A stretch of DNA of 64,000 bases from Sediminibacterium sp. Its GTDB lineage: Bacteria > Bacteroidota > Bacteroidia > Chitinophagales > Chitinophagaceae. The notes under the pieces were generated by a model that was given only the letters and a program-made list of their open reading frames with translations, was not told the origin of the DNA and searched no databases. Numbering within the stretch: position 1 is the stretch's first letter; every line of letters starts with the position of its first letter. Of the stretch, positions 1-64,000 are shown in pieces. The position numbers and the translations under genes are program-made. The stretch spans positions 1-64,000 of the forward strand of contig JAFWCB010000005.1 in NCBI GenBank assembly GCA_017537025.1. Reading direction: 5' to 3'.

Positions 1-30
1 ATCCTGAGCCAGGATCAAACTCTCCATTGT
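1..30 (-). rRNA. 16S rRNA, 5' end only (partial)
   Basis: The reverse complement carries the universal 5' region of 16S rRNA, AGAGTTTGATCCTGGCTCAG, preceded by seven bases (ACAATGG). In E. coli that motif starts at position 8, so the mature 5' end should lie near base 30. The rest of the gene and any 23S/5S genes are outside the window. The operon is transcribed toward lower coordinates, away from truA. Confidence 0.95.
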
Positions 31-208
31 AAATGTTGTTTGATCTGACTATAATCTCAATTAATCGAAATTAACGTCTGATATTAATTATTATGATTGC
101 TGTTAACCTTCACCTGAATTATATTCAAGTTACTGTTGCTTCCAAACTTTCAAAGATCTTTTAGCGTTTAAAACTTTCGTTCCAGTGCTACCCATTTGAT
201 TGGGGTTG
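31..208 (-). other. rRNA operon leader
   Basis: This gene-less stretch lies between the proximal rRNA promoter and the mature 16S 5' end. It should be transcribed as pre-rRNA leader and removed by processing. I see no open reading frame and no clear hairpin in it. The partner strand of any RNase III stem would lie beyond the window. Confidence 0.6.
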
Positions 209-240
209 CAAAGGTAAAACGCATTTATATTTCAACCAAA
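209..240 (-). promoter_or_regulatory. rRNA promoter P1 (proximal)
   Basis: On the minus strand TTTG (240-237), a 20-base spacer and TACCTTTG (216-209) match the Bacteroidota sigma-A promoter form TTTG-N19/20-TAnnTTTG. Transcription should start near base 203, giving a leader of about 170 bases before 16S. The promoter call is by motif only. Confidence 0.75.
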
Positions 241-383
241 TTTATTTTGAAAAAATTCAAGAAAAATTTGATGCGAAAAATTCAATGTAAAGAACTGTTA
301 ATCAAGTATTTAAGAGAAATTAATGGCGTTGTAAATACACCCTTAATCGTTTAAATGAACTTCCGTTTCTGTTGAACGGGCGG

Positions 384-414
384 CGAAGATAGGAGTCTTT
401 TTTTACCTACCAAA
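384..414 (-). promoter_or_regulatory. rRNA promoter P2 (middle, one mismatch)
   Basis: TTTG (414-411), 19 bases, then TATCTTCG (391-384) on the minus strand. The -7 element has one deviation from TAnnTTTG. It lies between two better matches pointing the same way, which supports a tandem array. Confidence 0.5.
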
Positions 415-498
415 TTTTATTTAAAAAATGTAGAAAATATCTCTCCATCAGCCTCATTTTACTCTCAAAGAACATCCCCTTTTTCTAAAAGCGGGTTG

Positions 499-529
499 CA
501 AAGATACGCAGCCCGTGCTTCTTTCCAAA
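499..529 (-). promoter_or_regulatory. rRNA promoter P3 (distal)
   Basis: TTTG (529-526), 19 bases, then TATCTTTG (506-499) on the minus strand, a full match to the Bacteroidota consensus. It starts just beyond the truA terminator, so rRNA transcription is insulated from truA. The block GGGTTGCAAAG around this -7 element is closely repeated at P1. Confidence 0.7.
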
Positions 530-557
530 TGTTTTTTGAAATTAATTCTCAGCAGCC

Positions 558-586
558 TTAAAAAAGCCCGATTAATAAGGCTTTTA
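558..586 (-). terminator. Terminator after truA
   Basis: On the minus strand a stem AAAAGCC/GGCTTTT (bases 585-579 with 568-562) encloses a 10-base loop and is followed by a T-rich tract. It lies directly downstream of the truA stop and upstream of rRNA promoter P3. Confidence 0.65.
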
Positions 587-598
587 GCCATAAAAAAA

Positions 599-1378
599 TT
601 ATAGAAACCATACCCGCTCCAAACATAAACCGTGGGGTGGACTACTAAAATCAGCTTTTGTACAATCTTTTGCTTCTATAATGTGGCGAAATTCCGATAA
701 ATCTATTTGCTTCCTCCCCAATTTTACCATCGTAGCTACCAGCCCACGCACCATCCCCCTCAAAAAACGATTGGCCTTAACATGATACACTAATACACCC
801 ATATGCTCCCTTGTCCTATTCCTTATACCCTCTACCTTATAGCTCTCCCCTTCAAATTCCTCCCACCTGCTCTCTATAATATCACAATTAAAAGTATACA
901 CTTGTGTATTTCGTTTGGAAAAACTAGTAAAGTCGCGATACTCCTTTATCATTTCTGCCGCCTCCTGCATTAAGCTGATATCCAATGGATAGGGATAAAA
1001 CCAAGCCCTATCTCGCATAAAAGGATCTTTCTCCCGATAAATATGATAGGAATATGACCTCGCTACTGCATCAAACCTGCAATGAGCCGTTGCTCCAACC
1101 TCTCGAATACTTCGCACGGCAATATCGGGCGGTAACAGCGCATTTATATTGTAAATGTGTTTATCATTGATATCAATTGTGGTATCTACATGAAAATAGT
1201 TTTGCAGCGCATGCACCCCGGCATCTGTTCTGGATGAACCCGTTAGTTCAAAGTTTTCTCTATAAAAAATGGTTAATGCCTTAGATAGTTCTGCCTGAAC
1301 TGTATTAGCATTTTCCTGTACTTGGAAACCATGATACGCAGTTCCCTGATAGCATAACTCAATAAAAAATCTAGGCAT
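599..1378 (-). CDS. truA: tRNA pseudouridine(38-40) synthase TruA
   Basis: This enzyme converts uridines 38-40 of the tRNA anticodon stem-loop to pseudouridine in the cytoplasm. The 259-residue length is normal for the family. The catalytic aspartate lies in the signature SSRTDAGVHA near residue 52. The N-terminal YQGTAYHGFQ and the C-terminal FLRGMVRGLVATMVKLGR blocks are also typical of TruA. The preceding gene ends one base before the start codon, so the two are probably co-transcribed. A hairpin terminator follows, before the rRNA promoters. Identification is firm. Confidence 0.95.
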   Translation of the reverse strand: MPRFFIELCYQGTAYHGFQVQENANTVQAELSKALTIFYRENFELTGSSRTDAGVHALQNYFHVDTTIDINDKHIYNINALLPPDIAVRSIREVGATAHCRFDAVARSYSYHIYREKDPFMRDRAWFYPYPLDISLMQEAAEMIKEYRDFTSFSKRNTQVYTFNCDIIESRWEEFEGESYKVEGIRNRTREHMGVLVYHVKANRFLRGMVRGLVATMVKLGRKQIDLSEFRHIIEAKDCTKADFSSPPHGLCLERVWFL

Positions 1379-1379
1379 A

Positions 1380-2030
1380 TTATTGTTTCAGCGATTTCTT
1401 GGGTGTATTACTCCCAAAAGCTTCCGGTACTAACGGAACTTTAATTTTCGTAGCAGATTTACTTGAGTTTGGTTTACCGGCACCTGCTTTTTCAGCCACC
1501 CTAGTTCCATTATTTACGGTATTCGAAGCAACCATTAGGGGAATAAAAACAGACACAGTATCTGCCTTACTCCCATTTTTTACCAGATATTTTTGATCGA
1601 AACCATTATCGCTGGCTCTTTCCGAGAGTTTTTGGATCTGCTTCGGCGCGTTTATATTCACAGGCAGCCCACTTAATACCCCTCTTAATAACTCTCTTGT
1701 TACCATATCCATCAATACCCATTCTCCGTCTTGTGTAATCCGCAACGCAAAGCCCTTCGGCTTATCAGCTACCGTAAAACTAAATGTATACTCCCCATAT
1801 TGATCACCCGGAAAACTAAGACTAATATCTTGTTTCCCATTTGGTAACTGTGGAATAAACAAATAGCCTTTCCCATTTGAACCATAGGTATTACCCTTCC
1901 ATTGAATAAAATAGGGCTGGTTATTTTCAGATTGAATGTATAGGAAGTTAGTTTGCGCGCTTATTCCGCCAACTAATAAAAATAACAACCCACAAAAGGA
2001 TAAGCGGTAAAGAAAAAAGCGTTTGATCAT
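1380..2030 (-). CDS. Hypothetical secreted protein
   Basis: I do not recognise this 216-residue protein. Residues 1-25 form a signal peptide (basic start, hydrophobic core, cleavage after SAQ). The middle is rich in aromatic residues and glycine and looks like a beta-sandwich: a short segment mentions FIPQLPNGKQDISLSFPGDQ, as in small ligand- or surface-binding domains. The C-terminal 60 residues are basic and rich in serine and lysine, probably disordered. It abuts truA with a one-base gap and probably forms an operon with it. A -7 promoter element lies 17 bases upstream. Homologues are expected in Chitinophagaceae, but no function can be stated. Confidence 0.7.
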   Translation of the reverse strand: MIKRFFLYRLSFCGLLFLLVGGISAQTNFLYIQSENNQPYFIQWKGNTYGSNGKGYLFIPQLPNGKQDISLSFPGDQYGEYTFSFTVADKPKGFALRITQDGEWVLMDMVTRELLRGVLSGLPVNINAPKQIQKLSERASDNGFDQKYLVKNGSKADTVSVFIPLMVASNTVNNGTRVAEKAGAGKPNSSKSATKIKVPLVPEAFGSNTPKKSLKQ

Positions 2031-2046
2031 GTAAACTTGCTTTTAA

Positions 2047-2054
2047 CAAATCTA
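2047..2054 (-). promoter_or_regulatory. -7 element upstream of the truA operon
   Basis: The minus strand reads TAGATTTG, a full match to TAnnTTTG, 17 bases before the start of the secreted protein gene. I find no convincing -33 TTTG at the usual spacing, so the call is tentative. It is divergent from the aminopeptidase promoter next to it. Confidence 0.35.
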
Positions 2055-2067
2055 CTAAAAATGTGTG

Positions 2068-2098
2068 TTGGGCGCATCTTTCAACACATATATCTTTA
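2068..2098 (+). promoter_or_regulatory. Promoter of the M1 aminopeptidase gene
   Basis: TTG (2068-2070), a 20-base spacer and TATCTTTA (2091-2098) resemble the Bacteroidota promoter with one mismatch in the last -7 base. The start codon follows 17 bases later, implying a very short leader. Confidence 0.5.
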
Positions 2099-2115
2099 TA
2101 CAGTAAAATAAATAC

Positions 2116-4569
2116 ATGAAAAAAATCCATTTGCTCTTCTTACTTGCACTAACAGTGAGTGCAGTTTCTTTGTCTCAACCAGCAAACAACGATTGGAAAA
2201 AAATATATCGTGCTGTTCCAACAAAAGTGAATGATCTGGTGCATACCAAACTGAATGCCCGTTTCGATTACACAAAATCGCAATTATTGGGTGATGTTTG
2301 GATCACCCTTCGCCCACATTTTTATACAACGGATTCTTTGCAGCTAGATGCTAAAGGCATGGATATTCAACAGGTTGCTATTATCAAAGGAGCGAAATCA
2401 AGTCCACTAAAGTATACCTACAATGGTATGAACCTATTCATTCAACTCGATAAAAGCTATACTCGAAACGAACAGTACACAATTTATATTAAATACACAG
2501 CTAAACCCGATGAACTCGAAGTAAAAGGAAGTGCAGCCATTACGGATGCTAAAGGATTATATTTTATTAATCCTAAAGGTGAAGAAAAAGATAAGCCGAC
2601 ACAAATTTGGACACAAGGCGAAACGGAAGCAAGCTCTGTATGGATTCCTACTATCGATAAAACAAATCAAAAAACAACACAAGAATTTAACCTTACTTTT
2701 CCTAACAAATATGTTTCCTTATCAAATGGCAAATTGGTAAAACAAACCATTAATAAAGATGGTACGCGTACAGATAGTTGGAAAATGGATTTACCACATG
2801 CACCTTATCTGTTTTTCATCGGTATTGGCGACTATGCCGTTATTAAAGACAAATACAAAGACAAAGAAGTAAATTATTATGTAGAAAAAGAATACGCGCC
2901 AGTTGCACGTAAAATTTTTGGCAATACACCCGAAATGATGAAATTCTTTTCTGAGAAATTAGGGGTAGAATATCCTTGGGTTAAGTATAGCCAAATTGTT
3001 GGTAGAGACTATGTGAGTGGTGCGATGGAAAATACAACAGCAACTCTTCACCAAGAGAGTGCGCAACAAGATGCTCGCGAATTAACAGATGGTAATAGCT
3101 GGGAAAGCACCGTTGCCCATGAATTATTTCATCAATGGTTTGGAGATTATGTTACTGCTGAGAGCTGGAGTAACCTAACCGTAAACGAAAGTTTCGCCGA
3201 TTATAGCCAATTTTTATGGGAAGAATATAAATATGGTAATGATGCGGCTGCTTTTGAAAACTGGCGCTCTATGCAGAGTTACCTCAATGGCAGAACAGAC
3301 GCTGCCAAAGACCTGGTTCGTTTTTACTATGCCGATAAAGAAGATATGTTCGACCTAGTTAGCTACCAAAAAGGGGGAAGAGTATTACATATGCTCCGCA
3401 TATATGTAGGTGATGATGCTTTCTTTAAATCGCTAAACAAATATTTAACCGATAATAAATTTGGAAATGGTAGCGCTCATAAACTCCGATTAGCCTTCGA
3501 AGCTATAACAGGTAAAGATCTGAATTGGTATTTTAATCAATGGTATTTCGGAAGCGGCCACCCCAAATTAGATATTAGCTATAATTACAATGCCGATGAA
3601 AAGAAAGCGGCTGTTTATATCAAACAGACTCAGGAAAAACTATTCCAACTACCTATGGCTGTTGATGTGTATGAGGGTGCAAACAAAAAACGCTACATGA
3701 TCTGGGCATCTAATAAAAATGATACTTTTTATTTCCCCGCTAACACAAAACCTGACCTGATCAATGTTGATGCTGAAAAAATAACCTTAGCAGAGAAAAA
3801 AGATGCGAAAACCTTGGCCGAATTTGCACACCAATTCAAATATGGCGGTAAGTATTTAGATAGAAGAGAAGCTGTTGATTTTGCTTCAAAAAACAGTAGT
3901 GATCCATTAGCCTACAGTATTATCAGCAAAGCTTTATATGATCCTTTTTTTCGTATTCGTCTCAAAGCATTCACAAGTTTTGGTAATGCTACTATCGATG
4001 ATACTACTTTAGCAAAAATTGAAAGTATTGCAAAAAATGATCCTTCAAAAATCACAAAAGCGGAAGCTATTAGTTTTTTAGGAAAAAGAAAGAATGCAGC
4101 CTATACCGATTTATTTAAAAAAGCAATCTATGATTCTTCTTATTCAGTTGCCGGAGCAGCGCTTGAAGCCTATGCAGAATTAGATGGCAAAGCTGCCTAT
4201 ACTATTGCAAATACATTAGCAAAAGCCCCAGCGAAGGGTAGGCTACAAACTGCTATTAATAGTATTACTATTAAGTATGGAGACGAATCGGCCTACGATT
4301 TCATCATCGGTAATTTTATTAAAATGCCATTATCACAAGCTAAGTTTCAATCCATCGGGAGTTTGGCAGATTTCTTGGCTAAAGTGAATGATCCCTCTAA
4401 ATTCAAAAAAGCAGTTGATGAAATTATCAAATTCAGAGAAGAAATTCCACAACAAGCCAGGGCACAAACAGATCCATTTATTAATAATACTTTGAAGGGA
4501 TTGGCTGCTAAGAAAGAGGCTGCTAATCAACAAGAATTGGCGGATTATATTAAGGGGAAGATTAAATAG
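2116..4569 (+). CDS. M1 family metallo-aminopeptidase, secreted
   Basis: This is a zinc aminopeptidase that removes N-terminal residues from peptides. A signal peptide (about residues 1-20, ending SLSQP) points to export to the periplasm or surface. The exopeptidase motif GAMEN is at 302-306. The zinc site HELFH is at 335-339 with the third ligand E358, exactly the HExxH-x18-E spacing of family M1. The N-terminal beta saddle precedes it, and the last 230 residues are helical and resemble HEAT-like repeats. The 817-residue length is normal for secreted Bacteroidota M1 enzymes. It is transcribed alone and ends at a hairpin shared with the convergent gene. The exact substrate cannot be read. Confidence 0.93.
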   Translation: MKKIHLLFLLALTVSAVSLSQPANNDWKKIYRAVPTKVNDLVHTKLNARFDYTKSQLLGDVWITLRPHFYTTDSLQLDAKGMDIQQVAIIKGAKSSPLKYTYNGMNLFIQLDKSYTRNEQYTIYIKYTAKPDELEVKGSAAITDAKGLYFINPKGEEKDKPTQIWTQGETEASSVWIPTIDKTNQKTTQEFNLTFPNKYVSLSNGKLVKQTINKDGTRTDSWKMDLPHAPYLFFIGIGDYAVIKDKYKDKEVNYYVEKEYAPVARKIFGNTPEMMKFFSEKLGVEYPWVKYSQIVGRDYVSGAMENTTATLHQESAQQDARELTDGNSWESTVAHELFHQWFGDYVTAESWSNLTVNESFADYSQFLWEEYKYGNDAAAFENWRSMQSYLNGRTDAAKDLVRFYYADKEDMFDLVSYQKGGRVLHMLRIYVGDDAFFKSLNKYLTDNKFGNGSAHKLRLAFEAITGKDLNWYFNQWYFGSGHPKLDISYNYNADEKKAAVYIKQTQEKLFQLPMAVDVYEGANKKRYMIWASNKNDTFYFPANTKPDLINVDAEKITLAEKKDAKTLAEFAHQFKYGGKYLDRREAVDFASKNSSDPLAYSIISKALYDPFFRIRLKAFTSFGNATIDDTTLAKIESIAKNDPSKITKAEAISFLGKRKNAAYTDLFKKAIYDSSYSVAGAALEAYAELDGKAAYTIANTLAKAPAKGRLQTAINSITIKYGDESAYDFIIGNFIKMPLSQAKFQSIGSLADFLAKVNDPSKFKKAVDEIIKFREEIPQQARAQTDPFINNTLKGLAAKKEAANQQELADYIKGKIK

Positions 4570-4584
4570 ACGATAGGGTTAATG

Positions 4585-4661
4585 AATTATGAATTAAGAG
4601 TTATGAATTATGAGTTACTATCTGTTTCCAATTTTTAATTCATAACTCTTAATTCTTAATT
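4585..4661. terminator. Bidirectional AT-rich hairpin between convergent genes
   Basis: Arms 4585-4609 and 4637-4661 are 25 bases each and complementary except for one or two positions, built from AATTCATAACTCTTAATTC-like units. The element lies between the aminopeptidase (+) and the convergent minus-strand gene and overlaps the last codons of the latter. It probably ends transcription from both sides. A related hairpin lies at 25409-25440. Confidence 0.55.
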
Positions 4662-5428
4662 CCTTCAATAGTTGATTCTATCTTTACTGAAACAGGAAAC
4701 CGGGTATTTTGAGATTCGGCTGTGCCTTCAAATTGAATAAGGCGTTGCTCTTTCATCAAGATACCCGTTTTACTATGGTAGTATCGCATCGACTTTTCTA
4801 ACCCTTTTATTACCTGTTGAATAACTTGTTCTCCTTGCTTTACGGTATTTTTTATGTTGTGGGTACCAAAAACATGTATCTGAATAGTATCTACATACTT
4901 ACGCAAAAAAGTACATTCGTATACGGATGAAGAGCTATCAACTTGAACAGAATCCGTCCACCCAAAAGCAGTACCAGCCTGTATGTACTTGGCCGGCAAG
5001 AAAAACTTTTTATAATCTTCCGGCTCAAAACTAAGTGATGATAGTTGATTAGATTTGATCTGTTTACTCGCTTTAAAAATTTGTATGCTTGGTTGAAGTA
5101 TACTATCAATCAGGTTACGTTCTTCAACAGACAAAGAGTCCTTTTTTTCCGAATCGAAGGATTGTTCTTGTCCAAATGCTATGATGCTACCTTTAATTTT
5201 TTTTACTTGTGATTGAAGTGCCGGCTCTGATTGTGGTGTTTCAATAAACTGATAGGCTACCGTTCTATCTTGCGTTAGTTGAATCAGGGTTTCTTGGTTC
5301 GGAATATGATAAGCAATGGTTTGTTTCAGCGTAGTATGCATAACAAAAGGGTTATTACTTACATCCGTATATTGTGCAAGTGATAACCCCTGTATCGTAC
5401 CGAAAAAAATAAAGAATATGTAGCGCAT
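4649..5428 (-). CDS. Hypothetical secreted protein, last gene of the LemA/TPM operon
   Basis: I do not recognise this 259-residue protein. A signal peptide spans about residues 1-18 (cleavage near SLAQ). The mature part alternates polar beta-like segments with a helical, charged stretch around residues 70-120 and has a conserved-looking FFLPAKYIQAGTAFGWTDS region. No lipobox, no transmembrane helix and no catalytic motif are visible. It starts 11 bases after the secreted TPM protein gene and so is probably part of the same operon as lemA. The hairpin at 4585-4661 overlaps its 3' end. Confidence 0.65.
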   Translation of the reverse strand: MRYIFFIFFGTIQGLSLAQYTDVSNNPFVMHTTLKQTIAYHIPNQETLIQLTQDRTVAYQFIETPQSEPALQSQVKKIKGSIIAFGQEQSFDSEKKDSLSVEERNLIDSILQPSIQIFKASKQIKSNQLSSLSFEPEDYKKFFLPAKYIQAGTAFGWTDSVQVDSSSSVYECTFLRKYVDTIQIHVFGTHNIKNTVKQGEQVIQQVIKGLEKSMRYYHSKTGILMKEQRLIQFEGTAESQNTRFPVSVKIESTIEGIKN

Positions 5429-5439
5429 CTACTTATTTT

Positions 5440-6234
5440 TTACCATCCGCCGCCGGCTCCTCCTCCTCCTGAGCTTCCGCCACCGAAGCCACCAAATCCG
5501 CCACCACCAAAACCACCTCCGCTTCCGCCGCCCCAACCTCCGCCACCGCGATTACCACCACTTAATAGGCTCGACCATAACATCGCTTCTGCAATACCCC
5601 CAACACCTCTTCTACTCATCATACCGCCACCTCTTCCGCCGCCACCACGGGCTATAATAATAATCACTACGATAACAATGATGATAAATTTAAGAATGCC
5701 TCCAATACCAGTCCCTCCACCTTCTCCCTTACCTCTTTCCCTTTTTACTTTATACTCTCCAACAGCTGCTTTACTTAGCGCGTCAATAGCCTTATCGATA
5801 CCTCGATAATAATTTTGCTGTTTAAATTCAGGAATAATTTCATTTCGATAAATAGCAGAGGCTGTAACATCAGGTATCACACCCTCTAACCCATAACCCA
5901 CTTCGATCCACACCTTTCTATCATCAATGGACGCGAGAATAAGCACCCCATTATTAGTTTTTTTATTCCCAATACCCCATTCTCTAAAAAGCTTATTAGC
6001 GTACTCTGCAACTTCATACCCATCCAAGGATTTGATTAGTACAACAGCTATTTGATTAGAAGTACTATCATCTAAAGCAACTAATTTTTGCTCTAGAATC
6101 GCAGCCTGATCGGCCGATAAAACCCCTGCCGCATCATTAACTAATTTGGGTGGATTGGGCTTGGGTAATACATTTTGTGAATAGCTAGCAAAAGCAACGA
6201 ATACAAATAATATAGATACTAAATATTGCTTCAT
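5440..6234 (-). CDS. TPM domain protein, secreted, glycine-rich tail (YgcG-like)
   Basis: The protein (264 residues) has a signal peptide (about 1-20), then a TPM domain at about 25-165. The domain shows the family motifs LPKPNPPKLVNDAAGVLS, NQIAVVLIKSL, GVLILASIDDRKVWIEVGYGLEG and YYRGIDKAI. A single transmembrane helix rich in isoleucine and valine follows, and the last 70 residues are almost all glycine and serine. I chose the start at 6234 because it begins the signal peptide and leaves one base to the preceding gene. A start at 6327 would overlap that gene by 92 bases. TPM proteins with LemA are widespread; roles in membrane-protein quality control or photosystem repair are known only for some members. 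Confidence 0.85.
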   Translation of the reverse strand: MKQYLVSILFVFVAFASYSQNVLPKPNPPKLVNDAAGVLSADQAAILEQKLVALDDSTSNQIAVVLIKSLDGYEVAEYANKLFREWGIGNKKTNNGVLILASIDDRKVWIEVGYGLEGVIPDVTASAIYRNEIIPEFKQQNYYRGIDKAIDALSKAAVGEYKVKRERGKGEGGGTGIGGILKFIIIVIVVIIIIARGGGGRGGGMMSRRGVGGIAEAMLWSSLLSGGNRGGGGWGGGSGGGFGGGGFGGFGGGSSGGGGAGGGW

Positions 6235-6235
6235 G

Positions 6236-6697
6236 TTATTTACCGAAGACGATATCATCGGGAAGTTCATTTTTATCGGTATTGGCGTTATAGGGGAAAT
6301 GGGTAACCAGTGCTTCACCAATATCATGTATTATTTTAACGATACCCTGCACATAATCTTTCTTATTAAAATGTGCCAACATAGATTGAACCTCATTATT
6401 CCAAAATGCTGTTCCAACTTTATCATGAATACCGGCATCGCCATAAATAGCGAGCTGACGATCTTTCATAGCAATATATACCAGCACTGCATTTCGTTCT
6501 TCGGTTTTATCCATCTGTAATTCAGCGAATATCTCCATCGCCCGGTGAACAGGATTTACGAGATAGCATCTGCCTTCTACATAAATCCTGATTTCACCGC
6601 TGGTACGATGTTCTGCTTCTTTAATAGCCGCAACAATAGCCGCCTGCTGTTCAGCAGAGAAGTAACTAAATTTTTTCTTGGAAAAGATTCCGAGCAT
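6236..6697 (-). CDS. TPM domain protein, short cytoplasmic-type form
   Basis: This 153-residue protein is a TPM domain with no signal peptide. Family motifs are SGEIRIYVEGRC, RNAVLVYIAMKDRQLAIYGDAGIH and FNKKDYVQGIVKIIHDIGEALVTHFP. It is the second of two TPM paralogues lying side by side: this one lacks export signals, its neighbour is secreted and membrane anchored. It starts nine bases after lemA and ends one base before the next start codon, so translation of the three genes is likely coupled. The biochemical function is unknown. Confidence 0.85.
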   Translation of the reverse strand: MLGIFSKKKFSYFSAEQQAAIVAAIKEAEHRTSGEIRIYVEGRCYLVNPVHRAMEIFAELQMDKTEERNAVLVYIAMKDRQLAIYGDAGIHDKVGTAFWNNEVQSMLAHFNKKDYVQGIVKIIHDIGEALVTHFPYNANTDKNELPDDIVFGK

Positions 6698-6706
6698 GCA
6701 ATGATT

Positions 6707-7297
6707 TTAGAATTTCACTTCGGGTGCTTTTTCAGATCCTGCATCTGCTTTAAAGCCTTCTTTTGTTTTAAAACCGGTGATACCTGCCAAAATATTCATC
6801 GGGAAAGAACGGGCTTTAATATTATAATCTGCAACGGCACTATTAAAGTCGTTACGAGATACCTTTATTCTGTTCTCAGTACCCTCTAGTTGTGCTTGCA
6901 ACCCACGGAAAGCTTCGTTAGCTCGGAGATTTGGATAATTCTCTGATACTACTAATAACCTTCCTAAAGCTTGTGATAACTGGCCTTGAGAGGCTTGGAA
7001 TTGCTGTAATTTTTCAGGTGTTAGATCTTTCGCATCTACTTTAATTTGTGTAGCACTAGCCCTAGCTTTGATTACATTCTCTAAGGTGGTTTGCTCAAAA
7101 TTAGCTTCTCCTTTTACCGTATTAACCAGATTAGGAATGAGATCGGCCCGGCGTTGATAATCGCTTTGCACGTTATTCCATGCTTTACTCACCCCTTCGT
7201 CTAACTTAACTAAACTATTATAACCATTACAACCGCAACCACCTACTAATAAAATTAGGGCTGCAATTACAATAAGGGTAATGTTTCTTGTACTCAT
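6707..7297 (-). CDS. lemA: LemA family protein
   Basis: LemA proteins are membrane-anchored helical-bundle proteins of unknown biochemical role. This one has 196 residues. The N-terminus is hydrophobic (about residues 5-20) and contains LVGGC, which could serve as a lipobox or simply as an anchor. The family signature NSLVKLDEGVSKAWNNVQSDYQRRADLIPNLV appears as consecutive motifs, e.g. YQRRADLIPNLVNTVKG, followed by LLVVSENYPNLRANEAFRGL and ENRIKVSRNDFN. It heads an operon with two TPM proteins, the usual partners of LemA. The function of the set is not established. Confidence 0.9.
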   Translation of the reverse strand: MSTRNITLIVIAALILLVGGCGCNGYNSLVKLDEGVSKAWNNVQSDYQRRADLIPNLVNTVKGEANFEQTTLENVIKARASATQIKVDAKDLTPEKLQQFQASQGQLSQALGRLLVVSENYPNLRANEAFRGLQAQLEGTENRIKVSRNDFNSAVADYNIKARSFPMNILAGITGFKTKEGFKADAGSEKAPEVKF

Positions 7298-7360
7298 GAT
7301 GTTTTGAAATTTAGTGTAATATAACTGTTTGTATGTTTATCTAGCTAAATATTACAAAAC

Positions 7361-7387
7361 AAATGCCACGCTAAAATCGTGGCATTT
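7361..7387 (-). terminator. Terminator after the receptor-like gene
   Basis: A perfect 10-base stem AAATGCCACG/CGTGGCATTT with a 7-base loop, followed on the minus strand by a T-rich tract. It lies 15 bases past the end of the 794-residue outer-membrane protein gene and separates it from lemA. Confidence 0.75.
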
Positions 7388-7402
7388 TGTCGGGATTTGT
7401 TT

Positions 7403-9787
7403 TTAGTTCGTTTTTACCCTACTGGATTCAGCATCGGAGCCCGTACTTCTATTTCTGGCGGCTTTTAACTGTTGATTTCCAAAAGAATAACTAATAGCCA
7501 ATCTGATATTTCTAGATTCGTTTCTTTGTCTGAATGCCACGTCGATATTTTGGTATTGCAATGATCCATCTGATCGTTGTGTAAAAAACATATCATTTAT
7601 ATTCAAGGTAACTCGCAGTTTTTTCTCCATAAATGACTTTTGAACAGCCATATTCAAATTGCCCAATTCCCGAATGGTAATAAACTCATTTAGAAAGTTG
7701 GTGGTATAAAACCCGGATACCTCAATATTCCAATCTGTTCTCGGTTTATATGATATCTGCCAATACGCTTGCCAGTTCCATTTTTGTCTGTCATAATTTG
7801 TACCCAAATACTCGGTAGCATAATGATTCCAGATAAACTGATTTCCTCCAAAACCTGAAATCTTTTTCCCAATATTGATCGGAAAGTTCAGCTCAAAAAC
7901 TAAGTTCTCGAATTTGGCAAGGTTCTCGGGTGTCGTGAATGTAAGATTACCTTGTTGCCGTGGGGCGTTATCAAATATCACGTCATTGGTTTTATTATAG
8001 CTGATAGCAAAAAAAGGTTGATTATCATAATTGAGAGAAAACTTATACTGATCAGAAGTTTCCGGGCGGAGTAACGGGTTACCCTGAGTATACGTAAGCG
8101 AATCTAAAAATTCAATAAAAGGATTTTGTTGCTGATAACCGGGTCGGTTTACTCTTCGTACATACTGTATACCTGTTGCAAAATGCTTGTTTAGTTTTCT
8201 GGTAAGAAATATAGAAGGGAACATTTGCCAATAATCTCGATTTAAAACCTCAGTTCCGCTATTGGTGCCCTTGGCAACAGTTTGTTCTGTGCGTAATCCT
8301 GTTATCAATTCCCATCTCTCGCCAAATTGTTGCTTTAGATTAATATAGGCTGCGTTAATATTCTCCCGATAACGAAAATTGGTGCTACGTTTACTATCAT
8401 ATACGCCGTTACCGATAAATACCAAATAGTTATCGATCGTAGCAAAACTAAATTTACTGCCGGCTTCCAATAATCTGGTTTTACCAATAGGTTTCCCATA
8501 GTCTGCTTTCAGCACTAAAAATTTTACAGGATTGTTAATATCTTGATTATTGATATAACTATTACCATTAGCTAGTGTATTTGTGATATCACCCCTGTTC
8601 GTAATATCAAATTGAGCGTAATCGGCATCTATATTTAAAAAGTGTTCGCTAGTATCAAAAATATGTTTCCAGTTAATATTGGCTGCTCTATTATTTCTTC
8701 TACTATCATTATAAATATCCGTTCTAAAAGTACTGATGAGTGCTCCTGAATTAGCATTATTTTGTTTGGTATTATTAACAGTTTCGGTAATTCCTTGGAA
8801 ATCGAAACCTCGAATTAAAAAACCGAAAGTGTTCTTCTTATTAGCATAAAAGTCAACACCGGCTCTATAGTTAATGGTATTCCGATTGGCAGGAGAATAA
8901 TTAGTTTGAGAGAATTTAAAGGGGCTAATAGCCCGATCAAACTCGCTATAGTCGAAGAAGTTACGATGAAAAAAGTTTCCGCTTCCATACACATTCCATT
9001 TACCTTTTCTATGGTTAATAGACATAGAAGGAATTACGCGATAATAATTTCTATCTACCCCATACTGCCCTTTCTCATAAATACCTTGTGATACTGCTAA
9101 TCCAATGGTGCCATTGGTACCGAGGTTTGCATTCTTTTTTAAAATAATATTTATCAAAGAACCACCTTGCGCATCGTAACGGGCACCCGGGTTTACCATC
9201 ACTTCAATTTTTTCAATATTACTGGCACCCATGGATGCTAATACCTGGTTGATATCTGTGTACTGGGTAGATTTCCCGTCTATTAAAATGCCGACATTAT
9301 TTCTTCCTGCAAGTGATATTTTTTCGTTACTAACAATTACCCCCGGTACTTTTTGTAAAATTTCCAATGCAGTAGCACCCGCAGCAGTAGCACTATTTTC
9401 TACATTCACTACTAACTTATCGGCACGTTGTTCTAAGAAAGGTTTTGATGCAACTACTGTGACGCCAGCGATTTCGTTTACTTGTTGCTTCAAGATAATA
9501 TCCCCTAACTCTTTTTGATCTTTCAATACAATATATTTAGTTTGAAGTCCAACACCAGAAAGCTGTAACAGGTATTGTTTATCATCATTGATCATAACTG
9601 AGAAAATACCTTCTCCATTCGTAATACTAGATTTTTGTAGGCTAGAATCTTTTTGCCATAACAGTAAAACAGTTATACCCTTAAGTGGTTTTTGTTTTTC
9701 GTCCAGTATTTTTCCTACAATCGTTTTCTGTGCATGTGCCCAAGTACTCAAAGCCAATAAAATTCCAAAAGCCGCTCCTTTCACCAT
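7403..9787 (-). CDS. Outer-membrane beta-barrel receptor-like protein (TonB-receptor family)
   Basis: The protein (794 residues) has a signal peptide (1-19, ending AHAQ). A carboxypeptidase-regulatory-like domain follows (about 21-105, starting TIVGKILDEKQKPLKGITVLL). Then comes a plug domain (about 115-215, with KLVVNVENS, ATALEILQKVPGV and the IEKIEVMVNPGARYDAQ motif). The rest is a large outer-membrane barrel rich in aromatic and asparagine residues. This matches the outer membrane beta-barrel family related to TonB-dependent receptors. I see no clear TonB box. No SusD-like partner is adjacent, so it is not a typical glycan uptake pair. The ligand is unknown. It is monocistronic with its own terminator. 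Confidence 0.85.
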   Translation of the reverse strand: MVKGAAFGILLALSTWAHAQKTIVGKILDEKQKPLKGITVLLLWQKDSSLQKSSITNGEGIFSVMINDDKQYLLQLSGVGLQTKYIVLKDQKELGDIILKQQVNEIAGVTVVASKPFLEQRADKLVVNVENSATAAGATALEILQKVPGVIVSNEKISLAGRNNVGILIDGKSTQYTDINQVLASMGASNIEKIEVMVNPGARYDAQGGSLINIILKKNANLGTNGTIGLAVSQGIYEKGQYGVDRNYYRVIPSMSINHRKGKWNVYGSGNFFHRNFFDYSEFDRAISPFKFSQTNYSPANRNTINYRAGVDFYANKKNTFGFLIRGFDFQGITETVNNTKQNNANSGALISTFRTDIYNDSRRNNRAANINWKHIFDTSEHFLNIDADYAQFDITNRGDITNTLANGNSYINNQDINNPVKFLVLKADYGKPIGKTRLLEAGSKFSFATIDNYLVFIGNGVYDSKRSTNFRYRENINAAYINLKQQFGERWELITGLRTEQTVAKGTNSGTEVLNRDYWQMFPSIFLTRKLNKHFATGIQYVRRVNRPGYQQQNPFIEFLDSLTYTQGNPLLRPETSDQYKFSLNYDNQPFFAISYNKTNDVIFDNAPRQQGNLTFTTPENLAKFENLVFELNFPINIGKKISGFGGNQFIWNHYATEYLGTNYDRQKWNWQAYWQISYKPRTDWNIEVSGFYTTNFLNEFITIRELGNLNMAVQKSFMEKKLRVTLNINDMFFTQRSDGSLQYQNIDVAFRQRNESRNIRLAISYSFGNQQLKAARNRSTGSDAESSRVKTN

Positions 9788-9876
9788 TATTGTTAGTTTT
9801 TTATGGAACGGGGTCGATATAAAAAAGTTACAGACTAAAGAAAAAAGGGCATTATTAAACCTTTGTCATTATTCAA

Positions 9877-9907
9877 TTGAGATATAGCCCATTTTCTCTT
9901 ATTTTTG
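9877..9907 (+). promoter_or_regulatory. Promoter of sucD
   Basis: TTG (9877-9879), a 20-base spacer and TATTTTTG (9900-9907) fit the Bacteroidota consensus. The sucD start codon lies 27 bases downstream, giving a short leader. Confidence 0.65.
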
Positions 9908-9933
9908 CCACCAATTAAACAACAGCGATTGAT

Positions 9934-10806
9934 ATGTCGGTACTCGTAAATAAAAGCTCAAAGATTATCGTTCAGGGTTTTACCGGAACTGAAGGTACTT
10001 TCCACGCAACTCAGATGATTGAATATGGCACCAACGTAGTAGGTGGTGTTACCCCCAATAAAGGTGGTAGCATTCATTTAGACAGACCCGTTTTTAATAC
10101 GGTAGCAGATGCCGTAAAAACAACCGGTGCCAATGTAAGTATCATATTTGTACCACCCGCTTTTGCTGCAGACGCTATTATGGAAGCAGCAGATGCCGGA
10201 ATTGCTTTAGTAGTATGTATTACAGAGGGCATTCCTGTACAGGATATGGTGAAAGTGAAAAATTATTTACAAGGAACCAAAACCAGATTGATAGGACCTA
10301 ATTGTCCGGGTGTTATTACCGCGGGCGAAGCCAAAGTGGGTATTATGCCGGGCTTTATTTTTAAACCTGGAAGAATAGGTATTGTTTCCAAGAGTGGAAC
10401 CCTTACTTATGAAGCGGCAGATCAGGTTGTGAAAGCCGGATTGGGTATTAGCACAGCTATCGGTATTGGTGGCGACCCAATTATTGGTACACCCACAAAA
10501 GAAGCGGTTGAGTTGCTGATGAATGACCCTGAAACAGACGGTATCATAATGATCGGTGAAATCGGCGGAAGCATGGAAGCAGATGCCGCTCGCTGGATTA
10601 AGGATAATAAAAAGAAACCGGTTGTTGGTTTTATTGCCGGACAAACAGCGCCTCCCGGCCGAAGAATGGGACATGCCGGTGCTATCATTGGCGGTGCCGA
10701 TGATACGGCAGCGGCCAAAATGAAAATTATGGCCGAATGTGGAATAAATGTTGTGGCGAGTCCTGCAGATATTGGTAAAACAATGGCCGCAGCCTTGAAT
10801 AAATAA
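9934..10806 (+). CDS. sucD: Succinyl-CoA synthetase (succinate-CoA ligase), alpha subunit
   Basis: With SucB this subunit interconverts succinyl-CoA and succinate with formation of ATP or GTP in the citric acid cycle. The 290-residue length is standard. The CoA-binding N-terminus shows [15 protein letters not shown] and [11 protein letters not shown]. The phosphorylated histidine is H247 in the motif GHAGAIIGG. The IGPNCPGVI and SKSGTLTYE motifs are also conserved. sucB is not adjacent here, so the subunits are encoded apart. The gene has its own promoter and a strong terminator at 10827-10856. Identification is firm. Confidence 0.97.
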
Positions 10807-10826
10807 TTCTTTTAACAAATATTATG

Positions 10827-10856
10827 AATCCCGAAGTATGCCACTTCGGGATTTTT
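10827..10856 (+). terminator. Terminator after sucD
   Basis: An 11-base perfect stem AATCCCGAAGT/ACTTCGGGATT with a 5-base loop, followed by a T run. It lies 20 bases after the sucD stop. Confidence 0.85.
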
Positions 10857-10864
10857 GCATCCTA

Positions 10865-10872
10865 TACCTTTG
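10865..10872 (+). promoter_or_regulatory. -7 element before the alpha-2-macroglobulin-like gene
   Basis: TACCTTTG is a full match to TAnnTTTG, 17 bases before the start codon and just after the sucD terminator. No clear -33 element stands at the standard distance; that region is occupied by the terminator stem. Confidence 0.4.
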
Positions 10873-10889
10873 TATAACATTCGAAGCCT

Positions 10890-13800
10890 ATGCGTTTAGT
10901 AATAGTATTGCTGATTTTATCGTTTTCCAATTCAATAGTAAGTGATGCACAAGAAACTACTTATAAAAAACAATGGCTTGAAATCGATACACTAATTGCA
11001 TTTACCAATCAAACTAAAACAGCATTAGAAAAAATTAAATTACTGCAACAAAAAACAAAAGAGCAGGGGGCGCAAGCTGATTATATTAAATCTCTATTAT
11101 ATCAAATTAGTTTAGAAGAAAAGATTTCAGAAAGAAATATAAATAATGAAATAGCTGTATGGGAACAACAATTAAAGCTTAGTACAAATAGTATTGAAAA
11201 ATCAATTCTTCATTGTTATATAGCGAATAGTTACGATGCTTATTTCACGGCAAACCGATGGCAAATTCTAAATAGAACGAATACAGCAACAACTGCAGCA
11301 AAAGATATCCAAACCTGGACTTCCAACGATTTTATAAAAAAAATAGTTTTTCATTATCAGCAAGCCATAGCTCCGGCTATGGCGTTACAAAATGAACCTA
11401 TTAGTAAATGGATGCCATTAATTTCAAAAGGGAACTATCCTGAACTTAGGCCAACGCTATATGATCTTATTGCACATGAAGCATTAGACTTTTTTAAGAA
11501 GAGCCCTCCTTATGGCATACAAGAAAATACTAACTTCAAGTTTAGTGAAGACAAAATTTTTTCCCCCCTCACACAGTTTTCAGCATTACCACTAGAAACA
11601 AATGATACAATATCCAGAAACAATCTGGCATTAAGTTTATTTCAAAAATTATTAGGCTTTCATATCAATACAAAAAACAGAGCTGCTCTATTAGCAGTTG
11701 AACTTGAAAGGATACAATGGCTGCACCAAAAATTTCCAAATGGCGAAGCGCATTATCTTAAGGCATTGAATTATTTACAGAATCAATTTAGTGATGTAGA
11801 AAGTGCTGATGACATCTATGCTTTGCTGGCCGAATATTATTTTACAAAAGGAAATTCGTATCAACCTTTTGGAGATACAATGTATAGATGGTATGAGGTA
11901 AAGTCGAAAAAAATTATTGACGATAGAATACAACAATTTCCAAGTAATAAAACTGGCGGTAGATATAGAATGAATGATATTAAAGCAAGTATCGTAAGCC
12001 CCGGTATTCATGTAGAAGCTGAATTGGTGAATCTCCCCAATAAACCATTTAGGAGTTTGGTAAAATATAAGAATATTGATACATTATATGTTCGAATAAT
12101 ACGAGCGAGTGAAGCAACAAATAAACAATTAGAAAATAAATCGAATTACAATTACTGGAAAGTAATTACAAGTTTGATTCCAGAAAAAGAATGGATACAA
12201 CCTTTACCCAATATGGGTGATTATCAATTTCATGCTACAGAAATTAAAATACCTGCTTTACCAGAAGGAGCCTATTATTTATTATTTAGTAAGCATCAGG
12301 CATTTGATTCTGCGAATAATATTTTGGCATCCGTACAGGTTCAAGTATCCAATCTAAGTGTGGTGAATACTAAAAATGATTTCTTTGTGCTTCATCGAGA
12401 AACCGGAAAACCCGTTACTAATGCGATTGCTACAGTTAAACAAAGAAACTGGAATGGCATTAAATATATTGAAACCAAGGAACAATACACCACTAATAAA
12501 TACGGGCAATTTAGTTTTCATTCATCTACTTACGACAATTATACTATTAGTGTTACTTACAAAAACGATTCAGTTTTTGTGGTTAACAGTTATCTATCGC
12601 CTGCAAGATATTCTGAAGAAGCAACAGAAGAAGAACCAGCTTATGAATCGGGAGATCGAACGGTTTATTATTTCAAGGATCGAGCCATATATAGACCCGG
12701 ACAAACCATCGCTTTTAAAGGTATTCTGGTACATACAAATTCAAAAACAAATAATCCGATTAGCCTGGATCAGGTACCTAACAGGCCTCATAAAATGATC
12801 ATTTTATTGAAGGACCCCAATTACAAAACCATTGATACCTGTAAAGTAACTATAAATGATTATAGTTCATTTTCAGGTAGCTTTACGCTTCCTACTAATA
12901 CTATAACGGGTGAGTTTCATTTAGATTCTGAGATAGGTAACGAACAGGGCTCCTCATTTAGGGTAGAAGAATATAAGCGGCCAACTTTTTATGCCACTAT
13001 GAATAAACCAAAAGGTGATATTCAGTTGGGAGATAGTATAGCATTTACGGGTTTAGCAAAAGCATATGCAGGCAATGCGGTTGATGGAGCCATTATTAGT
13101 TACACTATTACAAGAAATGCCAGGAGGTACGAGTGGGGGCCCTATTACAGATCACCCAGAACAAATTCAGTTATTATACAACAAGGAGAAACAAAAACGG
13201 ATGGTGAGGGTAAATTTCTAATTGATTTTATAGCCATTCCGGATACCCTTTTTGAAAAAAAATCTATCGCTAATTTTTTATATACGGTAAGTGTAAAAAT
13301 TACAGATACAAAGGGGGAGTCGAAAGAGATAGAAACTAGTGTTAGCATAGGATATAATCCTTTACAATTATCGATTACTACACCTGAAATAGCAGAAAAA
13401 GACAGTTTACGATCCATTTTTGTGTATAGTAAAAATCAGGTTGGTGACGATGTGCCGAATGATTTAAAAATAACCATGGCATCTTTGATATCAAATGAAA
13501 GATTGACCAGAAAAAGATTATGGGATCAACCGGATGTATTCGTCATTAATAGAGAAGATTTTATAAGAGACTTCCCATTGGATGAATATGATGGTATGGA
13601 AAACGACAAGACCCAATGGAAACTAAGCAATACTGTTTTCGCAGATTCCATACATACCGGCAAAACCAATACTGTTAATTTTACCAAATTATCCCTAACC
13701 CAAGGATGGTATGTTATAACAGTAAGTGGAAAAGATAAAAATGGAAAAGAAGTTATCGAAAAAAAATATCTACAAATTTTTGATAGAAAACTAAATAATC

Positions 13801-15806
13801 TTCCTACACCTACCTATAACTGGCAATATATCATTAAAAATACAGCCGAACCCGGAGAAAAAGCGAGTTATGTACAAGCCAGTAGTGCTAAAAATATTTT
13901 TTTAATTCAATATAAAAATAGAGACAGAGGTAATAAATACTATAAAAATATTTACACCTTTAATGAATTAGCTAAGACCAAAAAAGAAAATATTTTTGAT
14001 ATCACTGAAAAAGATAGAGGTGGATTTACTATACATACTGTTTTTGTAAAAGATAATCGCGTATACACCTACAACTTTCCTGTTGAAGTGCCATGGACTA
14101 ATAAAGATTTAAAAATTTCCGTTAGCAGTTTTAGAGATAAAACAGAACCCGGCAGTAAAGAAAAATGGGAAGTAAAAATAACCGGCAATAAAGGAGAAGA
14201 AGTAGCTGCAGAATTACTAACCAGTATGTATGATGCCAGTTTAGATGCATTTGTATCTAATGACTGGCAATCGCCGAGTTTATGGCTAAAACATTATTCT
14301 TACAGATCATTTAATAGCTTACAAAGTTTTGTGTCGGCAGGCTCAAATCAATTTTTTGAGAAACCAAGATTATATCCATATAATTTTATCATTCATAGTC
14401 GGCTAGTCTTACAGCCATCCGAGTTCTGGGATCGTTTGAAATTTCCTCTTACCATAAGAGAGAAAATACGTGATGGTACTTTTACTGAGGGAATTTCGTT
14501 TGGCGAAGCGGAGGTTCTTAATGAGATTATTGTTACTGGTTATAATATGAGGAGTTCAAAAAGCATATTAGGAAGTTCAGAAGCGATTCAAATCAGAGGA
14601 GCAAACTCAATTCCATCTAACAGCAATCAATTATATATCGTTGACGGAGAAATTTATGAAGGCGCCCCTCTAACTATCAATCCAACTGATATTAAAAGTA
14701 TGTCTATACTTACTAAAGAGGAATCCGTAAAACAATATGGCGAGAGGGGGGGGCAAGGTGTGGTTATAATAACTACAAAAAACGGTTTGTCTAAAACTAA
14801 AAACACACCCATACAAATACGCAAGAATTTCAATGAAACGGCTTTCTTCTTCCCGCAACTATATGCAGATAGCAGTGGTATCTACCGTTTTGAATTTACG
14901 ATGCCTGAAAGTGTAACAACCTGGAAATGGCAGATGATAGCACATACTAAAGATCTATCCTTTGGTAGTCTTGAACAAAAAATTATCACGCAAAAAAAAC
15001 TAATGGTACAAACCAATATACCGCGTTTTTTGCGAGAGGGTGATAATTTAGAAATCGTAACAAAAATTAGCAATACCGGTGATGCAGAAATAACAGGAAC
15101 AGCAGTGCTAGAACTAATAGATCCACAAACAAATACACCCGTTGATGGATGGTTCCAAAATGTTTTCCCTAATCAATATTTTACTGCCGAAAAAGAACAA
15201 AGTACTATCGTTAAATTTCCTATTCAAATTCCATTTGGTTATAACCGGCCACTCACCTGGAGGGTTACTGCTAAATCTGCCAATGCAGGGGATGGTGAGC
15301 AAAATATTGTTCCGGTGCTTACCAATAGAATACTTATTACAGAAAGCTTACCGCTCTTATTACCTAATGGAGGCAAAAAACAATTCAGCTTCGATAAGCT
15401 ACGTACCAATAATTCAGAAACACTTTCTCACGAGTCGGTAACGGTTGAATATACCCCAAATCCTATTTGGACGGTAGTACAATCACTCCCCTATTTAATG
15501 GAATATCCTTATGAATGTGCTGAACAAAGTTTCAATCGATATTATGCTAATACATTGGCAGCATATATTGTACAACAGCATCCTGTCATAAAAAATGTAT
15601 TTAGTAATTGGGCGAAGGATAGCAGCAGCTTGCAGTCTAATTTATCTAAAAATGAAGAATTGAAACAATTGCTATTACAAGAAACCCCTTGGGTTAGTGC
15701 TGCGGAAAATGAATCGGCACAAAGAAAAAATATAGCTTTATTATTCGACCTTGGTAAAATGGCAAATACCAAAGCCCAACTAGTTGATAAGTTACAACAA
15801 CTGTAA
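10890..15806 (+). CDS. Alpha-2-macroglobulin family protein, N-terminal 1638 residues (interrupted)
   Basis: A signal peptide (1-20, ending SDAQ) leads a helical region and then macroglobulin (MG) domains, including the MG2-like block DRAIYRPGQTIAFKGIL near residue 595. A segment at about 1208-1300 resembles a TonB-receptor plug (NEIIVTGYNMRSS, LYIVDGEIYEG, GGQGVVIITTKNG). The bait/A2M region EFTMPESVTTWKWQMIAHT follows. The thioester motif C1543-A-E-Q1546 is intact. Bacterial homologues are thought to trap proteases at the cell envelope. Translation stops at a TAA (15804-15806) in the middle of the thioester domain, but the same frame continues with family-typical sequence to 17162. The intact gene would encode about 2090 residues. 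Whether this is a real nonsense mutation, a read error or a read-through site cannot be decided here. Confidence 0.85.
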   Translation: MRLVIVLLILSFSNSIVSDAQETTYKKQWLEIDTLIAFTNQTKTALEKIKLLQQKTKEQGAQADYIKSLLYQISLEEKISERNINNEIAVWEQQLKLSTNSIEKSILHCYIANSYDAYFTANRWQILNRTNTATTAAKDIQTWTSNDFIKKIVFHYQQAIAPAMALQNEPISKWMPLISKGNYPELRPTLYDLIAHEALDFFKKSPPYGIQENTNFKFSEDKIFSPLTQFSALPLETNDTISRNNLALSLFQKLLGFHINTKNRAALLAVELERIQWLHQKFPNGEAHYLKALNYLQNQFSDVESADDIYALLAEYYFTKGNSYQPFGDTMYRWYEVKSKKIIDDRIQQFPSNKTGGRYRMNDIKASIVSPGIHVEAELVNLPNKPFRSLVKYKNIDTLYVRIIRASEATNKQLENKSNYNYWKVITSLIPEKEWIQPLPNMGDYQFHATEIKIPALPEGAYYLLFSKHQAFDSANNILASVQVQVSNLSVVNTKNDFFVLHRETGKPVTNAIATVKQRNWNGIKYIETKEQYTTNKYGQFSFHSSTYDNYTISVTYKNDSVFVVNSYLSPARYSEEATEEEPAYESGDRTVYYFKDRAIYRPGQTIAFKGILVHTNSKTNNPISLDQVPNRPHKMIILLKDPNYKTIDTCKVTINDYSSFSGSFTLPTNTITGEFHLDSEIGNEQGSSFRVEEYKRPTFYATMNKPKGDIQLGDSIAFTGLAKAYAGNAVDGAIISYTITRNARRYEWGPYYRSPRTNSVIIQQGETKTDGEGKFLIDFIAIPDTLFEKKSIANFLYTVSVKITDTKGESKEIETSVSIGYNPLQLSITTPEIAEKDSLRSIFVYSKNQVGDDVPNDLKITMASLISNERLTRKRLWDQPDVFVINREDFIRDFPLDEYDGMENDKTQWKLSNTVFADSIHTGKTNTVNFTKLSLTQGWYVITVSGKDKNGKEVIEKKYLQIFDRKLNNLPTPTYNWQYIIKNTAEPGEKASYVQASSAKNIFLIQYKNRDRGNKYYKNIYTFNELAKTKKENIFDITEKDRGGFTIHTVFVKDNRVYTYNFPVEVPWTNKDLKISVSSFRDKTEPGSKEKWEVKITGNKGEEVAAELLTSMYDASLDAFVSNDWQSPSLWLKHYSYRSFNSLQSFVSAGSNQFFEKPRLYPYNFIIHSRLVLQPSEFWDRLKFPLTIREKIRDGTFTEGISFGEAEVLNEIIVTGYNMRSSKSILGSSEAIQIRGANSIPSNSNQLYIVDGEIYEGAPLTINPTDIKSMSILTKEESVKQYGERGGQGVVIITTKNGLSKTKNTPIQIRKNFNETAFFFPQLYADSSGIYRFEFTMPESVTTWKWQMIAHTKDLSFGSLEQKIITQKKLMVQTNIPRFLREGDNLEIVTKISNTGDAEITGTAVLELIDPQTNTPVDGWFQNVFPNQYFTAEKEQSTIVKFPIQIPFGYNRPLTWRVTAKSANAGDGEQNIVPVLTNRILITESLPLLLPNGGKKQFSFDKLRTNNSETLSHESVTVEYTPNPIWTVVQSLPYLMEYPYECAEQSFNRYYANTLAAYIVQQHPVIKNVFSNWAKDSSSLQSNLSKNEELKQLLLQETPWVSAAENESAQRKNIALLFDLGKMANTKAQLVDKLQQL
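15804..15806 (+). other. In-frame TAA interrupting the alpha-2-macroglobulin-like gene
   Basis: The codons before the TAA read KLQQL and those after it LPNGAFSWFKGG, a normal continuation of a thioester-domain helix pair (the family often has L-PNGAFSWF here). No frame change occurs; a single C-to-T change from CAA would produce this TAA. This is one substitution, not an indel. Confidence 0.9.
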
Positions 15807-15971
15807 TTACCCAATGGTGCTTTTAGCTGGTTTAAAGGGGGAAGGGAAGATTTTTATATTACAAACTATATTGTTACAGGTGTAGGTAAGCTAAAAAAGT
15901 TCAAAGCTATTATTATAGAAAAAGAATTAGAAGAAATCATACATAGCGCTATTACCTATTTAGATAATACT

Positions 15972-17162
15972 ATGCTCACCCAATACCAAGAACAATTAAA
16001 GCAAACCAAGGAACCCAACTATTGGTATGCCTTAGAATACTTATATATGCGTAGCTTTTATACACAGATCCCTCTTAAGGATAGAACAGCTTGGGAATAT
16101 TATTATAATCGTGCGCTGAATCATTGGCAACAATATTCTTTATTTCATCAGTCGCTGATAGGTGCTATAGCCATAAGAAATAAAAACCTCTACTTTGTTA
16201 AGAAAAACATACTGCCTTCTATTTTGGAAAACACTGTTGAGGATTCACTTAAAGGAATATATTGGAAAAACACAACTACTTCTTTCTGGTATAATAACCC
16301 CATTGAATTTCAAAGCAGCATGATCAATTTTGTTACTGAATATAATGAAGTAGCTAATAGTAATTCCTTAGCAGCGCAAATTCGTAAGATGAAACAATGG
16401 TTACTCTTACAAAAACAAACCACCCATTGGAAAACAACAGTAGCTACCGCCGATGCTTGTTTTTCCTTATTATACAATGATACTTTATCCTTAAAATTGA
16501 ATAATAGTGTAACTATTCAGCTTGGTAAACAACTCATAGAAACGGATAAGGAAAAAAGTACTGCCGGAACCGGATATATAAAGAAACGCTTCGATAATAA
16601 ATTTATCAATAACGACATGGGAAATATTACTGTTACTGCTTCATCCTCTAACAGCAATACTAATACTTCACTTTCTTATGGCGCTGTGTACTGGCAATAT
16701 TTTGAAAACTTAGATAAAATCACTAGTGCAGGATCTCCCCTAGCATTACAAAAGCAATTATTCCTAGAGAAGACAACTAGTACCGGAAAGGTTTTAGAAC
16801 CCGTGCAAGAAAATAATCTTCTAAAAATTGGGGACAAGCTCATTGTTCGTATCATACTTAAATCCGATCGGGATATGGAGTATTTACATTTGAAAGATAT
16901 GCGTGCTTCCGGAACAGAACCTCTAAATGTTTTAAGTACCTATAAATGGCAGGATGGATTGGGTTATTATGAAGCAACTAAAGACGCCAGTACTAATTTC
17001 TTTATCAGCTATTTACCTAAAGGCACCTATGTTTTCGAGTATCCATTATTTGTTACACATAGCGGTACTTTCTCTGTGGGTATTGCCAGTATACAGTGTA
17101 TGTATGCGCCGGAGTTTACCAGTCATTCAGAAGGGATCTCGGTGAGAGTTAGTGGTCAGTAG
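15972..17162 (+). CDS. Alpha-2-macroglobulin family protein, C-terminal part beyond the in-frame stop
   Basis: The reading frame is the same as the upstream 1638-codon part and is open from 15807. The first ATG is at 15972 (396 residues), but 55 codons of homologous sequence lie before it. It holds the second half of the thioester domain (YALEYLYMRSFYTQIPL) and the C-terminal macroglobulin/receptor-binding domain (GAVYWQYFENLDKIT, LKIGDKLIVRIILKSDRDMEYLHLKDMRASG, FFISYLPKGTYVFEYPLFV). No signal peptide is present, so on its own it would stay in the cytoplasm without a function. It is best treated as the severed end of the preceding gene, probably a pseudogene fragment unless the stop is suppressed or a sequencing error. 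Confidence 0.75.
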   Translation: MLTQYQEQLKQTKEPNYWYALEYLYMRSFYTQIPLKDRTAWEYYYNRALNHWQQYSLFHQSLIGAIAIRNKNLYFVKKNILPSILENTVEDSLKGIYWKNTTTSFWYNNPIEFQSSMINFVTEYNEVANSNSLAAQIRKMKQWLLLQKQTTHWKTTVATADACFSLLYNDTLSLKLNNSVTIQLGKQLIETDKEKSTAGTGYIKKRFDNKFINNDMGNITVTASSSNSNTNTSLSYGAVYWQYFENLDKITSAGSPLALQKQLFLEKTTSTGKVLEPVQENNLLKIGDKLIVRIILKSDRDMEYLHLKDMRASGTEPLNVLSTYKWQDGLGYYEATKDASTNFFISYLPKGTYVFEYPLFVTHSGTFSVGIASIQCMYAPEFTSHSEGISVRVSGQ

Positions 17163-17307
17163 TCAATAGTCATTGGTAACGGTTAGGGTTGTTGTTAAAG
17201 GAAATAAAATTTCCCCTCCATGGAGGGGATTAAGGGGTGGGTAATAAACCCGTAACCTGCATCCCGTATCTCGTATCCCTTATCTTTACTACCAATGACT
17301 ATTGACT
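17161..17307. repeat. Intergenic inverted repeat with inner palindrome
   Basis: AGTCAATAGTCATTGGTA (17161-17178) recurs exactly inverted at 17290-17307. The left arm begins within the stop codon of the upstream frame; the right arm covers the start codon of the next gene. Between them is a perfect 18-base palindrome, TCCCCTCCATGGAGGGGA (17212-17229), and a stretch of degenerate CCCGTATC units. It could act as a terminator or mask the next start codon in the transcript. Confidence 0.7.
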
Positions 17308-18347
17308 TTTTAATAATAGGCCAAGGCATTTGCGGAACCATGCTCAGTTGGAACCTATTGCGAGCAGGTAAATCGGTAATAGTGATTGATAAACCTACTC
17401 CAAATAGCGCCTCTAAAGTCGCCAGTGGCGTTATTAATCCCGTTACAGGCCGGCGAGTAGTGCGAACCTGGGAAATAGAAACCCTGATGCCTTTTGCTAT
17501 TGAAGCCTATAAAAAATTGGAGATTGAACTTAGCTTATCGGTAGTAAGGCAATGTAATATTCTAGATTTCCATGGCACTCCGCAAATGAAAATGGCTTTT
17601 GCAGATCGCTTAAACGAAGAACCATTCTTATCAACCCCAACTAATGAGAATGATTATTATCAATGGTTTCATCCTGCATTTGGAGTTACAGAAATAAATC
17701 CTTGCTGGCTAATACAGCTAAACAGTTTATTAAATAGTTGGCGAGATGAATTGAGGAAGAAGGATTGTTTATTGGAAGAAAACTTTGATATTAATAACTG
17801 TTCTATTCAACCGGAAAAAATCGTTTATCAAGATATTATCGCCCAAAAAATTATTTTCTGTGATGGTACTATTGGATTTGATAACCCTTATTTCAAACTC
17901 CTTCCTTATGCCCGTAATAAAGGTCAGGCTCTTATCGCCTCCATACCTGATTTACCAACTACACATATTTTTAAACAGGGTATCAATATTGTGCCCTGGC
18001 AGGACGGATTATTCTGGATTGGTTCTAGTTATGAATGGGATTTCACAACCTTAGCACCAACTGTTGACTTTAAAGAAAAAGTGGAAAATCAACTCAAACA
18101 GTGGCTTAAACTTCCTTTCACCATTGAAGATCATATTGCCGGGGAACGACCGGCCAATATGGAACGTAGGCCTTTTGTAGGCTTACATCCGGTTATACCA
18201 TCTGTGGGTATTCTCAACGGAATGGGTACCAAAGGCTGTAGTTTAGCCCCCTATTTTGCAGATCAACTTACTAACTATTTAGTTGGGGGGACTGCCATCC
18301 ACCCGCAAGCCGATGTTCAGCGTTTTCGTAAGATTTTAAGCAGATAA
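17295..18347 (+). CDS. FAD-dependent oxidoreductase of the DAO family
   Basis: This is a 350-residue flavoprotein of the D-amino-acid oxidase/glycine oxidase fold. The dinucleotide-binding motif G9-Q-G-I-C-G14 starts the protein, with the acidic ribose-binding end of the second strand at VIVIDKP. ASGVINPVTGRRVVRTWEIE is typical of a Bacteroidota subgroup of these proteins. The C-terminal GMGTKGCSLAPYFA is the second FAD contact. Members are often annotated as glycine/D-amino acid oxidases, but the substrate cannot be read from sequence. The start codon lies inside the right arm of an 18-base inverted repeat. No operon partner is obvious. Confidence 0.85.
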   Translation: MTIDFLIIGQGICGTMLSWNLLRAGKSVIVIDKPTPNSASKVASGVINPVTGRRVVRTWEIETLMPFAIEAYKKLEIELSLSVVRQCNILDFHGTPQMKMAFADRLNEEPFLSTPTNENDYYQWFHPAFGVTEINPCWLIQLNSLLNSWRDELRKKDCLLEENFDINNCSIQPEKIVYQDIIAQKIIFCDGTIGFDNPYFKLLPYARNKGQALIASIPDLPTTHIFKQGINIVPWQDGLFWIGSSYEWDFTTLAPTVDFKEKVENQLKQWLKLPFTIEDHIAGERPANMERRPFVGLHPVIPSVGILNGMGTKGCSLAPYFADQLTNYLVGGTAIHPQADVQRFRKILSR

Positions 18348-18390
18348 TTGGTTACAAAAAATTAATATTGTATCTAATTAATCTCCTTCA

Positions 18391-18858
18391 ATGGCGCAAA
18401 ACCCGATCGCTACAAGCGAAACATCAGAAACCAATGCTAATGAACCGCTTAAAGCTGTTTCCATCAATACCGGTGAGCTGCGGTACAACATACCGCTTAA
18501 GTTTCGCAAAATGGAGAATCTCCACATAGTATTCTGGTTATTTAAGGATTTGAGTTGGTGCTTAAGTTTTAAGTGGTTAGCAGGCGTAATGATCGTACCT
18601 ACTTTACTCGTGTCTATTATTATTGCTTGGAATACGCGCCATTTCGTTTCCGAGCTTTGTCATAATCTGGCAATTACAATATGGATCATGGCCAATAGCT
18701 ATTGGATGATTACGGAGTTTTTACATATAGACGATAAACTCGTTTTTGGTGATATTACCTACAAGAATCTGGCTATCATACCTTTTGTAATCGGTATTAT
18801 CATTCTCGCTTATTATTATGTTTATTGGAAGCCAAGGCATGCCAAAGAGGGGATTTAG
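18391..18858 (+). CDS. Hypothetical integral membrane protein
   Basis: This 155-residue protein has a polar N-terminus of about 45 residues followed by three or four hydrophobic segments (around 55-80, 90-110 and 125-147). The final one is VIGIIILAYYYVYW and a short basic tail follows. Tryptophan and histidine are frequent (FWLFKDLSWCLSFKW, SELCHNLAITIWIMANSYWMITEFLHIDD). I do not recognise a characterised family, though it looks like a conserved Bacteroidota membrane protein. It starts 43 bases after the flavoprotein gene, with which it may share a transcript. Function unknown. Confidence 0.7.
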   Translation: MAQNPIATSETSETNANEPLKAVSINTGELRYNIPLKFRKMENLHIVFWLFKDLSWCLSFKWLAGVMIVPTLLVSIIIAWNTRHFVSELCHNLAITIWIMANSYWMITEFLHIDDKLVFGDITYKNLAIIPFVIGIIILAYYYVYWKPRHAKEGI

Positions 18859-19110
18859 AATTTTACCACTCATCATACATACTTTACCATTCTTCGTTGA
18901 GCCAGTTCCGTTTGAACTGAATAGGCTTTTCAATAGGTTCAAAGCCACCATATATTTACATCAGCAACGACAATAAAAGCTTCCGCGCTACAAATTATGA
19001 ACTACATATTGGAATTTCTCTTTACCCCTTTTAGTCAAAGAGTTTAGCCACTGAAATTACAGAGCCATTAACTATCCCCGCTCTTATTTCATCACCATTA
19101 CAACATTAAC
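18859..19110. other. Gene-less stretch upstream of a tiny ORF
   Basis: No open frame with coding character, tRNA or strong hairpin is visible between the membrane protein gene and the 18-codon ORF at 19111. The sequence looks like ordinary intergenic DNA or a decayed gene. Confidence 0.4.
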
Positions 19111-19167
19111 ATGAAACCAATTTTATTGGTAATACTTGGCGCATTAGCCTTGTTATTACTGATCTGA
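19111..19167 (+). CDS. Possible 18-residue hydrophobic peptide
   Basis: ATG at 19111 opens a frame reading MKPILLVILGALALLLLI and then TGA. The peptide would be a single membrane-spanning helix. It lies alone in a 328-base gap. The composition is like genuine small membrane peptides, but there is no clear ribosome-binding site or promoter and chance is possible. Confidence 0.3.
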   Translation: MKPILLVILGALALLLLI

Positions 19168-19186
19168 TGCCATGCATCAATCGGGG

Positions 19187-19678
19187 TTATACAAATAAGC
19201 CCCATTCATCTTCGAAACTATCTTTATGAAATGTAGACACCCATTGACGGAAGAGCTCTTTAAATTTAAAGAGCGCTTCCTCAATAACTTTTTTATGACT
19301 ATCATCGGCCCAACCCATTAAAACGGCGAAGCCGATTTGTTCCATCATTTGTTTACAATTTATTCTAATGGTAGCAGCATTCTCCATTTTCAAAACATAC
19401 AAATCCATACTAATTGCACCTATTATTTTAGGAGCCACTATCATCACGTTTTCATAGATTAAAGCTTTAGTAGATGCGGGATGACTTTCTTCTCCATCAT
19501 CGGCCAAGTTTTCTGCAAACGCTATGACTAACCCGAATACCTCACGCCATTGTTTATACATGGCTTTAGCAATAGCTCTTGCCGGCCCGCGACGCCATTC
19601 TTCACCGGCATCATCCGGACCAACCTTGTACCGGCTATCATCCCATTCGGGCAAAAAATTGAGGTCATTCAAGTTCAT
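19187..19678 (-). CDS. Hypothetical protein downstream of uvrA
   Basis: I do not recognise a named domain in this 163-residue protein. It is soluble, mainly helical, acidic at both ends, and has several tryptophans (FLPEWDDSRYKVG, EEWRRGPARAIAKAMYKQWREVFGLV, FRQWVSTFHKDSFEDEWGLFV). The middle segment KALIYENVMIVAPKIIGAISMDLYVLKMENAA looks like two packed helices. It begins 14 bases past the uvrA stop on the same strand, so it is probably co-transcribed with uvrA. A link to DNA repair cannot be claimed from position alone. Confidence 0.75.
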   Translation of the reverse strand: MNLNDLNFLPEWDDSRYKVGPDDAGEEWRRGPARAIAKAMYKQWREVFGLVIAFAENLADDGEESHPASTKALIYENVMIVAPKIIGAISMDLYVLKMENAATIRINCKQMMEQIGFAVLMGWADDSHKKVIEEALFKFKELFRQWVSTFHKDSFEDEWGLFV

Positions 19679-19692
19679 ATCCTAAAGGTAAC

Positions 19693-22560
19693 TTAATTTA
19701 ATTCAAGCTTCAGAAAACGAGAGGTATGCGTTTTTACCTGTTTCACCATTTCTTCAGGTGTGCCTTCAAAAAGAATTTTCCCACCACCATCACCACCTTC
19801 AGGTCCTAAATCAATAATATGATCTGCCATCTTCACTACATCCAAATTATGTTCAATCACTAAAACAGAATTCCCGCGATCCACTAATTTATTCAATACA
19901 TCTAAAAGATGCTGTATATCTTGAAAATGCAGTCCGGTAGTAGGCTCATCCAAAATATAAAAAGTTTTACCGGTGTCTTTTTTACCTAGTTCAGTAGCTA
20001 ATTTAACCCGTTGAGCTTCGCCCCCACTTAGTGTTACTGCCGACTGGCCGAGTGTAATATATCCAAGTCCCACATCTTGCAGCACTTTAATTTTCCGATA
20101 TAAAAAATTTACTGGTTGAAAAAACTCACAGGCTTCCTCCACGGTCATATTCAATACATCACTAATAGATTTTCCTTTGTATCGAATTTCTAAGGTTTCT
20201 CTATTATATCTTTTACCATTGCATTTTTCACAATTCACATATACATCGGGCAAAAAATTCATTTCAATAACACGCATACCGCCACCTTCACAAACATCGC
20301 ATCTACCCCCCTTTACATTAAATGAGAACCTACCGGCATTGTAGCCTCTAATTTTTGCTTCAGGAACAGAAGCAAATAGTGTTCTTATCTCCGTAAAGAA
20401 CCCACAGTAAGTGGCAGGATTACTTCTCGGTGTTCTACCAATTGGTGATTGATCTATCTCTATTACTTTATCAATATGTTCCAATCCTTTCACCGATTGA
20501 AAAGGCATAGGTGTGACCCTGCTATTATAACAATGCTTAGCAAGTATGGGATATAATGTTTCGTTGATGAGGGTCGACTTACCGCTACCACTTACACCAC
20601 TTACTACAATTAGTTTGCCCAAGGGAAAAGTTGCCGTAACATTTTGTAAATTATTACCTGAAGCACCTTTTAGAATAATATTTTTCCCTTTTCCCATTCT
20701 TCTTTCGCTGGGTATTCTAATTGCCTTTGTTCCATTTAAATATTGTGCGGTTTCAGAGTTACTTGTCAGCACTTCTGCCGGTGTTCCGGCAGAAACAATA
20801 TTACCACCAAATTTTCCGGCTTTCGGTCCAATATCTACCAAATGATCAGCTGCTAACATAATATCTTTATCGTGCTCAACTACTAAAACACTATTTCCGA
20901 TATTCCGCAAGTTTTGTAGTGCATGAATTAATTGTTGGTTATCTCTTTGGTGCAAACCAATGGAAGGTTCATCTAAAATATACGTGATTCCCTGTAACTG
21001 AGAGCCAATTTGTGTTGCCAAACGAATACGCTGTGATTCCCCCCCACTAAGGGTTCTAGAAGGTCGGTTCAAAGAAAGGTAGGTGAGTCCAACATCTAAT
21101 AAAAATTGCACCCGTTCTCTAATCTCTTTCAAAATATCTTTTGCAATCAGGTTTTGCTTATCACTCAATTTTTTTTCAACTGTTTCAAACCAGACAAATA
21201 ATTTATCAAGATTCCAATTACTAAGGGTTGCAATATTCTCGTTGCCAACTTTAAACCAGAGGCTTTCTTTTTTTAGTCTTTGTCCATCACAAACAGTACA
21301 GGTTTTTAATTCCATAAACTGCTCTACCCATTCGCGCATACCCTCACTATTCACGCCTGTAAACCATCTTTTTAACATGGGTATGATACCCTCAAACTCA
21401 CCTTCATAAGGTTTAATTACGGCACCTTCTTCCACATCATCTAATTCAAGTGTGCCTCCTTCAGTTGATCCAAATAATAAAATATTTAATGCAGCGGGAG
21501 ATAAATCTTTAATGGGTTTATCTAGAGAAATTTTATTTTTTTTAGCTAGTACCTCTATATTTCGGAACATATAAGCATCACGCTGTTCTCCCAATGGGGC
21601 AATACCACCTTCTTTTACAGATATGTTGGAATCGGGTATAATAGCACTCATATCTATCGTATATACATTACCCAATCCTTTACAAGTGGGGCAAGCACCA
21701 TAAGGTGAATTAAAAGAAAAGGAGTTAGGAGAAGGTTCTTCGTAGCTGATACCGGTATCTTCACACATTAATTGCTTAGAAAACTGGACGATTTTACCGC
21801 TATCATTTACCAGCATAAAAAGTAAATCTTTTCCCATTTTTAGAGACTGTTGTACGCTTTGGCTGAGGCGCACTTTCATTTCGGCTGTAACGGGAATGCG
21901 ATCTATCACTACTTCTATATCGTGAATTTTATATCTATCTACTTGCAACTTAGGTGTAATATCAATGATCTCACCATCCACCCTTACTTTTAAAAAACCT
22001 TTTTTTCTGATATCTTCAAAGAGTTCCCTATAGTGACCCTTTCTTCCTCTAATCAATGGGGCGAGTAAAGTGATTTTTTTATGTTGATATTTATTAAAAA
22101 TATTTTCTACAATTTCCTCTTCACTAAACTTCACCATTTTCTTACCTGTATTATAACTATAGGCCTCTCCGATACGTGCATATAGCAAACGGAGAAAATC
22201 GTACACTTCTGTAACCGTGCCTACTGTTGATCGTGGGTTTTTATTGGTAGTTTTTTGTTCAATGGAAATAACTGGCGATAAGCCGGTAATTTTATCTACA
22301 TCCGGTCTTTCCATATCACCCAGAAATTGCCGCGCATAGGCGCTAAAACTTTCCATGTATCGGCGTTGGCCTTCATTATAAATGGTATCGAATGCGAGTG
22401 AGGATTTACCACTACCACTTACACCGGTAAAAACTACTAATTTATTTTTAGGAATATGAATATCGATATTACGCAGATTATGTTCTCGCGCACCATATAC
22501 TTCGATGTATTCTTGATCGGATACTGTAACCGTACCTTCAGATTCTTTTCTCTTTGCCAT
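19693..22560 (-). CDS. uvrA: Excinuclease ABC subunit A (UvrA)
   Basis: UvrA is the damage-sensing ATPase of nucleotide excision repair and loads UvrB onto DNA lesions. The 955 residues show two ABC-type ATPase halves. The first Walker A is GVSGSGKS at 46-53 and the second is the repeated GVSGSGKSTLINETLYP motif at about 650. The signatures LSGGESQRIRLA and LSGGEAQRVKLA and two Walker B blocks, YILDEPSIGLH and YILDEPTTGLH, are present. Zinc-binding CPTCKGLG/CTVCDGQR and CDVCEGGG/CEKCNGKR pairs are intact. It lies divergent from the riboswitch-controlled methionine operon. The start MAKRKESEG sits after an imperfect inverted repeat. Identification is firm. Confidence 0.97.
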   Translation of the reverse strand: MAKRKESEGTVTVSDQEYIEVYGAREHNLRNIDIHIPKNKLVVFTGVSGSGKSSLAFDTIYNEGQRRYMESFSAYARQFLGDMERPDVDKITGLSPVISIEQKTTNKNPRSTVGTVTEVYDFLRLLYARIGEAYSYNTGKKMVKFSEEEIVENIFNKYQHKKITLLAPLIRGRKGHYRELFEDIRKKGFLKVRVDGEIIDITPKLQVDRYKIHDIEVVIDRIPVTAEMKVRLSQSVQQSLKMGKDLLFMLVNDSGKIVQFSKQLMCEDTGISYEEPSPNSFSFNSPYGACPTCKGLGNVYTIDMSAIIPDSNISVKEGGIAPLGEQRDAYMFRNIEVLAKKNKISLDKPIKDLSPAALNILLFGSTEGGTLELDDVEEGAVIKPYEGEFEGIIPMLKRWFTGVNSEGMREWVEQFMELKTCTVCDGQRLKKESLWFKVGNENIATLSNWNLDKLFVWFETVEKKLSDKQNLIAKDILKEIRERVQFLLDVGLTYLSLNRPSRTLSGGESQRIRLATQIGSQLQGITYILDEPSIGLHQRDNQQLIHALQNLRNIGNSVLVVEHDKDIMLAADHLVDIGPKAGKFGGNIVSAGTPAEVLTSNSETAQYLNGTKAIRIPSERRMGKGKNIILKGASGNNLQNVTATFPLGKLIVVSGVSGSGKSTLINETLYPILAKHCYNSRVTPMPFQSVKGLEHIDKVIEIDQSPIGRTPRSNPATYCGFFTEIRTLFASVPEAKIRGYNAGRFSFNVKGGRCDVCEGGGMRVIEMNFLPDVYVNCEKCNGKRYNRETLEIRYKGKSISDVLNMTVEEACEFFQPVNFLYRKIKVLQDVGLGYITLGQSAVTLSGGEAQRVKLATELGKKDTGKTFYILDEPTTGLHFQDIQHLLDVLNKLVDRGNSVLVIEHNLDVVKMADHIIDLGPEGGDGGGKILFEGTPEEMVKQVKTHTSRFLKLELN

Positions 22561-22574
22561 TGGTGTAAAGATAG

Positions 22575-22660
22575 GGAATAGGGTAAAAGGTATAAGGTTA
22601 AAGGGAATAGGTAATAGAAGAAACCCTATACCCTATAACCTATAACCTTTATCCTATTAA
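22575..22660. repeat. Imperfect inverted repeat of GGTATAGG/CCTATACC units
   Basis: The left side (about 22575-22613) holds degenerate GGGTAAAAGGTATAAGG units, the right side (about 22622-22660) the inverse CCCTATACCCTATAACC units. They can fold as a hairpin of about 35 bases with several mismatches. The element lies between divergent uvrA and the riboswitch promoter. It belongs to a class of repeated intergenic low-complexity sequence seen several times in the window. Confidence 0.55.
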
Positions 22661-22676
22661 TTTAATAGACTAATAA

Positions 22677-22707
22677 TTTGGCGGTTTCATAACTTCCCCT
22701 ATATTTG
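22677..22707 (+). promoter_or_regulatory. Promoter of the SAM riboswitch operon
   Basis: TTTG (22677-22680), 19 bases, TATATTTG (22700-22707): a full match to the Bacteroidota promoter. The start of transcription should be near 22713, just before the riboswitch aptamer. Confidence 0.8.
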
Positions 22708-22724
22708 CAATAGTTCTTAGATAT

Positions 22725-22837
22725 ACTTATCCAGAAAGGCGGAGGGTTTTGGCCCTGTGAAGCCTTGGCAACCCATACTTCCACTCAGTTGTATGAAGGT
22801 GCCAATTCCATTCCCGATAAATCGGGAGAAGATAAGT
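22725..22837 (+). promoter_or_regulatory. SAM-I (S-box) riboswitch aptamer
   Basis: The closing helix P1 is ACTTATC (22725-22731) with GATAAGT (22831-22837). Inside are the conserved S-box blocks: CAGAAAGGCGGAGGG, TGGCCCTGTGAAGCC, TTGGCAACCC and GGTGCCAATTCC. S-adenosylmethionine binding stabilises P1. The downstream operon (trans-sulfuration enzyme, homoserine dehydrogenase) belongs to methionine synthesis, as expected for this riboswitch. GTCAGA (22836-22841), overlapping the 3' strand of P1, can pair with TCTGAC (22881-22886) in the terminator. This gives a standard off-switch: high SAM ends transcription early. Confidence 0.95.
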
Positions 22838-22875
22838 CAGAGTAAAGCCACAAAAAATATTGAACCTCAGTATAG

Positions 22876-22906
22876 GCCCATCTGACAAATCGGATGGGCT
22901 TTTTTG
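22876..22906 (+). terminator. Riboswitch-controlled terminator
   Basis: Stem GCCCATC/GATGGGC (22876-22882 with 22893-22899), a 10-base loop and a T run, 49 bases before the first gene. Its 5' arm and loop contain TCTGAC, complementary to GTCAGA next to the aptamer P1 strand. The terminator should form when SAM holds P1 and be disrupted when SAM is low. Confidence 0.88.
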
Positions 22907-22954
22907 TTTTTCGGATAAGTTGATCTAACTGTTTAACAATTAAAAAAATAAAAC

Positions 22955-24145
22955 ATGTCTGTCAACGCCACACAACTCATCCATCAAATTCCTGTAGACC
23001 CACTTACTGGTGCCATTTCAGTACCCATTTATCAAACATCTACTTTTGTACAAGAAGCGCCGGGTGTAAATAAGGGGTATGATTATTCAAGAACAAATAA
23101 TCCTACCCGAGAAACATTAGAGAACCTTGTAGCTAAACTAGAGAAAGGTAGTACCGGTATTGCTTTTGGGAGTGGATTAGCTGCCATTGATGCGATAGTA
23201 AAGTTATTAAAAACGGGAGATGAAATTATTGCTGTGGATGATATTTATGGTGGGGCTTACCGATTATTCACCAATGTATATGAGAAATTTGGAATCAAAG
23301 TACAGTATGTAGATTGCAGTAACCCTGAAAATATTTTTAATGCCATCACTCCCCATACTAAACTAATATGGATTGAAACGCCTACTAATCCAACACTTAA
23401 AATTTCAGATATTAAAGCAATTGCAGCCATTGCAAAAGCTAGTTCCTGTTTACTTTGCGTGGATAATACTTTTGCATCGCCCATACTCCAACAACCTCTT
23501 TCGTTGGGAGCTGATATTGTAATTCATAGTGCTACTAAATATTTAGGTGGGCATAGTGATCTGATCGCAGGTATTGTAGTTACCAAAGAAAAAGAACTGG
23601 GTGCACAAATTAAATATTATCAAAATGCCTGTGGAGCGGTACTTGCTCCCTTTGATAGCTGGCTTGTTATACGTGGAATTGAAACGCTTCACCTGCGTAT
23701 AAAACAGCATTGCCATTCAGCACAAGCCATTGCTGAATTCTTAGAAACACATCCTGCCGTTGCAAAAGTATATTATCCCGGATTACCATCTCATCCAAAC
23801 CATCATATTGCCAAATCACAATCGAGTGGATTTGGAGGGATTATTTCGTTTACCTTAAAAACTGATACTGAAGCTGCTGCATTGCAATTTGTTAAAGAAA
23901 CGCAACTTTTTAAATTAGCTGAAAGTTTAGGTGGTATAAAAAGTTTAATTTCACATCCTGCAAATATGACTCATAAGTCGATCCCCGATGAAAAAAGAAG
24001 AGCTGCAGGGGTTGCCGATAGTTTACTACGCTTATCTGTTGGCTTAGAAGAAGCTGAAGATTTAATTGCAGATTTAAAACAAGCACTAAATACTATTGAA
24101 CTACCAGTAAATCATTACCATTTAAATACATTAGCTACAATTTAA
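22955..24145 (+). CDS. Trans-sulfuration PLP enzyme (cystathionine gamma-synthase / lyase family)
   Basis: This 396-residue Cys/Met-metabolism PLP enzyme probably joins an activated homoserine to cysteine or sulfide in methionine synthesis. The PLP lysine is K195 in SATKYLGGHSD. Other family motifs are YSRTNNPTRETLE, YGGAYRLF, ETPTNPTLKI and VDNTFASP, and the C-terminal LRLSVGLEEAEDLI. It is the first gene behind the SAM riboswitch. The stop is two bases before homoserine dehydrogenase, so both are in one operon. Cystathionine gamma-synthase (MetB-like) is the most likely assignment by context, but beta-lyase, gamma-lyase or O-acylhomoserine sulfhydrylase cannot be separated by eye. Confidence 0.9.
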   Translation: MSVNATQLIHQIPVDPLTGAISVPIYQTSTFVQEAPGVNKGYDYSRTNNPTRETLENLVAKLEKGSTGIAFGSGLAAIDAIVKLLKTGDEIIAVDDIYGGAYRLFTNVYEKFGIKVQYVDCSNPENIFNAITPHTKLIWIETPTNPTLKISDIKAIAAIAKASSCLLCVDNTFASPILQQPLSLGADIVIHSATKYLGGHSDLIAGIVVTKEKELGAQIKYYQNACGAVLAPFDSWLVIRGIETLHLRIKQHCHSAQAIAEFLETHPAVAKVYYPGLPSHPNHHIAKSQSSGFGGIISFTLKTDTEAAALQFVKETQLFKLAESLGGIKSLISHPANMTHKSIPDEKRRAAGVADSLLRLSVGLEEAEDLIADLKQALNTIELPVNHYHLNTLATI

Positions 24146-24147
24146 TC

Positions 24148-25407
24148 ATGGAAACACATAAACAGTTAACGATTGGACTATTCGGATTTGGCGTAGTAGG
24201 GGAAGGTTTATATAAAGTATTACAACAAACCCCTTCTTTAAAAGCAACCATAAAAAAAGTTTGTATTAAAAATCCGGGAAAGAAAAGAAATGCACCCGAT
24301 ACCTTATTTACCGTTGATAGAAATGAAATTTTACAAGACCCTACCATAAATGTAGTGGTGGAAGTGATTGATGATGCCAATGCTGCTTTTGAAATTGTAA
24401 GTACTGCCTTAAAAAATGGAAAATCAGTAGTTAGTGCCAGCAAAAAAATGTTAGCCGAGCATTTGCCCGCTTTGCTTGAGCTACAAGAAAAAACAGGTCA
24501 ATCATTATTATACGAATCTGCAGTGTGCGCGTCTATTCCTGTAATCAGAAATTTAGAAGAATATTACGATAATGATTTATTACATTCGATCAGAGCAATT
24601 GTGAATGGGTCTACCAATTTTATTCTTACAAAAATGTTTGAAGACAAGTTGAGTTTCACTGATGCGCTATTATTAGCCCAACAACTGGGTTTTGCCGAGA
24701 GTAATCCGAAGTTAGATGTAGAAGGGTATGATGCTGTAAATAAATGGACAATCCTCTTAAATCATGCTTATGGTATAGTTTCTCATCCTGATAATATTTT
24801 ATTTACCGGTATCCAAGCCATCCAAAGCTCCGATGCATTAGTGGCAAAAGAGAAAGGGTATGATATAAAACTCATCGCACAAGCAAAAAAACTAAATAAT
24901 GGGAAAGTAGCGGGTTTTGTTTTGCCGCAATTTATACCAGTGAGTGAACCATTATCATTTGTAAAGAATGAATATAATGGGGTTGTAATAGAAAGTGGAT
25001 TTGCTGATAAACAGTTTTTTTATGGCAAAGGAGCAGGTAGTTTCCCAACCGCTTCTGCCGTATTAAGTGATATTGCAGCACTTCGATATAATTATAAATA
25101 TGAGTACAAGAAATTATTTCACCATAGGCCACACGAGCTTACTACTAATTACTATTTAAAAGTGTATGTTAGTTTCGATGATTGGAAATATATTCCACGG
25201 GAAGAGTTTGAGTGGATAGAAGAATGGCATGCACAAGCAGCACGTAAATATCTGATTGGTGTATTACATGTTTCGAAATTAACTACTCAACCATGGTGGA
25301 AAGAACATAATACTTCACTTATTCTCACCCCCGACCCCATCATTGATGATATTGAAATTATTCAAATAAAGAAAAAGAGTTTGGAGTTGGCAGGGATAGA
25401 GAATTAG
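24148..25407 (+). CDS. hom: Homoserine dehydrogenase
   Basis: The enzyme reduces aspartate semialdehyde to homoserine with NAD(P)H, the branch point to threonine and methionine. The N-terminal nucleotide-binding motif is GLFGFGVVGEG (residues 10-20). Next come VVSASKKMLAEH and YESAVCASIPVIRNLEEYY, where most homologues have ANK and AAVAGGIPII. The catalytic part has AIVNGSTNFILTKM and GFAESNPKLDVEGYDAVNKW. The 419 residues give a single-function enzyme with an uncertain short C-terminal extension and no aspartate kinase domain. Position two bases after the PLP enzyme places it under the SAM riboswitch, so both homoserine supply and sulfur transfer respond to SAM. Confidence 0.92.
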   Translation: METHKQLTIGLFGFGVVGEGLYKVLQQTPSLKATIKKVCIKNPGKKRNAPDTLFTVDRNEILQDPTINVVVEVIDDANAAFEIVSTALKNGKSVVSASKKMLAEHLPALLELQEKTGQSLLYESAVCASIPVIRNLEEYYDNDLLHSIRAIVNGSTNFILTKMFEDKLSFTDALLLAQQLGFAESNPKLDVEGYDAVNKWTILLNHAYGIVSHPDNILFTGIQAIQSSDALVAKEKGYDIKLIAQAKKLNNGKVAGFVLPQFIPVSEPLSFVKNEYNGVVIESGFADKQFFYGKGAGSFPTASAVLSDIAALRYNYKYEYKKLFHHRPHELTTNYYLKVYVSFDDWKYIPREEFEWIEEWHAQAARKYLIGVLHVSKLTTQPWWKEHNTSLILTPDPIIDDIEIIQIKKKSLELAGIEN

Positions 25408-25408
25408 G

Positions 25409-25440
25409 AATTAGGAGTTATGAATTCATAATTCTTATTT
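25409..25440. terminator. Hairpin between convergent hom and PAP2 genes
   Basis: A 14-base palindrome TTATGAATTCATAA (25418-25431) is extended by further pairs with G-U wobble to about 30 bases. It lies after the hom stop and overlaps the end of the convergent gene. It resembles the hairpin at 4585-4661 and probably ends both transcripts. Confidence 0.5.
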
Positions 25441-26088
25441 CTTATTTCTTATTTTCTCTTGCAGGTATTTCGAAATAAGTACAGCTATTACTGCCGTAAT
25501 CATCCCCGCTCCTACATCTAATGGAAAATGCTGCGCTAAATAAATGCGGGAATAGCCGGCCATAGCAGCCAGCAGCAGCCCCACTACTAATAAAACCGAT
25601 GAATCTGTTAATAATAACAGTAGTAAATAAACAGAGAAAGCAGTGGTCGTATGTCCGGATGGAAAGCTGTAAATAGTATGAATATCAACACCGCTTACCG
25701 TATGAATAGCCGTTTTGTTCTCAATGGCAGCATAAGGTCTTGGCTCTTCTGGCAAGAGCACATACTTACCCATATTTACAAAAGCAGTAGATATAATGAT
25801 GAGAGAAAATAAGAGTACCCATTTTTGTCGATGATACATAAGTACCCAAATACCAACAGGCACCCAAATAATACCATCGCCTATATAAGTCGCATAAGTA
25901 AAAATAAAATCACCGATACTACCTAAATTACCATTTAGTATTAGAAATAATTCATTCTTACCAACTACAATACTCAAGAGTATCAAAGCAATACCAAGTA
26001 TTAAAGTAAGAAAAATACCTATAGAAAACTTATTCTTCAACCCTTCGACGGGCTCAGGGTGACACTTTTTGTGATGACTACTGACCAT
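25435..26088 (-). CDS. PAP2 superfamily phosphatase, membrane protein
   Basis: The protein is a multi-span membrane phosphatase of the PAP2 (phosphatidic acid phosphatase type 2) family. It probably removes phosphate from a lipid such as undecaprenyl diphosphate or phosphatidylglycerophosphate. The three catalytic motifs are seen: KYVLLPEEPRP, FPSGHTTTA and SRIYLAQHFPLD. About six hydrophobic segments are predicted. The frame is open to an ATG at 26088, but its first 16 codons read through a REP-like element (PEPVEG). No ATG follows before the first helix, so translation may really start at the TTG at 26040 (201 residues). The gene is convergent with hom. Confidence 0.88.
   Translation of the reverse strand: MVSSHHKKCHPEPVEGLKNKFSIGIFLTLILGIALILLSIVVGKNELFLILNGNLGSIGDFIFTYATYIGDGIIWVPVGIWVLMYHRQKWVLLFSLIIISTAFVNMGKYVLLPEEPRPYAAIENKTAIHTVSGVDIHTIYSFPSGHTTTAFSVYLLLLLLTDSSVLLVVGLLLAAMAGYSRIYLAQHFPLDVGAGMITAVIAVLISKYLQEKIRNKK
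26036..26064. repeat. REP-like element (CCTTCGACGGGCTCAGG type)
   Basis: The core CCCTTCGACGGGCTCAGGG, followed by TGACA, is recognised from many unrelated bacterial genomes as an extragenic repeat. When translated on the opposite strand it gives the well-known spurious peptide PEPVEG. Here it overlaps the first codons of the PAP2 frame and gives the frame its apparent ATG-proximal extension. Confidence 0.7.
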
Positions 26089-26112
26089 TGACTATTGACT
26101 ATTGACTACGGA
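26074..26112. repeat. Tandem ACTATTG / ACCATTG units
   Basis: Degenerate 7-base units (ACCATTG, ACTATTG, ACTATTG, ACTACGG) run between the PAP2 and M28 genes. Similar units occur at 17161-17178, 17290-17307 and 63559-63573. This is a short tandem intergenic repeat of unknown role. Confidence 0.6.
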
Positions 26113-27576
26113 CTAATCCTTCCACCTCCATTCTCCTGCAATTTGTAAAGGTTCTTTCAATTTATTTTTGAGCAAGAAATTTTTTGTTTCTTCATCCGTA
26201 AAGTGTTTGGCTTTAATTTCTTTTGCATCAGCAACTCCATATAGTAACATCGAGGCATAGCGAACCGTATTCTTCATGCCTTGTTCATCTACTAATTTAA
26301 AATCATCACAATCTGCGTGATAACAAGGACCTGCATTATTAGGTAATCCACCCCCTGCACCACCACCTGTTGGAACACCATATAACATAAAAGGTTGGTG
26401 ATCGCTATGTAAACCGGCACCTGCGCGAAAAGTATTTTTGAATCCACTATCAATACTTTGAGCAATGGCACCTATTGACTGAAATAATTCTTTACTCTCC
26501 TCAGCTGTAGTACTGTATCCGTTCGGGTTATTCGTCATGTCGTAATTAAACATATACCGTAACTGATCAATACTCTTATCTTTTACGGCATAGTTTACAT
26601 AGGCTTTAGAGCCAAGCAATCCTTCTTCTTCACCCATAAATAAAATAAACTCAACGGTTCTTTCAGGTTGCAGCTTCAATGCTTTAAAAGTTCTTGCAAT
26701 ATCTATTACAGAGAAAGAACCGATTCCGTTATCAATCGCGCCCGTTGCTAAATCCCAACTATCGAGGTGACCGCCTACTACCACTTTTTCTTGAGGCTGT
26801 GATTTTCCTTTTATAGTAGCTATTATATTTCTGGCTTTAATGATTCCCGAATTGTTTGTCATGTTAATGGATACATAATGCTTTGCAGCAGCCAATTGTT
26901 CTTTTAATTTCAGACCATCTTCTTTGCCAATACATACAGCGGGTATAGGAATTAATTTACCGGTAACAGAAGCAGTACCGGTTAGTAATATACCACCGGT
27001 TGCTGTATTGATCACCACAATTCCTTTGGCTCCATATTTAATAGCGATAGCTGTTTTTTCAGATCTGTGTAGGGTACCTGTTCCCGGTTTTGAACCGGGT
27101 AAAACACCAAGGTATACTAGGGCAATTTTTCCTTTTGCTTTATCAGGATTGTTAGCATAATCTTCCTCCAAACCATTGCCCATATCTATCAATTCTTCTG
27201 TAATATTTACTTTCACCGGCGAGTGTGCCAGAGATACAGATTTTATTGATTCAAGATGTGCAGCATCTGTTCCTATTTTTACTGAAAGTGATCCTCTACT
27301 CCAGCTTTCCACTTCAAATGGTTGATATCGAACATCGGCATAGCCGTAAGATTTGAGTAAGTTAAATACAAACTCCTCTGCTTTTTTCCCATTTGCCGAT
27401 CCGGTAAGCCGATGACCTATTGTTTCAGTAGCTGTTTTTAAACTACTATAGGCTTTTGAATTAGCTTGTACTTCCTCATTTATTTTTTTAAAGATGCTAT
27501 TCCATTCCGGTTTTGCTTGGGCAAAAACCAGCGTTCCAATCAAAATAGATGTAACCAGTAGAATTAATTTTCTCAT
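26113..27576 (-). CDS. M28 family zinc metallopeptidase, secreted (carboxypeptidase Q-like)
   Basis: The 487-residue protein has a signal peptide (1-20, ending VFAQA). A protease-associated (PA) domain lies at about 120-245 inside the peptidase fold. The two-zinc ligands are visible: H270 and D282 (GGHLDSWDLATGAIDNG), the catalytic E316-E317 (FMGEEEGLLGS), D346 (FNYDMTNN) and H420 (CYHADCDD). The arrangement fits aminopeptidase or carboxypeptidase Q-like M28 enzymes that hydrolyse short peptides in the periplasm or outside the cell. It lies 36 bases after the DUF4260 gene on the same strand. Peptide specificity is unknown. Confidence 0.92.
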   Translation of the reverse strand: MRKLILLVTSILIGTLVFAQAKPEWNSIFKKINEEVQANSKAYSSLKTATETIGHRLTGSANGKKAEEFVFNLLKSYGYADVRYQPFEVESWSRGSLSVKIGTDAAHLESIKSVSLAHSPVKVNITEELIDMGNGLEEDYANNPDKAKGKIALVYLGVLPGSKPGTGTLHRSEKTAIAIKYGAKGIVVINTATGGILLTGTASVTGKLIPIPAVCIGKEDGLKLKEQLAAAKHYVSINMTNNSGIIKARNIIATIKGKSQPQEKVVVGGHLDSWDLATGAIDNGIGSFSVIDIARTFKALKLQPERTVEFILFMGEEEGLLGSKAYVNYAVKDKSIDQLRYMFNYDMTNNPNGYSTTAEESKELFQSIGAIAQSIDSGFKNTFRAGAGLHSDHQPFMLYGVPTGGGAGGGLPNNAGPCYHADCDDFKLVDEQGMKNTVRYASMLLYGVADAKEIKAKHFTDEETKNFLLKNKLKEPLQIAGEWRWKD

Positions 27577-27612
27577 GCCTTTAAATTAGGCATTGAAAAT
27601 ACAACTTATGCC

Positions 27613-27966
27613 TTATTTCAGCTTACCTAAATGCGTATTTTTGAAAGAATCCGTATACTTTAATCCGTAACCAAAAACTCTGTCAAAGCTAGCATGAGCG
27701 AAAAGAAGCATACCCACCAAGGTAAGCCATTCGTTATGGGTATAAAATCCGATACAAGCTAGTACAATGGCAACCGCTTTATGATGAAATAAGTTATAGC
27801 AATAAGCGCCAATGCTAGTATTTATCAAATACCCTAACATAGCAATATCCGGGCTAAAAAAAAGGATAAACCATAGCCAAGCCGGCAAATGAATCGGCTG
27901 TAGTGTAAGTAAAAAAATACCTGCGATACATTGCGCCAACTCTTCAAGTAATAGAATTTGTTTCAT
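27613..27966 (-). CDS. DUF4260 family membrane protein
   Basis: The protein (117 residues) matches the small DUF4260 family: ILLLEELAQCIAGIFLL, FFSPDIAMLGYLINTSIGAYCYNLFHHK and LLFAHASFDRVFGYGLKY are its typical blocks. It has three or four hydrophobic segments. I chose the ATG at 27966 since family members begin with MK-x-LLxLEE; the frame is open to an ATG at 27984. It follows the Crp/Fnr gene by 63 bases and may still be in that operon. Function is unknown. Confidence 0.85.
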   Translation of the reverse strand: MKQILLLEELAQCIAGIFLLTLQPIHLPAWLWFILFFSPDIAMLGYLINTSIGAYCYNLFHHKAVAIVLACIGFYTHNEWLTLVGMLLFAHASFDRVFGYGLKYTDSFKNTHLGKLK

Positions 27967-28029
27967 AACTAATAATTTATACAAATTTCTTATTGATAAC
28001 AGCGCATTGAATTAACAATTGTTAAGAAA

Positions 28030-28611
28030 TCACGTATTTATCCTATTTCTAATCCTACTAAGACTAATAGGCGTAATACCTAAATAATTGGCAATATATT
28101 GCTGGGGAATTCTTTCAAGTATCTTTTGTTTATCAGTACTAGCCAATAGTTTGCGATATCGTTCTTCCGGATTATCTGCCAATAATCCAACCATTCTATC
28201 TTCAGTGCCAATAAGTAAATATTCTGCTATTTTTCTTCCAAATAATTGCCAGTTAGGATAGGCTTTAAATAAATCTTCCAAAACAGTATAATTGAATACA
28301 AGCAGCGTACTTTCTTCGATTGCCTGAATAGTAATGAGAGATGCCTTACCTGTAATACAACTAATATAGGAACTAATGAAGTTATGTTCGAAGAAGAAAT
28401 AAGTACTGAGTTCTTCTCCTTTTGGGGTGATATAAAATTGTCTGAAACAACCTTTCAAAATAAAACCAATCCTTGTTTCTACTCTACCCTTCTTGATAAA
28501 AAATTCCCCCTTACGTATAGTTGTTTCTGTACACTTCTCATACAATAATTCCCACTCCTTTGTATTGATGGGAGAAAATTGTTTGATCAATGTTTGCAGT
28601 GGGTGCATCAT
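28030..28611 (-). CDS. Crp/Fnr family transcriptional regulator
   Basis: This 193-residue regulator has an N-terminal cyclic-nucleotide-binding-like beta barrel (about 20-115: EFFIKKGRVETRIGFILKG). A linking helix follows, and a C-terminal helix-turn-helix (IPQQYIANYLGITPISLSRIRNRI, about 165-190). The usual Crp cAMP-contact sequence (GExxx-RSA) is not seen, nor a cysteine cluster for iron-sulfur, so the signal is unknown. It starts five bases after the AlkB-like gene, downstream of an RND efflux system. It could regulate that operon, which is an inference. Confidence 0.88.
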   Translation of the reverse strand: MMHPLQTLIKQFSPINTKEWELLYEKCTETTIRKGEFFIKKGRVETRIGFILKGCFRQFYITPKGEELSTYFFFEHNFISSYISCITGKASLITIQAIEESTLLVFNYTVLEDLFKAYPNWQLFGRKIAEYLLIGTEDRMVGLLADNPEERYRKLLASTDKQKILERIPQQYIANYLGITPISLSRIRNRINT

Positions 28612-28616
28612 TCAAT

Positions 28617-29207
28617 TTACACAAAAGTTCTGAAAGTAAGGTTGATACGGGGCTCTTGTACTTTTAGAGACTTAGGCAAGCTATGCAGCCAATTTTCCTG
28701 TGTATTATGAAGCATGAGCAATAGACTGCCATTTTCTAACATGATATCGATTTTCTCTTTTGTTTTTTTATGTTTGAAAGAGAATTTCCGGGTGGCGCCG
28801 AGGCTCAAAGAGCCGATGGCGCCATAACGTTTCATTTCGGGTTCGTCGTCGGCATGCCAACCCATACCCTCTTTACCACTGTGGTATAAATTCAATAAGC
28901 AAGAATTAAATCGCTCCCCTGTTCTATCTTCTAATACTTGCTTGATTTCTTGTAAAGGCTTATTCCAGGGCAAAGCATACCGTGTTATTTTGGAATATGT
29001 ATAACCGAAAGGTGCATCTCCATACCAACCGGATTTTCTGTCGGTAATAATTCTTTTTCCAAACATCATCACTTCGTCTTGCTTCCAGCTGATACTAGTA
29101 AACAAGCTGTTATAATAGTGTAATGCACGCTCTCCGTCTAAAAATGTAGGATAGTAAACAACTGATCCATCATAAGGAATAATATTATTGGTTAGGTTTA
29201 ATTCCAT
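28617..29207 (-). CDS. AlkB-like 2-oxoglutarate/Fe(II) dioxygenase
   Basis: This family reverses alkyl lesions in nucleic acid bases by oxidative demethylation. The 196-residue protein keeps the iron ligands H118-x-D120 (GWHADDE) and H175, plus the oxoglutarate-binding R187 and R193 (PRINLTFR). NSCLLNLYHSGKEGMGWHADDE is typical of the ALKBH2/3-like branch found in many Bacteroidota. It overlaps the end of the outer-membrane factor gene by ten bases, so it is translationally coupled to the RND operon. A repair gene at the end of an efflux operon suggests a shared response to alkylating or toxic compounds (inference). Confidence 0.9.
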   Translation of the reverse strand: MELNLTNNIIPYDGSVVYYPTFLDGERALHYYNSLFTSISWKQDEVMMFGKRIITDRKSGWYGDAPFGYTYSKITRYALPWNKPLQEIKQVLEDRTGERFNSCLLNLYHSGKEGMGWHADDEPEMKRYGAIGSLSLGATRKFSFKHKKTKEKIDIMLENGSLLLMLHNTQENWLHSLPKSLKVQEPRINLTFRTFV

Positions 29208-30631
29208 CCGCCACCTAGAGATTGATATAGTTTTACTTTAGCACTAATTCTATTCATCAAAATTTCTGTTAACTGTATTTTTGATTCCAAAGCTTCACGC
29301 TGTGTAAGGAGGACCTCCACATAATCAGCCCTAGCTGCATTAAACAAATTACTAGAAATAGTGGTTGACTGTAAAAGTAATTCAACCTCTTTTAATTTCA
29401 TAGCATAACTTTTTTCATAGTTACTATTTTTTCCTAATTGATTCAACACTTCTGTATAGGCCTGTAATAATTTTTGCTGGAATATAAATACAGTTTGAAT
29501 TTGTTTTGCATTGGTATTCAAATAAGTAGCAGTTATGGCATTCTTATTTATTAAAGGGGCCACCATATCTCCGGCCATATTATATAGAATCGAAGCAGGG
29601 TTTACTAAATAAACCGGATTAAAGGATTGAAATCCTAATCCGGCTTGAATTCGGAAGGAAGGATAAAAATTAGCTTTAGCAGCTTGAACGTCTAACTTCG
29701 CTGCTTGCATATCTAATATAGCCGCGCGGATATCAGGTCTACGTTCCAATACTTGTACAGGAATTCCAGCCGGCATATTTTGATCTAGTAATTGCTGCAG
29801 AGCACTGCTATTTCTTTTCACTGTAGGAAGATAGGAGCCTGTTAAAAACCGAATCTTATTCTCTAACTCAAGAATATGTTGTTTAACTTCAAATTGTCTA
29901 TTTTGCGTATTCAATAACTGTGCTTCAAACCTATTCACAGCCAGTTGGGTAACTTTCGCTGCTTCTTTTTGCTGTTTGATAATACGCAGCGCATCTGCTT
30001 GTATAGATGCGCTTTGTTCTATTATTTCTAACTGATTATCAAGTATTACTAATTCAAAGTAGGAAGAAGCAATCTCCGAAACAATAGTGGTAATGGCAAA
30101 ATGCTTACCCTCTTGTGTAGATAAATATCTGATTGAAGCTGCCTTAGTAGCATTATGTAATTTATTCCAAACATCGAGTTCCCATGAAGCTAATCCACCT
30201 ACGAAATAATCTCCCAATATGGTAGGAAAAGCTTTTCCCTCTTTTATTGGCAACGCTTCTTCTACAGCCCCATTTCGCGTGTATTTAGCCGTTTTTTCAT
30301 AACCAATACCTGCTTTTAGATTCAAAAAGGGTAAATACTCACCCTTTTTGGCCCTGATTTCATTTTTAGAAATAGCTAACTCTTGATTAATGATACTAAT
30401 TTCTTGATTATTAGAAAGTGCTGTATCGATCAAGGCTATTAGTATAGGATCTGAAAAATAGGTTTTCCAATTAGGCAATTCAGCATTCGTGCTATCTTGA
30501 TTAATACCATAGTTTACCGGTAAGGTATTGGTTGCTGTTTTCTCAGAAATCAATGGTATTTTACAAGCTGTTAATGTACATAAGGATATACCTACAATAC
30601 TGATAAGAATTTTATGCTGATTGATTTTCAT
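29198..30631 (-). CDS. RND efflux outer-membrane factor, TolC/OprM-like lipoprotein
   Basis: The 477-residue protein is the outer-membrane channel of a tripartite efflux pump. The lipobox LTAC places the lipid anchor at about C23. It carries the two long helical repeats of the family (around 85-290 and 300-470) with the typical EVLNQLGKN and LEAK/ARADYVEVLLTQREALESK blocks and VLERRPDIRAAILDMQAAKLDVQAAKANFYPS, a hallmark of the NodT group. It overlaps the pump gene by 20 bases and the AlkB-like gene by 10, so the three are one operon. Confidence 0.93.
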   Translation of the reverse strand: MKINQHKILISIVGISLCTLTACKIPLISEKTATNTLPVNYGINQDSTNAELPNWKTYFSDPILIALIDTALSNNQEISIINQELAISKNEIRAKKGEYLPFLNLKAGIGYEKTAKYTRNGAVEEALPIKEGKAFPTILGDYFVGGLASWELDVWNKLHNATKAASIRYLSTQEGKHFAITTIVSEIASSYFELVILDNQLEIIEQSASIQADALRIIKQQKEAAKVTQLAVNRFEAQLLNTQNRQFEVKQHILELENKIRFLTGSYLPTVKRNSSALQQLLDQNMPAGIPVQVLERRPDIRAAILDMQAAKLDVQAAKANFYPSFRIQAGLGFQSFNPVYLVNPASILYNMAGDMVAPLINKNAITATYLNTNAKQIQTVFIFQQKLLQAYTEVLNQLGKNSNYEKSYAMKLKEVELLLQSTTISSNLFNAARADYVEVLLTQREALESKIQLTEILMNRISAKVKLYQSLGGGWN

Positions 30632-33600
30632 CTTCTTCTCGCTTAATTTTTTTAATAATTCGTTTAACTAATTTTGTGAGCACTCGCTCTTTCGAAGGAT
30701 TCATTAACTCTTCACTTAGAGGATTGGTATCCTCATCTTTAATGAGTTGCTTACCATCCGTGAGTGTACCGAAAATATAATAGAGTCCGGGAATAATAAT
30801 AACGCCAAATATGGTACCGAAGAGCATACCGCCCAAAGCGGATGAACCTATCGTATGATTCCCTTTTGCACCCGGACCCGTTGCCACCACTAATGGAATT
30901 AACCCTGCAATGAATGCAAAAGAAGTCATTAGAATGGGGCGAAAACGTACTCTGGCTCCTTCAATAGCTGCATCTACTATTGTCATACCCTGCATCCTTT
31001 TCTGAACGGCGAATTCAACTATTAATACGGCATTCTTTCCGAGTAATCCAACTAGCATAATCAAACTAATCTGTGCATATATATTGTTAGATAAGCCCAT
31101 GAATTTTAGCAGGAAGAAAGAGCCTAGTACTCCTGCAGGTAGCGATAAGATAACGGCCAATGGAATGATAAAACTTTCATATTGAGCGGCTAGTACCAAA
31201 TACACAAATAATAATACTACTATAAAAATATAAATTGCTTCATTCCCTTTTTTTGCCTCGTCATAAGACAATCCCTCCCAAGCTATATCATATCCTTTCG
31301 GCAATGTTTGTCTTGCCACTTCTTGAATGGCTTTGATAGCGTCGCCACTGGTATAACCGTTTGCAGGTACTCCTTTTATAGAGGATGATGTGTATAGATT
31401 AAAGCGTGTGATTTCATTTGGTCCTTGCGTTTTACGTAGTGTCATAAATGCAGAATAAGGAACCATTTCTCCTCGATCATTCTTTACATATAAATTCAAA
31501 ACATCTTCAGGTAATCTCCGATATTCAGGAGAAGATTGTGTGTACACTTTGAAGAAAGTATTGAATCTTACGAAACCTTGTTCATAGGTACTTCCAATGA
31601 GTACGTCCAAATTACTCATGGCTTTGCCAATGGAAACACCTTTTTGCATGGCTAGTGCATTATCAACCACTAACTCATATTGCGGATAATTTGCAGCATA
31701 AAAAGTAAATAGTCCGGCTAGTTCTTTTCTCTTACGTAATGCCTCCATAAAATTGGCATTCACTTTATCGAATTCCTGATAATCGACCTCGCTGCCTTTG
31801 TCTAATAGACGTAAAGAAAAACCATCAGAAGAACCATATCCGGGGACAGAAGGTGGTTCAAAAAACTCAATGACTGCTCCTAGATCTTTGGTTTCTTTTT
31901 CCAGTTGTTCAATAATTTCTTTTACAGATGATTTTCGATCCGACCAGTCTTTTAAGTTAATAATACAAGTGCCTGCATTTGATCCTCTACCTTCCGTAAG
32001 TATTTCATATCCGGCTAAAGATGAAACAGATTTTATACCCTCCACTTTCCGAGAAATCGCTTGTAATTTTCTAGATACATCATTTGTTGTTTCCAATGTA
32101 CTTCCCGGAGGTGTTTGTATAATAGCGTAAATCATTCCTTGATCTTCATTTGGTATGAAACCCGCGGGAAGACTCTTATTAATCCAGTAGGTGCCCAAAC
32201 AAAACGCTATCAATAAGCCATATGTTACTACCCGTCTGTTTACAATAAGCTGGAGTAATGACGTGTATCTGCCGGTTAATTTTTCGAATCGCTTATTGAA
32301 CCAATCGATAAATAAATTAACAGGTGTTTTTCGTTTAGGTTGACCATGTGTATTTTTTAAAATCATGGCACATAGTACCGGTGTGAGCGTAAGTGCCACA
32401 ACACCTGATAATACTATAGAGCTAGCCATCGTAATAGAGAATTGCCTATAGAAAATACCTACTGGCCCTGTCATAAATGCAACCGGAACAAAAACGGCTG
32501 TCATAATAAGAGTAATAGCGATGATTGCACCATTAATTTCACCCAATACTTGTTTTACTGCTTTAAATGGTGAAAGATGAGATTCCTCCATTTTTACGTG
32601 AACTGCTTCTACCACAACTATGGCATTATCAACTACAATTCCAATGGCTAATACTAAAGCAAAAAGAGTAATGAGGTTGATAGTTAAGCCAAATAGTTGC
32701 ATAAACATAAATGCACCTACCAATGAAACAGGAACTGCAATAATCGGGATTACTGTAGAACGCCAGTCGCCCAAAAATAAGAATACAACTAAAGCCACAA
32801 GTATAAAAGCTTCCACTAAAGTGTGGATTACTTTCCCAACTGAGGCATCTACAAATTTCGATACATCGTAGTTTACCTCGTAACTCATTCCAGGAGGGAA
32901 ATCAGCCTTTAACTCATTTAATTTTGTTTTCACATCCTCAATTACTTTGCTGGCATTACTTCCAAAATTCTGTTTAAGTACAATAGATGCTGCAGGATAT
33001 CCATCTTTATTTGAGTAAATATCAAAAAATTCACTTCCTAATTCAACATTAGCAATATCTTTTAATTTTAGGATTTCTGCTCCGGGGTTAGCCTTAATGA
33101 TAATATTTTCATATTCTTCCGGCTTATTAAACCTACCCTTATAAGTAAGTACGTATTCGAGTGACTGAGCTGTTTTACCTGAACTTTGACCAATCCTTCC
33201 GGGTCTTCCGATTACACTTTGCTCACTCATGGCTTCCATCACTTCTTCAACAGATACGTTATACGCGCGCATTCTATCAGGCTTTAACCAAACCCGCATA
33301 GCATATTGTCTACTTCCTAAAATTTGCGCTCTTCCCATTCCACTGATCCTTTGTAATTCAGGAAGAATCTTAACATTGGCATAATTGTAAAGGAATTTTT
33401 CATCTGCATTTTTATCTGTGCTGTATAAATTAACATACATCAACATACTCGGCTGGATAGGTGTAATAACAACTCCTTCTCTTTGCACCAATGGCGGGAG
33501 GTTATTCATAAACTGATCTACCCTTGTTTTAATATTTACAACCGCTGCATTCGGATCTGTACCCGGCTCGAATACGATTTGAATAGTAGCTTCTCCGGCA

Positions 33601-33851
33601 CTGGTGGCATCGGATATGATGTATTGCATTCCTTGCACACCGTTGATTGCCCGTTCTAATGGTATGAGTGTAGATTTTACTAATACATCTGCACTGGAGC
33701 CCGGATAAGCAATAAAAATATTTACTCGTGGAGGGGCTATATCAGGAAACTGCGAAACAGGTCTTGTAGTCATCGCTAATACACCTAAGAATACTATCGC
33801 AAGTGAAATAGCGATGGCAAGAACCGGTCGTTGTATAAATTTTTTAAACAT
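30612..33851 (-). CDS. RND efflux pump inner-membrane transporter, HAE1 (AcrB-like)
   Basis: This proton-driven exporter (1079 residues) sits in the inner membrane and joins the adaptor and the channel. It has twelve predicted helices in two repeats with two large periplasmic loops, the family length. The fourth helix carries VVDNAIVVVEAV: D408 is kept, but the next residue, an acidic D in AcrB, is N409. This D-N form recurs in Bacteroidota pumps, as far as I recall. GIFYRQFSITMASSIVLSGVVALTLTP and LLGKNAVLIVEFA are typical of the HAE1 type. Substrates are not readable; HAE1 pumps export drugs, detergents and dyes. Confidence 0.93.
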   Translation of the reverse strand: MFKKFIQRPVLAIAISLAIVFLGVLAMTTRPVSQFPDIAPPRVNIFIAYPGSSADVLVKSTLIPLERAINGVQGMQYIISDATSAGEATIQIVFEPGTDPNAAVVNIKTRVDQFMNNLPPLVQREGVVITPIQPSMLMYVNLYSTDKNADEKFLYNYANVKILPELQRISGMGRAQILGSRQYAMRVWLKPDRMRAYNVSVEEVMEAMSEQSVIGRPGRIGQSSGKTAQSLEYVLTYKGRFNKPEEYENIIIKANPGAEILKLKDIANVELGSEFFDIYSNKDGYPAASIVLKQNFGSNASKVIEDVKTKLNELKADFPPGMSYEVNYDVSKFVDASVGKVIHTLVEAFILVALVVFLFLGDWRSTVIPIIAVPVSLVGAFMFMQLFGLTINLITLFALVLAIGIVVDNAIVVVEAVHVKMEESHLSPFKAVKQVLGEINGAIIAITLIMTAVFVPVAFMTGPVGIFYRQFSITMASSIVLSGVVALTLTPVLCAMILKNTHGQPKRKTPVNLFIDWFNKRFEKLTGRYTSLLQLIVNRRVVTYGLLIAFCLGTYWINKSLPAGFIPNEDQGMIYAIIQTPPGSTLETTNDVSRKLQAISRKVEGIKSVSSLAGYEILTEGRGSNAGTCIINLKDWSDRKSSVKEIIEQLEKETKDLGAVIEFFEPPSVPGYGSSDGFSLRLLDKGSEVDYQEFDKVNANFMEALRKRKELAGLFTFYAANYPQYELVVDNALAMQKGVSIGKAMSNLDVLIGSTYEQGFVRFNTFFKVYTQSSPEYRRLPEDVLNLYVKNDRGEMVPYSAFMTLRKTQGPNEITRFNLYTSSSIKGVPANGYTSGDAIKAIQEVARQTLPKGYDIAWEGLSYDEAKKGNEAIYIFIVVLLFVYLVLAAQYESFIIPLAVILSLPAGVLGSFFLLKFMGLSNNIYAQISLIMLVGLLGKNAVLIVEFAVQKRMQGMTIVDAAIEGARVRFRPILMTSFAFIAGLIPLVVATGPGAKGNHTIGSSALGGMLFGTIFGVIIIPGLYYIFGTLTDGKQLIKDEDTNPLSEELMNPSKERVLTKLVKRIIKKIKREEDENQSA

Positions 33852-33874
33852 TTTTATTTGATTTGATTCTTGCT

Positions 33875-34960
33875 TTATTCTGCATGTATATTACTTACTT
33901 CTTTCAAAATCTCTGATTGTGGTACAAAACGAGTATTGATTTTCTCCCCTACTTTTACTTTTCTCAAACCTTCTACCAATACCTGATCGGTTAATGATAA
34001 ACCTTTTGTAACTACATATAAATATGGTAATTCAGTTCCAACCTCAATTTGCTTCGACTGTATAATATGGTTCTTGTCGACAACAAAAACATACTTTTTA
34101 TCTAAAATTTCAAAGCTTGCTTTTTGAGGAATGATCATAGCCTTTTTAAGTTGAACAGGCATTAATATATTTCCTGTTTCACCATGGCGTAATATTTTTT
34201 GGGGGTTGGGGAAGCTTGCCCTGAAGGGTATATTCCCTGTTTCATTATTGAAATCAGCTTCTATAGTTTCTATGACTCCTTTTTGATCGAATAGTTTTGT
34301 ATTAGCCATCCTGAGTTTTACAGGTAAGGTGCTATTCTTTTTTTGTTCTGAAGCATAATCGAGATATTCTGTTTCGGGGACGTTGAAGTAGACCCACATT
34401 CTGCTATTATCTGCCAGCGTTGTAAGTAATTCACCCTCGTCTAATAAACTACCTAAACGTACTTTAAAACGATCAATAATACCATCGAATGGAGCCCTGA
34501 TCTCAGTGAAAGATAAATGAGCTTTGGCTAAAGATAATTCAGCCTGAACCTTATCTAGTTTGGCTTTTGCGAGTGCTAATTCACGTTTTGAAACGATATT
34601 ACTATCAAATAACTGTTTGGTATTTTGATACTCGATCTTTGTATAATTCAACTCAGCCTCAGCCTTTTGTGTTTCGGCTTGATAAATAATAGGCATGATC
34701 TGAAATAAGAGCTGACCTTTCTTAACAAATTGCCCTTCATTTACAAATATTTTTTGTAAGTAACCCTTTTCTAATGCACGCAATTCAATGTGCTGTATCG
34801 ATTGAATCTGTGCTACATACTCTTTGTAAATCAATGTATCTTTTTCAATCGGGTTCGTTACTAGAAATTGGCTTTGTTCAACAATTTCTTCTTTTTTTTC
34901 CTTGCAGCTTACCAGCATAAAAAAACAAACACTAGCAAGTATTAAGTTGCTTTTCAACAT
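33875..34960 (-). CDS. RND efflux periplasmic adaptor, lipoprotein
   Basis: The adaptor links the pump to the outer-membrane channel. The start at 34960 places the lipobox MLVSC at residues 14-18 (anchor near C18); the frame is open further to 35011. The protein (361 residues) has a biotinyl-lipoyl-like hairpin with a coiled coil at about 55-150 (LRALEKGYLQKIFVNEGQFVKKGQLLFQI, then EAELNYTKIEYQNTKQL), an inner half (LSFTEIRAPFDGIIDRFKVRLGSLLDEG) and beta domains after it. It starts the efflux operon 69 bases behind a small membrane protein gene and 23 bases before the pump gene. Confidence 0.92.
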   Translation of the reverse strand: MLKSNLILASVCFFMLVSCKEKKEEIVEQSQFLVTNPIEKDTLIYKEYVAQIQSIQHIELRALEKGYLQKIFVNEGQFVKKGQLLFQIMPIIYQAETQKAEAELNYTKIEYQNTKQLFDSNIVSKRELALAKAKLDKVQAELSLAKAHLSFTEIRAPFDGIIDRFKVRLGSLLDEGELLTTLADNSRMWVYFNVPETEYLDYASEQKKNSTLPVKLRMANTKLFDQKGVIETIEADFNNETGNIPFRASFPNPQKILRHGETGNILMPVQLKKAMIIPQKASFEILDKKYVFVVDKNHIIQSKQIEVGTELPYLYVVTKGLSLTDQVLVEGLRKVKVGEKINTRFVPQSEILKEVSNIHAE

Positions 34961-35029
34961 AAATGATATTTTAATATAGAAGTGAATAATACTGTTCCGT
35001 GGAAACAGCAATAGAGAGAGGGGACTCGC

Positions 35030-35431
35030 TTACAAAAAGTTTTTCCAGCTATGATGCAGAACAAAGAGAGGTATACTGCAACCGTTTTTGGCTTGACGAC
35101 AAATTCTTAAATTCTCAACTTTGGTAGATATGATAGTTGATAAAAAAAGAGGATAGATACTTTCTAGAAAAAAAGAGTTATCAATATGATCTTCGTCGAT
35201 ATCCTCCGGGCTAGATTGAAAAATTTCTTGATCTGAAAAGGGGGTAGATTGAGGCAAATGATTTTTATTATTCATTTGCTGAATGAATGCCCTATGATTA
35301 CTTGCTTTTGTACTTAATTTTTGTTGCGCTGGCAAATAAACACTCAGCGCCAATAGGAGTATTAAGGAAAAGAAGGCTCTGACAGCTGCTTTAAGGTAAA
35401 CGATAATATGTGAGAACCTATTACGAAACAT
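35030..35431 (-). CDS. Hypothetical small exported protein at the head of the RND operon
   Basis: The 133-residue protein is not recognised. The start at 35431 gives an N-terminal hydrophobic segment (about 15-35, VRAFFSLILLLALSVYL) ending at a likely signal cleavage near PAQQ. The rest is polar and asparagine- and serine-rich up to about 90, then hydrophobic with two cysteines (C118 and C126 region) and a C-terminal FVLHHSWKNFL. The frame extends to 35605 but would then read through tRNA-Pro, which is implausible. Sited 69 bases before the RND adaptor, it may be part of that operon; a periplasmic accessory role is only a guess. Confidence 0.5.
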   Translation of the reverse strand: MFRNRFSHIIVYLKAAVRAFFSLILLLALSVYLPAQQKLSTKASNHRAFIQQMNNKNHLPQSTPFSDQEIFQSSPEDIDEDHIDNSFFLESIYPLFLSTIISTKVENLRICRQAKNGCSIPLFVLHHSWKNFL

Positions 35432-35524
35432 CTTAATCGGCGCGAAATTATTGAGATTATATACAAAAACCATCCCTTTAATAATTTCTTCACATTTTTT
35501 TGTGCATTTTAATGATATACTTTC

Positions 35525-35560
35525 AAATAAAAAACCCCGACAAAAATTCGTCGGGGTTTT
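35525..35560 (-). terminator. Terminator after the tRNA-Ser/tRNA-Pro unit
   Basis: A perfect 11-base stem, AAAACCCCGAC/GTCGGGGTTTT (35531-35541 with 35550-35560), has an 8-base loop and is followed by T-rich sequence on the minus strand. It lies five bases past the tRNA-Pro 3' end. Confidence 0.9.
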
Positions 35561-35564
35561 ATCG

Positions 35565-35638
35565 TCGGGACGGCAGGATTCGAACCTGCGACCTCCTGGT
35601 CCCAAACCAGGCGCGATACCGGGCTACGCTACGTCCCG
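35565..35638 (-). tRNA. tRNA-Pro (anticodon TGG)
   Basis: The minus strand folds into a cloverleaf of 74 bases. The acceptor stem is CGGGACG (35638-35632) with CGTCCCG (35572-35566), and the discriminator base is A. The anticodon loop reads TTTGGGA with TGG as anticodon. The T-arm GGTTCGAATCC is present. CCA is not encoded. It lies 16 bases after tRNA-Ser. Confidence 0.95.
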
Positions 35639-35654
35639 AAAAAAATCATTTAAG

Positions 35655-35743
35655 CGGTGAGGGCGGGATTCGAACCCGCGGTACAGTTTGACCCGTACGG
35701 CAGTTTAGCAAACTACTGATTTCAGCCACTCATCCACCTCACC
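35655..35743 (-). tRNA. tRNA-Ser (anticodon GCT)
   Basis: The acceptor stem GGTGAGG/CCTCACC closes an 89-base cloverleaf with discriminator G. The anticodon loop is TTGCTAA, anticodon GCT. A long variable arm typical of serine tRNAs is present, and the T-arm carries GGTTCGAATCC. It is transcribed first, followed by tRNA-Pro. Confidence 0.95.
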
Positions 35744-35768
35744 GTCTTTACCCTTTTGGGAAGGGCTG

Positions 35769-35800
35769 CAAAAATAGGGTTGTATCCCCTTTATTCCAAA
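35769..35800 (-). promoter_or_regulatory. Promoter of the tRNA-Ser/tRNA-Pro unit
   Basis: TTTG (35800-35797), a 20-base spacer and TATTTTTG (35776-35769) on the minus strand match the consensus; tRNA-Ser starts 26 bases further. The -33 element overlaps the T run of the dnaA terminator. Confidence 0.75.
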
Positions 35801-35828
35801 AAAAATCCCAGTTCTTTAGAACCGGGAT
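35797..35828 (-). terminator. Terminator after dnaA
   Basis: The stem ATCCC-x-GTTCT/AGAAC-x-GGGAT (35805-35828) with one mismatch and a two-base loop is followed on the minus strand by a run of eight T. It lies 100 bases past the dnaA stop. Confidence 0.75.
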
Positions 35829-35928
35829 GAATTAATAAATGATTTAAGTAAATAACTAAAGCTTTCTCGCCGTCTTTTGCGGCTCGAAAAGACACTGACA
35901 CTAATCAGTATACACTATGCTCTCTTCA

Positions 35929-37359
35929 CTACATGGCTGCTAACTGTACTTTCTGTGTTAACTCCATTACATTCTCTCTGAAAATTGAATCGGTATCCAT
36001 CAAATCTTTTACTGTTTGACAAGAATGTATAACGGTAGTATGATCCCTGCCTCCAAAGTGTTCTCCAATTGTTTTCAAAGAATTTTTGGTAAAGGCTTTT
36101 GCTAAATACATGGTAATCTGACGCGCCTGTACAATTTCTCTTTTTCTTGTTTTGTGTAACAACTTATCATAAGGGACATCAAAGTATTCGCATACCATTT
36201 TCTGAATAGCGTCGATAGTAATTTCTTTACTGCTTGTTTTTACAAAATTGCGAAGTACTTTTTTCGCCAGTTCAACATCAATATCTTTTTTATTTAAAGA
36301 AGATTGTGCCAATAAAGAGATTAAGGCGCCCTCTAATTCACGAACATTAGTATTGATGTTATAAGCTACATATTTCACCACCTCTTTAGGCATATCTAAT
36401 CCATCGTTCTTCATTTTCTTCTCCAGTATCTCGATACGGGTTTCATAATCCGGCACCTGAATATCTGCACTTAATCCCCAACGAAATCTGCTCAGTAAAC
36501 GCTCCTGCATACCGTCTAAATCTTTAGGAGGTTTATCGGATGTTAATACTAACTGTTTACCACTTTGATGAAGATGGTTAAAGATGGCAAAAAAAGCATC
36601 CTGACTTTTTTCTGCCCGGGCAAAAAATTGAACATCATCTATAATAAGTACATCGATCATCTGGTAGAAATGAATGAAATCGTTAATCGCATTGTTTCTG
36701 CTGTGATCTTGGAACTGATTGATGAATTTCTCACTACTTACATATAATACTACTTTGGACGGATGCAACCGTTTAACATCGTTCCCAATGGCTTGCGCTA
36801 AGTGCGTTTTACCTAAACCCACACCACCATATATTACCAAGGGGTTGAAAGAATTGGCCCCGGGTTTTTCTGCTACTGTTTTACCGGCTCTCCGCGCAAC
36901 CCTATTACAATCGCCTTCAATAAAGGATTCGAAAGTATACATATGATTGAGCTGCGGATCTATTTGCATTTTCTTCAAACCTGGAATGACAAATGGGTTT
37001 TTAACCGGATTATCTATCACCAAAGGAAAATTCATTTCATTATTATTCACCGATTTATGACCACGGGCAGGAATATCCATGGAGCCGTTTCGACTACTGT
37101 TTCCACTATCTACCATAATACGGTATTCTAAACGAGCCTCTTTACCCAATTCGCGTTTAAGCGTTTTAGCCAATAGCGTTACATAATGCTCTTCCAAGTA
37201 TTCATAGAAAAACTGACTTGGCACCTGAATCATGAGTACGGAACCTTTTAGCTCTACAGGAGTAATAGGTTCAAACCATGTTTTAAAATGTTGCCATTCT
37301 ACAATGTCTTTGATGATCTTTAAACAATTTACCCAAACAGTTTCAGCGGTTTTAGCCAT
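35929..37359 (-). CDS. dnaA: Chromosomal replication initiator protein DnaA
   Basis: DnaA binds DnaA boxes at the origin and opens it with ATP. Four domains are visible in 476 residues. Domain I spans about 1-85 (AETVWVNCLKIIKDIVEWQHFKTWFEPI). A linker follows. The AAA+ ATPase has Walker A GGVGLGKTHLAQAIGND and Walker B VLIIDDVQFF, with an arginine-finger region LSRFRWGLSADI. The C-terminal DNA-binding domain shows FGGRDHTTVIHSC. The start at 37359 (MAKTAETVW) fits family members; an ATG at 37374 adds five residues. A consensus DnaA box lies 62 bases upstream. Confidence 0.96.
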   Translation of the reverse strand: MAKTAETVWVNCLKIIKDIVEWQHFKTWFEPITPVELKGSVLMIQVPSQFFYEYLEEHYVTLLAKTLKRELGKEARLEYRIMVDSGNSSRNGSMDIPARGHKSVNNNEMNFPLVIDNPVKNPFVIPGLKKMQIDPQLNHMYTFESFIEGDCNRVARRAGKTVAEKPGANSFNPLVIYGGVGLGKTHLAQAIGNDVKRLHPSKVVLYVSSEKFINQFQDHSRNNAINDFIHFYQMIDVLIIDDVQFFARAEKSQDAFFAIFNHLHQSGKQLVLTSDKPPKDLDGMQERLLSRFRWGLSADIQVPDYETRIEILEKKMKNDGLDMPKEVVKYVAYNINTNVRELEGALISLLAQSSLNKKDIDVELAKKVLRNFVKTSSKEITIDAIQKMVCEYFDVPYDKLLHKTRKREIVQARQITMYLAKAFTKNSLKTIGEHFGGRDHTTVIHSCQTVKDLMDTDSIFRENVMELTQKVQLAAM

Positions 37360-37420
37360 ACAAAAAGTGAACAATTTATAAATCAGTTAATTCTTTTCTC
37401 GTCTGTCAAGATATCCCTTT

Positions 37421-37429
37421 TTATCCACA
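37421..37429 (+). promoter_or_regulatory. DnaA box upstream of dnaA
   Basis: TTATCCACA is an exact match to the consensus DnaA box. It lies in the dnaA upstream region. Only this one is clear, so it may serve autoregulation of dnaA rather than a full replication origin. Confidence 0.5.
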
Positions 37430-37499
37430 TGTTGAAATCTTTTCAAAAAATAAAATGGGGGTGCGAATATGTATGTTTTATGTTGAAAAAAAAATTTTT

Positions 37500-38420
37500 T
37501 TATTCGCTTGTTTTTTTCATGACAACTACAGTATGGGCTTCCATCGATTTTTTGCGGTTTTTTCCGGAAAAAATATAGTCTAACCTACCCAATTGAATAC
37601 CCCCCCATCCTACCTGATTAACCATCACATCTCCTCCGATTTTATTTCTATACTTTCTGGGTTGCTCAAAAAACCGATGGGTATGCCCACCAATAATAAG
37701 ATCTACAAACTCGGTTTCCTTGGCCAACACCTCATCACTTACTTTATTATCATCATATTTATCACCCAAATGCGATAAGCAAATGATCAAATCACAATTA
37801 TTTTTCTTCAAAATCGCTGCTGTTTCATTAGCTGCTCGGATGGGGTCTTGATACACTGTTTTTCCATATAAATTCTCAGGCACCAATCCTTCCAATTCTA
37901 TACCTACACCTAGTATACCTATTTTTTTCTTCCCCTTTTGGATAATGGTATATGGCTGATACCTGTTTTCCATGGGTGTACCTGTAAAATCATAGTTAGC
38001 AATAACTATCGGAAACCGAGCATGTACTAATTGATTGGCAAAATTTTCTATGCCCGCATCAAAATCGTGATTGCCCATTGTTACTGCATCATACCCCATT
38101 CTGCTCATGGCCTTTATTTCCGGTTCTCCTTTATACAGGTTAAAATAAGGGGTACCCTGAAAAATATCTCCGGCATCTAGCAATAATACCTGCTCTGTTT
38201 GAGCGCGAATGCCTTGAATCAATGAGGCTCTGGCCGCAACACCCCCTAACCCCTGATTTCTACCGCCATCCATCGGAAATGGCTCTAAACGGCTATGTAC
38301 ATCATTAGTATGCAATATAGTAAGCGGGTATTGTTCCGGAATAGCTGCAGCAGCTACCCCACTTATTAGCATACCACCTGTTGTTAATGCTGTTTGCTGT
38401 ATAAAATCTCTTCTATTCAT
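37500..38420 (-). CDS. 5'-nucleotidase-type metallophosphatase, N-terminal domain only
   Basis: The 306-residue protein is the calcineurin-like phosphoesterase domain of UshA/5'-nucleotidase enzymes that split nucleotides or related phosphates. The metal site motifs are ILHTNDVHSRLEP, LLLDAGDIFQGTP, TMGNHDFDAG and IIGGHTHRF. The N-terminal RRDFIQ-type twin arginine followed by a hydrophobic stretch suggests Tat export. The C-terminal domain normally fused to it is absent here and is encoded by the preceding gene, overlapping by eight bases. The two products probably work together in the periplasm or at the surface. Confidence 0.9.
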   Translation of the reverse strand: MNRRDFIQQTALTTGGMLISGVAAAAIPEQYPLTILHTNDVHSRLEPFPMDGGRNQGLGGVAARASLIQGIRAQTEQVLLLDAGDIFQGTPYFNLYKGEPEIKAMSRMGYDAVTMGNHDFDAGIENFANQLVHARFPIVIANYDFTGTPMENRYQPYTIIQKGKKKIGILGVGIELEGLVPENLYGKTVYQDPIRAANETAAILKKNNCDLIICLSHLGDKYDDNKVSDEVLAKETEFVDLIIGGHTHRFFEQPRKYRNKIGGDVMVNQVGWGGIQLGRLDYIFSGKNRKKSMEAHTVVVMKKTSE

Positions 38421-39168
38421 CGGCTTTTATTACACGTTTTTCCTGTTTGGCCTCAATAGGTTTTCCTGAGCTTGTTATCTGCTGTATATATTCCAGTAAG
38501 GCATCTCTTAATAAATACCCTATATTTTGTTGTGGTATCGCTTTAAGCATAAAAGCGTTGTTTCCTCCATTAGCAATATAATCGCTACTCGCAACAGTGT
38601 ATATGGCTGCTTTATCAAGTGGTTTCCCGTCTACCAAAATATCAATCGCTTTTTTATCTTTGATAGTATAAGAAGATCCTGAGGAAATAGGCCATCCTCC
38701 ATCTGCAGCATTATGTTGAATAAACTGCTCTAATACATCTCCTTTCAAATCTTGTAATACTAAGATATTATCGAAAGGCATCAACTCGTAAATATTACCT
38801 ATCGTTATATTCCCTTTATTAATATCTGCCCGAATACCTCCCTGATTCATGAAAGCGATATGTACTTTCTTACCAAATTTTTCTGCACCCATTTTTTGAA
38901 AACAATCAGTCATAAAATTACCCAATGTATTCTCAGGCATTTTTTTAGTAAGGGTAGCATTCGCAAAACCAATCACTTTATTCATGGTGCTATTAACCGT
39001 TGCAGCATAAGGTGTTAACATATGCTGTAAGCCGGTATCTGCTGCAACCTGTGCATTTACCCGATAACCTTGATAGGAAACGGTGAGCGGCAGCTTGGCC
39101 GGTGCACAACCCAAAAAAAGAAATATAATAAAACTAAAAAATGAAAGTCGGTACATAGCTCTTTTCAA
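38413..39168 (-). CDS. 5'-nucleotidase C-terminal domain, separate lipoprotein
   Basis: This 251-residue protein has a lipoprotein signal (FLGC near residue 21) and then a 5'-nucleotidase C-terminal domain. Recognised motifs include ENTLGNFMTDCF, AFMNQGGIRADINKGNITIGNIYELMPFDN and YTVASSDYIANGGNNAF. This domain supplies substrate binding in the two-domain UshA family. The gene precedes its N-terminal partner (stop overlaps the start of the latter by eight bases), so domain order is reversed relative to the fused enzyme. Both genes are presumably co-translated. Confidence 0.9.
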   Translation of the reverse strand: MKRAMYRLSFFSFIIFLFLGCAPAKLPLTVSYQGYRVNAQVAADTGLQHMLTPYAATVNSTMNKVIGFANATLTKKMPENTLGNFMTDCFQKMGAEKFGKKVHIAFMNQGGIRADINKGNITIGNIYELMPFDNILVLQDLKGDVLEQFIQHNAADGGWPISSGSSYTIKDKKAIDILVDGKPLDKAAIYTVASSDYIANGGNNAFMLKAIPQQNIGYLLRDALLEYIQQITSSGKPIEAKQEKRVIKADE

Positions 39169-39222
39169 ACTGGTAAGGTACGGTTTTTTAATCCTACTTT
39201 TACACCTTAATCGTTTATTATT

Positions 39223-39600
39223 ATGAGTTATGAAATTATTGGCAAATTAGTAGCCCGATTCGATATTGTACAGCGTACAGAGTCTTTTAAGACAAGAGAA
39301 TTCGTCATCGAAAAAACAGAAGATATCAACGGAAGATCCATTACAAATTATGTAAAGTTTCAATGTGTGCAGGACAAAACTGCTTTACCTGATCGCTTTT
39401 CTTTGGGAGAAGAAGTGAAAGTGCTTTTTAATATTAAAGGTACTAAATGGGTAAAAGATGGAAGAGAGAATTATATTACCAATTTAGATGCATGGCGTAT
39501 GGAATCCTTTAAAATAGGAAGTGAAGGTAGTATGCCACCTCCCTCAACATTTACAGATATACCTCCGGCTGATAATATGGTGGATGATCTACCATTTTAG
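39223..39600 (+). CDS. DUF3127 domain protein with SSB-like acidic tail
   Basis: The 125-residue protein belongs to the DUF3127 family, found in Bacteroidota and some phages. Residues 1-95 form the domain (YEIIGKLVARFDIVQRTESFKTREFVIE, VKFQCVQDKTALPDRF, EEVKVLFNIKGTKWV), which resembles a small beta-barrel of the OB-fold kind. The tail ends MVDDLPF, reminiscent of the DDDIPF tail with which bacterial SSB recruits partners. Single-stranded DNA binding is therefore plausible but unproven. It is followed 62 bases later by a flavoprotein gene on the same strand. Confidence 0.9.
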   Translation: MSYEIIGKLVARFDIVQRTESFKTREFVIEKTEDINGRSITNYVKFQCVQDKTALPDRFSLGEEVKVLFNIKGTKWVKDGRENYITNLDAWRMESFKIGSEGSMPPPSTFTDIPPADNMVDDLPF

Positions 39601-39662
39601 TGGGTAGTGTATAATGGATAGTGAATAGTAAACTTTTTAGGATAACAACCTAACAGTAAATA

Positions 39663-41252
39663 ATGCAAAAAGAAATTACACTCAAATTAAAGCCTGAGGA
39701 AGCTGCGTCTGACAGTATTATTTCTCGGTATATTACACAAAGTGCAGGTATTAGGGCTACTCAACTTCATGGCTTTCTTATTCAAAAAAAATCGATTGAT
39801 GCGCGGAGTAAACAGGTTTGGATCAATCTTTCATTAAAAGCCTTTATTGATGAGCCTTTTATACAAAGATCAAATCTGCATTATCGTTTTCAACCACTAG
39901 CCAACAACGCAAAAAAAGTAATGATCGTCGGTGCCGGCCCGGCAGGATTATTCGCTGCATTGGAATTAATACTATTAGGTATCAAACCCATTATTATTGA
40001 GCGGGGTAAAGATGTAAAAGCCCGCAGGAGAGACTTAGCAGCACTAAATAAGGAAGGTATTGTTAACCCCGATAGCAATTACTGTTTCGGAGAAGGTGGA
40101 GCCGGCACATATAGCGATGGCAAATTATATACCCGAAGTAGTAAGCGTGGAAATATAGATAAAGTATTACAATTATTTCATCAGTTCGGGGCAGAAGAAA
40201 CAGTACTATATCAATCGCACCCACATATTGGAACAAATAAACTCCCACAAATCATTACAGCCATGCGTTCGCAAATTATAGAAGCAGGGGGAGAATTTCA
40301 TTTCAATAAAAAATTAGTTGGCTTTGTACATGATGATCATAATATAAAAGCTATTGCTACCGAAGATGGAGATAGCTTACATGCAGATGCGTATATTCTT
40401 GCAACCGGACATTCAGCGCGAGATATTTTCAAACTCTTAGCGGAAAATCGAATTCATATCGAAGCGAAACCCTTCGCACTTGGCGTTCGTATTGAACATC
40501 CGCAATATATTATCGATCAATCGCAATATCACTGCGCAGTGAGAGACCCCTTATTACCGCCTGCTTCTTATAGTCTTGTTGAACAAGTAAAAGAAAGAGG
40601 TGTATTCAGTTTCTGTATGTGCCCCGGTGGTATTATTGCGCCCGCAGCAACAGACCCCGGTGAGTTAGTGGTGAATGGATGGAGCCCCAGTAAAAGAAAT
40701 AATCCTTTTGCCAATAGTGGCATGGTTGTTCAGGTTACCGAACAGGATGCCAGGCAATATTTTCAAAAAAATAAATTACCCGATGCTTCGCAAGAACACC
40801 CTGCCTTATTACTCATGCAATTTCAACAAGCTATTGAGCAAAAAGCTTTTACAGCCGGAGGAGGGAAATTTGTAGCACCTGCGCAACGGATGGTCGACTT
40901 CTGCAATAATAAATTTTCTAAAAACTTACCAGATTGCAGCTATTTACCCGGACTCAGATCCGTTGATATGCACCATGTTTTACCATCTTTTATTCTTCAG
41001 TCATTGCAAGGAGGCTTTCAGGCATTCGGTAAGAAAATAAAAGGCTATTATACCAATGAAGCGGTTGTTGTAGCAACAGAAAGTAGAACATCCTCTCCTG
41101 TAAGGATACCTAGAAACGATGATACTTTACACCATCCTCAAATATATAATTTATATCCTTGCGGGGAAGGTGCGGGATATGCAGGTGGTATTGTAAGTGC
41201 AGCCATGGACGGACAAAAAATTGCGAACCAAATAGCCAAGATATTTGCTTAG
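39663..41252 (+). CDS. FAD-dependent dehydrogenase, COG2509 family
   Basis: This 529-residue flavoprotein belongs to the uncharacterised FAD-dependent dehydrogenase family COG2509. Residues 1-80 are the family's specific N-terminal domain. The FAD-binding GAGPAG is at 90-95, followed by the acidic strand end IIIERGKDV. The cysteine in NYCFGEGGAGTYSDGKLYTR is part of the family hallmark. CMCPGGIIAPAATDPGELVVNGWS and LYPCGEGAGYAGGIVSAAMDG near the C-terminus are also typical. The substrate is unknown. Its stop codon touches, without any spacer, that of the convergent nuclease-like gene. Confidence 0.9.
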   Translation: MQKEITLKLKPEEAASDSIISRYITQSAGIRATQLHGFLIQKKSIDARSKQVWINLSLKAFIDEPFIQRSNLHYRFQPLANNAKKVMIVGAGPAGLFAALELILLGIKPIIIERGKDVKARRRDLAALNKEGIVNPDSNYCFGEGGAGTYSDGKLYTRSSKRGNIDKVLQLFHQFGAEETVLYQSHPHIGTNKLPQIITAMRSQIIEAGGEFHFNKKLVGFVHDDHNIKAIATEDGDSLHADAYILATGHSARDIFKLLAENRIHIEAKPFALGVRIEHPQYIIDQSQYHCAVRDPLLPPASYSLVEQVKERGVFSFCMCPGGIIAPAATDPGELVVNGWSPSKRNNPFANSGMVVQVTEQDARQYFQKNKLPDASQEHPALLLMQFQQAIEQKAFTAGGGKFVAPAQRMVDFCNNKFSKNLPDCSYLPGLRSVDMHHVLPSFILQSLQGGFQAFGKKIKGYYTNEAVVVATESRTSSPVRIPRNDDTLHHPQIYNLYPCGEGAGYAGGIVSAAMDGQKIANQIAKIFA

Positions 41253-42257
41253 CTACTCTACTTCTTTAGCAACAGCTTTTTTAGCGATCAACTTATTTTC
41301 TTTGATTAAGGTGTTGCTCTTGTAAAGCTGTAATTCATCTGCATACTGCTTTGCCGAATGATCATTCCAGTTTGTAATAGAAGAAAGATCAGGCTTACCG
41401 GCATCTACCCAAGCGGTGTACCAAAAATCGGCTATTAAATCTGCTGAAGCTAGTAACTGATCATTTACCGTACTTTTTAAGGCTGCAGCGTATGCTTTTG
41501 CAAAAGCAGTCGTATAATATTTAACTTCTACTCCTCTTCTCATCTGTATACGATATTTTGTTTCGAGGGTGAATTGCTTGGACACTTCTTTTTCCAACGC
41601 CAAAACATTGGGCACTAATGCATGCGCCTGCCGAATCGCATTCCAGATAGCTACTTCAGGGCGCTTTAAATAGGTAGCTTGATGTGTATTATATAAATTA
41701 TAATTTAGAATAAGTAACTCAGGAATAACAGATTCCCACAAACTGTGCAACCCTTTTTGATCGGTTAATTGTCCATCGTAATTTACAGAAGTATGCAAAG
41801 GCACATTAGCATCCCCGATATAATGAGCTAGATCTGTAGCGTAAAAAAGAATGCTGTCTTTATTTCTTTCTTTAAAAGCCTTCGTTAATTTTTCTTTCAT
41901 GTATAAAATATGATACGGTACATATCCATATTTCAATAGGCTATCTTTTGAATATTTTTTAATAGCTTTTGAAAAACTATAGGGCATATCGTTCGCGGCA
42001 TTTTTTCCGTATGGTTCCAGATCAATAAAATGCTTTGAAGCTTCTGTACTATCTGTATTTCTTCGGGTATCAGGCCTACCGGCTTCCGCTACTAACTTAT
42101 CCATATTCATGTAAAAGAAAGGAGCAATAGGCTCAGGAAGCTTATATACTGCAAGCTGATGAATGGTTCTGTGTACCAAAAAGCCCCAGCTGGTTAGCAG
42201 GGTAACGCAAATCAAACCCGTACAAACGATTAAAAATTGGGGGAACTTTTTCATCAT
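41253..42257 (-). CDS. S1/P1 nuclease / zinc-dependent phospholipase C-like protein, secreted
   Basis: The 334-residue protein has a signal anchor or peptide (about 1-24), and the mature part begins SWGFLVHRTIHQLAVY. The tryptophan and histidine at this place are trinuclear-zinc ligands in the S1/P1 and PLC families. The later DLAHYIGDANVPLHTSVNYDG with H in GLHSLWE continues the ligand set, matching H-x3-D and H-x3-E patterns. The fold is helical. It may hydrolyse phospholipid or nucleic acid phosphodiesters; family-level assignment is firm, substrate is not. A -7 promoter element lies 17 bases upstream. Confidence 0.85.
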   Translation of the reverse strand: MMKKFPQFLIVCTGLICVTLLTSWGFLVHRTIHQLAVYKLPEPIAPFFYMNMDKLVAEAGRPDTRRNTDSTEASKHFIDLEPYGKNAANDMPYSFSKAIKKYSKDSLLKYGYVPYHILYMKEKLTKAFKERNKDSILFYATDLAHYIGDANVPLHTSVNYDGQLTDQKGLHSLWESVIPELLILNYNLYNTHQATYLKRPEVAIWNAIRQAHALVPNVLALEKEVSKQFTLETKYRIQMRRGVEVKYYTTAFAKAYAAALKSTVNDQLLASADLIADFWYTAWVDAGKPDLSSITNWNDHSAKQYADELQLYKSNTLIKENKLIAKKAVAKEVE

Positions 42258-42273
42258 TCTATTTTAATTCCGG

Positions 42274-42281
42274 CAAAAATA
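42274..42281 (-). promoter_or_regulatory. -7 element of the nuclease-like gene
   Basis: The minus strand reads TATTTTTG, a full match to TAnnTTTG, 17 bases before the start codon. A matching -33 element was not found at the usual distance. Confidence 0.4.
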
Positions 42282-42361
42282 CAATTCGCAAAAAGTTTTT
42301 TGTAATATTTTGTTGAATGGTAATACAAACAACATATTTTAGTACAGATAAAAGATATTGC

Positions 42362-43297
42362 ATGAGTTCAATTCTCCAACTAAATCACTTAAAAAAGCAT
42401 TATGCCACCCAGAAAGCAGTGGATGATATAAGCTTTTCAATAGAAAAAGGCAGCATTTTCGGTCTTTTGGGACCCAATGGAGCCGGTAAAACCACGTTAC
42501 TACGCATGATCACCGGAATTTTTTTTCCGGATAGCGGAGACATTATTTTCGATGGAAAACCCTATAACGCGTTGGAAGATGTAACCAAAATTGGATATAT
42601 GCCCGAAGAAAGGGGTTTGTATAAAAAAATGAAGATCGGCGAACAGGCACTTTACTTAGCTCAACTAAAAGGACTTAGTAAAGTTGAAGCTATGGAAAAA
42701 ATAAAATTTTGGTTCAAGCGATTGGAAATGGAAAGCTGGTGGAATAAAAAAGTGGAAGACTTAAGCAAGGGTATGAGTCAGAAATTACAATTTGTTACCA
42801 CCGTATTACACGAGCCCAAACTAATTATCCTCGATGAACCTTTTAGCGGTTTAGATCCTTTAAATGCCAATTTAATTAAAGACGAAATATTTGGATTAGC
42901 GCAAAGAGGTGCAACAGTTATTTTTAGTACCCATAGAATGGAGCAGGTTGAAGAAATTTGTGATCATATTGTATTGGTTAATTTAGGAAAGAAAATTTTA
43001 GATGGTTCCGTTACGGAAGTGAAACAACAGTTCAAAGAGAATAAATTCAGTATCCGTGTAAAAGAAGTACCAGCACACATAACATCAGACGCATTTGAAG
43101 TGGTAGAACAAAAAAATCATGAATTGATTGTAAAAATCAATGAGGGAAAGGGTTCCAACGATGTACTACAGTATTTTATCCGACAAACAAGTATAGAATC
43201 TTTCAATGAAATTTTGCCATCGCTCAATGAAATATTTATTGATTTGGTAGAGGGGACGGCGGCCACCACAAGAGCTTTTCAAACCGTCTCAAACTAG
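42362..43297 (+). CDS. ABC transporter ATP-binding protein (NatA-like)
   Basis: The 311-residue ATPase drives the ABC-2 type exporter encoded next. Walker A GPNGAGKT is at 37-44, the signature appears as LSKGMSQKLQF, Walker B as LIILDEPFSGLD and the switch histidine in STHRM. About 90 residues beyond the core form the C-terminal extension seen in NatA and related sodium or antibiotic export ATPases (DUF4162-like). I chose the start at 42362 since MSSILQLNHLKKHY begins the domain; the frame is open from 42317. The permease gene begins 39 bases after its stop. Confidence 0.93.
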   Translation: MSSILQLNHLKKHYATQKAVDDISFSIEKGSIFGLLGPNGAGKTTLLRMITGIFFPDSGDIIFDGKPYNALEDVTKIGYMPEERGLYKKMKIGEQALYLAQLKGLSKVEAMEKIKFWFKRLEMESWWNKKVEDLSKGMSQKLQFVTTVLHEPKLIILDEPFSGLDPLNANLIKDEIFGLAQRGATVIFSTHRMEQVEEICDHIVLVNLGKKILDGSVTEVKQQFKENKFSIRVKEVPAHITSDAFEVVEQKNHELIVKINEGKGSNDVLQYFIRQTSIESFNEILPSLNEIFIDLVEGTAATTRAFQTVSN

Positions 43298-43336
43298 ATT
43301 TAATACACACTATCCACTAATCACTATACACTTTCT

Positions 43337-44671
43337 ATGAACAAAATATCTATTATCATAAAACGCGAATACTTCAGCAGAGTAAAAAACAGGCGTTTCT
43401 TGTTAACTACTATTCTTACCCCTTTATTATTTGTTGTATTTATAGCAGGGGCAACTATTTTATCGCTTAAAGGAAAAGATAATCATAAAATTGCGGTGAT
43501 CGACCAGAATGGTTTCTTTAAGGGTAATTTAAAAAATGCAAATGATATCAATTTTGAATTTCCGGAAGGGGTAGATACGCTTAACTATTTAAGCAAGGGC
43601 TATACCGATATTTTGATCATCCCAAAATTCGAAGGCACAGAGAAAGTAAATTATATACTTCGTTCAAAAAAACGTATTGGTATAGGCACGGAAGACCTTA
43701 TCAGTAATCGTATTAATCAGGCCATAGAGGACAAAATGTTACAAGACGCAGGTATCAATCGCTCTCAGTTGGATTCTATTAAAGAGAAATCCAAATTTGC
43801 CGAACTAAAAGCCTTAGAAGAAAAGGGAGAAACGGTACAGGAAAGTAGTGCCGGATTATCGTATGGTATTGGTTTTGGTAGTGGTATGCTCATTTATTTA
43901 ACCATGTTCATTTATGGTGCTATGGTTATGCGGGGTGTGATGGAAGAAAAAACAAATCGTATTGCTGAAGTAATGGTGAGTAGTGTAAAACCATTTGAGT
44001 TAATGCTCGGAAAAATTATTGGTATTGGTGCGGTTGGGTTAACCCAATTCTTTATGTGGATACTGCTCATTTTCGGACTCATGACTGCTGCACAATTATT
44101 TATTTCTCCGGAAGTAATGAGTCAGGTTAATACTTTACAACAATATAACGGACAAATACCCACAGGTGGTATGGTGAAAGCCGGTGAAGCCGCTCAAAAA
44201 ATCTACGCGATTAAGCATACGGTTAGTATGGCAAACTGGCCGGTAATTATCGGATGCTTTATTTTTTACTTTATTGGTGGTTATTTATTTTATGCTTCTT
44301 TATTTGCTGCAGTAGGTAGTGTAGTGAATGAAGATCCACAAGATGCACAGAGTTTAATGTTCCCAATTACCATGCCCATCATTTTCTCTTTTATCATTAT
44401 GAGTAATGCCGTACAAGATCCTAACACCGGTATTGCTACATGGGCCAGTATTATTCCATTCAGTTCACCTATGGTAATGATGGCGCGTATTGCTTATGGT
44501 GTGCCCGGCACCGTTTCGTATTGGCAATTGGCGGCGAGTATGATCAGCCTAATTGGCGGTTTTTTACTCACCACCTGGCTCAGCGGTAAAATTTATCGTA
44601 CGGGTATCTTGATGTATGGCAAGAAAGTTACCTGGAAGGAAATGGGTAAATGGGCTTTCCGGAGGGGATAG
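43337..44671 (+). CDS. ABC-2 type permease (NatB-like)
   Basis: The 444-residue membrane protein is the partner of the preceding ATPase. The first helix is at about 23-45. A large extracytoplasmic loop (45-170) follows, then five more helices (about 180-205, 230-255, 300-330, 340-365 and 395-420). MRGVMEEKTNRIAEVMVSSVKPFELMLGKIIGIG is the hallmark of the ABC-2/NatB family. The exported substrate (sodium, drug or lipid-like) is not readable. A terminator follows at 44753. Confidence 0.92.
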   Translation: MNKISIIIKREYFSRVKNRRFLLTTILTPLLFVVFIAGATILSLKGKDNHKIAVIDQNGFFKGNLKNANDINFEFPEGVDTLNYLSKGYTDILIIPKFEGTEKVNYILRSKKRIGIGTEDLISNRINQAIEDKMLQDAGINRSQLDSIKEKSKFAELKALEEKGETVQESSAGLSYGIGFGSGMLIYLTMFIYGAMVMRGVMEEKTNRIAEVMVSSVKPFELMLGKIIGIGAVGLTQFFMWILLIFGLMTAAQLFISPEVMSQVNTLQQYNGQIPTGGMVKAGEAAQKIYAIKHTVSMANWPVIIGCFIFYFIGGYLFYASLFAAVGSVVNEDPQDAQSLMFPITMPIIFSFIIMSNAVQDPNTGIATWASIIPFSSPMVMMARIAYGVPGTVSYWQLAASMISLIGGFLLTTWLSGKIYRTGILMYGKKVTWKEMGKWAFRRG

Positions 44672-44752
44672 TCTCATTCATAACTTAGCGCCAACCTAAA
44701 CAAGCCTGAAAATAAGCCTAGGGAACAAGTTCGAATGAGGGAAATTGGTTTT

Positions 44753-44789
44753 AAATGAGGGCTTCCGCTTTCACAGAAGCCTCATTTTT
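44753..44789 (+). terminator. Terminator after the ABC exporter operon
   Basis: The stem AAATGAG-G-GCTTC pairs with GAAGC-CTCATTT (44753-44765 with 44776-44787), with one bulged G, and runs into T5. It lies 80 bases after the permease stop and ends transcription before the convergent Rieske gene. Confidence 0.8.
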
Positions 44790-44817
44790 CCTGATTATTA
44801 AACTAAACGCAACTTTA

Positions 44818-45231
44818 TTAAGAATATATTCTTAAATTATTTCCAACCAATGAAGTATTGTATTGTCGTAAAGGTGTGTTTGCCGGGCCCTTTGTAACAG
44901 CACCAGAAGTATTGAAAGTGGCTCCGTGATTTGGACAATAAAATTGATTATTATTTGGCTGGAAATTTACACTGGTTCCTTCATGGGTACAAGCTGCCGA
45001 AACAGCAATAAAATTACCAGTTATAGTTTTAGCAACTATTAATCCATTGCTATACAGATAACCCCCATTAGTGGTTAATACTGCGTTAGCCGGCTGAGTG
45101 AGATCTAACGTAAAATCCACATTACTTGGTGCCGTTGAGCCTATGTTTTTACTACACCCTTCAAAACAGGTTGCCACAACTATTCCACCTGTTGCCATTC
45201 CAATTGATGATAAAAACTCTTTTCTATTCAT
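44818..45231 (-). CDS. Rieske [2Fe-2S] protein, membrane-anchored
   Basis: The 137-residue protein has an N-terminal export signal (residues 5-22; lipobox-like cysteines at 22 and 26) and a Rieske domain. Cluster ligands are C81-T-H83 and C99-x2-H102. The extra disulfide cysteines of high-potential Rieske proteins (after CTH and within the second box) are missing, so a lower-potential or ferredoxin-like cluster is likely. GPANTPLRQYNTSL is the typical C-terminal strand. It is the last gene of a minus-strand cluster with haem lipoproteins, YceI and DUF5777 proteins, pointing to electron transfer in the envelope. Confidence 0.9.
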   Translation of the reverse strand: MNRKEFLSSIGMATGGIVVATCFEGCSKNIGSTAPSNVDFTLDLTQPANAVLTTNGGYLYSNGLIVAKTITGNFIAVSAACTHEGTSVNFQPNNNQFYCPNHGATFNTSGAVTKGPANTPLRQYNTSLVGNNLRIYS

Positions 45232-45247
45232 TTTTACTATTATGCTA

Positions 45248-46159
45248 TTATTTGAGTCCTTTCGGTTTTACAATAGTGAATACCCTTGAAATATTGAACC
45301 CAAAATGAATATCCCCATTATTCCACTTCCCAGTAGTTTCTGTGATAAATGTTCTTTCTGTCATACCGGTTGAATTTGTGAAATGCAATTGAAAAACATG
45401 CCCACCGGTTTCAATATCCACACCAATTGACAGTGAATTACTAAAGCCGGATAATTTTTGCAATTGATAAAAATAATCGGTAGTAATATTCACTCGTTTA
45501 CTAATTCTTATCCGATTACCAATACCTATGGCAAAAAGGTCGTTGGGATCAGTAGCTAACGGTACGTTATTATAATGAATAACCGTTGGCGTTACTTGTA
45601 ATGAAAAATAATCATTAAACTTCCTGGCGACAAGTATTTGATGATAGTATGAAAATTTATCCGTGTAGTAATAAGTAATTCCGGCTCCCGCATTGTTGTC
45701 GTCGAGTGTTCGCCAAATCATACCTCCTGCATAACTTATTGAAATTGGCATATTTATTTTCCCTGTTGACTGACGCACTATTCTATATTTCACAAAACCA
45801 TCTACTTGTTTTTGGTAAGTGCTTCTACCTAATCCAATCATCAATCTATTTGTAATACCATAGTCTAAACTCATTCTCATAGATGCCTGATCCAATCCGA
45901 ATAAATTATATAATCCATCATTTACTTTTCCAAAACGATGATTTATTTTAAAATCTAAAATGCCTTTCCCTACATTCTCAATAGAATGCACGTTTACAAT
46001 TCTTGTAGTTTTGAAGATAGCAGTTGTGATATCAGTTGCCTTTTTTTTGGCAGCACTATCTTCTTTGTCTTGTAGTTTAAATAAATCTATTTCTTGTTGA
46101 GAAAATAGGCAACACCAATAAAATAAACAAAGGGGTAATAAGGTTATTCTTTTACTCAT
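45248..46159 (-). CDS. DUF5777 family outer-membrane beta-barrel protein
   Basis: The 303-residue protein starts at 46159 (signal peptide about 1-20, LFSQQE) with a single base between it and the YceI stop; the frame extends upstream to 46228 but would overlap YceI. The rest is strongly amphipathic beta strands with the DUF5777 pattern: VNVHSIENVGKGILDFKINHRFG, LFGLDQASMRMSLDYGITNRLMIGLG and RKFNDYFSLQVTPTVIHYNN. It probably forms an outer-membrane barrel. Neighbours are YceI and Rieske proteins. The role could be export or a pore for the redox partners (inference). Confidence 0.85.
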   Translation of the reverse strand: MSKRITLLPLCLFYWCCLFSQQEIDLFKLQDKEDSAAKKKATDITTAIFKTTRIVNVHSIENVGKGILDFKINHRFGKVNDGLYNLFGLDQASMRMSLDYGITNRLMIGLGRSTYQKQVDGFVKYRIVRQSTGKINMPISISYAGGMIWRTLDDNNAGAGITYYYTDKFSYYHQILVARKFNDYFSLQVTPTVIHYNNVPLATDPNDLFAIGIGNRIRISKRVNITTDYFYQLQKLSGFSNSLSIGVDIETGGHVFQLHFTNSTGMTERTFITETTGKWNNGDIHFGFNISRVFTIVKPKGLK

Positions 46160-46160
46160 T

Positions 46161-46700
46161 TTAGAATTTGCTTGTGATATTGATTGTAGCTTCTGCGGCA
46201 ATTTTATCTCCAATATATAAACCCGCAATTTGATAGTCTTTCAGCTTTATTTTAAACTCTGATAACAATATCACCTTACCTCCTGTGATATTTATTTTTC
46301 CGGTAGTATTAATTTTTTGACTAACTCCATGAATGGTTAATATACCATCTGCTGTAACGTCATAATTTCCATCTATTTTATAATCTATCGGCTTTGCAGA
46401 TCTAATGTATCCTTTGAAATCAGATTTTGGGAATTTAGTACTCTCTAAATAGTTTTCATTAAAATGATCTTCCATTAATTGGTTTTCGAAGCGAAACCCT
46501 TTTATTAAAATACTAAAAACTATTTGCCCTGTATTTGTCAGAAACTTACAATCGGCTTCATTATTAGTGGCAGCAATTTTTTCGATTCCGCCGGTAGCAT
46601 TAAATTTTACTTGTGCCGACTTAGTTGAAAGTAGTTGCTGTGCAGATACGGTATATTGTATCAGCATTATCAAGGCTATGCTAAATATTAACTTTTTCAT
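46161..46700 (-). CDS. YceI family protein, secreted
   Basis: YceI proteins form a small lipocalin-like barrel that binds long isoprenoid or fatty molecules. The 179-residue protein has a signal peptide (about 1-20, VSAQ) followed by the YceI strands (SAQVKFNATGGIEKIAATN, FENQLMEDHFNENYLESTKFPKSDFKG, DGNYDVTADGILTIHGVSQKI). It starts in a four-base overlap (ATGA) with the OB-fold gene stop, so translation is coupled. In context it might carry a quinone or polyisoprenoid for the redox proteins, which is an inference. Confidence 0.88.
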   Translation of the reverse strand: MKKLIFSIALIMLIQYTVSAQQLLSTKSAQVKFNATGGIEKIAATNNEADCKFLTNTGQIVFSILIKGFRFENQLMEDHFNENYLESTKFPKSDFKGYIRSAKPIDYKIDGNYDVTADGILTIHGVSQKINTTGKINITGGKVILLSEFKIKLKDYQIAGLYIGDKIAAEATINITSKF

Positions 46701-47116
46701 ATTTTTTGTTTAATGATTATCGCATCTTTAATTTTTACATCTGTTGTAAACCCAATACAAATTCCTTTTACGATTATGACAGTCTGTGGTTTAATATTTG
46801 TTGTTGATTTTAGAGTACAATACACTGAGCTAAAGGCATCTTGACTTTGTAATGTGAGGGTTGAAAATCCATCTTGATTTTTATCGATTTGAGTAACAAT
46901 ACCTGTAACTTGAACAGCCTTATTTAAATATTTAAGGTTTGCCATTTTCTCATTTGTTTGGTATTCTTTTACGATATCTACTGCTGCAATTGGAATGGCA
47001 ATCTCATTATCAATTTTACGATGATTGTTTTTTGAATATATAAAAACATAATACCAAGTAGCAGCTACTGAAATAGCTGCTACTGCTATAATTGACAAGA
47101 CAACTTTTGTTTTCAT
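46697..47116 (-). CDS. OB-fold (tRNA_anti-like) membrane-anchored protein
   Basis: This 139-residue protein has an N-terminal membrane anchor (about 5-26) and then a small beta-barrel resembling the OB-fold 'tRNA_anti-like' family (AVQVTGIVTQIDKNQDGFSTLTLQSQDAFSSVYCTL, TVIIVKGICIGF). Such lone OB-fold proteins are frequent in Bacteroidota lipoproteins. The start at 47116 (MKTKVV) fits a two-codon gap from the preceding stop; the open frame begins at 47140. It has no catalytic motif. Being sandwiched between haem proteins and YceI suggests a part in the same assembly. Confidence 0.75.
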   Translation of the reverse strand: MKTKVVLSIIAVAAISVAATWYYVFIYSKNNHRKIDNEIAIPIAAVDIVKEYQTNEKMANLKYLNKAVQVTGIVTQIDKNQDGFSTLTLQSQDAFSSVYCTLKSTTNIKPQTVIIVKGICIGFTTDVKIKDAIIIKQKI

Positions 47117-47117
47117 A

Positions 47118-47480
47118 CTAATTATTTGGAGCACCTGCATTTATCCAAGTTTGAATTTTCTTAATATCGCAAGTAGCTAGTTTATTTCCGCCTTTTGGCA
47201 TTGGTGATGCTTGTCCATTCTGTAAAATAGAATTGATTAGCAAGTTATTTTTAACATAATTCAGTGTGCTTGCATAGGTATCAAGTTTAATAGATGCCCC
47301 GGCAATCGCTGTGCCCCCGTGGCAACTATTACAATTTGTATTTAAAATTGGCAAAATCGTTGTGCTGTATTTGATATTTGCAGTGTCGCAAGTGGTTGTT
47401 GGATAAATAAGTTCACTTTTATCGTAGTAACAACTTGTAAAAAAGCAACAGACTATAATTAGGATGATAGTATTTTTCAT
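47118..47480 (-). CDS. c-type cytochrome-like haem lipoprotein (one site)
   Basis: The protein (120 residues) has a lipoprotein signal (FTSC17). One haem-binding CxxCH (C50-N-S-C53-H54) is visible, with a likely axial methionine M94 in PMPKGG. A C-terminal TCDIKKIQTWINAGAP segment completes the single domain. The whole mature part resembles the second half of the neighbouring 229-residue protein, so the two derive from domain duplication. Located on the outer face of a membrane, it should transfer electrons, but the partners are not known. Confidence 0.85.
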   Translation of the reverse strand: MKNTIILIIVCCFFTSCYYDKSELIYPTTTCDTANIKYSTTILPILNTNCNSCHGGTAIAGASIKLDTYASTLNYVKNNLLINSILQNGQASPMPKGGNKLATCDIKKIQTWINAGAPNN

Positions 47481-47488
47481 GTACAGTT

Positions 47489-48178
47489 TTATTTTGGCAT
47501 TCCCGCATTAATCCATTTAGTTATTATTTTAATATTACAATCACTCATTTTGGTTCCTTGTGGCATCCGTTGAATGGCCGGCAAGGTAGCATCGTGATTA
47601 ATTGCCTTTAAGAAAAGTGTTGTGTTGGCAGAAATATAAGCCTGAGATGAAGCATATGTGCCTAAGTAAACATTACCTGAACCCGGTGCGTTGCCATGAC
47701 ATCCATTACAACTATTAGCAAATATCGTTTGGACAGCCGAAGTATATGTGAATTTTGAAGTATCACATCCTGTTGGGCAAGTATTGTTTAACGCCCCAAG
47801 TGTAATCCATTTTTGTATAAGAGCAATTTGTGTTGCTGATAGTTGTGGAGAACCTGCAGGCGGCATTTTATTATTAGTAATAATCTTGAAATATTTACTA
47901 TTAGTCGGATTACCAGGTATTATTCCTTGCATAATTGTGGTATAATCAACTAATACTATACCATCTGCTCTTGAGGTACTGTTGTGGCACCCCGCACTGG
48001 CACAATAACTTTGGTACATTGGCAAAATTTCTGTTTGAAAGCAAATAGAATCTGTTGGGGTAGAACTTCCACCACCCGTTCCTCCCCCGGAATTGCCAAC
48101 AGTGCCCGGCTCTAGAATAGTATGCTTACAAGCAATAACTATAGCTATTAGCGTAAAAATGGAAATTATTTTTTTCAT
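47489..48178 (-). CDS. Two-module haem lipoprotein (CxxCH and atypical CX4CH)
   Basis: The 229-residue protein has a lipobox (VIAC17), a flexible glycine-serine linker (25-42) and two cytochrome-like modules. Module 1 carries an unusual C59-x4-C64-H65 and M105 (MPPAG). Module 2 has the standard C157-N-G-C160-H161 and M205 (MPQG). Each ends with a WI-x-x-GA helix. Residues 144-229 align with the adjacent 120-residue protein. It starts 34 bases after a sigma-like promoter shared with the sigma factor gene. It probably receives or passes electrons at the outer membrane (inference). Confidence 0.85.
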   Translation of the reverse strand: MKKIISIFTLIAIVIACKHTILEPGTVGNSGGGTGGGSSTPTDSICFQTEILPMYQSYCASAGCHNSTSRADGIVLVDYTTIMQGIIPGNPTNSKYFKIITNNKMPPAGSPQLSATQIALIQKWITLGALNNTCPTGCDTSKFTYTSAVQTIFANSCNGCHGNAPGSGNVYLGTYASSQAYISANTTLFLKAINHDATLPAIQRMPQGTKMSDCNIKIITKWINAGMPK

Positions 48179-48211
48179 AAGATATGTTTACCGTATTCCC
48201 TATAGTTGAGA

Positions 48212-48237
48212 TACAGTAAATTTTTAGAAAAGGTTGC
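48212..48237 (-). promoter_or_regulatory. ECF-type promoter of the haem/Rieske operon
   Basis: On the minus strand GCAACCTTTT (48237-48228) is followed by CTAAAA and, 16 bases after GCAACC, TGTA (48215-48212). AAC in the -35 element and this spacing are usual for ECF sigma promoters. The 26-base block is identical at 22 positions to one before the ECF sigma gene (50024-50049). The first haem gene starts 34 bases downstream. Confidence 0.6.
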
Positions 48238-48248
48238 CTCTTACTCTA

Positions 48249-49433
48249 TTATTTTCTTTTAAAGTTGTAGCGCAGATTAAAATAAATGCCTACAGAACCT
48301 AAATTTTTATGCCCTTCATTTAGTTCTTCTAATGGTAACTTAAAAGTTGGATCAATTTCTAGATATAAAGATTTATTTAATTTAAGACCTATACCGGTAC
48401 TTACTACAAGGTTATTCAAAATATGAGGTCTATTATTATCGTCCGGATCATCATTACTATTGGTAGTTATTTGAGTGGTATTATTTAACAAAAGCTTATA
48501 AGTGTATTCCTGATTTAAAAATATGTGTGATGACATCCCCATCGAAGTAATCCAACTAATTTTTTTGGATGGTGTTGCATTATATCGAATAGCAAGAGGA
48601 ATCTCTATATAATCTACATAGCCCATAGCATCTATAAGTTTTAAAGTAGTGTAAGATGGAATATTAGAAGGTACTTTAAAAGAAAAATCATCTCCGTTAT
48701 GATAAACAGGACTATGCACATAGTTTATCCCAGTGCGTAAACTAACATTTTTTGTGACCCGATAATTGATACCTAAACCAATAGATGTAGCCAAGTAATG
48801 AATAGCATTAACATTCGGAAAGTTATAATCTTTTCCATAAGATATAATTAAGCTAGTTTTTGATTGTTTACTTATGCTTTCTGTAGATGTTTTTATTTCT
48901 TGTTTAGGAGTATCGATAATTTCCGATTTAGTACTGATTTTCGCTATTACTAAATTACTATCGGTAGATCCTTTGCTGGTATGATCGACAACATTATTTA
49001 TATCATCACTCGTTTCGGATATGCGACTGCTCGCAAGATCTACGCTATCATTATTGCTATTTTGGGAAGGGTGCGTGTTTATATGATCAATACCGTGGTT
49101 TTTAACTTTTACAGTTTCTTCAAGTGTTATCGAATTGGATTGTTTTTTAATAGATTTTGGGGGTACTTGTTGTTTTTTATTAGTTAAACTGATATTCGTT
49201 GCTTTAGTTTGATTTATTCCGCCGTTATTTTGGGTATCATATAGTTTTATTGAAATAATTGAAAAAAATATTGGCAAAAGAAACCAAGCAAATAAGCTTC
49301 TTTTCTTTATCGTTTTTATCTTATTTAATTGTATTTCTACTTCGCTCCAATTAGGTATAAATTTGTCGATTTCTTGATTCTCAAAAGCAGTTCGACTTAT
49401 TTTATCTAAATTTTCATCATCAAAATTATTCAT
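48249..49433 (-). CDS. Anti-sigma-like membrane protein with C-terminal beta-barrel
   Basis: The 394-residue protein is encoded right after, and eight bases into, the ECF sigma gene. Residues 1-43 are polar and may bind sigma. A transmembrane helix follows at about 46-62 (LFAWFLLPIFFSIISIKLY). A long, serine/threonine/lysine-rich periplasmic linker runs to about 190. The C-terminal 200 residues are a beta-barrel-type outer membrane domain (SIGLGINYRVTKNVSLRTGINYV, IEIPLAIRYNATPSKKISWITSMGMS). I infer that it holds sigma inactive until a signal arrives. A shorter hypothesis is a plain outer membrane protein with an N-terminal anchor. Confidence 0.75.
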   Translation of the reverse strand: MNNFDDENLDKISRTAFENQEIDKFIPNWSEVEIQLNKIKTIKKRSLFAWFLLPIFFSIISIKLYDTQNNGGINQTKATNISLTNKKQQVPPKSIKKQSNSITLEETVKVKNHGIDHINTHPSQNSNNDSVDLASSRISETSDDINNVVDHTSKGSTDSNLVIAKISTKSEIIDTPKQEIKTSTESISKQSKTSLIISYGKDYNFPNVNAIHYLATSIGLGINYRVTKNVSLRTGINYVHSPVYHNGDDFSFKVPSNIPSYTTLKLIDAMGYVDYIEIPLAIRYNATPSKKISWITSMGMSSHIFLNQEYTYKLLLNNTTQITTNSNDDPDDNNRPHILNNLVVSTGIGLKLNKSLYLEIDPTFKLPLEELNEGHKNLGSVGIYFNLRYNFKRK

Positions 49434-49965
49434 ATGCAGTATTTTGGTCTAATAATTTTTTTAGGTGCTCTCTCGCCTTAAATAAATTTGACTTTGAGGT
49501 ACCTGTTGAAATATTTAGTATATCAGCTATTTCTTGATGTGAATAGCCGTCTATTGCATAAAGTTGAAAAACTGTTTTATATGCTTTAGGTAATAAGTGA
49601 ATACATTTAATAATTTCATTATAATTGAAATTATTAAATGCATTCAAATTCACATGCTGAAGTTCGCTATCGTTTAACTCGTCTAAACTTTGATAATTGT
49701 GTTTAAATTTTTTATTGTAGTTTATACAATTATTAATAACTACTCGTTTAATCCAAGCTTTAAAACTGATTTCCGTGCACTCGAATTTGTCTAAATTGTA
49801 ATTATCTATTTTAGTAAAAACTCTCATAAAGCTATCTACAGTTAGATCTTTTACATCTTGCTCGGAGTTGGCATAGCGATAGCAGATACTTGTTACATAT
49901 TGTTTCAATGCTTCAAATAGTTGCTGCTGCGCTTTTCCATCATTGTTTTGGCAGCCGATTATCAA
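49426..49965 (-). CDS. ECF-type RNA polymerase sigma factor
   Basis: The 179-residue protein has sigma-70 region 2 at about 20-85 (YANSEQDVKDLTVDSFMRVFTKIDNY) and region 4 at about 115-172 (LPKAYKTVFQLYAIDGYSHQEIADILNISTGTSKSNLFKAREHLKKLL). The lack of regions 1 and 3 is typical of ECF sigma factors. It shares an eight-base overlap with the anti-sigma-like gene. The sequence upstream matches the promoter of the haem operon, which fits autoregulation. Regulon members other than this cluster cannot be seen. Confidence 0.9.
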   Translation of the reverse strand: MIIGCQNNDGKAQQQLFEALKQYVTSICYRYANSEQDVKDLTVDSFMRVFTKIDNYNLDKFECTEISFKAWIKRVVINNCINYNKKFKHNYQSLDELNDSELQHVNLNAFNNFNYNEIIKCIHLLPKAYKTVFQLYAIDGYSHQEIADILNISTGTSKSNLFKAREHLKKLLDQNTAYE

Positions 49966-50023
49966 AAATTTAACCTGCTCTGAAGTAATACTTAAATATT
50001 AGTTTAATAAACGGTAATAGTAG

Positions 50024-50049
50024 TACAATAATATTTTAAAAAAGGTTGC
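50024..50049 (-). promoter_or_regulatory. ECF-type promoter of the sigma factor gene
   Basis: GCAACCTTTT (50049-50040) and, 16 bases after GCAACC, TGTA (50027-50024) match the site before the haem operon at the same spacing (22 of 26 identical by hand alignment). It starts 59 bases upstream of the sigma start codon, consistent with self-activation. Confidence 0.6.
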
Positions 50050-50100
50050 TTTTGGTTAATAGTTTTCGCATTAAGAAAATTTAGGGTAACCTAGCCCGAG

Positions 50101-53100
50101 CTACTGCGCCAATGAAATTCTTACATTGATACCTGCTCGGGTATTGGTTATAGGTGCCGAAGTAGAGATATAGGGTACTACCCTCCTCTGATCAAAAAAG
50201 AATTTGATATTGATACGATTATTCAATACATAATCTATAGAAGGTTGTATTGTTACTTCTTTTTGCCCGCCGGTACCATAGGCATTACTCTGATCTAAAC
50301 GGCTATTACTGATTGTTACATCCCTAAATGATAAATCTAATTTCATATTCAAATCGTTCTGCAATTTTTTTCCTTTACCACCGGGTAATTTAAAAGGTAA
50401 ATTAAATCCTCGCTTTCGCCAGCTTACTCCCATGATCCATTCTGTACTTCTGCTTTCACTCAACTGATAATCAATTAAACTCAAACTTAACTGTCGGCTC
50501 TTGCGATACTCTAGATTCAAGCTGAGTTGCTTCACCGTTGTAATATCTACTTTCAATAAGGGCTCAAATCGTTCGGCCATACTTATATTCGGCACAAGGA
50601 AGAAAGGAATAAAATTACCACTCACCGTATCAATAAAACCGGGTGCGCTAAAGCGGAAAGGATCTTGATATAGTAAGGCACTGCTAAAACTATTCATGCT
50701 CAATTGCCCGTTATAACCATGACTTAGTGTGATATTCGTAAATATGCTAGACAATTCAGGTATTTTGCTCAAACCTGTATACGTTAATCTCCAATTGGGT
50801 TTTGGTAGTATGCCCCGGAAAGGGTTTGAACTGATTGTTTGCGAAGCATTTTTAATTAAGGCAACACTATTCGCATCTTTACCCGTATACGCTGCCAAAA
50901 AAGAGGATATCAAAACATCTTGTGAATACCTTCCATAGCCTCGGGCAAAACCATCTGCCGTAAATTTTTGACCTGCCGGAAGTGCCTGCCAATAAGGGTT
51001 CTGCTCAGCTACCCGCTTCGATATCAGAATACGGTTATTTTGAAACTGCTGGAATGTAGCAGATAATTCATTCGGGTTTTGCTGCCCGAATAAAGTTCCA
51101 AATGAAATATAGGAAACACTAAAACCTCCACTAAACAAAGGATTTAAAATTCCGAAATTATTACCCGTACCGGTTGTGTCTTTAATCAAGGCACTATAAT
51201 CTTTCGTAAATGTTTTATCTACAGTCAAATCAATAATCAACTCTCTGATAGGTTCTATTTGAGCTGTAATATTTAATCGTTGCTCAAAACTCTGCCTGTA
51301 TAAAAAGTTAAACGTACTATCTTTTGTAAGTAACCCTTTTGCAATTTTACTATTGATCCAATCGGGGGTTGGTTGCTTCCCAAACACATAATCTAGTCCC
51401 GGAGCCATAGATTTGAAATTCTGTCCGATAAACTGGGTACTATCCATATATCCGGGTAAACGGCTCCTATAATTCTCTCCGTAGTTAATAGAAATATTCC
51501 GGAACATGGTCACAAATTTACCTGCCGTTCTTTCAAAGCCATTTAACTCAGGTAATTGTCCGGCTCTACTCAATTTGTCAGCTAATCGTAAATCTCTTCG
51601 TTGCTGTCGCCATTTTTTTAAAGCATCCGTTCGCTTAGAACCTGTTAAACCTTTCAGTACTTCTTCCTTAGGTGGAAGAACAGCCCCTAAACCCACATTC
51701 GGAGGCAACTGTTTTGCAGGATTATTTTTTAATTTAGGTGGAGGAATATTATCTATTGCTCGCAACCATTTGAACTTATTATAGAGATTACCAAAATTGA
51801 ATTGGGCATTGAAGTTGTTTTCTTGAGAGTTTTCAATGGTATTACCTAAATTAATCGCAAGCCGGCTAGCTCCTATCCAGTTATAACTTGTACCATAAGT
51901 GTAGCGGGCATTGATCCAATCGGCAAAAGGAAATTTATTTAAAGGGATATTATAATTCAATAAAGCTTTTTGTTGATAAAGTGTATTTCTTCCTCCTTTC
52001 AAAAAATTATTTTTTACAGAGTCTTTCTTTTCTTTGTTATCAATTCTTCCGTATGGTTCGTCTATGCGAGCATTATTTGTTGCATTAAAATCAAAATTTA
52101 ATGATCGGGTAAGATCCCAACGCATATTATAAAAACGATCGAACGTAAAATATTTATCATAGGTGGTATCTACCCTATCTACTTTATTGCTATAGGTACT
52201 TACAATACGAGGTATGAATTCACCAAATTGTCGATTTATATCTGCACGAAAACTTAGGAATGAGGGTTTCAAATTAAAATTCGCATCTCGGATAAATGCC
52301 AGCCATGGCGAGCGTCCTTTGATCCACTTTTTAAAGGGTTCTTTGAAGGTACTTTGCCCCACATAGGTGTAGCCAAAACCCATTCTTTGTCGGGTAATTT
52401 TATTTTGGGTGATTACTGGACTCGTATGGGCTGTTTGGGAAAAGGAATAACTAAAATCGAAATTGCTCAGTTTTAATAAACCGGGTTTAGTATTACCTTG
52501 CATCACTCGTACATTGGTAAAGTTTAATGTTTTGATCGTAGTTTGATCAATGGCTGCTTTACGAATAGAATCTCTCGCGGTTCCGGTACTTCTGGCTAAT
52601 TTTTCTTTATATCGAATATCCAAATCATAGGGGTCAAATTCCGGGGTAAGGGTATTCAAATTATAGCTGGCATAAACAGGAATAGACAGCCTGGCTTTCT
52701 TAGGAGCTAATTTACCGGCATCAATATTGGCTGCAATATCAAATTGAGTGAGATTATCTTTTGCACGTTCATTTACTCGTTGTTCTAATGTACCGAAACC
52801 TTGTGTATACTTATTGGCAGAAACGGAAACCTTTCCGAGATCGGCCAATATCAAATCAACCCTTCCTAACGCAGCCCATCCTCCATTTTCATCTAAACCT
52901 GCGAGCCTTAATTCGTTGATCCATACTTCTGTACTGGCTGTTACGGCGCCTGTGCGTTGTGGATTTTCAACGGCAACTAATACCCCTCGTACTTCTCCCA
53001 AATTTGGATTCCCCATAATGGAAAAAGTTTTATTGCCTACTATTTGTCTGAATATAGAGGTAACAGAAGCACCTGAGTTATTTCTATTCAATTTCAAATC

Positions 53101-56100
53101 GATCAACTGTCTTAGATCAAAATCAATATTGTTAGCCGCAGGCCATACTTTGTCTTCTTGTCCTCTTGGGTAAGAACCCGGCGGAGTAACTTTTAAAGGG
53201 ATCTTGATTTCATAATAATTATTCAAAAAATCTTGACCGATACGCATCACAATATTTAACTGATTATCGGTAATGGGATTCACACCTGTTACGGATTCGG
53301 CATGAATAAACATTTCCATACGCGCATATCTTCTGATATCTAAATTCAAAGTTTTGAAAACAGCTCTAGTATTACCGGGTTGCAAATTGTTAATCCGCAT
53401 ACTGAGGGATTGCTCATTCTGCAAAATATTTACACCATTATTACTCAAACTCTGTACCCGCTCAATACCGGGAGGTATTAAATAGTTTACCGGCTGCCTG
53501 CTACTATTTTCTTCGAGATTTACTGCCAGTGTGTTAAAACTAGTACCGCTTGTGTTGTTTATGGGTGTATAAGAACCAGTAGTGTCTACATTGTAAATGA
53601 ATTGTCGCCATTGATTACGTACTAAATCAAATCGTGCCAAACGAACCACTACCGAATCTTCGAAATCGGTCATATACATTCTTACAAAACGGATGGATTT
53701 AAAATCGGGTATATTACCCACTTTACGCGAGTAACCGCGAATAGGTACACGAAATAAAAACCAATCTTCGGTACGTGTTACTCCATCTGCTGAGTTTACG
53801 GTTACTCTTCTTTTGTCTGTGATATAAGGCGTTAAACCAACATCCATACCGGGTTTCAGCGGAATTTCATATTCATAATAAGCTTCTGTTTCATTCAATG
53901 TATTATCTCTATTCAAATCTTCATTATCAGGATAGAGTGTAGCGGCTGAAGTAAATTGTCCGCCTGTAGTTGCAACGGGTGAATTTCCTTGTGGATTATT
54001 AAAGTTTTTATACCTGCCTAAAATACCTGTTCCTTGCGCATCATAGAGCCCATCTCTAAACCAGCGGTAGTTATCATTGGCAGGGTCATTCAAAGCATTT
54101 TGATATACGATCGAACCCAGACCAAAATTGTTAGCCAACCTTCTGAGGATATAATCTTTTTTTCTACGTTCTCCATCATCATCAATTCCATCAAATCCAA
54201 CATCCTGAAAAGCTCGATCATTAGGGTCGTTACTAAAAGCTTGCGTAATTTGAATGGGGTTCACAGGTGTTTTACCCCAGGTATTAGAACTATCTACTGC
54301 TGCAGGAATATTGGGCGTATTCATTCCATTTTCATAAAATCTTTTTCCATCTTTCAAAATATCTTCACTCACATTTCCAAAATTCAACACCATTTTACCA
54401 CCTGTGCTTCCAGGGGTCATTATAAAAGGATTCTGCATCCAGAATTCCACAAACTCAATATTATTAGTTTCGAAATCGGTTTGATCGATAGCACGCATGA
54501 TGCCACCCCATCTGGCAGCAGGGTTACTCAAGCGGCCGGCTGCATTGATTTGGGAAGGGTTTGTTTCAAAGTTATAAGGGCCTTTTTCTCTTGGATAATA
54601 AGCCAAATCAAATGTAGCTGTTTGTACATCAGTGATATTCGTTGTTCGTTGCGGAAATAATTCGTTTGTAAATACTTGTCGCACCCGCGGATCACTCAAT
54701 TCTGTAAGGTTTCTGCGTAAAGGATTATTCGGACTATTCTTATCCTGTAAATTAGGTTCAATGTTATACCAAGCCATCTTTGCACGGTTTCTATTATAAT
54801 CAATAGAATCCGTAAGTGTTGACTCGGGAAATTTCGTAACACCTTGTGGTGTAGAGGCCAATGCCCAAGCTACAAATGGGAAACGTAGATCAATGGTGGC
54901 TCTTGTTCCTTCAAAATCATCTATATAAATTAATCCCTGCTCGGCCTTACCAATTTGAGGGGGGTGACCGGGTTTTAAATAAGCAGCTTCGCCATAAGCA
55001 TTGATAGAAGATTTTGCTTTGGTAGCATAGAAAGGTAATTTATTCAACAAACGAGTAAGTGAGGGTAATTCAGATTTATAATTGAAATCGAAACCATACA
55101 TAGTATTTCGAATAGGATCATCACCATAACCCATTTTGGTAAAAAAAGGTCTTTCGCCCAAACGCATTACAGCGGCACCTAGTGTTAATTTCTTACTGGC
55201 TAAATAATCTACCCGTAATGCTGCAAAGCCACGTTGTTGAACACCAAAGCCGATATTATTTTCAAAAGAAACTTTTACAGGAACATTGGAACTTAAAATA
55301 CCCTGATTCAAAATTTTAACTGTTCCCAGGTTATAATCTACCACATAATCTGAACCCTCTCGCAGTATTTGTCCGCCTGCTGTTACCGATACCGACCCTT
55401 GCGGAATATTAAATGTATTCAAATAAATTTCTGAACCCCCACCCGTACTTCTCACCTGCCCTTGCATAATAAATCGATTTACATTGGCAAAAGTTTGTGC
55501 AATGGCTTTGATAGAGTCATACAATTGATAGTATAAATATTTTTGTTTAGTAGCAGTTGGTAATCCTGTAAAAGCAAGCGTATCCAAATCTCTACCAAAA
55601 GGTTCTAGTACCGGGAACACCACTCTACCTGTTTGTGGCAAAATGGTAAATCCATCAATATAGTCAAATACACCATCGGGCTGCGGATCGTTTCTATTAT
55701 TTAAGCGATCTAAATTTAAGATGCGTAAAAGTGGTTGTCCGTTAACTGCTTGATTTGTTTCCGGTAAAAATCTTTTTAAGCCACCACTGGGTTCTTCATA
55801 TAAAACATTCAACTTAAAATCATCTCTCGAAATACCTCCAAAAACATCCAGCGAATAAACGTTCTTCATCATCCAACCCCAAATAGGCGAATTAACGCGT
55901 TGTGAAGTTGCTTTCAGCAATTTTAAAAACAATACTTTCTGTACGCCTTTAGTAGAATCGAGCGCTACATCTTGTGAAAACTCCCCCACTTGAAATACTC
56001 TTCCATTATAGGTGTATTGAAATGCAACGGCTAATACCTCATCTGCTTGCAACTGTGTATTTACCGATAAGAAGCCTGCCTGCGGATTAAAATAATATTC

Positions 56101-57357
56101 ATTGGTGGTTAATTTACGAGCAAACGTTTTTTCGTAATCATCTACCGGTCTTAACCCTCTACCATTTAAAATACTATTAATTAATGCAGGGTTTCTGGTA
56201 TTGGGATCATTGGTTAATGAAGTGTATAAAGTATTGGCATTGTTAGCAGGTAAATCACCGGTATTATTAGATTGAATGATGGGATTGAAGGGTCGGCTCT
56301 CGCCTAAGTCCATTAAACCAACAATATCTCTGGCGTCTGTAGTGGCTCCGGTTCTATTAGTAACCCATACTTCCATTCTTTGAATTTGCACTTGCGAGTT
56401 TACAATGGGCAAATTGCGCATGGTTTTATTAAAGTTGGTCCTAAAATAAGTACCTAATAAAAAGTGACGATTCTCTTCATAATCATCTAATCTTTTTTGA
56501 AAAGACTGAGCAGCAGCGCCTCCTTGTAACGAGACTGTTTGACGCGCAGAACGTTGATTAGCGATTGCACCGGTTACGAATACTTTACCAAATTGTAATT
56601 GCGTTTTTACACCGAATAAATTTTGGGTGCTGGGTAATAAAGTACCGCGCGACTGAAAAGAAATATTTCCAGCTTCAATGCTCTTAATAATTTCATCATC
56701 CATACCCTTATAATCGAGTTTGAGTTGATTATCAAAACCCAGGTTGGTAAGTGTATTATAATTGATGGGGAAACGCAGTTTATCTCCAATACTGGCATTC
56801 AGATTAAGGTTGGCATTCATGTCGAAATCGAAGCCGCCATTTCTTCTGGCTCTTTCAGGTAGTGTTGGATTCTTGATATTTTGTCCTTGATAACCAGCCA
56901 AGATATTTACTTCGCCACTAGGACGAATATCTACTTTCAAATTATTACCTGTTAATCCGAATATGCGATCGAATAATTTATCATAAGCACGTAAGGGTGG
57001 CCGGGCTGTTTTTTTATTCAGTGCTGTTAATGCTTCGGCTCTTCTTTTAAAATAATCAGTTTCTGCCCGTTGCGCTTGCAGTCGTTGGAATTCTTCAAAA
57101 GAAATAGAAACGGGTTTACGATAGAAGCTATTCCCAATTTTTTCAACTACATAATAGCTTTTTGTTTTGGGATCGTACTCGATCTTTTGTTTGATGAGTG
57201 AGGTATCTCTGAGATCGAAGGGGTTTTTGCTGGTGTTTGAAAAAATATCACCCCGCCTATCGTTAATAGGAAAACGAAGACTATCTCGCTGCTGTGCATG
57301 AGTAGTGGCGAGTGTAAAAAGAAAAGCAAAAACTAAATAATTGCAGTATGCTTTCAA
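50101..57357 (-). CDS. sprA: Gliding motility / type 9 secretion translocon protein SprA
   Basis: SprA (Sov in Porphyromonas) is the giant outer-membrane barrel that forms the type 9 secretion pore. The 2418-residue length fits the family. A signal peptide (about 1-21, THAQ) precedes the N-terminal domain, with motifs such as KVDIRPSGEVNILAGYQGQN, FDMNANLNLNASIGDKLRFPINYNT and GNISFQSRGTLLPSTQNLFGVKT. The remainder is a long series of aromatic-rich strands, with IYIDDFEGTRATIDLRFPFVAWALAS and VWINELRLAGLDE as typical blocks. It ends RAGINVRISLAQ. It follows ruvA by 38 bases. No C-terminal T9SS cargo sequence was spotted elsewhere in the window. Confidence 0.97.
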   Translation of the reverse strand: MKAYCNYLVFAFLFTLATTHAQQRDSLRFPINDRRGDIFSNTSKNPFDLRDTSLIKQKIEYDPKTKSYYVVEKIGNSFYRKPVSISFEEFQRLQAQRAETDYFKRRAEALTALNKKTARPPLRAYDKLFDRIFGLTGNNLKVDIRPSGEVNILAGYQGQNIKNPTLPERARRNGGFDFDMNANLNLNASIGDKLRFPINYNTLTNLGFDNQLKLDYKGMDDEIIKSIEAGNISFQSRGTLLPSTQNLFGVKTQLQFGKVFVTGAIANQRSARQTVSLQGGAAAQSFQKRLDDYEENRHFLLGTYFRTNFNKTMRNLPIVNSQVQIQRMEVWVTNRTGATTDARDIVGLMDLGESRPFNPIIQSNNTGDLPANNANTLYTSLTNDPNTRNPALINSILNGRGLRPVDDYEKTFARKLTTNEYYFNPQAGFLSVNTQLQADEVLAVAFQYTYNGRVFQVGEFSQDVALDSTKGVQKVLFLKLLKATSQRVNSPIWGWMMKNVYSLDVFGGISRDDFKLNVLYEEPSGGLKRFLPETNQAVNGQPLLRILNLDRLNNRNDPQPDGVFDYIDGFTILPQTGRVVFPVLEPFGRDLDTLAFTGLPTATKQKYLYYQLYDSIKAIAQTFANVNRFIMQGQVRSTGGGSEIYLNTFNIPQGSVSVTAGGQILREGSDYVVDYNLGTVKILNQGILSSNVPVKVSFENNIGFGVQQRGFAALRVDYLASKKLTLGAAVMRLGERPFFTKMGYGDDPIRNTMYGFDFNYKSELPSLTRLLNKLPFYATKAKSSINAYGEAAYLKPGHPPQIGKAEQGLIYIDDFEGTRATIDLRFPFVAWALASTPQGVTKFPESTLTDSIDYNRNRAKMAWYNIEPNLQDKNSPNNPLRRNLTELSDPRVRQVFTNELFPQRTTNITDVQTATFDLAYYPREKGPYNFETNPSQINAAGRLSNPAARWGGIMRAIDQTDFETNNIEFVEFWMQNPFIMTPGSTGGKMVLNFGNVSEDILKDGKRFYENGMNTPNIPAAVDSSNTWGKTPVNPIQITQAFSNDPNDRAFQDVGFDGIDDDGERRKKDYILRRLANNFGLGSIVYQNALNDPANDNYRWFRDGLYDAQGTGILGRYKNFNNPQGNSPVATTGGQFTSAATLYPDNEDLNRDNTLNETEAYYEYEIPLKPGMDVGLTPYITDKRRVTVNSADGVTRTEDWFLFRVPIRGYSRKVGNIPDFKSIRFVRMYMTDFEDSVVVRLARFDLVRNQWRQFIYNVDTTGSYTPINNTSGTSFNTLAVNLEENSSRQPVNYLIPPGIERVQSLSNNGVNILQNEQSLSMRINNLQPGNTRAVFKTLNLDIRRYARMEMFIHAESVTGVNPITDNQLNIVMRIGQDFLNNYYEIKIPLKVTPPGSYPRGQEDKVWPAANNIDFDLRQLIDLKLNRNNSGASVTSIFRQIVGNKTFSIMGNPNLGEVRGVLVAVENPQRTGAVTASTEVWINELRLAGLDENGGWAALGRVDLILADLGKVSVSANKYTQGFGTLEQRVNERAKDNLTQFDIAANIDAGKLAPKKARLSIPVYASYNLNTLTPEFDPYDLDIRYKEKLARSTGTARDSIRKAAIDQTTIKTLNFTNVRVMQGNTKPGLLKLSNFDFSYSFSQTAHTSPVITQNKITRQRMGFGYTYVGQSTFKEPFKKWIKGRSPWLAFIRDANFNLKPSFLSFRADINRQFGEFIPRIVSTYSNKVDRVDTTYDKYFTFDRFYNMRWDLTRSLNFDFNATNNARIDEPYGRIDNKEKKDSVKNNFLKGGRNTLYQQKALLNYNIPLNKFPFADWINARYTYGTSYNWIGASRLAINLGNTIENSQENNFNAQFNFGNLYNKFKWLRAIDNIPPPKLKNNPAKQLPPNVGLGAVLPPKEEVLKGLTGSKRTDALKKWRQQRRDLRLADKLSRAGQLPELNGFERTAGKFVTMFRNISINYGENYRSRLPGYMDSTQFIGQNFKSMAPGLDYVFGKQPTPDWINSKIAKGLLTKDSTFNFLYRQSFEQRLNITAQIEPIRELIIDLTVDKTFTKDYSALIKDTTGTGNNFGILNPLFSGGFSVSYISFGTLFGQQNPNELSATFQQFQNNRILISKRVAEQNPYWQALPAGQKFTADGFARGYGRYSQDVLISSFLAAYTGKDANSVALIKNASQTISSNPFRGILPKPNWRLTYTGLSKIPELSSIFTNITLSHGYNGQLSMNSFSSALLYQDPFRFSAPGFIDTVSGNFIPFFLVPNISMAERFEPLLKVDITTVKQLSLNLEYRKSRQLSLSLIDYQLSESRSTEWIMGVSWRKRGFNLPFKLPGGKGKKLQNDLNMKLDLSFRDVTISNSRLDQSNAYGTGGQKEVTIQPSIDYVLNNRINIKFFFDQRRVVPYISTSAPITNTRAGINVRISLAQ

Positions 57358-57395
57358 AAAAAGCTTGCTTGGTTAGGTAGAGTTCAGATCAGGGG

Positions 57396-57980
57396 CTATA
57401 AGTTTTTGAGTGCATGTTTAATAATTTCTTCCACTGAGGCAGATAAAGGTAATACAGCTATAGCTTTTTTTACACTTTGCTCGGCCATGGCTTTGCCAAT
57501 TCCTAATGAAATTAAGGCATTTATGGCATCCGTATTCACTCCCCCGCCTGTAAATCCCGGTAATATGGTAGATTCGGTAACTTTTGCTAGTTTATCTCTT
57601 AATTCCACAATAAGGCGTTCGGCAGACTTTTTACCTATTCCTTTGATACCTTCTAACTGCTTCGTGTTGCCCTGCACAATGGCTTTTACGATTTCATCGG
57701 GATGCATTCCGGAGAGCATCATACGGGCTGTGGAAGCACCTACTCCGGAAACGCTGATAAGATGTAAAAAAAGTTCTTTTTCAGCTATATCTGCGAAGCC
57801 AAACAAACTCTGTGCATTTTCGGTAATATGGAGGTACGTGAATAGTTGTCCGCCCTCCAAATTGGCGATGGCCGAATACGTGTGTAAGCTAATATTGACT
57901 TCGTAACCTACTCCATTTACATCCATGATAACCCTGGCAGGGGTTTTGACGGCAAATTGTCCTCTTAAAAATCCAATCAT
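57396..57980 (-). CDS. ruvA: Holliday junction branch migration protein RuvA
   Basis: RuvA binds Holliday junctions and directs the RuvB motor in recombination repair. The 194-residue protein shows the N-terminal OB domain (MIGFLRGQFAVKTPARVIMDVNGVGYEVNIS), the helix-hairpin-helix region (LHLISVSGVGASTARMMLSGM, LEGIKGIGKKSAERLIVELRDKL) and the C-terminal domain III (INALISLGIGKAMAEQSVKKAI), which contacts RuvB. ruvB is not adjacent. It precedes sprA in a probable operon, a frequent arrangement in Bacteroidota. It is divergent from the toxin-antitoxin genes. Confidence 0.96.
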   Translation of the reverse strand: MIGFLRGQFAVKTPARVIMDVNGVGYEVNISLHTYSAIANLEGGQLFTYLHITENAQSLFGFADIAEKELFLHLISVSGVGASTARMMLSGMHPDEIVKAIVQGNTKQLEGIKGIGKKSAERLIVELRDKLAKVTESTILPGFTGGGVNTDAINALISLGIGKAMAEQSVKKAIAVLPLSASVEEIIKHALKNL

Positions 57981-58009
57981 GGTTTAAAATTAAGCATAAA
58001 CTACGGAAT

Positions 58010-58036
58010 ACGTATCTTTGTAAAAAAAAGATACGT
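58010..58036. promoter_or_regulatory. Palindromic operator over the -7 element of the toxin-antitoxin operon
   Basis: ACGTATCTTT (58010-58019) and AAAGATACGT (58027-58036) are exact inverse arms separated by 7 bases. The left arm holds the -7 element TATCTTTG (58013-58020). The right arm reads TATCTTTT on the other strand, facing ruvA. The palindrome ends at the antitoxin ATG, so a repressor such as the antitoxin could block the promoter. The -33 is not clear. Confidence 0.65.
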
Positions 58037-58291
58037 ATGTCTACCAAGTTAACCTTATCCATTGATGAAAAAGTGGTGGCAGAGGCGAAGGAATATGCGA
58101 AAGAAGCTGGTAAAAGTGTGTCTCAAATTGTGGAATCTTATTTAAAAGTACTTACGCAAAAAAGCAATAAGCATACGTCTAGCTTACCGGCCCATATTAG
58201 TAGATGGCAGGGGGCTTTTAAGTCTACCGGCAAAAAAAATTATAAGGAAGTGTATACAACAGCACTCACTGAAAAATATGGTAAGAAATGA
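58037..58291 (+). CDS. Antitoxin, DUF6364 family
   Basis: The 84-residue protein begins STKLTLSIDEKVVAEAKEYAKEAGKSVSQIVESYLK, a ribbon-helix-helix type DNA-binding motif found in the DUF6364 antitoxin family. The remaining 45 residues are basic and polar, likely to wrap around the toxin. The stop codon overlaps the toxin start in ATGA. A palindrome lies right at its start codon, suggesting autoregulation. Confidence 0.85.
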   Translation: MSTKLTLSIDEKVVAEAKEYAKEAGKSVSQIVESYLKVLTQKSNKHTSSLPAHISRWQGAFKSTGKKNYKEVYTTALTEKYGKK

Positions 58292-58704
58292 ATGTTTTCA
58301 TAGATACCAATATATTGATTGATTTTTTTGAAGGGAGGAAACCTTTTGTTACAGAAGCTACTGCCATTTTTTCTTTGGCATTTAATAAAGAGATAACCAT
58401 TTATTGTTCTGCATTGAGTTATTCAAATATTTTTTATTTATTGGCAAAGAGTCAGGGTAAAATAAAGGCTAAACAAGCCTTGAAAGATATCCGACAACTT
58501 GTGCATACGGTAACGGTAGATACTACTATCATTGATAGGGCCCTTGAAAATGAGCAACCCGATTTTGAAGATAATATTCAATTAGAATGTGCTTTACTTG
58601 TAAAAAATATACAAAGTCTGATCACAAGGAATAGTAAAGATTTTAAAACAAAAAATATAACTATTCAAACCCCCAAAGAATTTTTAGATACTTATAATTA
58701 TTGA
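58288..58704 (+). CDS. PIN domain toxin (VapC-like ribonuclease)
   Basis: The 138-residue protein is a PIN-domain nuclease, paired with the DUF6364 antitoxin. The acidic metal site includes D6 (FIDTNIL) and D92/D95 ([14 protein letters not shown]), with S/N and D near the C-terminal [11 protein letters not shown] toxins cut RNA, commonly initiator tRNA or rRNA; the target here is unknown. The gene overlaps the antitoxin by four bases and is followed five bases later by fabH. Confidence 0.88.
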
Positions 58705-58708
58705 TCTC

Positions 58709-59698
58709 ATGCAAAAAATGAATGCTGCTATTACCGCGGTAGGCGGATATGTTCCGGAAACAAAACTTACAAATTTTGATTTGGAGAAAATGGTAGATAC
58801 CAACGATGAATGGATACGTGCCAGAACCGGTATTGAAGAGAGAAGAATTTTGAAAGAGCCGGGCAAGGGCAGCAGTGATATGGCCGTACCTGCCATTGAA
58901 GAAATTTTACACAAAAAAGGAATGTTAGCAACAGATATTGATTGTATCATTTGTGCTACCGTAACTCCCGATATGGTATTCCCGGCAACCGCCAATATTA
59001 TAGCTGATAAAATAGGCGCTACTAATGCTTGGGGCTATGATATGAGTGCTGCCTGCAGTGGTTTTTTATATGCCCTTACAACAGGTGCTATGTATATTGA
59101 AAGTGGAAGATTCAAGAAAGTAATTGTAGTAGGTGTTGATAAAATGAGTGCGATCATCGACTATACCGATCGTGCTACATGTATCATTTTTGGAGATGGT
59201 GCCGGTGCTGTTTTACTAGAACCTACAACAGAAGATATCGGTATTAAAGATAGTATTTTAAGAAGTGATGGGAGTGGCAGGCAATACTTACATATGAAAG
59301 CGGGCGGTTCTGTAAAACCTGCCAGTGTAGAAACTGTTTTAGCAAAAGAACATTTTGCATATCAAGAGGGACAAGCCGTTTTTAAATTCGCAGTAAAAGG
59401 TATGGCAGATGTAAGTGCTGAATTATTGGAGCGAAATAATTTAACAGGAGATGATATTGCATGGTTAGTACCGCATCAGGCTAACTTACGTATCATAGAT
59501 GCCACAGCAAACAGAATGGGATTACCCAGAGAAAAAGTAATGATCAATATTCATCGATATGGTAATACAACAGCAGCAACTATTCCCTTGTGCTTATGGG
59601 AATGGCAAAACCAATTAAAGAAAGGGGATAATATTGTATTGGCTGCATTTGGCGGCGGTTTTACCTGGGGTGCAACTTGGGTGAAATGGGGGTATTAA
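58709..59698 (+). CDS. fabH: Beta-ketoacyl-ACP synthase III (FabH)
   Basis: FabH starts fatty acid synthesis by condensing acetyl-CoA with malonyl-ACP. The catalytic triad is visible: C116 in [12 protein letters not shown] in VPHQANLRI (about 257) and N in [13 protein letters not shown] (about 285). The 329 residues match the family. The start could also be the second ATG three codons later, since FabH homologues begin near [13 protein letters not shown]. The gene lies five bases after the PIN toxin gene and may share its transcript, which would be unusual for an essential gene. Bacteroidota often have more than one FabH copy. Confidence 0.94.
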
Positions 59699-59709
59699 GT
59701 AAATAAGGT

Positions 59710-60258
59710 TTATAAGGGTTGCTTGCTGGAATAGTCAATAATTATTTCAAGTACTTGTTGCTTATGCCTATCTATATGAAATGCCAAGAATTCGATTCGC
59801 TGTTGAAAATCCATGGCACCGGAAATGGGATGAGGATGTGCTTGTAGTCTTAATTCATCTTCTTTAATTTCATTACCGAATGTTTCCAATATAGATTGTA
59901 AACTATTCAATGAATATTTCCAAAAAGCTAAGGTACCACCCAGTCTTGGGGCAGCAACAGCGGGTACTTGCTCTTTAGGCTGCCATGTTTTGGCAATGAT
60001 ATCTTCAATAGGTAGGTTCTTATGGATCGAGTCGTAAGTTTTATTCATTTTGCCTTCTCTGATGGCGAAAAGTGTTTTCCACATGCCGTATAGTGCGCCT
60101 TGTTCAGCCCAAAATAGATGTTCCGTAATATCAATAATATTCCATTGCTCATCGCTTTTTTTCCATTGGGCTTCAAGTTCTGTTATGGAAGTAATAGCAG
60201 CTATATATTGGGAGCGGGCAATCGCAACGTTTTGGATAAGGGCTTCTACCAAATTCAT
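59710..60258 (-). CDS. DinB superfamily protein
   Basis: The 182-residue protein is a four-helix bundle of the DinB/YfiT type. Metal-binding histidines are seen in NIIDITEHLFWAEQG (H47) and at AFHIDRHKQQVLE (H161 and H165 region), a three-His arrangement typical of the family. DinB-like enzymes in this clade can transfer thiols such as bacillithiol, or act in damage response, but the reaction is not determined. It is convergent to fabH and divergent from the next PLP enzyme. Confidence 0.85.
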   Translation of the reverse strand: MNLVEALIQNVAIARSQYIAAITSITELEAQWKKSDEQWNIIDITEHLFWAEQGALYGMWKTLFAIREGKMNKTYDSIHKNLPIEDIIAKTWQPKEQVPAVAAPRLGGTLAFWKYSLNSLQSILETFGNEIKEDELRLQAHPHPISGAMDFQQRIEFLAFHIDRHKQQVLEIIIDYSSKQPL

Positions 60259-60388
60259 ATCATGTTTTCATGTAAGTTATACAATAAATTCAACTAGTAT
60301 AAACTGATTATACGTTCACATGTAGATAGTAAAATGACCCGTATCCCGCAACCCGGAACTCGTAACTTATTCTTACCTTCATTCCTGA

Positions 60389-61609
60389 ATGAGAGAAAGA
60401 AAATTAACCGGTATCGGTACTACAGCTATTCATGCAGCCGGCCATGATCATGCAGATCATGCACACCATGCGCCTATTTATGCAAGTTCTACCTTTACTT
60501 TTGACTCCGCAGCAGAGGGGAGTGAACGTTTTGCCGGTACCGATAAAACACGTATTTACAGTCGATGGGGTAACCCTACATTTACTGCTGCAGAAAATAC
60601 GATAACCGCTTTAGAAACATTTGGCGTAACTGATACCGACGGATCGCCACTTAAGGTAAAAGCATTATTGCATGCAAGCGGACAAGCAGCCCTTACTACC
60701 TTATTCTTAGGCAATTTAAAATCAGGTGATGCGGTGCTTTCGCATAAAGCATTATATGGAGGAACTCATGAGCTTTTGCATAAAGTATTGGAGAATACAG
60801 GAATCCAGCCCATCATCATAGATTTTCATGATCTATCATTACTGGAAAGAACACTTTCTACAAACAAGCATATTCAGCTTGTTCATATTGAAACTCCATC
60901 CAACCCTACCTTACGTTGTATAGACATTGAGACTGTTTCACTCATTGCAAAAAAATTTGGCAAATTGGTATCAGTTGATAATACAGCCGCGACCCCTTAC
61001 TTACAGCAACCTTTTGCACTGGGTGCAGATTTTGTGATGCATTCTACCACCAAGTTTTTAAACGGACATGGAACGGCTATCGGGGGAATCCTTTTAGGAA
61101 AAGATATTGAAAAAATGAATGGTCCTATTTGGAAATGGCATGTGTTATTAGGCGGAAATAGTAACCCCTTTGATGCATATCTGCTTACCCAGGGTTTAAA
61201 AACTTTGGAACTAAGGATGGAGCGCCATTGTCATAATGCTCAAGAAATAGCTAACTTTTTTGCACAACATCCTGCTATCGAAAAAGTTAATTACTGTGGA
61301 TTACCTTCACATCCGGATTATGCCATTGCCGTAAAACAGATGAAACATGCCGGTGCCATAATGAGTGTAGAATTAAAAGGGGGGTTAACAGCCGGACAAA
61401 CATTTGTAGATCGTTTACAGGTAGCAGTGAAAGCGATTTCCTTTGGTACGCCGGATACTCTGGTTTCACATCCTGCCAGTATGAGTCATAAAGGACTTAC
61501 TAAAGAAGAAAGACTGGCTTATGATATAACAGACGGATTAATCAGAATTAGTGTGGGGATAGAAAATATAGAAGACTTGCTGAATGATTTTGAACAAGCG
61601 CTGGGATAG
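60389..61609 (+). CDS. Trans-sulfuration family PLP enzyme (methionine gamma-lyase-like)
   Basis: This second Cys/Met-metabolism PLP enzyme in the window (406 residues) has its lysine at K222 in HSTTKFLNGHG. Typical motifs are YSRWGNPTFTAAE, YGGTHELL, IETPSNPTLRC, VDNTAATPYLQ and LIRISVGIEN. The N-terminus has a histidine cluster (HAAGHDHADHAHHAP) in place of a usual opening. The reaction might be methionine gamma-lyase, cystathionine lyase or O-acetylhomoserine sulfhydrylase; sequence inspection cannot separate them. It lies alone, with no riboswitch upstream, unlike the 22955-24145 gene. Confidence 0.88.
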   Translation: MRERKLTGIGTTAIHAAGHDHADHAHHAPIYASSTFTFDSAAEGSERFAGTDKTRIYSRWGNPTFTAAENTITALETFGVTDTDGSPLKVKALLHASGQAALTTLFLGNLKSGDAVLSHKALYGGTHELLHKVLENTGIQPIIIDFHDLSLLERTLSTNKHIQLVHIETPSNPTLRCIDIETVSLIAKKFGKLVSVDNTAATPYLQQPFALGADFVMHSTTKFLNGHGTAIGGILLGKDIEKMNGPIWKWHVLLGGNSNPFDAYLLTQGLKTLELRMERHCHNAQEIANFFAQHPAIEKVNYCGLPSHPDYAIAVKQMKHAGAIMSVELKGGLTAGQTFVDRLQVAVKAISFGTPDTLVSHPASMSHKGLTKEERLAYDITDGLIRISVGIENIEDLLNDFEQALG

Positions 61610-61647
61610 ACAGTAGACCACAGACGATAGACCGTAGACGATCTGAC
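61607..61647. repeat. Tandem CAGACGATAGACC-like units
   Basis: Degenerate AGACnnTAGAC units cover the stop codon of the PLP gene and continue into the gap: ACAGTAGACCACAGACGATA, then GACCGTAGACGATCTGAC. They are of the same class as other short repeats in intergenic regions here. Confidence 0.5.
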
Positions 61648-61669
61648 AATTATTGATTCTTAATTATAC

Positions 61670-63499
61670 ATGATTATGAGAAAATTTATTTTATCTCTTT
61701 TGGCCCTTTCTGTATTTGCATCGTATGCACAGAAAAAAAATGCTATTACTAAGCCCGATAAATTTTCAGGTTTAGATACTGCTTTTGAGCGCGTACTCAA
61801 AACATGGCATGGTGCCGGTTTTGCAGTAGCCGTAGTAGAGAAGGATAAAATTGTATTTGCAAAAGGGTTTGGATATAAAGATTATGAGAAAAAAATTCCG
61901 GTAACACCTAATACTTTGTTTGCTATTGGCAGTTGTACAAAAGCATTCACTTCTGCTACTTTAGGTTTATTACAGGCCGATAACAAAGTAAATTTTGATA
62001 AACCGGTACGGGAGTATTTGCCTACTCTTCAGTTTTACAATGAGCAAATGAATGCAAAAATTATTGTACGCGATTTAATGAGTCACAGAACAGGCCTACC
62101 CCGACACGATTATTCTTGGTATGGCTTTCCCAGCAGCTCTCGCGATAGTTTGATGAAACGTATTCAGTATCAAGAACCAAGTTTTGATATCCGTGCCAAA
62201 TGGCAGTATAATAATTTCATGTTCTTATTACAAGGCATGATCGCGGAAAAGATTACCGGCAAATCTTGGGAAGAAAATGTTCGCGAAAAAATATTCAAAC
62301 CACTCGGCATGAATAAAACAAATTTCTCCATTAAAGATTTGGCAAAAGATGCCGATGCTTCCTTAGGATACGATGTAAAAAAAGATAGTATCATTAAAAA
62401 AATAGATTATTACAATATTGATGCAATGGGGCCAGCGGGAAGTATTAATAGCTCAGTGAATGAAATGGCCAACTGGGTGATTACCTGGATTAACGGAGGT
62501 AAATTTAAAGGCACCCAAGTAATACCCGCTGCTTATGTAACAGAAGCTATGAGTTCGCAAATGGTTATTGGAGCTGCGTTACCAAGCAAAGAAAAACCAG
62601 ATGTGCATTTTTCTAATTATGGCTTCGGTTGGTTCTTAGCATCTTATAAAGGGCATTATAGGGTTGAACACGGAGGCAATATCAACGGCTTCTCAGCCAG
62701 CACCTGCTTCTTCCCTACCGATAGTATTGGTATCATCGTTCTTACGAATCAGAATGGTTCTCCAATACCTTCGATCGTAAGAAATATCATTACCGATAGA
62801 GTATTGAATCTACCTTATTTTGATTGGAATAGCGATCTTAAGAAAACCAGTGATTCTGCAAAAGCCAAAGCAAAATTGGCGGAGGCAACTTCATCTGGAA
62901 ACAGGAAAATGAATACCTCCCCATCACATGTTTTAGCTGCTTACGAAGGAATATATACTCACCCAGGTTACGGCAGTTTTGATATCAGTTTAAAAAATGA
63001 TTCTTTATTTGCAAGAATAGGAAAAGACATTTTGTGGCTGAAGCATTATCACTATGACGTTTTCCAACCTTTTGATAAAGATCCTGAAGAGGGAATAGAC
63101 ACTACGAATAAATCGCCTTTACAGATTCAGTTTATCGCTGATCTGAGTGGTGATATTCATGAATTATTAATTGCCTTGGAGCCTACTTTAGCACCATTGA
63201 AATTTACAAAAACCCCAAAGGCTAAACCATTAAAAAAAGAAGATTTACAGAAATATGTGGGAGAATATGATTTGGGCGGAGTAATAGCTAAAGTATTTAT
63301 TAAGGGAGAAAATACATTGGTCGTTCTCGTTCCCGGACAACCGGAATATGAATTGATACCTGTTGAAAAAGATCGTTTTAGTTTAAAAATACCCGTTTCA
63401 GGCTATTTTGTTCAGTTTTCCGTAAATGATAAGGGCGAAACAAGCGAGTTGACATTTCAACAGCCAAATGGGAATTTTAAAGCAAAAAAGAAAAGTTAG
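61670..63499 (+). CDS. Class C beta-lactamase-like serine hydrolase with C-terminal DUF3471-like domain
   Basis: The 609-residue protein has a signal peptide (about 1-20). The penicillin-binding/beta-lactamase fold shows the nucleophile S88-C-T-K91 and Y180-N-N182. The third motif of the fold (HxG, in RVEHGGNINGF) is also present. The C-terminal region (about 420-600) is beta-rich and matches DUF3471-like domains of hydrolases in this family. Substrates of this group are mostly peptides, esters or amides; actual beta-lactam hydrolysis is not implied. The ATG at 61676 two codons later is an alternative start. Confidence 0.9.
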   Translation: MIMRKFILSLLALSVFASYAQKKNAITKPDKFSGLDTAFERVLKTWHGAGFAVAVVEKDKIVFAKGFGYKDYEKKIPVTPNTLFAIGSCTKAFTSATLGLLQADNKVNFDKPVREYLPTLQFYNEQMNAKIIVRDLMSHRTGLPRHDYSWYGFPSSSRDSLMKRIQYQEPSFDIRAKWQYNNFMFLLQGMIAEKITGKSWEENVREKIFKPLGMNKTNFSIKDLAKDADASLGYDVKKDSIIKKIDYYNIDAMGPAGSINSSVNEMANWVITWINGGKFKGTQVIPAAYVTEAMSSQMVIGAALPSKEKPDVHFSNYGFGWFLASYKGHYRVEHGGNINGFSASTCFFPTDSIGIIVLTNQNGSPIPSIVRNIITDRVLNLPYFDWNSDLKKTSDSAKAKAKLAEATSSGNRKMNTSPSHVLAAYEGIYTHPGYGSFDISLKNDSLFARIGKDILWLKHYHYDVFQPFDKDPEEGIDTTNKSPLQIQFIADLSGDIHELLIALEPTLAPLKFTKTPKAKPLKKEDLQKYVGEYDLGGVIAKVFIKGENTLVVLVPGQPEYELIPVEKDRFSLKIPVSGYFVQFSVNDKGETSELTFQQPNGNFKAKKKS

Positions 63500-63506
63500 A
63501 ATCAGC

Positions 63507-63544
63507 GTCGGAACGTCAGAACGCAAAACCTCAGACGTTCCGAC
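63507..63544. repeat. Inverted repeat with GTCGGAACGTC arms
   Basis: GTCGGAACGTC (63507-63517) and GACGTTCCGAC (63534-63544) are exact inverse arms with a 16-base loop. The hairpin lies just after the serine hydrolase stop. It lacks a T run, so it is not a classical terminator. CGACCTGACG repeats follow. Confidence 0.6.
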
Positions 63545-63573
63545 GACCTGACGTTAAATGACCATTGACTATT

Positions 63574-64000
63574 ATGATAAGAAGAGCAGAAAGAAAAGAT
63601 TGCGCCCGTATTATGGAGCTGGTACATGAATTAGCTGTTTATGAGAAAGCCCCTGAAGAAGTAACGGTTACACTCGAACATTTTGAAGAGAGTGGCTTTG
63701 GTCCAAACCCCGTTTGGTGGGCATTTGTGGCCGAAATAGAAGGCAAGGTAGAGGCCTTTGCACTGTATTATATTCGCTACAGTACATGGAAAGGGCAGAG
63801 AATGTATCTGGAAGATATATTGGTAACAGAAAAATTAAGGGGTAGGCATATCGGAAAACAGCTTTTTGATCGTTTAATAGAAGAGGCCAAAGAGCGAAAA
63901 CTAAAGGGAATTGTGTGGCAGGTACTGGAATGGAACGAGCCTGCTATTAATTTCTATAAAAAATATGATGCTACCTTTGACCCGGAATGGGTGAATTGTG
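63574..64000 (+). CDS. GNAT acetyltransferase (diamine/spermidine-type), cut at the window end
   Basis: An ATG at 63574 opens a frame that runs off the window after 142 codons. The translation starts MIRRAERKDCARIMELVHEL and holds the GNAT acetyl-CoA site (YLEDILVTEKLRGRHIGKQL) followed by VWQVLEWNEPAINFYKKY. The last motifs and spacing are those of spermidine/diamine N-acetyltransferases. The true acceptor is unknown. The 3' end of the gene is missing. Confidence 0.88.
   Translation, partial: MIRRAERKDCARIMELVHELAVYEKAPEEVTVTLEHFEESGFGPNPVWWAFVAEIEGKVEAFALYYIRYSTWKGQRMYLEDILVTEKLRGRHIGKQLFDRLIEEAKERKLKGIVWQVLEWNEPAINFYKKYDATFDPEWVNC

Follow-up and report, generated by a model that had tools for sequence, protein, structure and literature searches.

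A matched promoter pair that probably links a trans-envelope sigma factor switch to conserved envelope electron-carrier genes in Sediminibacterium sp.

Described sigma/barrel systems and the Sediminibacterium locus

In the Dma/Das system of Bacteroides thetaiotaomicron and the EcfO-Reo system of B. fragilis and Phocaeicola vulgatus, an ECF sigma factor gene adjoins the gene of an anti-sigma protein made of an N-terminal domain, a transmembrane helix, a disordered tether and a C-terminal outer-membrane barrel. ECF21 genes adjoin Dma genes according to excerpts of one report (PMC13088901), and in B. fragilis prolonged exposure to oxygen is said to induce EcfO-Reo, according to excerpts of another (PMC13114119). 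No promoter code was found for either system in the literature examined, and the word "motif" is absent from PMC13088901. The layout of the locus described here is the same, but the effects reported for those systems are vesiculation, polysaccharide utilization loci (PULs), nigD genes and O-antigen length, whereas here the sigma/barrel pair precedes a module of cytochrome, YceI, DUF5777 and Rieske genes. YceI lipocalins bind ubiquinone-8 and one of them works with cytochrome b561 against lipid peroxyl radicals, as given in excerpts of PMC9113575. The BcnA-LcoA lipid-peroxyl detoxification system of Burkholderia cenocepacia resembles our locus in that a YceI lipocalin is genetically linked to a cytochrome. 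However, the partner there is a membrane cytochrome b561, for which no match was obtained among the eight window genes scanned, while here c-type lipoproteins, a Rieske protein, an OB-fold protein and an outer-membrane barrel stand with an ECF sigma switch.

The window, by which we mean the whole stretch of 64,000 nucleotides that was analysed, carries these eight genes on the minus strand, in the places and in the tight order behind an ECF sigma pair that a preliminary description had given them. The sigma gene (49426..49965, TTG start) encodes 179 amino acids with ECF sigma architecture (TIGR02937, 84.4 bits against a cut-off of 42.9), and region 4.2 is conserved with the family that shares the -35 element. 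It overlaps by 8 bases the gene described at first as anti-sigma-like (48249..49433), a label that we correct to a protein with an N-terminal domain, one helix, a long polar linker and a C-terminal barrel, comparable to the Dma/Reo trans-envelope anti-sigma proteins. Its hydropathy reaches 1.97 at residue 46 with no other such segment, and by hydropathy only the strongest early segment begins at residues 44-89 in all 49 members and attains 1.6 in 42 of them; by the same measure the L188 protein has additional hydrophobic segments. By composition only, 71% of the 100 residues after the helix are disorder-promoting, compared with 53% in the barrel part. The window protein scores 26.0 bits with OMP_b-brl_2, 1 bit under the Pfam cut-off of 27, and in the 25 members scanned, the window included, this profile was found in 22 and OMP_b-brl in 19 at E<=0.01. 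The sensor appears to span the envelope, with one end in the cytoplasm and the other at the cell surface.

A gap of 70 bases separates the barrel gene from the operon, in which the successive junctions are gaps of 8 and 1 bases, an overlap of 4 bases and gaps of 1 and 16 bases. Lipoprotein A (47489..48178) matches Cytochrome_CBB3 in two stretches (37.4 bits against 27) and contains CASAGCH (CX4CH) and CNGCH (CXXCH). Lipoprotein B (47118..47480), with a single cytochrome c domain, falls under the same cut-off (23.1 bits) and bears CNSCH, which brings the candidate haem sites of the window to three. They are followed by a tRNA_anti-like OB-fold protein with a hydrophobic N-terminal stretch (46697..47116; 53.7 bits against 23.5), a YceI lipocalin with an apparent signal peptide (46161..46700; PF04264, 50.9 against 23.7) and a DUF5777 outer-membrane barrel (45248..46159; PF19089, 317.5 against 23.1). 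The last gene encodes a Rieske lipoprotein with the cluster ligands CTH...CPNH (44818..45231; 45.1 against 20.3). A Rieske gene also adjoins the sigma/barrel pair in L191 and L205.

A promoter element shared by sigma/barrel pairs

Two near-identical blocks, before the sigma gene (50024-50049) and before the operon (48212-48237), had been noticed, and both the equal spacing and the agreement at 22 of 26 positions were confirmed. The predicted sigma-gene promoter (50024..50050, minus strand) consists of AGCAACC (-35), 16 bases and TGTA (-10); it is an exact match of the genome pattern and the same element lies upstream of related sigma genes. The predicted promoter of the redox operon (48212..48238, minus strand), in the 70-base gap, consists of GGCAACC, 16 bases and TGTA, as judged from the block comparison and the genome pattern. 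In the 3.19 Mb genome RGCAACYWWTT-N12-TGTAY, a pattern shaped after known sites, has five exact matches, all at two sigma/barrel loci, and with at most one mismatch it has 12 matches in total against 6 for the reversed control. The looser GCAACCTTTT-N12-TGTA gave 50 matches with at most two mismatches, three of these 50 being exact, against 47 in the control. Bare GGCAACC occurs 310 times in the genome and its reversed pattern 200 times, which makes it too common for defining a regulon by itself. The CGAT pattern has two exact matches, both at a third sigma/barrel locus. A one-mismatch site at C29:96204 was set aside as a presumed chance match; it overlaps the start of an opposite-strand gene, which we take to be S12-like, and lies 199 bases before a plus-strand gene of 1153 amino acids.

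Twenty sigma genes were found in this genome, of which 18 were readable. A site stands before each of the three whose barrel partner is strong, and the other 15 have no GGCAACC and one AGCAACC, at -226; a motif common to all ECF sigma factors was therefore rejected. Two weak barrel pairs (20 and 29 bits) have no site. Among four DUF5777 loci examined in two genomes of the same genus, a site without a neighbouring sigma gene was present at two and no site at the other two.

In 111 loci 49 sigma/barrel pairs (48 distinct) were found; L169, a second entry for locus L123, was kept among the 49 but removed from the operon-upstream count, the sigma and DUF5777 trees and the sigma region comparison. 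GGCAACC ranks first among the 7-mers before these pairs (35 of 49, or 34 of the 48 distinct), compared with a resampled mean of 1.2 and a maximum of 6 in 500 shuffles, and is missing upstream of 14. Before the module it was found in 10 of 26 loci with a sigma/barrel pair directly upstream, in 0/8 with LytTR, in 0/7 at a contig end and in 0/48 with neither. This last class is defined by the adjoining upstream gene: in L134 a pair lies one gene beyond it, and a LytTR gene is near the module in L091 and L125. L195 and L208, with weak DUF5777 matches on the other strand, were excluded from this count and from the DUF5777 tree. Six of the ten sites fall within the barrel gene. A site in the gap occurs in 5 of the 26 linked loci (the window, L010, L123, L130 and L128, where it reads AGCAACC), and most other linked operons have the block before the sigma gene only. 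A further set of 29 loci, two of which (L244 and L250) are of the same family, yielded 24 that could be scored.

The -10 types TGTA, CGAT and CGTA need two changes on the sigma tree, the minimum, among the 33 labelled sigma factors; 15 of 48 carry no label. Five labelled sites sit 2-47 bases within the longest sigma reading frame, where the true start must lie further down. The -10 is identical before the sigma gene and before the downstream genes in the window, L009, L010, L128, L130, L206 and L241, while L123 has CGAA before sigma and CGAT before the operon. In the nearest relative, L071, the operon site is degraded (GGCAACA, shorter spacing) and the region upstream of sigma is lost at a contig end. 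Comparison supports the proposed sigma regulon: the -35 tracks the sigma/barrel pair and the -10 follows the sigma clade. The refuting condition named in the preliminary description gives a mixed answer: homologous operons not directly preceded by the pair have no block, as for a sigma-specific promoter, but of the 26 linked ones only those five have it close to the operon. On sequence comparison, the same predicted promoter element recurs before such sigma/barrel switches in many related bacteria and its second, operon-proximal copy is limited to a few lineages.

The redox module and its partners in Bacteroidota

Among 89 DUF5777 loci YceI is present in 81, a cytochrome in 79 and the OB-fold gene in 67, and DUF5777 itself was found in 166 of the 195 genomes sampled in the host family Chitinophagaceae. 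The module also occurs without sigma. Sigma linkage in 27 of the 89 loci is no measure of prevalence because 19 of the 27 were chosen for close barrel and DUF5777 matches; 8 of the other 70 are linked. A single origin of the linkage was rejected, as the DUF5777 tree (87 rows, after two short ones fell out) has 8 label changes, at least 6 of them forced by starred branches. The cytochrome/OB/YceI/DUF5777 set is a Bacteroidota module that became linked to sigma/barrel pairs on several occasions and that in some loci accompanies a LytTR system.

A related protein with a single CXXCH is encoded in seven homologous loci; its gene lies between the OB-fold and YceI genes in six of them and beside the Rieske gene in the seventh (L087). 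The three scanned (L087, L100 and L102) all match choice-of-anchor V and a T9SS sorting tail, and a haem protein may consequently reach the surface together with the module. The cytochrome lipoproteins, with a lipobox in 84 of 129 sequences, show no clear acidic run after it as a surface-export signal. The DUF5777 model has 12 long strands in a fold like that of the outer-membrane channels KdgM, NanC and FapF, a likeness known from the model; when solved structures were searched with a DUF5777 profile of 41 rows, no sequence matched up to E 1. For YceI there was no match at E 0.01.

Possible roles of the module and their meaning

It is very probable that the sigma factor acts at both predicted RGCAACC-N16-TGTA promoters and transcribes the operon as well as its own gene pair, a step that the comparison supports. 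That the blocks agree by chance, or by a recent duplication with no promoter function, is very improbable: the genome patterns were shaped after the sites had been seen, few linked loci have the gap site and L071 has lost it, but the k-mer count put GGCAACC first with no preset motif, the -10 types follow the sigma clades and the element was not found before operons that lack a directly adjoining pair. By the gene layout and the Dma/Reo precedent, the cytoplasmic N-terminus of the barrel protein would hold the sigma factor with the barrel in the outer membrane, from where a signal would, by analogy, release it. We consider it rather likely that the whole is an inducible redox module of the envelope, controlled by a sigma/anti-sigma switch that spans the envelope. 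The gene families would suit an envelope redox chain. By sequence, the operon is predicted to provide c-type cytochromes and a Rieske protein, all of them lipoproteins, together with YceI, an anchored OB-fold protein and a DUF5777 outer-membrane channel. Our leading, still tentative, reading is that of redox protection, in which the module would keep an isoprenoid quinone carried by YceI redox-active between the membranes, quenching oxidants or lipid radicals in the outer membrane, while its electrons would pass to and from the haem and Rieske proteins.

Surface electron exchange, which is a weaker reading than redox protection and seems to us unlikely, would have the lipoprotein cytochromes and the Rieske protein hand electrons across the periplasm, with the last carrier housed or exported by the DUF5777 barrel and an extracellular partner as donor or acceptor. 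The T9SS-tailed CXXCH proteins of the homologous loci speak for it, but the window operon encodes no such protein. Porin-cytochrome conduits of the MtrCAB type likewise encode an outer-membrane barrel together with c-type cytochromes, and consist of a multihaem cytochrome inside a large porin; the window has a barrel that is small beside them, mono- and di-haem proteins and no multihaem cytochrome. A conduit of this type was rejected on the 12 long strands of the model and on the haem count, three motifs in two lipoproteins. About equally doubtful is a general outer-membrane stress response, with a Dma-type sensor that reacts to envelope damage and redox genes that are just one component of envelope repair. 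Excerpts of PMC13088901 and PMC9308784 connect the Dma and Reo systems with vesiculation and envelope stress, and the paralogous C17 sites precede YncE/DUF305 and heavy-metal-binding/efflux genes; however, the repeated neighbour of the pairs is specifically cytochrome/OB/YceI/DUF5777, across three sigma -10 types. There is little probability that an anionic substrate enters through DUF5777, acting as a diffusion channel like KdgM or NanC, and is oxidised in the periplasm by the cytochromes and the Rieske protein, since the operon has no catalytic enzyme or SusCD pair and a common barrel fold shows no function. It is speculative, and on balance improbable, that Bacteroidota possess a periplasm-to-surface redox relay of YceI-carried quinone, lipoprotein cytochromes, the DUF5777 channel and a haem protein that some relatives export by T9SS, gated by a surface-to-sigma sensor, in which a fixed -35 and a clade-specific -10 keep paralogous switches separate.

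In a literature search that covered a minority of subscription papers, no paper mentioned DUF5777, none joined at least four of the topics anti-sigma, YceI, cytochrome c, Bacteroidetes and Rieske, and none treated YceI, cytochrome c, Bacteroidota and electron together; the sole match for GGCAACC, sigma factor and Bacteroidetes concerns TonB transporters in cyanobacteria. The envelope electron-carrier gene set is widely conserved yet unstudied, and the sensor probably switches it on through the matched promoter pair. The uncharacterised barrel family DUF5777 is tied to cytochromes and YceI, which makes its function testable. Moreover, trans-envelope sigma switches of this class gain a promoter rule that can be read from sequence, and their targets could therefore be predicted from genomes.

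The sigma factor locus and its predicted promoters

In the window the ECF sigma gene (49965-49426, minus strand) comes first in transcription order, followed by a gene encoding a helix/linker/barrel protein (49433-48249, minus strand) and by an operon (48178-44818, minus strand) encoding two cytochrome c lipoproteins, an OB-fold protein, YceI, a DUF5777 protein and a Rieske lipoprotein. Immediately preceding the sigma gene, and likewise on the minus strand, a gene (50101-57357) encodes a 2418 aa protein which we take to be SprA-like (T9SS translocon type). The repeated block announced in the preliminary description was confirmed, as 22 of 26 positions are identical between 50024-50049 and 48212-48237. 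The second copy lies within the 70 b gap preceding lipoprotein A and ends 33 b from its ATG. Read as a predicted ECF promoter, the block consists of RGCAACC, 16 bases and TGTA.

The pattern RGCAACYWWTT-N12-TGTAY, which was shaped on sites already known, has five exact matches in the 3.19 Mb host genome. Two are in the window (contig C19), and contig C17 has the other three, at a paralogous sigma/barrel locus; tolerating one mismatch raises the total to 12, versus 6 for the reversed control. The three TGTA-type sites of the C17 pair (L009:705-14292) precede the paralogous sigma gene, a YncE-like/DUF305 operon and, at a distance of about 290 b from its first gene, an operon for heavy-metal-binding-domain, HlyD/CusB-type and outer-membrane efflux proteins. 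This paralog may govern a metal-envelope regulon belonging to the same promoter class. Contig C29 carries a third sigma/barrel locus, which has cytochrome, YceI and DUF5777 genes downstream and keeps the -35 element and the spacing, with CGAT as -10 before both the sigma gene and the operon. RGCAACCWTT-N13-CGAT matches exactly twice genome-wide, both times at this locus (five times with one mismatch, versus five for the control). The barrel gene there (L010:2939-4136) is broken into two open frames and is a single frame in the relatives L128 and L130, which reflects either an assembly error or decay. Twenty sigma genes were found in the genome, 18 of them readable with the gene model used. The site is present at all three having a strong barrel partner, and GGCAACC was found upstream of none of the other 15, one of which carries AGCAACC at position -226, followed by CGAT at spacing 17; two weak barrel pairs are without the site. 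By itself the -35 element is not diagnostic, since GGCAACC without further context has 310 occurrences genome-wide, versus 200 of the reversed pattern.

For a comparison across genomes, 68 DUF5777 loci, 20 family regions (selected for closely spaced barrel and DUF5777 hits) and 20 other barrel regions were fetched, and 49 sigma/barrel pairs were found, 48 of them distinct. With no motif preset, GGCAACC was the top-ranked 7-mer between -300 and +90, being found in 35 of the 49 pairs and missing from 14, against a mean of 1.2 and a maximum of 6 in 500 first-order Markov resamplings. For barrel pairs from a wider class 24 regions upstream of sigma could be scored; GCAACC occurred in 15 of them, a count made without shuffled control, and was there the commonest hexamer having at least three G/C.

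A -10 label could be assigned to 33 of the 48 sigma genes (17 CGTA, 13 CGAT and 3 TGTA). At five of these genes the site falls within the longest sigma ORF, by 2-47 b, so the true start there must be further down. On the sigma tree the labels require two changes, which is as few as three states allow, and counting 'none' as a further state gives 12 changes versus 24.4 when shuffled; among the labelled genes the predicted -10 type follows the sigma clade. Region 4.2, which reads the -35 element, has the lowest mean entropy of five parts of the sigma factor (0.85) and an excess information on -10 type of 0.08, while region 2 shows 1.7-1.8 and 0.30-0.36, respectively. Since the linker between the regions is highest on both measures (2.71 and 0.41), the information tracks how variable and how closely related the sequences are and is no proof of contact. 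Among 17 aligned sigma factors, region 2.4 reads [IV]YTAID in those of the CGAT type, [IV]NTAID, VNTCID or INNCID in those of the CGTA type, and INNCIN in those of the TGTA type.

Sites before the module

GGCAACC precedes the module in 10 of 26 loci with a sigma/barrel pair directly upstream, four times in the gap preceding the operon (window, L010, L123 and L130) and six times within the barrel gene. It was found before the module in none of eight loci with a LytTR regulator directly upstream and in none of seven at contig ends. The full pattern is present in six of the 26 linked loci versus a shuffled mean of 0.24, five times in the gap (the fifth, L128, reading AGCAACC) and once within the barrel gene (L170). 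The expectation that the block would precede homologous operons therefore held only in part: as a sigma-specific promoter would lead one to expect, GGCAACC was found before the module in none of the 48 loci lacking a sigma/barrel or LytTR gene directly upstream, but a gap site exists in just five of 26 linked loci, so the second, operon-proximal promoter is confined to few lineages. This scarcity speaks for the reading of the two blocks as chance, which we nevertheless regard as very improbable, and it slightly lowered our confidence in the regulatory step. That the sigma factor drives its own pair and the operon from predicted RGCAACC-N16-TGTA promoters is still considered highly probable.

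In L009 and L189 the second site is present, but before other genes, and in the nearest relative (L071, DUF5777 93% identical) the operon site is degraded. The contig of the latter opens with a stretch resembling a sequencing adapter (L071:1-65), which probably makes the N-terminal end of its sigma ORF an artefact. L123 has CGAA before the sigma gene versus CGAT before the operon. In L170-L188 the next gene begins only 8-84 b past the barrel gene, so the operon may be transcribed from the sigma promoter alone. Four of the six DUF5777 matches in two same-genus genomes were fetched; the sigma/barrel pairs of these genomes are located elsewhere (L206 and L241, with CGTAT before the sigma gene and CGTA at a site past the barrel gene). 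Two of the four operons, both distant from any sigma gene (L226 and L229), have GGCAAC[CT]-N15/16-CGTA about 80-90 b ahead of the first gene, which fits control in trans in two cases of four; no such site precedes the first gene in L227 and L228.

The putative sensor

The strongest early hydrophobic segment begins at residue 44-89 in all 49 barrel proteins and is followed by a polar linker, its mean hydropathy being at least 1.6 in 42. OMP_b-brl_2 was matched at E<=0.01 by 22 of the 25 proteins scanned; that of the window scored 26.0 bits (cut-off 27.0). This predicted arrangement is the one described for Dma proteins, which are reported to be encoded beside ECF21 sigma genes (excerpt of PMC13088901), and matches that described for Reo of Phocaeicola (excerpts of PMC13114119 and PMC9308784). 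By layout the barrel protein is a putative anti-sigma factor of the Dma/Reo type.

Distribution and possible function of the module

DUF5777 is present in 166 of 195 sampled Chitinophagaceae genomes and in none of 14 control genomes. YceI is found nearby in 81 of 89 DUF5777 loci, a cytochrome in 79, an OB-fold protein in 67 and all three in 60, with Rieske in only three. In two other genomes (L191 and L205) Rieske directly follows the sigma/barrel pair with no DUF5777 within the fetched region, so it may recur beside these switches independently of the module. The DUF5777 loci come from records, many of them metagenome-assembled, with titles such as Chitinophagaceae, Mucilaginibacter, Saprospiraceae, Cyclobacteriaceae and Prolixibacteraceae; L123 (titled Williamsia) and L085 (Comamonas) have Bacteroidota-like loci and are probably mislabelled or misbinned. 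The same gene of 713-716 aa, presumably elongation factor G-like, precedes the sigma/barrel/cytochrome/DUF5777 locus in all four of L010, L123, L128 and L130.

The regulator of the module appears exchangeable. A sigma/barrel pair adjoins it in 27 of 89 loci (19 chosen for it) and a LytTR response regulator in 11, nine of which also have a Y_Y_Y-propeller histidine kinase, both families being assigned from one exemplar each. The sigma link changes eight times on the DUF5777 tree, at least six of them forced, and has thus been gained or lost repeatedly; linked sigma factors cover three -10 types.

A related one-CXXCH protein occurs in seven homologous loci: L098, L100, L102, L103, L104 and L112 have it between OB and YceI, and L087 has it next to Rieske. 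All three scanned matched choice-of-anchor V and a T9SS sorting tail. Among 25 homologues of lipoprotein A (such as those of the window, 47489-48178, L102, L104 and L098) a C-x-H-[DE]-like motif recurs past the lipobox cysteine, as CKHE, CQHE or CTHE, where the window has CKHT; it may be a signal for sorting or a ligand. Three open frames of 599-608 aa without stops (G063:C73:29767-31365, G058:C1:1307151-1308746 and G141:C1:3570056-3571669) contain two DUF5777 domains, a possible fused double barrel. The DUF5777 model (pLDDT 87.1, 12 long strands; nearest KdgM, FapF and NanC) shows a channel-like fold, which does not imply function.

The main rival for the function of the module is surface electron exchange. 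Redox protection is favoured because YceI proteins are carriers of isoprenoids, ubiquinone-8 among them, and because Burkholderia BcnA acts with cytochrome b561 to counter lipid peroxyl radicals (both from an excerpt of PMC9113575). A switch joined to a redox-protection module is, overall, the best explanation and a somewhat probable one. The module would then constitute an inducible redox protection around YceI-carried quinone, of which the cytochromes and the Rieske protein would be the electron partners.
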